Shown here piece after piece: positions 1 through 33,939 of a stretch of 33,939 nt of DNA. Position 1 is the first letter of the stretch. Each line of letters starts with the position of its first letter. The notes beneath the pieces were generated by a model. The model was not told the origin of the DNA. It saw nothing but the letters and a program-made list of their open reading frames with translations, and did not search any database. A program made the position numbers and the translations under genes. Origin of the DNA: a virus; IMG/VR virus record IMGVR_UViG_3300037875_000126, positions 1-33,939 of that record. One strand, given 5' to 3'.

Positions 1-342
1 ATTAATAACAAAACACACTATGCACTATCACGAGAACGTAGACGGATATGTATACAAACCATTATACAACAATGAAAACATGATGTTGGTTGTGGAGTAT
101 GTAAAGAAGATGAGCCAGTTTGTTTAGATCTACATCACATAGATCATACAAGTAAAGACATTCACCCCTCTAATTTAATCAGAGGATCAGTCGTTGAGCT
201 AATCAAAGAATTCAGTAAATGTATCGTTGTATGTAAAAACTGTCATACAAAGATACACAACAATAAAATAAATTGTCCAGTGATGAATACTAAAATAGAT
301 TTATTAGAAACAACCCTCAATGAACATATAAATGCTCGTTGA
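1..342 (+). pseudogene. Remnant of an HNH homing-type endonuclease (5' end outside window)
   Basis: Frame 1 reads through the window edge to a TGA at 340-342. From residue 31 it shows a clear HNH zinc-binding core: CGVC at 91-102, then LDLHHID, then C-x2-CH-x3-H (CKNCHTKIH). Upstream in the same frame lies a basic helix (SRERRR) usual before this core, but an in-frame TGA at 73-75 separates the two parts. No ATG follows that stop before the core. I read it as a nonsense-disrupted free-standing HNH gene; its start lies before base 1. It sits just before a tRNA, a common place for phage homing genes. A recoded or efficiently suppressed TGA is the less likely alternative. Confidence 0.7.
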
Positions 343-350
343 CTTAAAAA

Positions 351-426
351 GCCGCTATAGCTCAGCTGGTAGAGCAACGCACTTGTAATGCGTAGGTCCG
401 GAGTTCGAATCCCCGTGGCGGCACCA
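351..426 (+). tRNA. tRNA-Thr (anticodon UGU)
   Basis: Full cloverleaf: 7-bp acceptor GCCGCTA paired with TGGCGGC (one G-U), D-arm CTCAGCTGGTAGAG, anticodon stem ACGCA/TGCGT (377-381 and 389-393) with loop CTTGTAA and anticodon TGT at 384-386, T-arm with GTTCGAATC, discriminator A and encoded CCA at 424-426. It reads ACA and other ACN codons, which are frequent in this AT-rich genome. The gene lies 8 nt after the HNH remnant and is followed by a strong hairpin terminator. Confidence 0.97.
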
Positions 427-477
427 AATAACATGAAAACAATATGTAAAAGCCTAGGAACTAGGTGCGATGATAAT

Positions 478-507
478 AAAGAGACAGCTGATCATTGCTG
501 TCTCTTT
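478..507 (+). terminator. Rho-independent terminator after the tRNA
   Basis: Perfect 11-bp stem AAAGAGACAGC / GCTGTCTCTTT with an 8-nt loop (489-496). The 3' side ends in TCTTTA rather than a long U run, so it may also serve as a 3' processing or stability hairpin for the tRNA transcript. Confidence 0.7.
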
Positions 508-589
508 AGACTTGGTATGTACCTATTAGAATTAGTTACATGTATTTTTATTATAACTGGTGTTATACACCAATGGTGAGGATTATATT

Positions 590-868
590 ATGAGCAACGC
601 TCTACAAACAACAAACCCTAAAGATCTAGCTAGGATCAATTCAACTCTAAAAGCTATTTCTGCTGAAATGACTAAACAAGAGTTGATACGAGAGATTATA
701 AAAGAATCTATAGATTTCATAAACGAAGAGTTTGATATCCCTAAGAGCATCGTTCGAAGATTAGCTAAAACATACCACGCTCGTGATTTCATTGAACAAC
801 AGAGTTTGGATACTGATTTTGTTGATGCATACGAAACTCTAGTTAGTGTTGATAATCGGTTAGCGTGA
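590..868 (+). CDS. dsbA: DsbA-like dsDNA-binding protein, late-transcription factor
   Basis: A 92-residue, almost wholly helical protein. Its core (IREIIKESIDFINEEFDIPKS, then VRRLAKTYHARD, then an acidic tail VDAYETLV) follows the pattern of T4 DsbA, where a helix pair ends in LYHKDNRD and an ELYDTV-type tail. In T4, DsbA binds duplex DNA near late promoters and enhances late transcription. The gene neighbourhood (dsbA, 33, 59, 32 in this order and strand) is the T4 one, which supports the call. I chose the ATG at 590 over 560 because GAGG at 578-581 is a good ribosome site and the upstream 10 residues look like leader. The stop overlaps the GTG start of the next gene by 4 nt. Confidence 0.75.
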   Translation: MSNALQTTNPKDLARINSTLKAISAEMTKQELIREIIKESIDFINEEFDIPKSIVRRLAKTYHARDFIEQQSLDTDFVDAYETLVSVDNRLA

Positions 869-1506
869 CATCTATACTACTAGATACACCTGAACTCGAT
901 GTAGGATATTCTGAATTAGGTCGGCACTACATTACTCCTGAGGGTAAATCATACTCATCTGTTACTACTGTAATTAATTTCGATAAATCTGGATTAGATG
1001 AGTGGAAACAGAGAGTTGGAGAGGAAGAAGCAGAACGCATCTGTACTGCTGCTGCTAAACGAGGTACAGCTGTTCATGAAATGATTGAACAATATTTACT
1101 CAATCAACCAGTAGATCAAAATGAATATACTAAATTATTTAAAATGCTTAAATGGAAGCTCGATAATATAGATAATATTATAGGACTCGAAACTCCACTA
1201 TACTCTGATGGAATGAAGTTAGCTGGAAGAGTTGATTGTGTAGGTCTGTACAAAGAGGTTATGAGTGTCATTGACTTTAAAACCGCAACTAAGATAAAAG
1301 ATAGTAAATGGATTACAGATTACTGGTTACAAACAACTGCTTACAGTTTAATGATTGAAGAGTTAACAGACATTAAAATCCCTCAGTTAGTGATTTTAAT
1401 GGTAGCTGAGAATGGAGACATTAAAGAGTTTATATCTGATAGAGATAAATGGCTTGAGCCTTTACGCCAAAGGATACTAAGCTACAGACAATGGGTAAAA
1501 AGATAG
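865..1506 (+). CDS. PD-(D/E)XK exonuclease, RecB/Cas4-like
   Basis: 213 residues starting with GTG, translationally coupled to dsbA through a GTGA overlap. Motifs typical of RecB-family PD-(D/E)XK nucleases appear in order: GTAVHEMIE (about residue 69; the His is a metal ligand), AGRVDCVG (about 119; the motif II Asp), VIDFKTA (about 135; D-x-K catalytic pair) and the QTTAYS motif (about 155; Q-x3-Y). All expected catalytic residues are present, so it should be active. Many marine T4-like phages carry such a gene labelled exonuclease near their replication genes; a role in recombination or DNA end processing is inferred. No Cys cluster of the Cas4 iron-sulphur type is seen. Confidence 0.85.
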   Translation: MTSILLDTPELDVGYSELGRHYITPEGKSYSSVTTVINFDKSGLDEWKQRVGEEEAERICTAAAKRGTAVHEMIEQYLLNQPVDQNEYTKLFKMLKWKLDNIDNIIGLETPLYSDGMKLAGRVDCVGLYKEVMSVIDFKTATKIKDSKWITDYWLQTTAYSLMIEELTDIKIPQLVILMVAENGDIKEFISDRDKWLEPLRQRILSYRQWVKR

Positions 1507-1530
1507 ATCAATATAAATTTTTCTGAATCA

Positions 1531-1826
1531 TCATACCACACAAAATCCAACATCCCTCCAAGATTTTCCTATTACATCTTCTCCTAATAATCTAAGAAAT
1601 GAACACTTCGAGAATGATCGTCTCGTGATAACCACATCAAAATTACTCTTAGCTAATGAGGTACCGTTGATGAACCATAATAATCATCTAATTCTGGATC
1701 AATATTCTTTTCAATGAGTTCTTTACGAGTTGCGGATCCAATGTAATACTTTTCCGTTCCTATTGGATTCAGATCTGTAATTAAATAAACGTAAAAGTTG
1801 AGGCCGCTATAAATAGATGTATGCAT
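1531..1826 (-). pseudogene. GIY-YIG endonuclease copy A: internal deletion remnant
   Basis: Reading leftward from 1826 (or the in-frame ATG at 1829) gives MHTSIYSGLNFYVYLITD, then YYIGSATRKEL and YYGSSTV, nearly identical to the N-terminus of the copies at 3263-4085 and 10433-11434. At about 1661 the frame runs into a stop (PH*). One frame over, the text resumes with the family's C-terminal domain (SNFDVVITRRSF, then KSWRDVGF) and ends at 1531. The middle of the gene, about 200 codons by comparison with copy C, is missing and the junction is out of frame. This fills most of the 474-nt gap between the nuclease gene and gene 33; the rest holds the terminator, leftward late promoter and rightward early promoter listed separately. 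Confidence 0.85.
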
Positions 1827-1856
1827 CATTAACTCATTTGAAGTTAGATATGTTAG

Positions 1857-1889
1857 AAAGGGAGTAACATGTCAGTGTTATTCCCTTTT
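1857..1889 (+). terminator. Hairpin terminator, element copy A
   Basis: 13-bp stem AAAGGGAGTAACA (1857-1869) with TGTTATTCCCTTT (1876-1888), one G-U pair, 6-nt loop, followed by T4-G-T3. It would end rightward transcripts of the dsbA operon. The same 13-bp/6-nt geometry with altered sequence recurs at 4113, 11462 and 18147. Confidence 0.8.
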
Positions 1890-1902
1890 GTTTATCAGTA
1901 GT

Positions 1903-1910
1903 TATTTATC
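1903..1910 (-). promoter_or_regulatory. Late promoter core GATAAATA (leftward)
   Basis: The minus strand reads GATAAATA, a one-base variant of the T4 late consensus TATAAATA, 76 nt upstream of the dead GIY-YIG copy A. The other three copies carry an equivalent motif 61-73 nt upstream. Confidence 0.55.
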
Positions 1911-1917
1911 TTCTTCC

Positions 1918-1947
1918 GTTTACATTTATCATTTTATGTGGTATAAT
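1918..1947 (+). promoter_or_regulatory. T4-type early promoter for genes 33-59
   Basis: GTTTAC (1918-1923), an 18-nt spacer ending in TGTGG, then TATAAT (1942-1947). This is the classic T4 early promoter arrangement. It stands 34 nt before the gene 33 start, with an AAGGAGA ribosome site between them. Close copies occur before gene 32 and at 10417-10446. Confidence 0.85.
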
Positions 1948-1980
1948 TAATCTACCAACACAAAAGGAGAAATTATAACA

Positions 1981-2214
1981 ATGACATCCCCTCGTCAAAA
2001 AGCTTTTGCAGAACAAGTTTTACGTTTCGTGAATGATGGTTTAACCCACATGCAAGCTGTTACAATAGTATGTGAGCAATTTAAAATTGATCACAGTAAA
2101 GTAAATGGATTTATCGATGATCACTTGAGAGAGCGTATCACTCAGTGCTGTATCAAACACAAAACCCATAAAGACCACACAACAGTAGAGACTACCCCAA
2201 CTCTCTGCAAATGA
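1981..2214 (+). CDS. 33: Late-transcription coactivator gp33
   Basis: 77 residues. The stretch FVNDGLTHMQAVTIVCEQF, then IDHSKVNGFI, then LRERI matches the helical pattern of T4 gp33 (MVEEFGMSYLEATTAFLEE...IPETQFAKFI...IIEKI), and the gene sits directly before 59 as in T4. T4 gp33 bridges host RNA polymerase (flap domain) and the gp45 sliding clamp to activate late promoters. Here the C-terminus ends in TTPTLCK, with no hydrophobic/acidic clamp-binding tail like that of T4 gp33, and the protein is about 35 residues shorter. Start supported by AAGGAGA about 10 nt upstream; the stop overlaps the gene 59 start (ATGA). Confidence 0.72.
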   Translation: MTSPRQKAFAEQVLRFVNDGLTHMQAVTIVCEQFKIDHSKVNGFIDDHLRERITQCCIKHKTHKDHTTVETTPTLCK

Positions 2215-2807
2215 CTACAACAGATTATCTCAGAATATTTAAGAGTATTAGATTATTCCTCCTTAAAGATTATGATATAAAGAAGTATGGTTTTGAAGGA
2301 GTCACTGTATCAGAAAAGGAGTTTAATAAATATAAACGTTTTTTAAGTAAAGCTAAGAATAAGTTTAATCGAGATGAGTTCATTGAATATGTAGTATCTT
2401 GTACAATACTCAATGTTGCTTACGAGGATATAATTAAATTAGATTTAAAATCATATCACATCTGGAAGAAGAAACACAATAAGTTAACAAATGTTATAGA
2501 ATGTGATATAATAGATATACAAGATCATTTTATTAAACCAAATAATTTGAAATTCTCTGATTTATTCGTGTGTAAGAAGAATGAACACCCATACATACTC
2601 AAGATGTTGTTATCAGAGGATATTGAACGAGAGACGTTCATTGCTTTAAATATGTTAATAGGGTTTTACAATGATTTTGATATACACTTGAAAGATGATT
2701 ATATTTGGAATGATACTAAACAATTACTAAATAAATATGCAATATTCATTAAACTAGATAAAAATAAAATAATGCGGAGAATATATAATGTTACAAATGA
2801 AAGATGA
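2211..2807 (+). CDS. 59: gp59 helicase loader
   Basis: 198 residues (T4 gp59 has 217). Similarity to T4 gp59 can be followed along the chain: an N-terminal YLRIFKSIRLFLLKDYDIKK with a following VSEKEFNKYKR (T4: YKLYLMIKQHM, then VSDAAYQKRRDK), a middle LKFSDLF, and a C-terminal YILKMLLSEDIERETFIAL followed by LNMLIGF and WNDTKQLLNKY. gp59 loads the gp41 helicase onto gp32-coated single strands at forks and recombination intermediates. Its position between 33 and 32 is as in T4. The start overlaps the gp33 stop by 4 nt, so it is probably translated by coupling; no separate strong ribosome site is seen. Confidence 0.87.
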   Translation: MTTTDYLRIFKSIRLFLLKDYDIKKYGFEGVTVSEKEFNKYKRFLSKAKNKFNRDEFIEYVVSCTILNVAYEDIIKLDLKSYHIWKKKHNKLTNVIECDIIDIQDHFIKPNNLKFSDLFVCKKNEHPYILKMLLSEDIERETFIALNMLIGFYNDFDIHLKDDYIWNDTKQLLNKYAIFIKLDKNKIMRRIYNVTNER

Positions 2808-3039
2808 AGATAACAATACAATTTCATCAACAGAATTAAATAGGATACAAAAAATTGCATATAGACCAGAGAAGAGTCTTGAAGTTCTAGTGATATGGCA
2901 AGAGATAAACGATACTATATTTGAACGATCGTATCGATACACTTCTTATGTAGATGCGTTAACTGATTATAGAGCAATAAGAGATTTAACAGAAGTAATC
3001 GAGAAAGAACAGGATATGATTTTAAATGAGAGAGTATAA
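2788..3039 (+). CDS. Small hypothetical protein
   Basis: 83 residues, acidic and mostly helical, not recognised. The ATG overlaps the end of gene 59 by 20 nt and has GGAGA about 8 nt upstream, in an operon continuing towards gene 32. Residues 31-58 (LEVLVIWQEINDTIFERSYR region) look amphipathic. The C-terminal half is charged and could be a short coiled coil. Position suggests an early gene co-expressed with 33 and 59; no function is proposed. Confidence 0.65.
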   Translation: MLQMKDEDNNTISSTELNRIQKIAYRPEKSLEVLVIWQEINDTIFERSYRYTSYVDALTDYRAIRDLTEVIEKEQDMILNERV

Positions 3040-3040
3040 A

Positions 3041-3277
3041 ATGATCCTTAACGAAAACCCAACAATACATAACATACACGAAGAGCATGTTGATGATGTA
3101 TTATCACCAAAAGATATTTTAATAGATTCTAAAATGAATGTAGCTGCTGGTATACACAATGAAAATAATGAAAGTAACTCGATCATTGAAGCAATTAAAA
3201 CTATTCACAACGAACATCTAAGTAAACTTGAAGATGCTGTATTCTTTATTGATGATATACTATTAAAAAACAGCTGA
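3041..3277 (+). CDS. Small hypothetical protein
   Basis: 78 residues from the ATG at 3041, with GAGAGAG 6 nt upstream; an in-frame ATG at 3026 would add MREYK. Acidic, rich in Asn, His and Ile (IHNIHEEHVDD near the start, IIEAIKTIHNEHLSKLEDA at the C-terminal half), suggesting a single amphipathic helix. Not recognised. Its last 15 nt overlap the 3' end of the converging GIY-YIG pseudogene. Confidence 0.55.
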   Translation: MILNENPTIHNIHEEHVDDVLSPKDILIDSKMNVAAGIHNENNESNSIIEAIKTIHNEHLSKLEDAVFFIDDILLKNS

Positions 3278-4085
3278 TCTAGTAGATTCCATATAAAATC
3301 CAAGATCCTTCCAAGTTAACCCAACTATCTCATTCTCAGATCCTATAGATTTGAGATAATTGTTTTGAAGGTATGATCGTTTAGTGATCACAACGTTAAA
3401 TCGTTTATTCACAAGTCTACACATCTTGTGCTTTGATATTAATGTTAATTCCCCTATCTCCCGAGCAAATTTGAAACATCCCAAAGACTTGTGACATATT
3501 CTTCCTATGCTAGAATCCCATCTCTTTACAGTTGCTCGCTGAAACGTGTTAAAACCATTTTCATCAATATCACTAATCATAATGTTTAACTGTTGATCGT
3601 TGATGAGCATTGAATCCTTTTTCATCCACATCATTATTCATAGTATCAACTCGTTTTAAAGATGCTCGCTGTATCCCATCAAGACCATTTTCATCAATAT
3701 CACCAATCATAGTGTTTAACCGTTTAATTGTGGATTCTTTCGAAGATGTGGTTACACCATTAGCATACGCTTTATTGTAAAATAGAGGATTTTCAATAAC
3801 ATTGTGATCTTTTTGTATCATCTCTTCATACATTCGACACACTCTACTATCCATAAACGTTTTAATAACAACACGTTCCAATTGCGATGATCGAGAATCT
3901 TGAAGGATCCTAAAATGCTCGACGGTTGATGATCCATAATAAGTATCTAATTCTGGATCAATGTTATCTTCTTTTAATATTTTGCGTGTTGCGGATCCAA
4001 TATAATACTTCTCCGTTCCTATTGGATTCAAGTCTGTAATCAGATAAACGTAAAAGTTGAGGCCGCTATAAATAGATGTATGCAT
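3263..4085 (-). pseudogene. GIY-YIG endonuclease copy B: frameshifted
   Basis: The leftward frame from 4085 encodes the GIY-YIG domain (FYVYLITD ... KYYIGSATRK, then GSSTVEHFR, LERVVIKTF, and the conserved ENPLFYN) and two copies of a DENG/DEKG-x4-QR-x3-K linker repeat, then stops at 3573. The next frame (3634 to 3263) continues with a third repeat (ISDIDENGFNTFQRATVKR) and the C-terminal domain (RFNVVITKRSY ... TWKDLGFY). Comparing repeat units, the break is explained by an 8-nt deletion (GGTTAAAC) between two TTAAAC direct repeats near 3580, as replication slippage makes. Repair of that indel would give a protein of about 270 residues. It lies between the small genes and gene 32 and explains the roughly 1-kb stretch 3278-4276. 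Confidence 0.85.
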
Positions 4086-4112
4086 GATAATACTCCAGTA
4101 TTGTTATGTTAG

Positions 4113-4145
4113 AAAGGGATTAACACTCTAATGTTAATCCTTTTT
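4113..4145 (+). terminator. Hairpin terminator, element copy B
   Basis: 13-bp stem AAAGGGATTAACA (4113-4125) with TGTTAATCCTTTT (4132-4144), one G-U, 6-nt loop, then TTTTTG. It closes the 33-59 transcript before the gene 32 early promoter. Confidence 0.82.
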
Positions 4146-4158
4146 GTATATTTAATAT

Positions 4159-4166
4159 TATTTATC
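4159..4166 (-). promoter_or_regulatory. Late promoter core GATAAATA (leftward)
   Basis: Minus-strand GATAAATA 73 nt upstream of GIY-YIG copy B. The predicted leader would contain the 4113-4145 hairpin and a small AATACT/AGTATT hairpin carrying the GGAG ribosome site. Confidence 0.5.
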
Positions 4167-4173
4167 TCAATTA

Positions 4174-4202
4174 TTAACATTTATCATTTAATGTGGTATA
4201 AT
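4174..4202 (+). promoter_or_regulatory. T4-type early promoter for gene 32
   Basis: TTAACA (4174-4179), spacer ATTTATCATTTAATGTGG-like, then TATAAT (4197-4202), with the extended TGTGG just before the -10. Nearly identical over 30 nt to the promoter at 1918-1947. The leader to gene 32 is about 70 nt. Confidence 0.82.
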
Positions 4203-4276
4203 AATACTATCAATGAGATTCACGGGGAATGCTTATTGGTATCATATAAACCCGAAAACTATAAGGAATACTTATC

Positions 4277-5173
4277 ATGGCAGGAAATTCATTCAAGAAT
4301 CTCAAGAAAAAGAGAACTAATATCGCTGATCTAGCAGCTAAACTAGAATCCGCAAGCGGAAAGAAAAAAGATTATGGAGATGATCGCATTTACAAACCTC
4401 ACGTTGAACCGTCTGGGAACGGGTATGCAATTATACGATTGCTACCTCCATCAGAGAATTGTGACATCCCATTTGTAAAAGTATTTGATCATGGCTTCCA
4501 AGGACCAGGTGGTTGGTACATTGATAAATGTCCAACGACTATTGAGCAGGATTGTCCTGTATGCACTCATAACAGAGGCATCGTTGAAGTTGGGGGAGGG
4601 TGGGAATCTTTAAATGAGAAAGACAAGAAACTTGTTAGAGATCATAAACGTCGAGAGAGTTACATCAGTAATATCCTTGTAATCAAAGATGAACATCAAC
4701 CTGAATTAGAAGGACAGGTAATGCTTTATAAGTACGGTAAAAGCATTTTTGATAAGATTCTAACTGCTATGGAGCCTGAGTTTGCAGATGAAGATGCTTT
4801 AAATCCATTTGATTTCTGGGAAGGAGCTGATTTCAAAATCAAAATCCGGAAAGCTGATGGAGGATGGAGAAGTTACGATCGTTCAGAATTTGCTCCTGTA
4901 TCAGTGTTGTTGGATGGGGATGATGATGAATTAGAAGAGATTTATAATAAACAATATGATCTCAATGAGTTCACAGATCCTGCAAATTTCAAGGGATACG
5001 GGTATTATGAAACTAAACTTAACAATGCTCTAAACCTTAATAAGAGACCTGTTAAAGTAACTGAGGATACAGGAGATGATAATCCTGCCCCCACATCTGC
5101 TAAAGCAGACTCCTCTTCAACAGATGATTCTGAGGATATGTTAGATTACTTTAAAAATATGGCTGAAAGTTAA
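4277..5173 (+). CDS. 32: gp32 single-stranded DNA-binding protein
   Basis: 298 residues, about the length of T4 gp32 (301). N-terminal basic LAST-like region (KKKRTNIADLAAKLE, about 9-23) for cooperative self-contact. Core OB-fold with zinc site HGF ... C ... CPVC (His72, Cys84, Cys93 and Cys96, approximately) matching T4 His64-Cys77-Cys87-Cys90. ISNILVIKD and YGKSIFDKI follow the T4 core. The tail from about 255 is acidic and Ser/Asp-rich and ends in DDSEDMLDYFKNMAES, the protein-interaction domain. It coats single strands in replication, recombination and repair. The ribosome site is AAGGA, 9 nt before ATG. T4 gp32 represses its own translation through a leader pseudoknot; here only a weak CGGG/CCCG pairing (4223-4226 with 4251-4254) hints at that. 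Confidence 0.97.
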   Translation: MAGNSFKNLKKKRTNIADLAAKLESASGKKKDYGDDRIYKPHVEPSGNGYAIIRLLPPSENCDIPFVKVFDHGFQGPGGWYIDKCPTTIEQDCPVCTHNRGIVEVGGGWESLNEKDKKLVRDHKRRESYISNILVIKDEHQPELEGQVMLYKYGKSIFDKILTAMEPEFADEDALNPFDFWEGADFKIKIRKADGGWRSYDRSEFAPVSVLLDGDDDELEEIYNKQYDLNEFTDPANFKGYGYYETKLNNALNLNKRPVKVTEDTGDDNPAPTSAKADSSSTDDSEDMLDYFKNMAES

Positions 5174-5187
5174 TTAAACTTTAACAG

Positions 5188-5221
5188 AAAAAGCTCACAT
5201 CATTTGGTGTGAGCTTTTTTT
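5188..5221. terminator. Bidirectional terminator between gene 32 and the leftward operon
   Basis: 12-bp stem AAAAAGCTCACA (5188-5199) with TGTGAGCTTTTT (5208-5219), 8-nt loop, U-rich on both strands. It ends gene 32 rightward and the tape-measure operon leftward, whose stop codon is at 5223-5225. Confidence 0.92.
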
Positions 5222-5222
5222 G

Positions 5223-7784
5223 TTATCGAGCTATCACTGGGTCTGGGTATGGTGATCCAGCGTTAAGTATATTAGTAGTTGAACTATTGTTCACATTAGC
5301 GTTTCCAGATCTTGTTATACCTGATATAGCATTTATTACCTGCTCCATAAACTCTTTATTACCTTTAATCATATTAGCTAGATATATATTAGCCCCATCT
5401 TGGTTACCAGAATTTTTCAATGTTTTATATGTATCAGCTGTAGATTGAGCAGGAGTTAAACTAGATATACCAGCTGTCTTGGAATCATATGTAACAGGAC
5501 CTAACGATTGTCCATCTGCAAAAGCTTCTCCTTCTCCAAATTCAATAGTAATAGTTGGAGTTGATTCTCCTGGAATCGGAACACCTGCATGTTCAGGAAT
5601 CGGAACACCTGCATGTTCAGGGACAGGTTCTATTCCATTTAATCCTCCATCTGCAAGTAGTGTATCGAATACAGTATCACTATCTTTAGAATTCCTTGCA
5701 AGTTTCGTAGCATCTCTTTTAGCTATTCTTTTTTCAGTATCTGCTATTTCATCTGAATAGTCAATAGTCTTAGATCCAAAGAAAGTCCCTTTTTCCTCAA
5801 CCCACTTCATAACTGATAATTTTATATTATCTAGAGCATTGCCTATAGTATCAAAGAGATCTAATATAGGATTAGTTATATACTCATCTACCATACTAGT
5901 AATCTTATCAAATATACTAATATTAACACCTTTATCATCCTCAAACGTTAGCCATCCATTAATCTTATTCTGGATATATTTAACTGGATTTTGCCAAAAT
6001 TCTGATAACCCCATTTTTATAGTTTCCCATGATGGTAAACTCAGCTTCCAATTAGTAAATGATTTCACTATATAACCTTTAGGATCCTTCCAAAATTCTG
6101 ATAACCCTGTCTTTACAGTTTCCCATGATGGTAAAGTTAACATATATGTGTTAAGCTTCGATCCCATCCAACCACCGAAGTCAGTAAGCCATTTAGGCAT
6201 CGATTCTTTTATAGTTTCCCATGATGGTAAAGTTAACATATATGTGTTAAGCTTCGATCCCATCCAACCACCGAAGTTAGTAAGCCATTTAGGCATCGAT
6301 TCTTTTATAGTTTCCCATGACGGTAAATTTAATTTAAACGAGTTAAATGCATTTACTATATATCCTTTAGGATCCTTCCAGAAGTCACCGAACTCAGCTT
6401 TTATAGTTTCCCATGACGGTAAAAGATCCCTCACAAGTTGTCCTATTTTAGCGAAAAATTCGGGTATAGCTTTGAATATATTATCAATTGATTCTGAGAA
6501 AGAGAATTCATCCATCTTCTTCTCTAGGTCGGTACCTCCAAAGAACCCCACAATCCACGAAATTACACTCTTAATGAGATCAAGAGGAGCACCGATAACA
6601 CTCTTGATAACACCTTTATTAAAATTAAGAATGCCTGTGCCTATATCACCAGCTTTAAAATCATCTACACTAGATCGGAAACCTTCATATATACCCATCA
6701 CTGCAGTTAATGGCCAAGCAATCTTACCTAGAATAGTTGCAAACTTACCTAAAAATGTACCTGCTTTCGATAGAGTAGTGCCAAGTGTTCCAGCTTTAGC
6801 AGCTTTAGCAGCTTTAGCAACTTCATCTTTTTTAGGCATTAGAAGAGATAACCCACCAGTTGCAGCAGCTATTGTAGCAGTTTTAGCTACTGCCCCAACA
6901 CTTTTAATCACATTTCCAATAGAACTTGTTGCTGCCTTCATGAGATTCCAAGCTTTACTATTCTTTATGGTATCTGTTATAGTGTTAATCCGAGAGGCAA
7001 TGTTACCACTGAACTCCTTTACAGCATTAGAGGCGTTAAAGAGAGCTCCTCCTAATTTAGTTTTCTTTACTGATTCTGTTATAGCTACACTGCTAGCTTT
7101 AATACTATTTCCCCATTTACTCCAGGCGGCTGTAACTGCGGCGATTGTAGGGAATATAGAAGGAATCTTATTAACGTATGATGATAAACTTTCTTTAACA
7201 TCATTCCAAGCAGCTGCAATTTTATCCCAATTATTATATATACTTTCTAGAGCAACTAAACCAGCTCCAATTGCGATCTTAGTACCATGCTCCTTTAACT
7301 TATCAACCACTGTTTGTTTAGCTTTACCTAAGCCATCTTTGATCTTAACCTTAGATCGCATAGCCACCCCTTTCAAACCAGGAGTCATATCTGCTCTATG
7401 TTCTGCTCTTTCACGTTCCTTCTTAGCCAAAACCTCTACTTTATCAGCAGCATCTTTAGCTGCTTCAATATCCATATCAGTTAATTTATCAGCGTGTGCT
7501 TTAGCTTCTTCAGCAAGCCTATCTGCATTTGATAGACTTGCATCGTGCATTATATCTTTTGTGAGTTGCTCTTGTTTGAAATGTAGATCAGCAGCTCGTG
7601 TTGCAGATTCCACTCCTGATCTCATTTCTTCTCGAATGTTTTTAGCGATATCACCAAAAGCGTCAGGTGTATTATTCTGAGCTGGTATCATTTTCGATAC
7701 TGTTTCAATTAATTCTTTATGACGATTAGCCTCATTCTGATCATTATCTTTAATTTGATTCACGATAGGTAATTTATTTGGCAT
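5223..7784 (-). CDS. Putative tail tape-measure protein (gp29 role)
   Basis: 853 residues. N-terminal 170 residues are charged coiled coil (EEAKAHADKLTDMDIEAAKDAADKVEV region). The centre (about 170-450) alternates helical segments with Ala/Gly-rich hydrophobic stretches (IAIGAGLVAL, AATGGLSLL, IVGFFGG). Then come five exact-length 32-residue repeats starting LPSWETIK (about 455-614), and a Ser/Thr/Gly-rich tail. This build and the place immediately after a tail-assembly chaperone pair with a frameshift and a tube-like gene fit a tape measure. It is longer than T4 gp29 (590), so a longer tail is inferred. The start overlaps the frameshift ORF by 11 nt. A 24-bp tandem duplication (VPEHAGVPIPEHAGVPIP) lies near 5577-5625. 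Another large baseplate-hub protein is possible but less likely. Confidence 0.7.
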   Translation of the reverse strand: MPNKLPIVNQIKDNDQNEANRHKELIETVSKMIPAQNNTPDAFGDIAKNIREEMRSGVESATRAADLHFKQEQLTKDIMHDASLSNADRLAEEAKAHADKLTDMDIEAAKDAADKVEVLAKKERERAEHRADMTPGLKGVAMRSKVKIKDGLGKAKQTVVDKLKEHGTKIAIGAGLVALESIYNNWDKIAAAWNDVKESLSSYVNKIPSIFPTIAAVTAAWSKWGNSIKASSVAITESVKKTKLGGALFNASNAVKEFSGNIASRINTITDTIKNSKAWNLMKAATSSIGNVIKSVGAVAKTATIAAATGGLSLLMPKKDEVAKAAKAAKAGTLGTTLSKAGTFLGKFATILGKIAWPLTAVMGIYEGFRSSVDDFKAGDIGTGILNFNKGVIKSVIGAPLDLIKSVISWIVGFFGGTDLEKKMDEFSFSESIDNIFKAIPEFFAKIGQLVRDLLPSWETIKAEFGDFWKDPKGYIVNAFNSFKLNLPSWETIKESMPKWLTNFGGWMGSKLNTYMLTLPSWETIKESMPKWLTDFGGWMGSKLNTYMLTLPSWETVKTGLSEFWKDPKGYIVKSFTNWKLSLPSWETIKMGLSEFWQNPVKYIQNKINGWLTFEDDKGVNISIFDKITSMVDEYITNPILDLFDTIGNALDNIKLSVMKWVEEKGTFFGSKTIDYSDEIADTEKRIAKRDATKLARNSKDSDTVFDTLLADGGLNGIEPVPEHAGVPIPEHAGVPIPGESTPTITIEFGEGEAFADGQSLGPVTYDSKTAGISSLTPAQSTADTYKTLKNSGNQDGANIYLANMIKGNKEFMEQVINAISGITRSGNANVNNSSTTNILNAGSPYPDPVIAR
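5943..6422 (-). repeat. Five tandem 96-bp repeats in the tape-measure gene
   Basis: The motif for PSWET recurs at exact 96-nt steps (plus-strand TTTCCC at 6407, 6311, 6215, 6119 and 6023). Units 2 and 3 are almost identical DNA (ESMPKWLTNFGGWMGSKL); units 1, 4 and 5 share FWKDPKGYIV-type cores. The 32-residue period is kept without any indel, so the array grows or shrinks by whole units. Confidence 0.95.
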
Positions 7785-7947
7785 TCTCTTTTTCCATTTC
7801 TTTTAAGTGCTTTAACAACAATCCAACATATACTTCTCGTTCCCAAGGAACCAAACTCTCAATTTCTGTCAAGCTCCACTTATGATGTTGTATAAGGCTA
7901 AAATTTATTTCAAAATAAGATTTTAAATCATGAGTGAAGCTAATTAA
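7774..7947 (-). CDS. Frameshift extension of the gp26/51-like protein (GT-type)
   Basis: A 57-codon open frame in -1 relative to the gp26/51-like gene, beginning exactly at that gene's stop (TTA ATT AGC ...) and ending 11 nt inside the tape-measure start. It encodes HHKWSLTEIESLVPWEREVY and a basic, Lys-rich end. This resembles the C-terminal parts of tail-assembly chaperones made by frameshifting (lambda gpGT, P2 E+E'), which also carry a short ILxHHFGWSxxE-type segment. The frame has no ATG until seven codons before its end, so independent translation is unlikely. Product by -1 slippage: 233 + 57 = 290 residues. Function inferred: tape-measure chaperoning in tail assembly. Confidence 0.75.
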   Translation of the reverse strand, partial: LISFTHDLKSYFEINFSLIQHHKWSLTEIESLVPWEREVYVGLLLKHLKEMEKENAK

Positions 7948-8645
7948 AAAAACGAAGATAGACCCTCAAGTCGTATTACATTTACAGTATTACAAATTGG
8001 ACATGGCATAGTAGCTTCGTATACAGTTTTCGGCATATTAGCCATAAACTCATTAACCTTTTTAAATACAGTATCAGGTAAACTCTCAACAAAACTCATC
8101 AACTCCTCATCTGTATAATCAGATGGTTTATGTACAACATCCCCTTCATATATAGACTTAATTAAATGAATAACAACGTTGAACATCTTATCTATATCTG
8201 TATCCCCATTTACCATCTCTAAATTATCCCCAGACGGGTATCTCAACTCCATACCAATATTTTCTGTAATCTCGATTAATGGATTAGGTTTATCTTTAAG
8301 ATCAACTTGAACTTTGTTGAGATCAATTTCTATAGGTATTTCCTCATCACATTTCGTACACCGTTTAGTAGCATTGATAGTATCCCCAACACTCTTCTGT
8401 CTCATTTTAATGAACATATATTCAATATCAAAGAACGGAAGATCACTAAGATTTTTAATATTTCCAAATGTACAATTATCAATAATCTGTAATATAGCTG
8501 ACACCATAGCTTTTTCATCTTTAGACTCAAGAGCCATCAAGAGAATCTTCTCTTCTTTAACTGTGAAACTTCTGTATTTCCATTTCTTCTTAGATGACGG
8601 AAGAGTTAGATTAAATGTTGCTTGTTGTATCTGTGGTAATGCCAT
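7944..8645 (-). CDS. gp26/gp51-family baseplate hub or tail-assembly protein
   Basis: 233 residues from the ATG at 8645 (AAGGA 9 nt upstream; a TTG six nt earlier is less likely). The N-terminal KWKYRSFTVKEEKILLMALES and FDIEYMFIKMRQKSVGD are family signatures of T4-type gp26/gp51 (T4_baseplate family). Two Cys pairs, CTKC (about 107) and CPIC (about 217), suggest one zinc ribbon. T4 gp26 and gp51 act in baseplate hub assembly. It directly precedes the tape-measure gene and ends FF at a seven-U run with a -1 ORF behind it, which makes a tail-assembly chaperone role likely. It starts 25 nt after the gp54-like gene, and shares its late transcript. Confidence 0.8.
   Translation of the reverse strand: MALPQIQQATFNLTLPSSKKKWKYRSFTVKEEKILLMALESKDEKAMVSAILQIIDNCTFGNIKNLSDLPFFDIEYMFIKMRQKSVGDTINATKRCTKCDEEIPIEIDLNKVQVDLKDKPNPLIEITENIGMELRYPSGDNLEMVNGDTDIDKMFNVVIHLIKSIYEGDVVHKPSDYTDEELMSFVESLPDTVFKKVNEFMANMPKTVYEATMPCPICNTVNVIRLEGLSSFF
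7946..7952 (-). promoter_or_regulatory. Slippery heptamer for -1 frameshifting
   Basis: Seven U in the mRNA (TCG TTT TTT TAA). Phe-tRNA in the P site on TTT next to the stop can move back one base onto TTT, giving TTT TTT TTA ATT. The slip site lies directly at the zero-frame stop. No strong downstream pseudoknot is obvious by eye. Confidence 0.7.
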
Positions 8646-8669
8646 ATTCAATATTCCTTTATAATATAA

Positions 8670-9263
8670 TTAATTCTTAACTAAAATTTCATGTTTTCTG
8701 TAAGCGAAATTCACTTGAAAATCACTAACTTCTGATGTCGGACCACTCGTATACGTTTTTGGAGTAATATTTAATGGGTATATATCATGAAACTTAGTCG
8801 TCATGATAGTATTAAATTGACGATCTAAATCTTTCAATATACAAGATGATATATAATCATCATAATACATGATAGTATCTTGCTTTAAGGAACTATCAAC
8901 AAAAGCTGATCCCTGCATACCCATTATCCACGCATCCATTAAACCAAACAAATTGTGATCATCTGCATTCAAGAATGTTACCTCTAAATCTGATTCATGC
9001 CCTATACCCGTAACAGGTTTAATATGATTAAACCCATCCCCAACTCTAGGTATATTAGTAGCTGAGTATGGAGAGTATGTAACTCCTTTAACGTATACAT
9101 CCGCAGTAGGGAAAACTTCAGAAGCGTTTGTTAGCGTTCGCCCTTCCCAAAACTGTGTCTCGAGTACTTTCGGGAAACCAGTGAAACTAAAACTGTACAG
9201 ATTATCTCGTGCTAGATCATTCCCCGATTTAAATACAGTTGATGTAAAATGTGATATATTCAT
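8670..9263 (-). CDS. gp54-like tail-tube-fold baseplate protein
   Basis: 197 residues. NDLARDNLYSFSF near the start, GHESDLEVTFLNADDHNLF and LMDAWI in the middle, and the C-terminal SDFQVNFAYRKHEI follow the tube-fold pattern of T4 gp54 (QRNNMFSCVF; LDPLVISFRMDS; MQDWV; TTFDVTFAYRVM). gp54 starts the tail tube on the baseplate. Shorter than T4 gp54 (320), lacking its C-terminal extension, so it could instead be another tube-like subunit. Late promoter GATAAATA ends 6 nt before the ATG with no ribosome site between, so the mRNA may be leaderless. Confidence 0.62.
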   Translation of the reverse strand: MNISHFTSTVFKSGNDLARDNLYSFSFTGFPKVLETQFWEGRTLTNASEVFPTADVYVKGVTYSPYSATNIPRVGDGFNHIKPVTGIGHESDLEVTFLNADDHNLFGLMDAWIMGMQGSAFVDSSLKQDTIMYYDDYISSCILKDLDRQFNTIMTTKFHDIYPLNITPKTYTSGPTSEVSDFQVNFAYRKHEILVKN

Positions 9264-9269
9264 ATTATG

Positions 9270-9277
9270 TATTTATC
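9270..9277 (-). promoter_or_regulatory. Late promoter GATAAATA, 6 nt before ATG
   Basis: Minus strand GATAAATA-CATAAT-ATG. Its position would place the transcript start at or within a base of the start codon of the gp54-like gene. Confidence 0.7.
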
Positions 9278-9288
9278 AACTAATTTTA

Positions 9289-9942
9289 TTATGCTCTCCA
9301 TATATCCCTCTGAGAAGCTCCAACAAACTTAGATGTTGGTAAAAAGATAGATTGCTCCCAATCTGTAGGAAAAATCTCAAACACTTGACTGTTTATATGA
9401 GAAAATAAATATCTATGTATAGTCTTCTCCACAAATTTAACTTTAGATACTACCTTCCAATTAACTTTGAACATATCATCATCTGTAATATCACTAAAAT
9501 CACTCCGTCCAGTGAATTTAAGCATAGCCGACATAAACTGCATTCGATGCATTGGAGATAAGTAATGTACATTCAAACCTAACATAGATTGACCTTCAAT
9601 GCCTATTATAATGCTTAATGGATGTTTATCCCAATACGGTAATGTATCTTGATGTTTAGCATCATACATGAATGTTACCATAGAACCTAATTTAGGATTA
9701 GATACCTTTTTAGGCTTCTGCATTCCTTGATCAACTACACCTTTAAACCACTGAGAAGCTTTCTTTGTATCTGTTGCAATGAACTTATTACCAGTTAATT
9801 TAGATGTTAATTCATGCTGGATCTTTTTAGGTGCACTTACACCAGCCTTTCCAGCTTTTGTTAATCGAGCCCACTGAGCTCCTCTCCATACATATGATTT
9901 ACCATCAGTAGCTTGTTGTACTATACCTTTCTTAATACTCAT
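9289..9942 (-). CDS. Conserved T4-like phage protein, function unknown
   Basis: 217 residues from the ATG at 9942. The N-terminal SYVWRGAQWARLTKAGKAG is a short segment seen at the front of several marine-phage virion-associated proteins. The centre has MVTFMYDAKHQDTLPYWDKH and LGLNVHYLSPMHR, the C-terminal part IHRYLFSHINSQVF and IFLPTSKF. I recognise this as a widespread T4-like phage family without an assigned role. It lies between gp4 and the gp54-like gene in a late operon, which fits a head- or tail-assembly task. Preceded by GATAAATA with only 5 nt to the ATG. Confidence 0.75.
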   Translation of the reverse strand: MSIKKGIVQQATDGKSYVWRGAQWARLTKAGKAGVSAPKKIQHELTSKLTGNKFIATDTKKASQWFKGVVDQGMQKPKKVSNPKLGSMVTFMYDAKHQDTLPYWDKHPLSIIIGIEGQSMLGLNVHYLSPMHRMQFMSAMLKFTGRSDFSDITDDDMFKVNWKVVSKVKFVEKTIHRYLFSHINSQVFEIFPTDWEQSIFLPTSKFVGASQRDIWRA

Positions 9943-9947
9943 ACACG

Positions 9948-9955
9948 TATTTATC
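9948..9955 (-). promoter_or_regulatory. Late promoter GATAAATA, 5 nt before ATG
   Basis: Minus strand GATAAATA-CGTGT-ATG. No Shine-Dalgarno sequence fits in the 5-nt gap. Confidence 0.72.
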
Positions 9956-9962
9956 ACTCACA

Positions 9963-10406
9963 TTACATTTTACCTCTCTTCAATGTCTTCTCAGTGATAA
10001 TCATAAACTCCCACCCTCTATCAGCGCACCATTTCATTGCGGATTTCCATTTGGCTTGATTTACAGCATAAACCTTAATTGCATTAATATATCGTTTAGT
10101 CTTACGACCAGATTTAGGTAGCTTAGGTGGCATTGTCTCTGCATGAGGCTTCACTTCAACTAATATACTTCTACCATCCTTCAATAACATCCAAAAATCT
10201 ACGAAGTATCTATGATATCGATTATCTACTGGTGATATATAAGGTACAACATCTTCTTCACTACGCCAAGTAACTACCTGTGTATTACTGTCAAGGTATT
10301 CCATAAATGTCCGTTCCCAACTAGATCTATATACAATATTATTTATATCACCTTGATACTTACTTTCATTAATTGGTTTCCACTTTCCTTGATGATACTT
10401 GCCCAT
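9963..10406 (-). CDS. 4: Head completion protein gp4
   Basis: 147 residues from the ATG at 10406 (T4 gp4: 150). Clear match to T4 gp4 along its length: KYQGDINNIVYRSSWERTFMEYL, SEEDVVPYISP, YFVDFWM followed by LVEVKP, and WKSAMKWCADRGWEFMIITE. The FVDFWM ... VEVKPH pair is the D ... E-x-K of a PD-(D/E)XK nuclease-like fold. In T4, gp4 finishes the filled head before tail attachment. It opens the leftward late operon. GATAAATA ends 5 nt upstream; the annotated upstream TTG alternative at 10421 would start inside the promoter. Confidence 0.93.
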   Translation of the reverse strand: MGKYHQGKWKPINESKYQGDINNIVYRSSWERTFMEYLDSNTQVVTWRSEEDVVPYISPVDNRYHRYFVDFWMLLKDGRSILVEVKPHAETMPPKLPKSGRKTKRYINAIKVYAVNQAKWKSAMKWCADRGWEFMIITEKTLKRGKM

Positions 10407-10411
10407 GATTA

Positions 10412-10419
10412 TATTTATC
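10412..10419 (-). promoter_or_regulatory. Late promoter GATAAATA, 5 nt before ATG of gene 4
   Basis: Minus strand GATAAATA-TAATC-ATG. It abuts the rightward early promoter at 10417-10446, so two opposite promoters meet here. Confidence 0.72.
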
Positions 10420-10446
10420 AACTATTATCATTTTATGTGGTATAAT
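10417..10446 (+). promoter_or_regulatory. T4-type early promoter facing the endonuclease gene antisense
   Basis: TATCATTTTATGTGG followed by TATAAT (10441-10446) is identical over the core to the promoters of genes 33 and 32, but the -35 region (ATCAAC) is weaker. Rightward, the next sense gene is gp48, more than 1 kb away; the transcript would be antisense to the endonuclease. The last codons of that endonuclease (YYYTT and stop) are the complement of this promoter. Confidence 0.6.
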
Positions 10447-11434
10447 AATAAAAACCAACATCTCTCCACGTCTTTCTGGTAAAATTCTCCCCTAGTGATT
10501 GAAGAAACGGACTTCTAATAAATGATTTGTTGCAGATGGTAGCATCTAGATTTTTAAAATATCTCCGAATTATTCTAAGTGATGTGCAACAACCATACAC
10601 ACTCTTAATAGCGTGATGTAAATCTACAATCGTGTGATACTCTCCAACTCCTTTGAATCCATAACACTTGTGTCCATAATTGGTCTCTAATCTTTTCCGT
10701 GTTTGCTCCTTACCAATAGTAGCCTTCCATGTTTCATCACTAACAGTTGCAACTTGTTTAGCTATACCCTCTTTACCAATAGTAGCCTTCCATTCAGGAT
10801 CACTAAATATTTTAAGTTGTTTAGCTATACCCTCTTTACCAATAGTAGCCTTCCATTCAGGATCACTAATCGTTTTAGATCGTTTAATCATACCCTCTTT
10901 ACCAACAGTTGCCATCCACTCAGGATCATTAATCGTTTTAGATCGTTTAATCATACCCTCTTTACCAACAGTTGCCTTCCACTTAGGATCATTAATCGTT
11001 TTAGATCGTTTAACCATACCCTCTTTACCAACAGTTGCCTTCCACTTAGGATCATTAATCGTTTCACATTGTTTAGCTGTAGACTCAGGAGTATTAGTCA
11101 TGTTGCAGTTAGCATAAGATAAATTGTAAAATAATGGATTAGAAGCTACTTCGTGGTCTCTCTGTAAAAACTCTTCATACTCAAGACACTCTTTAGAGTT
11201 ATTAAACGTTTTAACTACAACACGTTCTAATTGAGATGAGCACACATCTTGAAGACTTCTGAAATATTTAACATATGATGATCCAAAATATCTGTGATTT
11301 TCGGGATCAATGTTATTTTCTTGAAGTTCCTTCCGAGTAGATGATCCAATATAATACCTCTCTGTTCCTATAGGATTAAGATCAGTAATAAGATAAACGT
11401 AAAAATTGTTACCATTATAAATAGACGTATGCAT
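10433..11434 (-). CDS. GIY-YIG homing endonuclease copy C (intact)
   Basis: 333 residues. GIY-YIG domain at 11-95: FYVYLITD (GIY segment as YVY), YYIGSSTRK (27-35, with the conserved Arg), LERVVVKTF and YEEFLQRDH (Glu for catalysis). Six tandem 21-residue repeats follow at 125-250 (TINDPEWKATVGKEGMIKRSK-like, given here in 20-residue part as INDPEWKATVGKEG). The C-terminal domain (IVDLHHAIKSVYG, then SFIRSPFLQSLGE and KTWRDVGFY) is probably sequence-specific DNA binding. It is the only unbroken member of a four-copy family here, so it is the likely active homing enzyme. Leftward late promoter at 11499-11506, leader about 64 nt. It is located between two oppositely directed late operons. Confidence 0.88.
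   Translation of the reverse strand: MHTSIYNGNNFYVYLITDLNPIGTERYYIGSSTRKELQENNIDPENHRYFGSSYVKYFRSLQDVCSSQLERVVVKTFNNSKECLEYEEFLQRDHEVASNPLFYNLSYANCNMTNTPESTAKQCETINDPKWKATVGKEGMVKRSKTINDPKWKATVGKEGMIKRSKTINDPEWMATVGKEGMIKRSKTISDPEWKATIGKEGIAKQLKIFSDPEWKATIGKEGIAKQVATVSDETWKATIGKEQTRKRLETNYGHKCYGFKGVGEYHTIVDLHHAIKSVYGCCTSLRIIRRYFKNLDATICNKSFIRSPFLQSLGENFTRKTWRDVGFYYYTT
10685..11062 (-). repeat. Six tandem 63-bp repeats in the GIY-YIG gene
   Basis: Each unit encodes T-[IV]-[NS]-D-[PE]-x-W-x-A-T-[VI]-G-K-E-x6, 21 residues. The units nearest the GIY-YIG domain are almost identical DNA; the distal ones are more diverged, suggesting recent expansion at the proximal side. These sit in the linker where other GIY-YIG enzymes have NUMOD-type minor-groove modules. 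Confidence 0.93.
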
Positions 11435-11461
11435 GATAATACTTCAATGTTGTTATGTTAG

Positions 11462-11494
11462 AAAGGGGACAGTGATCCAACACTATTCCCTTTT
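11462..11494 (+). terminator. Hairpin terminator, element copy C
   Basis: Stem AAAGGGGACAGTG (11462-11474) with CACTATTCCCTTT (11481-11493), 12 of 13 positions paired (one C-A mismatch), 6-nt loop, then TTTTG. It would stop rightward antisense RNA from the early promoter at 10417-10446 before gene 48. Confidence 0.75.
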
Positions 11495-11498
11495 GTTA

Positions 11499-11506
11499 TA
11501 TTTATA
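11499..11506 (-). promoter_or_regulatory. Late promoter TATAAATA (leftward, endonuclease C)
   Basis: Exact T4 late consensus on the minus strand, 64 nt before the ATG of the intact endonuclease. Confidence 0.65.
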
Positions 11507-11514
11507 CTATATTA

Positions 11515-11522
11515 GATAAATA
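11515..11522 (+). promoter_or_regulatory. Late promoter GATAAATA, 5 nt before gene 48 ATG
   Basis: GATAAATA-CTCAT-ATG. Divergent from the TATAAATA at 11499-11506. Confidence 0.75.
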
Positions 11523-11527
11523 CTCAT

Positions 11528-12445
11528 ATGATCAAAAACGTAACAATATCGACACTAGACCAAAATCAATCGTATAATGCTACTGATTCTAAAGGACTTC
11601 AATACCCTTTAGATATGAGTAACATTAATAACATCATATCCCTTAGGATATTTGGATTATATGAGCATGCTGGAGCAACTTTATCAAATCCAGATAAAGC
11701 AGAAGCTAAGAACGCTAAATATAATAAGAATACTCTAGCTAATATAATGTTATACCAAGTCCCAGTATCTACAGCTTATACCCAGAATTGGGGTAAACAA
11801 GAAGGAATGTTTAAAGGGCACGGAGGGGAATCGATAGCTGGCTTACAATCAACTCAATATCTCGCTAATAAAGTTGGAACTGGTATAACATCGACTGTAG
11901 GTGCGTTATGGGGAGCTAATGATGCTGTTGGAACTGGCAAGAGTATTAATCCGTTTTTAGGAGTGGCATATGAGAGTCCTGAGTTGAGATCTATAACTCT
12001 TCCGTTTGTTATGAACCCTAGGAGTGAACAAGAAGCTCGAGCTGTTATGAATATAATCAAGACGATAAAATATCATAGTTCTCCGTCATACTATGATACA
12101 GTTCAAACGCTGGATGATGCTCTTGCTAACGAGAAAATTAATGGAAAGGAAGAAGTTAAGGGTAGTTTACTTTCGACTATTGTATCCAAAGCAGGATCAG
12201 TAGCTAATAAATTTATTCTAAATGCTCCAGATGTATTTGAAGTAAATTTTCTTAATCTAGAGGAAGGAAGAAATCACAGTTTGTTTAAATTTGGTCCAGC
12301 AGTATTAACTGACTTTCAATGCAATTACGGTGCAGATGGAGTGTGGCGTGCATTTAAAAATGGTTTATCAATTAATGTAGAAATGAGCTTGAATTTCCAG
12401 GAGATGGACATTCTAACGAGAGCGGAAATCTTGAAAGGTTATTAA
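11528..12445 (+). CDS. 48: Baseplate tail-tube cap gp48
   Basis: 305 residues (T4 gp48: 364). The segment LRSITLPFVMNPRSEQEARAV followed by MNIIKTIKYHSSPSYY, then LNAPDVFEVNFLNLE and the C-terminal LTDFQCNYGADG with VEMSLNFQEMDILTRAEI, is the tube-like pattern of marine T4-like gp48 (also shared with gp54). gp48 caps the baseplate hub and seeds the tail tube. First gene of the rightward baseplate operon 48-53-27-5. Late promoter ends 5 nt before the ATG, no ribosome site. The assignment 48 rather than 54 is by length and gene order. Confidence 0.75.
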   Translation: MIKNVTISTLDQNQSYNATDSKGLQYPLDMSNINNIISLRIFGLYEHAGATLSNPDKAEAKNAKYNKNTLANIMLYQVPVSTAYTQNWGKQEGMFKGHGGESIAGLQSTQYLANKVGTGITSTVGALWGANDAVGTGKSINPFLGVAYESPELRSITLPFVMNPRSEQEARAVMNIIKTIKYHSSPSYYDTVQTLDDALANEKINGKEEVKGSLLSTIVSKAGSVANKFILNAPDVFEVNFLNLEEGRNHSLFKFGPAVLTDFQCNYGADGVWRAFKNGLSINVEMSLNFQEMDILTRAEILKGY

Positions 12446-12446
12446 C

Positions 12447-12935
12447 ATGCAGACATTATACACAGCTATACCTAAAATTGAATATGACGGAAGGATTATT
12501 AAAGATATATTCAGACGATCAATTCCAACTAAAAACATCGATACAAGGTTTAATATATACTCTTATATATTAGAGGATGGAGATACTCCTGAAATGTTAG
12601 CTCATAAGTTGTATAATGATGTTAACAAACATTGGATATTATTATTAATTAATAATGTGATAGATCCTCATATGGATTGGCTTCTCTCAATAGATGAGTT
12701 AGAGCGTTACACTGAGAATAAGTACGGAAACCTTAATGATTTCCATCATTGGGAAGATGATGAAGGTGACCATGTATATGATGACAGGATCAACGATCAT
12801 GATACGTATAATCTAATATATACATCAAATATAGATCACGAAACACATCTAAACGAAATTAAAAGAGATGTTAAAATCATCCCAAGAGAGTATATAGCAG
12901 ATTTCGAGGAAATGTTTAAAGAGAGTATCAAGTGA
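12447..12935 (+). CDS. 53: Baseplate wedge subunit gp53
   Basis: 162 residues. The conserved gp53 line is clear: Y-x3-DG-x2-IKDIFRR near the start, YSYILEDGDTPEMLAHKLYND, NKHWILLLINNVIDPHMDWLLS and ELERYTENKYGN. The central DGDTPEMLA-x-KLY region is LysM-like. gp53 locks the wedges round the hub. One nt after gene 48; its last codons overlap the GTG of the next gene (GTGA). Confidence 0.92.
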   Translation: MQTLYTAIPKIEYDGRIIKDIFRRSIPTKNIDTRFNIYSYILEDGDTPEMLAHKLYNDVNKHWILLLINNVIDPHMDWLLSIDELERYTENKYGNLNDFHHWEDDEGDHVYDDRINDHDTYNLIYTSNIDHETHLNEIKRDVKIIPREYIADFEEMFKESIK

Positions 12936-14236
12936 AAGCTATTCGTAACGCTAAAGCATATAAATTAATTGAACTAAAAGTTATAAATGCTTGGAATCAA
13001 GAAACTGATATATCAACTATGATGCAGAGTATGACTATTACTGAGAGTATATTTGCTAATGGCACTCAGGGTATGATTCATGTAGCAGACGGTATAGGAC
13101 TTTGGGAAATGCTACCTTTCATTGGAGAAGAGCGAATCAAGATCAAATACCAAACATCATTTGCTGATCAAGATAATGCTTTATATGAGAAGATATTCAA
13201 CATATATAGAATTGATAATGGGAAACAGTATGACGGCAAAACAAGATCATATATTATACATTTTATAAGTCATGAAACAGAATTAAATAACAACATCAAA
13301 CTTAGCAAATCATACAACAAAATGACATCAGATATAATTGTTGCAGATATATGGGATAAGCTGAATGTTGAAGAATTAAATTCTATAGAGGTATCTGAAT
13401 CCGCTCCTCGATTTATTATACCTACATGGTCTCCGTTCAAAGCTATTGAGTGGTTAAGTAAGAACTCCATTAGTAGTGATAACGATTATAATGATTATGT
13501 GTTATTTGAAAATCGGAAAGGTTGGCATTGGGTTACGATTAGATCACTCTTGAAACAAAGTATCAACCAGACTATTGAATACGGAACATCAACTATAAAA
13601 AATGCAGAAGGTCAAACAAAAAATGTGATTGAGAATATCGAATACAATCGATTATATGATACTGTGCAGATGACTAAAGATGGTTTGTATGGTGCTAGAC
13701 GGTTGACGTATTCACACATTAATAAGAGTATGAATAATGAACACACTATTCAGGATGATGCTTTGTATTTGAATAAGCCTAGATTACCAGCTCAATCATT
13801 AAGAGGTTCTAGTAGAGGAGCAGCATGGGATCATAATATACCAGATGTGAATGTTGCTGATACTTTATGGGGAACTGAACAATATTATGAATTTCTTGGT
13901 GATCCAATGGCATCATACACAGTTAAGTGTAATGATCCAGAGACTGTATACAAAGGAAAACATAAACATCATTTAATAAGAAATCAACTATTCGCCTCTA
14001 TCAAGAGTAATACTTGGTCAGTTACATTACCTGGTAACACATCACATTATTGTGGGGAGGTTATATTCCTTAACATGCCATCATTCAGAGATACTATTAA
14101 AAATGAAGGTCTTGATGCTTTAAACTCAGGTAAATATCTTGTCACTGCCATTACACATTCACTGAACATGGATGAATATACAATTGAATTAGAGATACGA
14201 AATACAGGATCTAAAGAGGATTTTGCTACATGGTAA
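12932..14236 (+). CDS. 27: Baseplate hub gp27-like protein
   Basis: 434 residues with GTG start coupled to gp53. The N-terminal half is a tube-like beta domain (IELKVINAWNQETDISTMMQSMTITESIF; IKIKYQTSF), the middle contains the FIIPTWSPFKAIEWLSKNSIS line typical of gp27-type hubs, and the end has SGKYLVTAITHSLNMDEYTIELE, the usual closing of gpD/gp27 hub folds. gp27 forms the trimeric hub that carries gp5. Gene order directly before gp5 supports the call. Confidence 0.85.
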   Translation: MKAIRNAKAYKLIELKVINAWNQETDISTMMQSMTITESIFANGTQGMIHVADGIGLWEMLPFIGEERIKIKYQTSFADQDNALYEKIFNIYRIDNGKQYDGKTRSYIIHFISHETELNNNIKLSKSYNKMTSDIIVADIWDKLNVEELNSIEVSESAPRFIIPTWSPFKAIEWLSKNSISSDNDYNDYVLFENRKGWHWVTIRSLLKQSINQTIEYGTSTIKNAEGQTKNVIENIEYNRLYDTVQMTKDGLYGARRLTYSHINKSMNNEHTIQDDALYLNKPRLPAQSLRGSSRGAAWDHNIPDVNVADTLWGTEQYYEFLGDPMASYTVKCNDPETVYKGKHKHHLIRNQLFASIKSNTWSVTLPGNTSHYCGEVIFLNMPSFRDTIKNEGLDALNSGKYLVTAITHSLNMDEYTIELEIRNTGSKEDFATW

Positions 14237-15243
14237 ATATGAAACTGTTTTATGCAGTAGTCGAAGATCGACTTGATCCTAGTATGCTAGGTCGCGTGAA
14301 AGTTCGAATCATTGGTTTACATACTGATGATAAGAGTCCTAGTGGAATATCAACGGATGATTTAATGTGGGCTTATCCTATGATGCCTATATCTAGCGCT
14401 AACATGAACGGTATTGGTCAGACCCCATTAGGAGTTGTTGAAGGTTCATGGGTGGTAGGCTTTTTTAGAGATGGTGATAATTGTCAAGATCCTGTCATTA
14501 TAGGGGCTACAGGAGGTATACCTAGATCAACAAGTCAAGGAGAGAATGGTTTCGAGGATCCTCTCGGAGTGTACCCAAAAACAGATTATATTAACGAACC
14601 AGATGTAAATAGACTAGCGCGAGGTGTTACTGTAGATGAGGATGATAACACTAAAGGAGCTGAGTGGATTGATCCTGAAGATCAATCTAAACATGATAAT
14701 AAAATCGGGAATACTATAGTCAAGGATAAACAGGATGCGAGAGAAGCTGATAAAGATGTTCTTATAGGAAAAGGACGAGATGGTAGTAACGGTGAAGGTA
14801 AATGGACTGAGCCTGAATTATCATATGCTGCTAGATATCCTTTTAATCATGTACACGAATCAGAGAGTGGTCATATCACCGAGATTGATGACACTCCTGG
14901 GGCAGAGCGAGTTCATAATTATCATCGAAGTGGTACATTTAAAGAGATACATCCTAATGGTACAATTGTCCAAAAGATTGTGAATGATCATTACGAGCTT
15001 GTGTACGGAGATGATTTTTTACATGTGAAAGGTCATGTGAATATTACAGTGGACGGTAACTGTAACTTATACACTAAAGGCAATCTCAATGAACAAATAG
15101 ATGGAAGTTATCATAGACACATTAAAGGTAACTTCACAGAACAAGTAGATGGTAAAGTTGATCGAAATATAGGTGGGACATTCGATCAAGTTAGTGGTGG
15201 TAATAATATCACAATTGCACCTCGCATAGATTTAAATCCTTAG
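14230..15243 (+). CDS. 5: Central spike gp5-like protein without lysozyme domain
   Basis: 337 residues (T4 gp5: 575). OB-fold at about 4-97 (FYAVVEDRLDPSMLGRVKVR; GLHTDD; WVVGFFRDGDNCQDPVIIGA). A low-complexity charged linker follows (about 130-195), where T4 has the lysozyme; no lysozyme motif is present. Then comes a spike: HVHESESGHITEIDDTPG (about 210) and repeats of about 8 residues with VDG, KGN, IDG, KGN, VDG (about 275-325) building a triple beta-helix. It pierces the outer membrane together with the downstream PAAR tip. Two in-frame starts, 14230 and 14239 (MKLFYAVVEDR), are possible; homologues I know begin at the second. Confidence 0.9.
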   Translation: MVNMKLFYAVVEDRLDPSMLGRVKVRIIGLHTDDKSPSGISTDDLMWAYPMMPISSANMNGIGQTPLGVVEGSWVVGFFRDGDNCQDPVIIGATGGIPRSTSQGENGFEDPLGVYPKTDYINEPDVNRLARGVTVDEDDNTKGAEWIDPEDQSKHDNKIGNTIVKDKQDAREADKDVLIGKGRDGSNGEGKWTEPELSYAARYPFNHVHESESGHITEIDDTPGAERVHNYHRSGTFKEIHPNGTIVQKIVNDHYELVYGDDFLHVKGHVNITVDGNCNLYTKGNLNEQIDGSYHRHIKGNFTEQVDGKVDRNIGGTFDQVSGGNNITIAPRIDLNP

Positions 15244-15251
15244 GAGCTGAC

Positions 15252-16835
15252 ATGACACAAACACGAATCGGTTACACTTGTCAAATGGGTGATCCAATGG
15301 CTTTCTCAGAGGCTGAATGTTTAGCATCAGGAGGTAATTGGATTGGCCAAGAGGTTCCAGCTGGAGTACCTGATTTTGGGAGTATCACTGGTGGTGGTTT
15401 TAACAATACTATAGATAATGCTGATTCTTTCTTACGTTTCCCTGGTCAAGATAAACTTAATAGTATATCAAGTCTAGGTACATCAATGAATGCATCACAT
15501 AAAATAGGCTACACTAATCCATCACAGCTAAACCTTGCTGGTTTTGTACCAAATGATCAAGTGAAGATTAAAGCGGCTTTGTCTAAAATCGACACTCTTG
15601 CTAATAATACCTCAGTATGTTCTCAAGTGGTTCAGAATATTGTAGATAAGAACGTAACTGATGTTCCTAAGAATACAGCAATATTAGATGCATACAAAAC
15701 AGCATCTAAATTAATTGATTGTGGAGAAGGTCTCGATGTGGTGATGAAAGGAGAGAATCTTCTCGATGAATTCACATCTACATCCAACTTAACATCAGTT
15801 GAATCTTCAATAGACAAAATAACAAATAGCATGAACTCTGATCTTTTTACAGCATTACCTAGTTCAGATGGACCTGTAATGAGTTGTGTATGTCATGGAG
15901 GAGATCCCTTTGATGGGAATGAAACTGATTGTCTATCTAATGGAGGGGAATGGAGGTGTCAAGAAGTATCAGGTTCTGCTGCGAATACATTTAATATAGA
16001 CTTTATGAACAACATAAACAGTATAGATAACGTCGCAGATGACATGGATGGAGCGTGTAATAAACTCCAAGGGGCAGTTGAAGCTCTTCATGCTAAAGGT
16101 GTTGCATTGGTTGCTAAAGCAACTGGTTATCTTGAGAAAATGAGCAAACTCTCTAGTTTGAGTGTATCAACTGGTCCTTGTGGGGAGATTATTGAAGCAT
16201 TGATACCAGACGAGGCTAAATCATATTTACCATTAATCAGTAACGCTCTCAAAGGATTGCCACCTCAAGGGGGAGGAGAGAGTTGTGTATGTCATGGAGG
16301 AGATCCCTTTGACGGGAATGAAGCTGATTGTATATCTAATGGTGGGGAATGGAGATGTCAAACCATCGAAAGTGATACTCCTATCACATCAAATGCTCCA
16401 TATACTGAATTTTTACCTACAATACCCCAAATTCCTACAATCCCAACATCAACCGTAACGAATAATGTGAAGATTCCCATTAACATAAGTGCTAAGATAA
16501 CTACAGTGGAACTGAATACACTATCTAGTATATCATCTATTACACCTAGTATTAATACACCTAGTATTAATACACCTGTTGTGAATGGTATCGGAGGTAA
16601 TCTATTCAGCACCATATCTAATAAGATAAGTTCATTAGTACCAGTTAATAATGTAAGTTCCTCAGTTGATACTAGTGGATTTAATATCAATTCAATAGAA
16701 TCTTCATTTAATATTACACAAGGGATAAACAGTCCTGCTCTATTTAATGGTAATCAACCTGAGCCTTGGACAAAAGCTGACGGAAGTAAAATGACTAGAG
16801 CAGAAATTGATGCTGCTCAAGCGGAGTATATGTAA
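15252..16835 (+). CDS. Virion-associated protein with three Cys modules
   Basis: 527 residues, AGGAG ribosome site 5 nt before ATG. Not recognised overall. Three copies of a two-cysteine module of about 20-27 residues occur: CQMGDPMAFSEAEC with SGGNW (residue 10 on), and two nearly identical CVCHGGDPFDGNE-x-DC with NGGEWRC (nt 15882-15962 and 16281-16361). Between them are helical, Ser/Asn-rich stretches; the region 16400-16720 is Ile/Thr/Pro/Ser repeat (IPTIPTSTV; PSINTPSINTP). The gene lies between the gp5 spike and the PAAR tip and so probably serves the central spike or hub; it is the sort of gene marine T4-like phages have here without named function. Confidence 0.75.
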   Translation: MTQTRIGYTCQMGDPMAFSEAECLASGGNWIGQEVPAGVPDFGSITGGGFNNTIDNADSFLRFPGQDKLNSISSLGTSMNASHKIGYTNPSQLNLAGFVPNDQVKIKAALSKIDTLANNTSVCSQVVQNIVDKNVTDVPKNTAILDAYKTASKLIDCGEGLDVVMKGENLLDEFTSTSNLTSVESSIDKITNSMNSDLFTALPSSDGPVMSCVCHGGDPFDGNETDCLSNGGEWRCQEVSGSAANTFNIDFMNNINSIDNVADDMDGACNKLQGAVEALHAKGVALVAKATGYLEKMSKLSSLSVSTGPCGEIIEALIPDEAKSYLPLISNALKGLPPQGGGESCVCHGGDPFDGNEADCISNGGEWRCQTIESDTPITSNAPYTEFLPTIPQIPTIPTSTVTNNVKIPINISAKITTVELNTLSSISSITPSINTPSINTPVVNGIGGNLFSTISNKISSLVPVNNVSSSVDTSGFNINSIESSFNITQGINSPALFNGNQPEPWTKADGSKMTRAEIDAAQAEYM

Positions 16836-17158
16836 TGCCAGCAGCAGTACGAAAAGATGGAGTTGATGCAACATCTGACCCGGATGGTTCCGGATTTTGT
16901 TGCGGTTCCCCATCTAGTCATAGTACAAATGCGGGAAGTGGTAATGTATTCACTAATTCAATTGGTAATGTTCGTCAAGGAGATGCAATGATTACTCACA
17001 CTTACGCAGGACCTTGTTGTACTCCTCACGCCCCAACCTGTTCCACTCACAGTCCAAATGTTTTTATTAACAGTAAAGGTGCAATGAGAAAGGGAGATGC
17101 ATTTGGAGGAGATCATATTACTGTAACAGGATCAAACAATGTATTCATTAACGGGTAA
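16835..17158 (+). CDS. PAAR-repeat spike tip protein (gp5.4 role)
   Basis: 107 residues, starting on the stop of the previous gene (TAATG). Typical PAAR features: MPAAVRKDGVDAT start, GSGNVFTNSIGNVRQGDAM, then HAPTCSTHSPNVFINSKGAM and RKGDAFGGDH, with CC, C and H residues that can bind the metal at the cone tip. In T4, gp5.4 caps the gp5 needle. Position after gp5 supports this. Its last 11 nt overlap the dead GIY-YIG copy D on the other strand. Confidence 0.92.
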   Translation: MPAAVRKDGVDATSDPDGSGFCCGSPSSHSTNAGSGNVFTNSIGNVRQGDAMITHTYAGPCCTPHAPTCSTHSPNVFINSKGAMRKGDAFGGDHITVTGSNNVFING

Positions 17159-18119
17159 TCAGATGATCTAATCTAATAGCATATGCTCCTATTAAATGCT
17201 CTTTATTGTGTTTAATGAGTTTAGATTTTGATCTACAAGTGTTTCCTATTCTATTAGTATGTGACGAAATAATCAACTTTTTATGTAACACATTCATAGA
17301 TTGTTTAGATATTTCAGAATATAAAAGTGAATCGGTTTCGTGATATACATTCCACATACGAGACAGATCTAATTTGAAACAATTGTTATTATGGTATTTA
17401 GACATTATCCACGCTGATGTTGATATCATATTACAGTGAGGACATTCAACAGAATGTTCATCTTTCCATTGTTTAGATGATTTAGTTTCTGATGATTTTC
17501 TCCCTCCTCGTTGATTAGAGATTTCCCCATTTTCATCTAGAATTAATTTAGTTGAATTTGCCTTCTGTCTTGCTATTTCAGCGATAGTGGTTCCATCATC
17601 TTTTGCTATATTCCTAGTTACAGCTGCTTTTCTCGCACTCAACTGAGCAATTGATACTCCATTTAAATCTGGAATAGATTTAGTTATAGCTGCTTTTCTC
17701 CCTCCACGTTGATATGACGTCTCTCCATTTTCATCTTTCAATGAACGTTTATATACCATCTTAGCTGTGGATATTGGGGTATTAACAACTCCCGATGCAT
17801 ATGATAAATTATAGAATAATGGATTAGATGCTACATTATGCTCCCTTTGCAACATCTCCTCATATTCAAGACACTCTTTAACATCATTAAATGTTTTAAC
17901 TATGACACGCTCTAATTGAAGAGACTGAGAATCTTGAAGTGTTCTAAAGTGAGGTGTATACGAAGATCCGTAATATTGATCTTTTTCTGGATCAATATTA
18001 TTTTCAGAGAGTTCCTTTCGAGTAGCGGATCCAATATAATATCTTTCTGTTCCTATAGGATTAAGATCAGTTATTATGTCTACCTAATAATTGAGGCCAC
18101 TATAAATAGATGTATGCAT
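17148..18119 (-). pseudogene. GIY-YIG endonuclease copy D: amber in the GIY motif
   Basis: The frame from 18119 reads MHTSIYSGLNY, then TAG at codon 12, then VDIITDLNPIGTERYYIGSATRKEL and onward without a break to 17148. In the sister copies the stop codon is TAC (Tyr of FYVY) and the following Asp is Tyr, so the catalytic GIY strand is lost even if the amber is suppressed. The linker has four repeats of the DENG-x-S-x2-QRGGRK or related SARKAA type, and the end has a zinc-finger-like CPHC-x13-H-x3-C. An internal ATG at 17855 could give a 235-residue DNA-binding protein without nuclease. The C-terminus differs from the other copies. It fills the 1,077-nt space between PAAR and gp25. Confidence 0.85.
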
Positions 18120-18146
18120 GATAATATTCCAGTAATATTATATTAG

Positions 18147-18179
18147 AAAAGGATTAATGATGATGCATTAATCCTTTTT
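18147..18179 (+). terminator. Hairpin terminator, element copy D
   Basis: Perfect 13-bp stem AAAAGGATTAATG (18147-18159) with CATTAATCCTTTT (18166-18178), 6-nt loop, then TTTTTG. It would end the 48-PAAR transcript before gp25. Confidence 0.85.
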
Positions 18180-18180
18180 G

Positions 18181-18188
18181 TATTTATT
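18181..18188 (-). promoter_or_regulatory. Late-promoter-like AATAAATA (leftward)
   Basis: Minus-strand AATAAATA, 61 nt before the start of dead copy D; one base off the consensus at the first position. Confidence 0.4.
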
Positions 18189-18222
18189 ACTGAAACCTAT
18201 CATCATTTTTAACTCATTAATA

Positions 18223-18230
18223 GATAAATA
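18223..18230 (+). promoter_or_regulatory. Late promoter GATAAATA, 5 nt before gene 25 ATG
   Basis: GATAAATA-ATATC-ATG; no ribosome site fits in the gap. Confidence 0.75.
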
Positions 18231-18235
18231 ATATC

Positions 18236-18637
18236 ATGAATAGATTAAGTAAACATACACAGATATATAGTGATATTGATATTGACTTCACTAAACATCC
18301 TTACACTAAAGACTTAGCAAAAGTTACTGATGAGAATAGTGTAAAACAATCATTTTTGGGACTGTTACAGACTAATCATGGAGAGAGACCATTTCAGCCA
18401 TGGTTAGCATCTGGAGTTAATGAATTATTATTTGATAACATGGACCCTGCCACAGCGATAATGCTTGAGTATAAAATAGAAGATTTAATCACTAATTATG
18501 AGCCTAGGATTGTACTACACGAAGTTAATGCTACACCGAATTACGATGATAATGCTTATGATGTAACCATTGGCTTTAGCATTAGAGGTGTACCAAGCAA
18601 AAAAGAAATGAGCTTACAATTAGAAAGAATTCGCTAG
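18236..18637 (+). CDS. 25: Baseplate wedge subunit gp25
   Basis: 133 residues (T4 gp25: 132). YSDIDIDF, then VKQSFLGLLQTNHGERPFQPWLAS (family: G-x-RPF-x-P-x-G), LFDNMDPATAIMLEYKIEDLI and YEPRI all match the gp25/GPW lysozyme-like family that starts sheath assembly. Single gene on its late transcript, which has a predicted start at the ATG. Its stop is 2 nt from the stop of the converging DUF285 gene. Confidence 0.95.
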   Translation: MNRLSKHTQIYSDIDIDFTKHPYTKDLAKVTDENSVKQSFLGLLQTNHGERPFQPWLASGVNELLFDNMDPATAIMLEYKIEDLITNYEPRIVLHEVNATPNYDDNAYDVTIGFSIRGVPSKKEMSLQLERIR

Positions 18638-18639
18638 AA

Positions 18640-19503
18640 TCATAACTCTAATACATCCATGAAAATACCCATATTCTTATAAGATCCCCATTTTTTATTA
18701 TAATCTTTAAAGTCTATAGCATTTATCTTATTACCATAGAACATTAAATTCATACCAACGACATTAGATACATCCCAATTGCTTATATCATCAGTGAACT
18801 TAGAATCTCTAAACATCGAATTCATACCAACGACATTAGATACATCCCAATTGCTTATATCATCAGTGAACTTAGAATCTCTAAACATCGAATTCATATT
18901 AGTTACTTTAGATGTATTCCAATCACTTATATCATCATCGAACTTAGAATTTCGAAACATCGAATCCATCATAGTAACATTAGATACATCCCAGCCACTT
19001 ATATCACCATTAAAGACAGAATCACTGAACATAAAACTCATATTGGTAACATTAGATACATCCCAGCCACTTATATCACCATTAAAGACAGAATCACTGA
19101 ACATAAAACTCATATTAATTACATTAGATACATCCCACTCACTTATGTCACCATTAAAATTAGAGTTTTTGAACATTGAATTCATATATTTAACTTTAGA
19201 TACAACCCATTTACTTATATCACCATTAAAGACAGAATCACTGAACATAAACCACATATTATCAACACTAGATACATCCCACTTACTTATATCACCATTA
19301 AATTGTGAATTATTATATAACATATAACTCATGTCAGTAACATTAGATACATCCCATTTACTTATATCTCCATTGAACTTAGAACTACTGAACATAAAAC
19401 TCATATCACGAACATTTGAGACATCTAAGTCATTAAGATCAGCATCATCAGCTCTCTCTTTAATTATACTTTTTAAATGTTTATTATCTTTAACTTTAAT
19501 CAT
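18640..19503 (-). CDS. DUF285/BspA-type (PARCEL) repeat protein
   Basis: 287 residues: a 27-residue N-terminus (MIKVKDNKHLKSIIKERADD), then nine 24-residue repeats of the form VSNVTNMSFMFSDSVFNGDI-SxWD and a partial one, ending in a cap (KKWGSYKNMGIFMDVLEL). This is the DUF285 / palindromic amphipathic repeat (PARCEL) family, in bacteria mostly surface lipoproteins. Here there is no signal peptide or lipobox, so an intracellular role is likelier. Repeats 8 and 9 are identical at DNA level. Transcribed leftward from a T4-type early promoter at 19771-19800, unlike its late structural neighbours, which marks it as an inserted early gene. Function unknown. Confidence 0.85.
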   Translation of the reverse strand: MIKVKDNKHLKSIIKERADDADLNDLDVSNVRDMSFMFSSSKFNGDISKWDVSNVTDMSYMLYNNSQFNGDISKWDVSSVDNMWFMFSDSVFNGDISKWVVSKVKYMNSMFKNSNFNGDISEWDVSNVINMSFMFSDSVFNGDISGWDVSNVTNMSFMFSDSVFNGDISGWDVSNVTMMDSMFRNSKFDDDISDWNTSKVTNMNSMFRDSKFTDDISNWDVSNVVGMNSMFRDSKFTDDISNWDVSNVVGMNLMFYGNKINAIDFKDYNKKWGSYKNMGIFMDVLEL

Positions 19504-19764
19504 AACTCTAATACATCCATGAAAATACCCATATTATTTACAGGTTCCTGTTTTTTATTGTAATCTTTAAAATCTTTAGCGTCTATCTTATTACCATAGA
19601 ACATATAATTCATACCAACGACATTAGATACATCCCAATTGCTCACATCTTCAAATAACCGACTCATATCAGTTACTTTAGAGATATCTAAATCATTGAG
19701 ATCAGCGTTATCAGCTCTCTTTGATTATATTTCTTAACTCTTCATTAATTTCGACTTTTATCAT
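19500..19764 (-). pseudogene. Frameshifted miniature paralogue of the DUF285 gene
   Basis: From ATG 19764 the frame reads MIKVEINEELRNIIKES and stops. Two bases are missing in a GAGAGAG run compared with the full gene. Restoring them gives ERADNADLNDLDISKVTDMS, one and a bit repeats (VSNWDVSNVVGMNYMFYGN) and the same cap (MGIFMDVLEL), about 87 residues. The stop overlaps the ATG of the full-length gene (ATGA). A 35-nt perfect direct repeat (18641-18675 and 19501-19535) encodes the shared C-terminus, so the pair arose by tandem duplication and loss of repeats. Confidence 0.82.
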
Positions 19765-19770
19765 ATACCT

Positions 19771-19800
19771 ATTATACCACATTTTGCACAAAAATACAAC
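19771..19800 (-). promoter_or_regulatory. T4-type early promoter (leftward) for the DUF285 genes
   Basis: Minus strand GTTGTA, 18-nt spacer ending TGTGG, then TATAAT (complement of 19771-19776). Same extended -10 as the promoters of genes 33 and 32. The leader to the mini-gene ATG is very short, under 10 nt. Confidence 0.75.
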
Positions 19801-19887
19801 ATATTTCTCTTTTATAAGTTATTGATAATCACTTTACTATTTATGGAGTATTTAAACTACTGATATATTAAAGTTTATCTATTCAGA

Positions 19888-19895
19888 GATAAATA
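19888..19895 (+). promoter_or_regulatory. Late promoter GATAAATA for gene 6
   Basis: GATAAATA with 12 nt to ATG 19908 or 24 nt to ATG 19920. Confidence 0.7.
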
Positions 19896-19907
19896 AACCA
19901 ATATAAC

Positions 19908-21650
19908 ATGGAAACTTTTATGACCCAGCAACTTAATACATCAGAGCTAGACTTCAATAAAATCAAGGATAACCTTAAAGATTTCATGAGATCTCAATCA
20001 GATCTCAATGATTATGATTTCGAAGGTTCAAATTTATCAATTCTTTTAGATGCTATGGCATACATCACACATTATCAAGGTGTTTACGTTAACGCAGCTG
20101 TGAATGAATCATTTCTCGATACTGCTATCAGACGAAATAGTATAATATCTCACGCTAAATCAATTGGTTACACTCCTAACAGCACAAAGGCTGCTCAAGC
20201 AACAATTAACTTAAAATTCAATGAAGCTGAGAATGATGCAAACAATATAATTGGTGTTACTATAGCTAAAGGGGCTAAATTTATTGGTTCATATCAAGGC
20301 TCAATATACAACTTTGTTACATTTGATACATATTCAACTTCATATCCTTATTCTATCGATATACCTATTAAACAAGGTTCATATCACACAAAGACATTTA
20401 CTTGGCTGGATGGGACTGTTCAAAATTTCATTCTAAATGAAAGTGACATTGATAGAGATTCAATTTCCCTTAAAGTGAATGGAGTTTTTTGGACTTACTC
20501 TAATGGAGACCTTACCAATGTAGATGCATCGAGTCAAGTATTTTACATACAAGAAAATTATGATAATAAAACTGAATTATATTTTGGACCAGACTCAGGT
20601 TTGTTTGGATTAAGACCGAATAATGGAGATACTTTAGAAGTTGAATACATTAGATCTGATGGAGCAGCAGCTAATGGAGTAGATGTATTCAGTATCCCAG
20701 GATTGGTTGGAGGTTATGATGCTCAAGGTATCAGTATAAGTTTAGTTGATGTCGCAAGTCTTGGTATGGATCCTGAAGACATCGAGGATGTAAGATTCCG
20801 AGCTCCAAAAAACTATGAACGACAAGATCGTGCAGTATCAGCAGATGATTTCAAAGCTATACTATTAGATGAATTTGGAGATATCGATGCTATTAATGTT
20901 TGGGGAGGAGAAACTAATGATCCCCCTCAATACGGTAAAGTTATGATTAGCATTAAACCTAATACAGGGGAACGATTATCTCCTATGACGAAAACTGATA
21001 TAATCAATCGAATTCTTAAACCGTATAATATAGTTGCGATTACTCCAGTTATAGTTGATCCAGAATACGTATACATAACAATCAACTCAAAAGTTACTTA
21101 TTACAGAAATAAAACTCAGAAGAGTCAAGGAGAGATGATTGAGTTAATATCTGATATTATCAAAACTAAATATGAGGATTCTTTGAGGGATTTCGGATCA
21201 ACTTTAAGATACTCAAGTGTTGTAACTGCAATTGATAATGCTGATGTAGCAATCAACAGTAACATCACAGATATTCAGATGGCAAGAAGATTTAACCCAG
21301 ATTCAAATAACGTATCAGGTTTATATGACTTATATTACCACAATCCAATCAAACCCGGCACAATTATATCAAGTAGTATAATCAAGACTGGAGGAGATAC
21401 TTACGCGTTGATGGATGATGGACTTGGAGTGATGACTTTATATAACATCACTCAAGAAGCATTTACAAGCATTAATATAGGAACAATCGATTATACTAAA
21501 GGTATCATATACCTGAGGAACTTCAACATTGATATAGATACAACACAGATGATTTCAATATACGCTGTTCCAAGTAATACAGATGTAAAATCATCTCAGA
21601 ATGTATTGATATTATTTGATGTTGCTAATATTACAACGGATACTATATAA
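19908..21650 (+). CDS. 6: Baseplate wedge subunit gp6
   Basis: 580 residues (T4 gp6: 660). The start region matches T4 gp6: FNKIKDNLKDFMRSQSDLND, YDFEGSNLSILLDAMAYITH, NAAVNESFLDTAIRRNSII and AKSIGYTPNSTKAAQA. Middle and end contain the baseplate J-like part (RFRAPKNYERQDRAVSADDF; VWGGETNDPPQYGKVMISIK). gp6 forms the ring that links the wedges. An alternative ATG at 19920 (MTQQLNTSEL) has GGAAA 5 nt upstream and may be the true start. The stop overlaps the next start (TAATG). Confidence 0.95.
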   Translation: METFMTQQLNTSELDFNKIKDNLKDFMRSQSDLNDYDFEGSNLSILLDAMAYITHYQGVYVNAAVNESFLDTAIRRNSIISHAKSIGYTPNSTKAAQATINLKFNEAENDANNIIGVTIAKGAKFIGSYQGSIYNFVTFDTYSTSYPYSIDIPIKQGSYHTKTFTWLDGTVQNFILNESDIDRDSISLKVNGVFWTYSNGDLTNVDASSQVFYIQENYDNKTELYFGPDSGLFGLRPNNGDTLEVEYIRSDGAAANGVDVFSIPGLVGGYDAQGISISLVDVASLGMDPEDIEDVRFRAPKNYERQDRAVSADDFKAILLDEFGDIDAINVWGGETNDPPQYGKVMISIKPNTGERLSPMTKTDIINRILKPYNIVAITPVIVDPEYVYITINSKVTYYRNKTQKSQGEMIELISDIIKTKYEDSLRDFGSTLRYSSVVTAIDNADVAINSNITDIQMARRFNPDSNNVSGLYDLYYHNPIKPGTIISSSIIKTGGDTYALMDDGLGVMTLYNITQEAFTSINIGTIDYTKGIIYLRNFNIDIDTTQMISIYAVPSNTDVKSSQNVLILFDVANITTDTI

Positions 21651-22264
21651 TGCTATCAAGTATAATCAACAGGGTTCTACCTGCTTTTATACGAGATGAT
21701 CATCCAACTTTTGAAACTTTTCTGAAGACGTGGTTAGAATTTCTAGATGATGATGGCCCCCATCAACATATAACCGAGTTAAAAAATCAAGTTGATGTAA
21801 ATTCATCAGACGTTATAGATGTATTGAAAAACGCTTATATGCCATCATATCCAGCAACGCCACTTGGATATGTACAAGAAACTGACTCAGCATTTCTTAT
21901 TAAACATCTTAGAGATGTATACAGAAAGAAAGGATCTGAAGCGGCTTATAGATTCTTCTTCCAAGCTCAATTTGGCGAAGATATAACAATACACTATCCT
22001 AAAGAGAATGTACTAAGATTATCTGACGGAAAATGGCAAGTATACCAATACATCCTCTTTGATTGGAATATCGATACTGTCGAGCATGTTATAGTGAAAG
22101 GATTCTTCAATAAACAAATAAGAGGACGCACTAGCAATGCTACAGCATTTGTTAATATACCTGAAGGAGCAGATCCACAATTTTATATAGACGCTAAAGA
22201 GCTTCCACTGAAAGATGTATTCGGAGACTTCTTACCTAATGAAATCATTGAGGTGATTATATGA
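21650..22264 (+). CDS. gp7-like baseplate wedge protein, N-terminal type
   Basis: 204 residues. LPAFIRDDHPTFETFLKTWLEF, then FLIKHLRDVYRKKGSEAAYRFFFQ followed by FGEDITIHYPKENVLRLSDG, is the pattern of the N-terminal part of marine T4-like gp7/large wedge proteins, which follow gp6. T4 gp7 itself is over 1,000 residues; here only the first module is in this ORF and the rest may be replaced by the next gene (ATGA overlap, 22261). Role inferred: contact of wedge with gp6 ring. Confidence 0.6.
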   Translation: MLSSIINRVLPAFIRDDHPTFETFLKTWLEFLDDDGPHQHITELKNQVDVNSSDVIDVLKNAYMPSYPATPLGYVQETDSAFLIKHLRDVYRKKGSEAAYRFFFQAQFGEDITIHYPKENVLRLSDGKWQVYQYILFDWNIDTVEHVIVKGFFNKQIRGRTSNATAFVNIPEGADPQFYIDAKELPLKDVFGDFLPNEIIEVII

Positions 22265-24330
22265 TATTTTATGCGGAAGCTAGTATAGTCGCATTAGGAC
22301 GAGATGATTTATACTTATGTGAAGATGGGGATATTATACTTCTTGAGAATGATGATGAAGCACAAAGAGAAGACTTTAATATTACAGTAGCAGCAGTTAC
22401 TTCACATAACACGTCAAGTGAAATAACATCAAGCGTTACATTATCATCATCACCACAAATCAATCTCCTTGCTGCATCTGTTGTAGTAGCTGGTGCAGAG
22501 TTGATTGGACAAGGAGGAATAACACGCTCAGGTGAAGCTAATATAGTAGCTGGTGCAGAGATGAACGATCAAGGAGGAATAACACACTCAGGTGAAGCTA
22601 ATATAGTCGCATTAGGACAAGAAGATTTTAATATTACAGTAGCAGCAGTTACTTCACATAATACGTCAGGTGAAATAACATCAAGCGTTACATTATCATC
22701 ATCACCACAAATCAATCTCCTTGCTGCATCTGTTGTAGTAGCTGGTGCAGAGTTGATTGGACAAGGAGGAGTAACACACTCAGGTGAAGCTAGTATAGTC
22801 GCATTAGGACAAGAAGACTTTAATATTACAGTAGCAGCAGTTACTTCACATAATACGTCAAGTGAAATAACATCAAGCGTTACATTATCATCATCACCAC
22901 AAATCAATCTCCTTGCTGCATCTGTTGTAGTAGCTGGTGCAGAGTTGATTGGACAAGGAGGAATAATACGCTCAGGTGAAGCTAATATAGTAGCTGGTGA
23001 ATCAGTTCTCTATAATGTATTATTAGAGAATAATAACGAATTCATAACTGAATATGGTGATGAAGTTGTTCTTGAGAGGTTAAATTTATTTGATCGTGGT
23101 TTGAATTCAATGACTTTGGGTTACATGACACTTAACTCTAGTAACTATATTGATACGACAATACAGCATCAATTACAAGTTATATCAACTGTGATTCATA
23201 ATGATGATCCGTTAGATATAAACCAAACAGTACACGTTCAAGCAGATAGTCACCATGATGCGTTTGGATTGGGAGTTATCAATACTAACATATATATAAT
23301 CAATGAATTATATATGAGCGCTGATGCATTAGCGACATTTGAATGTGCTGGCGCTTCAATTATTGCAGGAGAAGTTGAACATTTTAGCGCATCAATTATA
23401 TTATCTGGTGCTACTATGCAAGCGGGGATTCTTGCACTTCAATGCACTACGAATGTTCTAACAAGAGAAGAGAGAGGGTATTGGGAAGGGACAGACGGAT
23501 TCTTATCAAGTAATATGTACTTACAGGATAATCATTATTATCAAGATTATTCCTATGAGATAGAATGTAATACATCAATACATCATTATAGAGATACTGT
23601 AACTGATCTCATTCATCCTAGTGGTACTAAGATGTTTGGTAAATATGTATGGACTTCAGAGATCACCAATAACTTTGAATTAACGGTTGATTCTTATGTA
23701 GAGTATGAAATACTTGATGTTGATGTGATGACTGGAATGAGTGATGTTGATACCATACCACTAAACATAGTTAGAATTGTGTTTGGTGATGCACACATTA
23801 ATCCATCTTGTGCATTGGATGCATTAAGTTATCGTAATATATATTTAGATGGTAGCGTTAACGGAGAAGCTGTACTAGGAGAATTTAGTTCAATTAATCT
23901 TGAGAATAATGATACCATTCAATTAGAAGGTAATGATGATACCATTGAATCTGAAAAAGAATCTATTGATGTATATGTTAAACGATTTGGATACGGTAAT
24001 ATAACATCAACTTTGAATGATGTAGATGCATCACTATCATCTATCTTATACGCAAGCGCTGATATAGAGAATACCATTGGACCTAGTATGAGCGTATTAG
24101 CTGATGATACAGTGATACAATATAGTGTATCAATAATACTAGCAGGAGCATCTGTAACAGCATCATCTGAAGTGAGTGCTGGATTTGGACAAGGTATGTT
24201 AAATCAAGCTCCATTAGATACATGGACACTTAACGGTCACTTTGGAACAAGAGATGCTATATTAACTGAAGATGGTAAAACTGTAATAACAGAGATGGCT
24301 GATATATTAATAAATGAAGAGGTAAACTAA
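22261..24330 (+). CDS. Repeat-rich virion structural protein
   Basis: 689 residues, coupled to the previous gene by ATGA. It has three 64-residue tandem repeats (about 37-245: EDFNITVAAVTSHNTSSEIT, then SVTLSSSPQINLLAASVVV and AGAELIGQGG), with an extra 20-residue partial copy after the first. Around them are short acidic hairpin motifs LCEDGDIILLENDD, LLENNNEFITEYGD, NLENNDTIQLEGND and ILTEDGKTVIT, found in many marine-phage virion proteins. The C-terminal half has AGA-type beta segments (SIILSGATMQAG; SIILAGASVTAS). Beta-rich, probably an elongated exposed wedge or fibre-attachment protein. No catalytic motif seen. Confidence 0.75.
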   Translation: MIFYAEASIVALGRDDLYLCEDGDIILLENDDEAQREDFNITVAAVTSHNTSSEITSSVTLSSSPQINLLAASVVVAGAELIGQGGITRSGEANIVAGAEMNDQGGITHSGEANIVALGQEDFNITVAAVTSHNTSGEITSSVTLSSSPQINLLAASVVVAGAELIGQGGVTHSGEASIVALGQEDFNITVAAVTSHNTSSEITSSVTLSSSPQINLLAASVVVAGAELIGQGGIIRSGEANIVAGESVLYNVLLENNNEFITEYGDEVVLERLNLFDRGLNSMTLGYMTLNSSNYIDTTIQHQLQVISTVIHNDDPLDINQTVHVQADSHHDAFGLGVINTNIYIINELYMSADALATFECAGASIIAGEVEHFSASIILSGATMQAGILALQCTTNVLTREERGYWEGTDGFLSSNMYLQDNHYYQDYSYEIECNTSIHHYRDTVTDLIHPSGTKMFGKYVWTSEITNNFELTVDSYVEYEILDVDVMTGMSDVDTIPLNIVRIVFGDAHINPSCALDALSYRNIYLDGSVNGEAVLGEFSSINLENNDTIQLEGNDDTIESEKESIDVYVKRFGYGNITSTLNDVDASLSSILYASADIENTIGPSMSVLADDTVIQYSVSIILAGASVTASSEVSAGFGQGMLNQAPLDTWTLNGHFGTRDAILTEDGKTVITEMADILINEEVN
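22369..22998 (+). repeat. Tandem 192-bp repeats in the virion structural gene
   Basis: Units begin at 22369, 22621 and 22813. The last step is 192 nt; the first is 252 nt because a 60-nt piece (GAEMNDQGGITHSGEANIV region) is inserted or duplicated. The units are over 95% alike by eye, so the array is recent or kept uniform by recombination. Confidence 0.92.
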
Positions 24331-24331
24331 C

Positions 24332-25411
24332 ATGACTGCAATTGTAACAACATCAATAAGAACTACTCAATTAACTAACTTTATTAATGCGTTTAATGAA
24401 GAGACAACAAGTGATGATTTCAAAAGTCTGTATTTGGCATTATGTAAAGATACTCCTTGGGATGATGATGCTTCTGGGCGTAATGAAGATGACCCTGGTT
24501 TCGCAGTACCATTAGTCAATGAAGATGATATTGATTTGATGTGGGATGATGTGTTAACATTCAAACGCATATTCATTGAGAATATTAATCCTGTTGTACC
24601 TGAGTGTACTTACATCAGCGGAGATAAATGGGCATGGGATGGCCTCAATCTATCATCTGGTGTCTGGGAACAATCATTTAATGGATTTAGTATTAAAAAG
24701 AGTGTTATGCGTAACTCTGAAGGACGAGTGTATCAATGTATACAAGAACCATTAAATGGCACTTGTTATATTGGAGGAACAGAAACATCTCATTTGGATA
24801 GAGATGTATGTGAATCCAATCCAGGAGCTACATGGATACCAGAAAAAGCTACAATGGAACCTATCGGACTTCCAACTCAAAAGGGAGAAGTCTTAACATT
24901 CGGTAACTATCAATGGGAGTATCTATGGACTCTTGATAGTAACACTATAATTGATAAAGTTAATTATTGGTGGCAGCCTATATCTTATAATTTATACTCA
25001 GAAGGCGGATTTTGTTACATAGATGGTGTTCTAGACACATCACACCAAACTCAAGAATCTTGTGAAGCCGAACCATTAAGTAACTGGACATATACATCAA
25101 TACCATTCTTTGAGCAAGATGTATATGGGATTGATCCTGATTTAGCAGTTATCAAGACAAAGGCTATTAATATGATGATTGAGACTACTTTAACATCAGA
25201 TAACATCGGAATCGATATTGATACATTCAGACAAATATTCTTAGTGGATACACCCTATACACTTGATAATGAAAAGGCTTTTGAAAGTGTAATTCAACCA
25301 TCTGATATGAGTTCTGATGTATCAGGGAATGTCTTTGTGATGGAGAATAAATTACCAGTTATACGCTCAGAAGATTCGAGAGAGTCTATAAAATTGATAT
25401 TACGATTCTGA
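24332..25411 (+). CDS. 8: Baseplate wedge subunit gp8
   Basis: 359 residues (T4 gp8: 334). TTSIRTTQLTNFINAF, KSLYLALCKDTPWDDD, GFAVPLVNEDDIDLMWDDVL, then GRVYQCIQEP, GNYQWEYLWTLDSNTIID and, at the end, MENKLPVIRSEDSRESIKLI follow T4 gp8 in order. Two C...C...W modules are inserted (24764-24835 and 25013-25087); as I recall, T4 gp8 carries one such module at the first place. gp8 forms dimers linking gp7 and gp6/gp10 in the wedge. Confidence 0.93.
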   Translation: MTAIVTTSIRTTQLTNFINAFNEETTSDDFKSLYLALCKDTPWDDDASGRNEDDPGFAVPLVNEDDIDLMWDDVLTFKRIFIENINPVVPECTYISGDKWAWDGLNLSSGVWEQSFNGFSIKKSVMRNSEGRVYQCIQEPLNGTCYIGGTETSHLDRDVCESNPGATWIPEKATMEPIGLPTQKGEVLTFGNYQWEYLWTLDSNTIIDKVNYWWQPISYNLYSEGGFCYIDGVLDTSHQTQESCEAEPLSNWTYTSIPFFEQDVYGIDPDLAVIKTKAINMMIETTLTSDNIGIDIDTFRQIFLVDTPYTLDNEKAFESVIQPSDMSSDVSGNVFVMENKLPVIRSEDSRESIKLILRF

Positions 25412-25419
25412 GTAGTTGA

Positions 25420-25427
25420 GATAAATA
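25420..25427 (+). promoter_or_regulatory. Late promoter GATAAATA for the DUF4815 gene
   Basis: GATAAATA, 30 nt before ATG 25458, so this transcript has a leader. Confidence 0.7.
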
Positions 25428-25457
25428 ATGTATACAACTAAACTATTGAGATAATAT

Positions 25458-28400
25458 ATGACAACACCTACTAATGGCGATTTTAACACTAATCCCTATT
25501 TCGATGACTTTGAAGCTAATAAAAACTTTATGCAAGTTCTCTTCAAACCAGGTCAAGCAGTACAAGCTAGAGAGTTAACACAATCCCAAACAGTGATACT
25601 TGAACAATTGAAGTCTATGAGCTCTCATCTGTTCACTGACGGAACACCAGTCATTAATGGTAAATTAACAATCAATAAGAATCAACGTTGGTTGCTTGTT
25701 AATCAAATTGATATGAATGTTGGATTGAAAAATCAAATTATTATAGGTTTATCATCAGGTGCTAAAGCCATTGTAGAGCATCTACACGCTGATTATAATA
25801 ATGAACCATATCTATACATCAAAGAGATTGGAGGCACTTTCTTCGAAGGCGAAACAATCGAAACTGTTGGATTCTCAAGTCCTGAACTGTCTATAACATT
25901 ACAAGGATCACAAACACTTACTAGTATATATGAATCTGAGTTTGGAGGCACTTCTACATTTGCATCTAATGATGATGGTATATACGCTATTAGTGGTAAA
26001 TTTGTTCCTACATACGCTCAAACTATCATGGTTGATAAAAACAGTGGTAAAGCCTCCTCTAAGGTTGGATTTACTATTGTTAAAGAAATCATAACTGCAG
26101 TTGTTGATAACACTTTACTAGATCCAGCACATGGCTTCTACAATTATAATGCCCCTGGTTCTGATCGTTACAAAATCACTTTAACATTATCAACTAGAGT
26201 TGATCATGATATCAATACACCAACTTTAGACTTCATTGATTTAATGACTCTATTTGAGGGTGATATTAGTGCTAACATTGATCGTACTTATAATGCTGTT
26301 CTTGAGGAAACTATAGCTAGAAGGACTTATGATGAATCCGGAAACTATACAACCAAGATATTTCCTATATCATTAATCAACAACATACCTAATGAAGCAA
26401 TCGATCCTGACAAATTTGTAGTTAAATTAGATCCAGGAAAGGCTTATGTACATGGATATGAAATTGAAAGTAAAGGTCCACTGTACCTTGAAGACACTAA
26501 AGCACGAACTTTTGAACGGAAGAATAATGGTGCTCATTTACATAGTATAGGTCCTTACGTTGAATTAGCTTATGATCTAGACCCAGAGAATTCCTCTAAA
26601 ACTTATAACGATAAGTGGGCTTTTGATGTAAGTAAACAAGAATTAGTTGAGTTTTTGGATAGTTCTGGTACTGTTTTATTTGATACTAGAATGAAACATA
26701 TTATAGACGGGAGAATGTATCTATGTTCAAGTTGTGATGATTTCGCGCTTATGAGATCAGCTAAAACAGTTAGAAGCGTCGCTTATCCAGTTGATAGAGT
26801 AGCAACACTATCATTAACAGATGATATTGTTATATTACAAGGGCTTGATAGGATATCTAATCCATCAATATTAAAATTGCCTGAAAGTAATATTAAAACT
26901 GTGATGAATAATGAAACACATTTCTCAGCCCATAAAACGTATCACACTGTTAATGTAAGTAGTAACACAGCATCTTTCACAACAGGTTCAAGTCAGATTA
27001 CAATAAGTAAAATAATTCAAGTAGTAAACGATCTTACTCATTATGTGATTGATCCAGGAACATACAATGCAGGTATAACAGGTATAGGAACGAATTCAGT
27101 TTCTATTGATTTCGGTTCATTAAGCGGATCAGTTAATATTATAACTGAACTTAGTATAGGCCAAAGTAACCATATCACCAAAACATTAACTATTAATACA
27201 GAATCATTGAGTGCAGTAGATGGTATCATAACATTAAGTAATTTCGATGTATATGATATAATATCTATTGAAGGTTCAACATCAGGAGATGTGAAGAGTA
27301 AATTTAGAGTTAATAATGGTCAACTTGATCATCTATACAATTATGGCTCTTTGACTTGGAATGATGCTAATCCGATTCAATCTGAAACATTTAGTATAGA
27401 GTATAGATACTTCGCTCATGGTAATAGTGGAGAGTATTTTAGCGTTGATTCATACACAAATTCATATGATAATACTGTTACTGGGTTTACTGATCTTCCT
27501 ATACCATACGAGAATGATGAACTTCGTTATGTGAATGAAGCAGCATCTAGTACATATTATCTAAGAGATACTTTAGACTTTAGAGCTAATATCAATAGCA
27601 TCGAAAACGGCAAATATATGCCGATTGTTGATACTTTAGTATACGCTGATTATGATTACTATATACCCAGAATTGATTTAGTTACCATTTCAGCAGATGG
27701 TAGTTTCTCAGTTGTTAATGGTGTTCCTGATATGAACGCAGTTGAACCTAATCTACAAGGCGATACACTCCTTCTCTATAAACTATTCATACCAGCATAT
27801 ACATTCACCACTAGTCATATTGGTATAGAGTCTATGGACACTAAACGATATACAATGAGAGATATTGGTAAACTCGAGAAACGTATTGACATAGAAGAGT
27901 ATTATACTAGTTTGAGTCTGTTAGAGCAACAAGCTATTGATATGAGTATCTTAGATGCTAATGGATTAGATCGGTACAAGAATGGTGTATTGGTAGATAA
28001 TTTTACAGGTCATGGAGTTGGTGACGTAGAGCATGAAGAGTATAATGTATCTGTAGATAGTACAACTGGTACACTTAGAATGCCGTTCAAGCAGCATATG
28101 ATTGATATGGAACAAGCGGGAGAGAACGATTCAGATGTAGCATGGAATGGTAACACTGCTTCATTGAGCTTCAGTTCAGTGTCTTACATTGAGCAATTGC
28201 AAGCTAGTCAAGTGATGAACGTGAATCCATATAATGTATTTGCTTGGCAAGGTTCAATGACACTACAGCCAGATACTGATAATTGGGTTGATACTGAAAC
28301 TAATCCTGATGTATTAGTGAACTTTGATGGTAATATGGATAACTGGTTCACTGATGATGGCTGGAATTCTAGTTGGAATAGTTGGCAGGATAACGTAACT

Positions 28401-30854
28401 GGTGTAAATCTGAATACAGTTAGTAACTCCACTTCACGAAATGAATTGGTTGATGTTACTTGGCGAGATAGACGGAATGATACGATAACAACAACAACAG
28501 ACACCACATCATTAAACGTCACAACATCTTCATCAAGAAGTGGTCTGAGATCAAGAACAATTCCAGAGACAGTTACAGAGTCTTTAGGTAATCGTGTGGT
28601 TGATATATCAATCGTGCCTATGATGCGTGGAAATGTATTACATTATAAAGCAACTGGATTGAAACCTAATGTATCACTTCACGCTACATTTGATGGAGAA
28701 CAATCTGATTTACATTGCACTAACCTTCTATCTGATGTGAATGGTACATGTGAAGGCGATTTTGAATTCCCATCAGGTGTTTTTAGAACAGGAGAACGCT
28801 TATTCCGTTTAACTGATAGTTTATCTGATCCAACGACTAGTGCCGAATCAGCGTATGTAGCATCAGGATTACTCCAAACTCAAGAAAGGACAGTTGCTAG
28901 TGTAACATCATTTAGAACTGAAGTAGAATCGTTGTTTGAGAGTGGAGCTAGCTCAACTACAGATGCAGACGTAGTTAATACATCATCATCAGTATCTAGA
29001 CAAACAGGAAGAGCATTCAGATGGAGAGATCCTCTAGCACAAAGCTTCTTAGTATCCAATAAAGATGGTGGTATATTCTTAACTAGCTTAGAGATATACT
29101 TCAGAAGTAAAGATGATGCAATCCCATGTTTAATCGAAATCCGTGAAATGGTTAATGGTTATCCTGGTCAAATTATCCTACCATACTCTACAGTGTCTCT
29201 GAATCCAGACGACATTACGGTTACAGGTAATGAGTATGCGCCTGTTAATAGCACTACATTCTCATTCACTGATCCCGTGTTCCTAAGCAATAACACTGAG
29301 TATTGTTTTGCTATAATAAGTGACTCAGATGGATATGAAGTTTATACTGCTAAGATTGGAGATGGAGAAGTTCAAGCTGATGGTATTCAAGGACCTAGGA
29401 TTAATAAACAACCTTATATGGGTGTTATGTTTAAATCTCAAAATGGTTCAACTTGGACTGCTGACCAGAATATGGACATCACATTCAAAATGAATCGAGC
29501 TGCGTTCCTTAATGATGGAGTGATAAACTTCTATAATACTGGATGGGATGATCAAGCTGCTGATGGATCTGAACACATCAATATTACCACTATGATGCCT
29601 ACGATTGAGGAGATGAGTCTTGGAAACTCAGCTATTACATGGGAGCTCAGATTCAAAGAAGGCTCAAATGAACTTAATCTTGGATGGACTCCATTCACTC
29701 CATTCACCAATGATGATCTCCAAGACCTTATCGAGTTGATGGGTGAACCTGGTGCATCTGATCCCACACAGGTACATATCAGAGGTACAATTGAAACATT
29801 GAATGATAATGTAAGTCCTATCATTAATACAAGCAGAGTTGGTTTGATAGCAGTGGCTAATACAGGTACTGTTGCTGGTAAATGTACTATTGCGGGTCAG
29901 AAAGCGTTTGATATAGGAACCGATGCAGAATGTGATAGTGCAGGAGGATTGTGGGAAACAGATGAAACTAATTTCACAATTGAAGGTAATTATGTAACTA
30001 GATCAGTTGAATTAGAGGACCCTGCCGAAAATATTAATGTATGGTTAACTGCTGATAAACCTCAAGGTACTGCAGTTGATTTATATTATAGTACAGGAGG
30101 AACGATTAAACGATACATCGAACTTCAAGACGGTATCAACACTTATACAGATGGATATAGCTTAGTATACGTGAATGATTTTGAGAAACAGTATGTACAC
30201 TTCTACACATCAGATAATATAGCATTCACAGTGCCTGATGCTGGAGCGTTATATGGCAGCCTTTCTGCTTACGGTACAAGAGCATATGCTAATAGAGATC
30301 GTGATCATGGTGTAGCTAACGAGAAACGCTTATATCTAGTCAATATAGATGACGTAGCTCAAGTACAATATGGCGGCTGGATGTCCAATGAAGATTTAAG
30401 AGATTCGGTTGATTGGGACACTTCTGATACATATATAGAAGGTGATGTTATCAGACACTCATCAGGCAATTTTTATAAGTGTTTAATCAGTAATACTGCT
30501 ATTGAACCAACTGTCACTAGCTATTGGCGTGATTCTTGGGATAAAGTTATTCTAATTCGAGTACAGAGTGGTCCTGCTTCTCCTGTTGCAAAGGATAGAG
30601 CATTAATTAGTGAAGATAAAGTAACTTGGATGCCTATGGAAGCAGTAGAGACAAGTAGCTTTAAACAAGCTCAACAAGCTGCAAGCACAACTGGCGGAGA
30701 AGAAGTGAGTTCAGGTTTTGTTGAATATGAGTACTCAACAGCTGATAAAATTGAAGACCCATTTAGCGTATTTAGAATCAAAGTGGTGTTGAAAGCTTTA
30801 AATGCTGCAAGAGTTCCAGGCGTGAGAAGTTTTAGAGCAGTTGCCAGTTTATGA
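25458..30854 (+). CDS. Large virion structural protein with DUF4815 domain
   Basis: 1,798 residues, the largest gene here. The N-terminus PYFDDFEANKNFMQVLFKPG, AVQARELTQSQTVILEQL and HLFTDGTPVINGKL are DUF4815 hallmarks of a structural protein in marine T4-like phages. Long beta-rich middle. RDTLDFRANIN at about 705 and DPLAQSF at about 1192 are the conserved family points. One C...C..GG.W module at 29883-29954. Probably a baseplate periphery or fibre-linking protein taking the place of T4 gp9/gp10; that assignment is inference. An apparent low-complexity Thr/Ser stretch lies near 28480-28560. Confidence 0.85.
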   Translation: MTTPTNGDFNTNPYFDDFEANKNFMQVLFKPGQAVQARELTQSQTVILEQLKSMSSHLFTDGTPVINGKLTINKNQRWLLVNQIDMNVGLKNQIIIGLSSGAKAIVEHLHADYNNEPYLYIKEIGGTFFEGETIETVGFSSPELSITLQGSQTLTSIYESEFGGTSTFASNDDGIYAISGKFVPTYAQTIMVDKNSGKASSKVGFTIVKEIITAVVDNTLLDPAHGFYNYNAPGSDRYKITLTLSTRVDHDINTPTLDFIDLMTLFEGDISANIDRTYNAVLEETIARRTYDESGNYTTKIFPISLINNIPNEAIDPDKFVVKLDPGKAYVHGYEIESKGPLYLEDTKARTFERKNNGAHLHSIGPYVELAYDLDPENSSKTYNDKWAFDVSKQELVEFLDSSGTVLFDTRMKHIIDGRMYLCSSCDDFALMRSAKTVRSVAYPVDRVATLSLTDDIVILQGLDRISNPSILKLPESNIKTVMNNETHFSAHKTYHTVNVSSNTASFTTGSSQITISKIIQVVNDLTHYVIDPGTYNAGITGIGTNSVSIDFGSLSGSVNIITELSIGQSNHITKTLTINTESLSAVDGIITLSNFDVYDIISIEGSTSGDVKSKFRVNNGQLDHLYNYGSLTWNDANPIQSETFSIEYRYFAHGNSGEYFSVDSYTNSYDNTVTGFTDLPIPYENDELRYVNEAASSTYYLRDTLDFRANINSIENGKYMPIVDTLVYADYDYYIPRIDLVTISADGSFSVVNGVPDMNAVEPNLQGDTLLLYKLFIPAYTFTTSHIGIESMDTKRYTMRDIGKLEKRIDIEEYYTSLSLLEQQAIDMSILDANGLDRYKNGVLVDNFTGHGVGDVEHEEYNVSVDSTTGTLRMPFKQHMIDMEQAGENDSDVAWNGNTASLSFSSVSYIEQLQASQVMNVNPYNVFAWQGSMTLQPDTDNWVDTETNPDVLVNFDGNMDNWFTDDGWNSSWNSWQDNVTGVNLNTVSNSTSRNELVDVTWRDRRNDTITTTTDTTSLNVTTSSSRSGLRSRTIPETVTESLGNRVVDISIVPMMRGNVLHYKATGLKPNVSLHATFDGEQSDLHCTNLLSDVNGTCEGDFEFPSGVFRTGERLFRLTDSLSDPTTSAESAYVASGLLQTQERTVASVTSFRTEVESLFESGASSTTDADVVNTSSSVSRQTGRAFRWRDPLAQSFLVSNKDGGIFLTSLEIYFRSKDDAIPCLIEIREMVNGYPGQIILPYSTVSLNPDDITVTGNEYAPVNSTTFSFTDPVFLSNNTEYCFAIISDSDGYEVYTAKIGDGEVQADGIQGPRINKQPYMGVMFKSQNGSTWTADQNMDITFKMNRAAFLNDGVINFYNTGWDDQAADGSEHINITTMMPTIEEMSLGNSAITWELRFKEGSNELNLGWTPFTPFTNDDLQDLIELMGEPGASDPTQVHIRGTIETLNDNVSPIINTSRVGLIAVANTGTVAGKCTIAGQKAFDIGTDAECDSAGGLWETDETNFTIEGNYVTRSVELEDPAENINVWLTADKPQGTAVDLYYSTGGTIKRYIELQDGINTYTDGYSLVYVNDFEKQYVHFYTSDNIAFTVPDAGALYGSLSAYGTRAYANRDRDHGVANEKRLYLVNIDDVAQVQYGGWMSNEDLRDSVDWDTSDTYIEGDVIRHSSGNFYKCLISNTAIEPTVTSYWRDSWDKVILIRVQSGPASPVAKDRALISEDKVTWMPMEAVETSSFKQAQQAASTTGGEEVSSGFVEYEYSTADKIEDPFSVFRIKVVLKALNAARVPGVRSFRAVASL

Positions 30855-31045
30855 GATTAGTGAAAGGCACTACATATTCTAGAGATGATCATAGTAAAGC
30901 ATTCGTTAATAAAGGCTTGGAGGCGCATCTAAGTATGAAAGCTAGGAAAGAAGCTGAATTAAATGACAAACGACGCTTGGATAAAGTTGAGCGAGATGTG
31001 TCTGATATTAAACGGATGCTGGAGATGTTAATAAGTAATTCTTAG
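30851..31045 (+). CDS. Small coiled-coil protein
   Basis: 64 residues, start overlapping the DUF4815 stop (ATGA). Strongly charged (MKARKEAELNDKRRLDKVE, then RDVSDIKRMLEMLI), consistent with a short coiled coil in the C-terminal half. Coupled to the virion giant, so possibly a minor virion or assembly protein. Not recognised. Confidence 0.7.
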   Translation: MRLVKGTTYSRDDHSKAFVNKGLEAHLSMKARKEAELNDKRRLDKVERDVSDIKRMLEMLISNS

Positions 31046-31080
31046 TGCGTTATAAACAAAACGCCTGATATTATTAATGA

Positions 31081-31088
31081 GATAAATA
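31081..31088 (+). promoter_or_regulatory. Late promoter GATAAATA for fibre genes
   Basis: GATAAATA 35 nt before ATG 31124, with a TAGGAG ribosome site in between. A following cluster of five genes has no further promoter. Confidence 0.7.
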
Positions 31089-31123
31089 AACGTATATAAT
31101 TTAATAGATAGGAGAATGTATAC

Positions 31124-32146
31124 ATGGCACAAAGAAAGATTTCCGAACTTCCTGTAGATAGTAATGTTACTGGGTCTGAAGAACTTATAACAAATGACTC
31201 TGGAGTCTCGAGAAAAGTTACTATTGCTAATGCAGTAGCTGCTGTAGAACCGAAAAGTCATACACATAACTATGAACCAGCAGATGTAGATATTCAAACT
31301 CACATCAATGCTGCTCATGCACCATCTAACGCTAACAACTATAGTTTACCAAGTTCAGTTGTACATGATAATGAGTTGAGTAGCTCAACATCAAGCACTT
31401 CTACTTCAACAGGTGCCAATAGTGCCGCTGTTAAAGCTGCTTATGATAAAGGTAATCATAGTCACTCTACAGTTTGTACTTCAGGTACAGCTACTACTGC
31501 TGCTACTCTAGCAACAGCTAGAACTATCGCAGGTGTATCGTTTGATGGTTCAGCTAATATATCTCTAAATAACAATGCTATTACTAATGGCGCTGGCTAT
31601 ATTACTTCTTACACTAACACTACTTACTCTGCAGGTGCGGGTCTTGATTTATCAGGTACTACATTCTCAATCGAATCAGACCTAAGAGAAGGTGGTACGA
31701 CTTCAGATAGATATTGGGGTAATACTCATGACTATGTGTTTGCTGATGCTTCACACGGTTTACGTTTCTACACATCTGGTGCTGAAGAGATGCGTCTTGA
31801 AGACGACGGTGACTTGCATGTAGATGGCGATGTTATTGCTTATTCTACTACTGTTTCGGATGAGCGTTTGAAGACAGATATAAAGAATATTGATAATGCT
31901 TTAGATAAGGTTAACAAGCTAAACGGTTGTACATTTACTTATACTTCAGACGGTAAAGAGTCAGCAGGTTTAATCGCTCAAGAGGTAGAAGAAGTTCTTC
32001 CTTCAGCAGTAACTACGAGTCAACTTGTGTTTCATGGTGAAGAAGGTAAGGAATATAAAGTTCTACAGTATGACCAGACAATCGGTTTGCTAGTAGAAGC
32101 TATTAAAGAGCTATCAGCTAAGGTCGAGGAACTGGAGAATAAATAA
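31124..32146 (+). CDS. Tail fibre protein with S74 intramolecular chaperone
   Basis: 340 residues. The N-terminal KISELPVDSNVTGSEELIT segment is a common virion-attachment motif. The middle is Ser/Thr/Ala-rich fibre (residues 40-230). From Ser245 the C-terminal domain reads SDERLKTDIKNIDNALDKV, GLIAQEVEEVLPS and YDQTIGLLVEAIKELSAKV: the peptidase S74 chaperone, which trimerises the fibre and then cuts itself off before the Ser of SDERLK. Trailing heptads (LLVEAIKELSAKVEELE) form the coiled coil. Stop overlaps the next start (TAATG). Confidence 0.93.
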   Translation: MAQRKISELPVDSNVTGSEELITNDSGVSRKVTIANAVAAVEPKSHTHNYEPADVDIQTHINAAHAPSNANNYSLPSSVVHDNELSSSTSSTSTSTGANSAAVKAAYDKGNHSHSTVCTSGTATTAATLATARTIAGVSFDGSANISLNNNAITNGAGYITSYTNTTYSAGAGLDLSGTTFSIESDLREGGTTSDRYWGNTHDYVFADASHGLRFYTSGAEEMRLEDDGDLHVDGDVIAYSTTVSDERLKTDIKNIDNALDKVNKLNGCTFTYTSDGKESAGLIAQEVEEVLPSAVTTSQLVFHGEEGKEYKVLQYDQTIGLLVEAIKELSAKVEELENK

Positions 32147-33153
32147 TGGCTTTACAAAGTTCAGGAGCAATATCACTAGCTAACATTCAAACAGAGTTTG
32201 GAGGTTCTCATCCTATCAGCCTTAGTGAATACTATGGTGTAGATACAGTTCCTTCTTCAGGTGCTATAAGCTTGAATGATTTCTATGGTACGAGTAATGC
32301 TGTATTTATAGCTGCCACAGGCGGTTCAATAGTCACTTCAGGTGACTACAAAATTCATACCTTTACAGGCTCAAGTACATTCACAATTACAACTCTAGGT
32401 AATGCAGCTGGTTCAAATTCAGTTGAGTATCTAGTTGTTGCGGGCGGTGGTGGCGGTGGTTCATCTATCGGTGGTGGTGGTGGTGCTGGTGGTTACAGGA
32501 CAGCTACAAGTTTATCAGTAGCACAACAAGGCTATAGTGTCACTGTAGGTGGTTCTGGAACTGGAAGGAGTCGTAGTCCTCTAGGTGGAACAAATGGCAG
32601 TAATTCAGTATTCAGTTCAATCACTTCTACTGGAGGTGGTGGAGGTGCTGGTGAAACAGATGGTGCTAACTCTGGTGGTTCTGGAGGCGGTGGCGAACGC
32701 GGAGGCGGTGGAGCATCTGGTACAGCTGGTCAAGGAAACTCTGGTGGGGGCTCTAGTGGTAACAACGGAGGCGGAGGCGGAGGTGCTTCAGCTTCAGGAA
32801 CTAATCCTCATGGTGGTAGTGGTATTCAAAATAATATAGATGGAACTAATTATTACTATGCTGGTGGTGGTGGCGGCGGTCGTAATGGTGGTGGTGGTGG
32901 CGGTAATGGCGGTAATGGTGGTGGTGGTGGTGGCGCTAATACTGGTGGTACTCCACATGGAACAGGTGGTATAGGTAGAAATCAAGGACAACCTGGCGGA
33001 CAATCCCCAGGATCTTATGGAGCAGGTGGTACTACTGGTTCTGGTGGTAATGGTGGTTCAAATACTGGTGGTGGTGGTGGTGGTGATGGTAATAATGGCC
33101 AAGGCGGTAATGGTGGCTCAGGTATTGTTATCATTAAATACAAATTCCAATAG
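32146..33153 (+). CDS. Glycine-rich tail fibre adhesin
   Basis: 335 residues. The N-terminus has two copies of GAIS-L-x-N/D type motifs (GAISLANIQTEFGG; GAISLNDFYG), often seen in phage structural proteins. From residue 100 on long glycine runs (GGGGGG blocks separated by short variable loops) dominate, ending GGSGIVIIKYKF. Such polyglycine sandwiches occur at fibre tips that bind receptors (gp38-like adhesins). Host receptor binding is therefore inferred. The glycine runs are encoded by GGT/GGC repeats, an outlier in composition against the AT-rich genome. Confidence 0.85.
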   Translation: MALQSSGAISLANIQTEFGGSHPISLSEYYGVDTVPSSGAISLNDFYGTSNAVFIAATGGSIVTSGDYKIHTFTGSSTFTITTLGNAAGSNSVEYLVVAGGGGGGSSIGGGGGAGGYRTATSLSVAQQGYSVTVGGSGTGRSRSPLGGTNGSNSVFSSITSTGGGGGAGETDGANSGGSGGGGERGGGGASGTAGQGNSGGGSSGNNGGGGGGASASGTNPHGGSGIQNNIDGTNYYYAGGGGGGRNGGGGGGNGGNGGGGGGANTGGTPHGTGGIGRNQGQPGGQSPGSYGAGGTTGSGGNGGSNTGGGGGGDGNNGQGGNGGSGIVIIKYKFQ

Positions 33154-33161
33154 GAAGAACT

Positions 33162-33524
33162 ATGGCACATTTTGCACAAATAGAAAACAACCTAGTAATT
33201 CAAGTAATCGTTGTAGATAACAGCGATATTCTTGATGAACAAGGAAACGAATCAGAAGCTGTGGGTACTCAATTCTGTACTGACTTATTAGGCGGTACTT
33301 GGGTACAGACTTCATATAACGGTCATATTAGAGAGAATTACGCAGGTGTTGGTGATACTTACGATACTACTAGAGATGCTTTTATCTCACCACAACCCTA
33401 CCCTTCTTGGGTATTAAATGAAGATACTTGTCTATGGGAGGCGCCTGTACCTTACCCTACAGATGACAAGATATATGTATGGGATGAAGACACTACCTCT
33501 TGGGTAGTAACAACAGGAGAATAA
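33162..33524 (+). CDS. Conserved MAHFA-type marine phage protein
   Basis: 120 residues. MAHFAQIENNLVIQVIVVDN, FCTDLLGGTWVQTSYNG, IRENYAGVGDTYD, AFISPQPYPSWVLNEDT and YPTDDKIYVWDEDT form the pattern of a family I know from marine T4-like phages, usually just after fibre genes. It is probably virion or fibre associated; the function is unknown. AGGAAG ribosome site upstream. Confidence 0.82.
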   Translation: MAHFAQIENNLVIQVIVVDNSDILDEQGNESEAVGTQFCTDLLGGTWVQTSYNGHIRENYAGVGDTYDTTRDAFISPQPYPSWVLNEDTCLWEAPVPYPTDDKIYVWDEDTTSWVVTTGE

Positions 33525-33525
33525 T

Positions 33526-33681
33526 ATGATTATTACAATCAATCAACTAGAAAGAAACACAGCAGACCCTGCTATTACTTCTATCCCTGCTGACAAAGAG
33601 GCAGTGGTACTAGCAGCAGATATTAAGTCAGCAGCAGTACGTCAAGCTGAAGCAGAAGCTGAAATGAATACAGGAGAATAA
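33526..33681 (+). CDS. Small hypothetical protein, 51 residues
   Basis: ATG two nt after the previous stop, with AGGAG (33515-33519 region, within the previous gene's end) as ribosome site. Sequence MIITINQLERNTADPAITSI then a helix rich in Ala and Glu (AAVRQAEAEAEM). Same AGGAGAATAAT-ATG junction as the next gene, so both are translated in one series. Not recognised; position suggests a fibre-related gene. Confidence 0.65.
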   Translation: MIITINQLERNTADPAITSIPADKEAVVLAADIKSAAVRQAEAEAEMNTGE

Positions 33682-33682
33682 T

Positions 33683-33913
33683 ATGTCAGAAGTAGTATCA
33701 GAAGTACCATCAACAGAAGAAATCGCACAACATTACTCAGCAATGGGTGACAGTGTAGACCTAATCAACGCAGGACAACCAGAAGATATGTCAGCAGAAG
33801 ATTGGGCAGATACGAAGTCTCGTAATCAAGAACACTTAGTTTTAATGTTAGCTAAGGATTTCTGGACGGATGCTCAAGATATGACAGCAGTAACCGCAGC
33901 AATCGCTGTATAA
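33683..33913 (+). CDS. Small hypothetical protein, 76 residues
   Basis: Acidic, starting MSEVVSEVPSTEEIAQHYSA, with a central DMSAEDWADTKSRNQEHLVL and a hydrophobic C-terminus (MTAVTAAIAV). AGGAG stands 9 nt before the ATG, one nt after the previous stop. Not recognised. The 26 nt after its stop hold a TAGGAG site near 33926, so another gene probably begins just beyond the window. Confidence 0.7.
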   Translation: MSEVVSEVPSTEEIAQHYSAMGDSVDLINAGQPEDMSAEDWADTKSRNQEHLVLMLAKDFWTDAQDMTAVTAAIAV

Positions 33914-33939
33914 CTAATAATAAATAGGAGCAATAGATA

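Follow-up and report, generated by a model that had tools for sequence, protein, structure and literature searches.

A gp26-like gene of a T4-type myovirus, probably extended into a gp51-type domain by −1 frameshifting at a deviant slip site

The window, i.e., the whole stretch of 33,939 nucleotides of the IMG/VR virus record IMGVR_UViG_3300037875_000126, is a fragment of a T4-type myovirus. Genes for a tail tube cap, baseplate wedge proteins and a hub-lysozyme lie on its plus strand. The minus strand encodes in this order a gp4-like head closure protein, a gp2-like DNA end protector, a tail tube protein (8670..9263; PHROG 45, E=4e-20), directly downstream of it a gp26-like protein of 233 aa (8645..7944), an extension in the −1 frame (7774..7947) and a protein of 853 aa (5223..7784). 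The latter contains no cysteine and has internal repeats; a search of PHROG and Pfam yielded no family match at E<0.01. Position and composition suggest a tape measure protein, and a gene in the corresponding neighbourhood of phage phiM12 is annotated with 'similarity to phage tape measure proteins'. The gene order of tube, chaperone, extension and tape measure, on which the original prediction of a frameshift had relied, was verified for the tail tube by family assignment; for the putative tape measure it is supported by position and composition.

The gp26-like gene, a putative short tail-assembly chaperone (TAC-N or G-like), ends with ...CTT GAG GGT CTA TCT TCG TTT TTT TAA. Direct reading of 7955..7774 on the minus strand confirmed the predicted terminus TCG TTT TTT TAA (7955..7944) and the following −1 open reading frame of 57 codons. 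The candidate slip site G TTT TTT T(AA) occupies 7946..7953 on the minus strand, with the G at 7953 and the run of seven T at 7952..7946. Read from 7947, the extension starts with LISFTHDLKSYF and ends with KENAK (full translation LISFTHDLKSYFEINFSLIQHHKWSLTEIESLVPWEREVYVGLLLKHLKEMEKENAK); its stop codon at 7776..7774 results in an overlap of 11 nt with the next gene, which has its ATG at 7784. The only ATG of the extension is situated seven codons from its end, as had been predicted, and the stretch ahead of the conserved core is free of ATG. Contrary to the original claim, the −1 frame is open not just from the T run but already from 7965, 19 nt before the TAA; the preceding −1 stop is a TGA within CTTGAGGG. 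Because the −1 frame, which ends at 7774, does not open before 7965, any shift is confined to this short stretch, and no sequence in the overlap other than the T run looks slippery. The remaining two frames have six stops each across the extension.

Family searches assigned the 233-aa protein to Pfam PF12322 (T4_baseplate; E=1.1e-58, exceeding the curated cut-off) and to PHROG 150 (E=4e-60). The 57-aa extension alone matched PHROG 634, the 'baseplate hub assembly catalyst' gp51, with E=1e-23, and a tblastn search with the extension obtained 535 phage records at E<=1; together these matches indicate more than a chance open reading frame. The tblastn matches were mostly phages of Synechococcus and Prochlorococcus, and included phages of Vibrio, Sinorhizobium, Agrobacterium, Methylophilales, Pelagibacter and Pseudomonas. 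An AlphaFold2 model of the short, gp26-like form (pLDDT 91.6) matched predicted gp26 proteins of T4-like phages in BFVD, and more weakly gp51-type proteins. In the PDB the model had no match with E<=0.001 to a solved structure, thus no solved TAC fold was matched. Judged from sequence, the locus is in all likelihood the tail-assembly chaperone (TAC) gene of a T4-type myovirus, with the extension as a candidate gp51 C-terminal or GT-type T domain.

Comparison with relatives was based on 204 loci, the window included, that were collected from scans of viral contigs and from annotated records, were non-redundant at 90 % nucleotide identity and allowed the placement of both gp26 and the extension. 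They comprise Kyanoviridae cyanophages, pelagi- and methylophages, rhizobial phages and a Schizotequatrovirus Vibrio phage; one further locus (L114) was set aside as it has stops inside gp26 and its frame is not assignable. An analysis of frame conservation and Ka/Ks, proposed with the original prediction, located the extension in the −1 frame relative to gp26 at 204 of 204 loci and gave for 81 independent pairs of relatives a dN/dS of 0.10 in the −1 frame; the remaining two frames had values of 1.08 and 2.73. The extension is under strong purifying selection.

The 3' end of gp26 carried T_TTT_TTN in the zero-frame register at 203 of the 204 loci, ending in TTC (151 loci), TTT (45), TTA (6) or TTG (1). 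The window is the sole exception: with G replacing the first T, G_TTT_TTT directly abuts the TAA and the canonical X_XXY_YYZ heptamer is absent. The nearest relatives, at about 50–53 % protein identity, have AAT TTT TTC and AGT TTT TTC. In the 203 loci the third base of the codon preceding the slip was always T, irrespective of the encoded residue (Ser, Asp, Asn, Ala or His). Amino acids and codon usage predict xxT TTT at 66 of the first 154 loci and all 154 have it, so that the protein sequence does not explain the conservation of the heptamer; as the loci share descent, its log-probability cannot be read as a formal P value. At other x-Phe-Phe sites of the same genes, xxT TTT occurred in 12 of 157 cases. 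A two-tRNA simultaneous slip in the window would cause a mismatch at the first position in the P site, because G replaces the first T. PAK_P1, of a genus with a recently described TAC frameshift of the GTTTTT type, was considered as a precedent and rejected: in its site, TCG GTT TTT TCT, the G is codon position 1, thus the register differs from that of the window. The slip site of lambda G/GT, G_GGA_AAG, is unlike the one in the window.

An assembly error as source of the deviant site is disfavoured, since five other IMG/VR contigs (L004–L008) were 100 % identical to the window over up to 3 kb, slip site included, though these may originate from related samples. Owing to this identity, the compared stretches show no polymorphism within the clade of the window, which offers no variation for a test.

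Elements resembling frameshift stimulators flank the slip site on both sides. Two codons ahead of the slip codon many loci encode a Glu-Gly dipeptide, in which Glu was encoded by GAG in 88 of 140 cases, against 859 of 3220 (27 %) at other positions in these genes (p=3e-18). The Leu codon ahead of the Glu ended in G in 63 of 104 cases against 29 % (p=6e-11); both P values ignore the relatedness among loci. About 10 nt upstream, the two enrichments together yield a GAGG or GGAGG that resembles a Shine-Dalgarno sequence. The corresponding candidate in the window is GAGGG (7963..7967, minus strand), 9 nt before G TTT TTT, and its pairing with the anti-Shine-Dalgarno sequence was not stronger than the synonymous expectation. 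Downstream of the heptamer, the mean minimum free energy (MFE) of the 204 loci was −15.5, against −11.0 in synonymous shuffles (standard deviation of the shuffle means 0.18). The longest helix started 5–8 nt after the heptamer at 79 of 204 loci, with 36 expected (standard deviation 6). The stems varied between clades in sequence and in the 3' partner (AGTATGGCTCA/TGAGTCATACT, ATGTTGAGTCAT/ATGATTCAACAT, GGCTCAGTCA/TGACTGAGCT), hence stem position is better conserved than stem sequence. In the window, a 9-bp stem is predicted from the 5' arm AGCTTCACT (7933..7941, minus strand), which starts 5 nt after G TTT TTT, and the 3' arm AGTGGAGCT (7872..7880, minus strand). Its MFE of −17.2 corresponded to a z of −3.55 against dinucleotide shuffles; compared with synonymous shuffles, the stem stood out only moderately (P=0.009 to 0.048). 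Judged in the window alone, stem and GAGGG are suggestive as stimulators. The −1 cassette of Escherichia coli dnaX has a Shine-Dalgarno-like motif about 10 nt upstream, the slippery run A_AAA_AAG and a stem a few nucleotides downstream. The layout in the window and its relatives appears comparable, with the differences that the slip site here is U-rich and that the stem is variable among the relatives. The 204 loci represent a large natural series of slip sites, Shine-Dalgarno-like motifs and stems for the study of how frameshift ratios are tuned. In the literature searched, the deviant slip site and the statistics on stems and Shine-Dalgarno-like motifs were not found; the statistics may be reported in Vladimirov et al. 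(2022).

The proteins of T4 provide a further comparison. T4 gp26 (208 aa) is homologous to the short form of the window and has no extension. T4 gp51 (249 aa) aligned with residues 23–279 of the 290 residues of the predicted fusion (BLASTP, E=1e-7 in a set of three proteins); the extension HMM matched at its C terminus (E=8e-6), the gp26 HMM in its N-terminal part (E=1e-4). Thus, gp51 consists of a gp26-like domain and the extension in one reading frame, an arrangement for which the window would need a −1 shift. In T4 the short and the long form are seemingly separate genes; gp26 and gp51 are encoded by two divergently oriented genes, and a frameshift is not needed. From these alignments, T4 seems to encode short and long chaperones as two genes where the relatives of the window would use frameshifting. 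Vibrio phage V05, a relative of T4 within the Straboviridae, retains the T_TTT_TTC arrangement. According to a review of 2010 (PMC3004832), gp51 is an essential protein of T4 whose function was unknown. The original prediction was right in tying gp26 and gp51 to tail-assembly chaperones, but this concept is for T4-like phages mostly published: according to the accounts of Vladimirov, Gautam & Davidson 2022 (Virology 566:9–15) in PMC10885494 and PMC12846349, T4-like phages with one short and one fused long TAC gene (the former account) and poly-T slip signals in TAC-N genes of T4-like phages (the latter) have been reported. The protein families of those TAC genes are the same as in the window, whereas the slip site of the window is G_TTT_TTT at the TAA instead of T_TTT_TTN. 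We predict that one chaperone exists in a short form, gp26, and a long form, gp51, which these T4-type relatives would make by frameshifting.

In the phage of the window, the gp26-like chaperone and the GT-type extension are quite probably fused by −1 recoding; conservation of the −1 frame, dN/dS, the heptamer in the relatives, the stimulator-like elements and the homology to T4 gp51 all support what had been predicted. Most ribosomes would halt at the TAA and release the short chaperone (TAC-N). A minority would slip back by one base on the U run, at the place where the relatives have U_UUU_UUN, and enter the −1 frame, yielding a long chaperone (TAC-NC), ...LSSFF-LISFTHDL...KENAK, with the predicted fusion peptide SSFFLISFTHDLK and a gp51-type C-terminal domain. 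The slippage is probably ribosomal, on G_UUU_UUU and/or at the next step on U_UUU_UAA, and is probably assisted by the upstream GAGGG and the stem 5 nt downstream. Lambda G/GT likewise comprises a short chaperone and a minor −1 extended form encoded between tube and tape measure (Xu et al. 2004, as described in PMC5009743 and PMC10885494). By analogy, coating of the tape measure would fall to the short form and recruitment of tail tube subunits to the long form. No family or PDB match joins lambda G and the window gene.

The original prediction had placed the slip at the stop codon itself: the peptidyl-tRNA-Phe in the P site would move from UUU to UUU in U_UUU_UAA, with UAA in the A site. The T run does abut the TAA, and this is the only slip in the window with perfect re-pairing, but as the sole route it is rather doubtful. 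At most loci at least one sense codon, usually one, separates the T_TTT_TTN heptamer from the stop, and the heptamer directly abuts the stop in a minority of relatives (14 of 155 loci). The predicted stem of the window is only 2 nt away from T_TTT_TAA, against the 5 nt from G_TTT_TTT that match the family spacing. Slips on G_UUU_UUU and on U_UUU_UAA yield one protein, ...SSFF LISF..., thus the stop-codon slip is a sub-variant of the ribosomal −1 shift with an identical product. The homologous register and a stem placed as in the family speak for G_UUU_UUU, the perfect re-pairing and the stop next to it for U_UUU_UAA. A tentative scenario is that the lineage of the window swapped U_UUU_UUN for a stop-coupled or single-mismatch G_UUU_UUU_UAA, which may have retuned the ratio of short to long form and left the protein unchanged, and that T4 may have dropped frameshifting via gene duplication and in-frame fusion of the extension. 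As the one natural slip-site exception, the window would serve as a test of how much of the heptamer is required.

Transcriptional slippage is an unlikely source of the fusion. RNA polymerase would add one U in the run of seven T, the longest homopolymer of the overlap, and a part of the mRNAs would then read TCG TTT TTT TTA ATT and encode the fusion in frame. Most other loci have a run of just six T (T_TTT_TTC), and the stems and Shine-Dalgarno-like motifs are at distances appropriate for ribosomes, which disfavours this mechanism for the family. Still less likely is a separate small gene, the 'gp51' of cyanophage annotation, on which ribosomes would reinitiate after terminating gp26. Annotators routinely call the extension as a gene, and some relatives, e.g., P-SSM2, have an ATG soon after the slip site. 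In 90 of 155 loci, however, no ATG is present ahead of the conserved core, in 67 of 155 ATG, GTG and TTG are all absent, and the heptamer is nearly invariant, start codons are not. The first in-frame TTG of the window extension lies within the conserved domain, and for the window a separate gene was rejected because the conserved −1 frame has no start codon of its own. The small 'gp51' genes of many cyanophage records are suggested not to be separate genes. That the locus is decaying, with productive frameshifting lost in the lineage of the window and the −1 frame left as a relic, is very improbable: the window is alone among the 204 loci in lacking a canonical heptamer, but its −1 frame is intact and retains the conserved core residues, several assemblies carry the identical sequence, and in comparison to L183, the nearest locus at the extension, synonymous differences per site (18.25/25.2) far exceed non-synonymous ones (29.75/109.8).

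The small gene annotated as 'gp51' or 'baseplate hub assembly catalyst' in cyanophage-type records is probably the 3' part of a frameshift product. The position of its annotated start codon varies between these records (the related loci L002, L003, L169, L171 and L178, and other cyanophage-type records). In one further related locus, L114, several stops lie within gp26, the short tail-assembly chaperone gene, yet the extension and the T_TTT_TTC run are intact; the stops probably represent a sequencing or assembly frameshift. In the Pseudomonas phage PAK_P1 (L259:11059), the GTTTTT chaperone slip motif that was recently reported reads TCG GTT TTT TCT, with G occupying codon position 1.

The putative tape-measure gene carries a tandem repeat with a 96-bp unit, corresponding to 32 amino acids, at 6112..6332 on the minus strand. 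In L006, a contig otherwise identical to the window, the copy number of this repeat in the same reading frame apparently differs. A change in copy number might affect tail length, or the difference between L006 and the window may be an assembly artefact.

Resemblance to homing endonucleases occurs at two places. The first is a gene (10433..11434, minus strand) that gave weak HNH/GIY-YIG matches and is flanked by the gp4-like and gp48-like genes; a 63-bp unit recurs within it about five times. The second, at 3573..4085 on the minus strand, was a weak match to the same family, the homing endonuclease family PHROG 7504. Another array (18739..19425), in which a 72-bp unit is repeated about 9.5 times, is located inside a minus-strand ORF (18640..19503), and the stretch around it has a low GC content and a strong skew.
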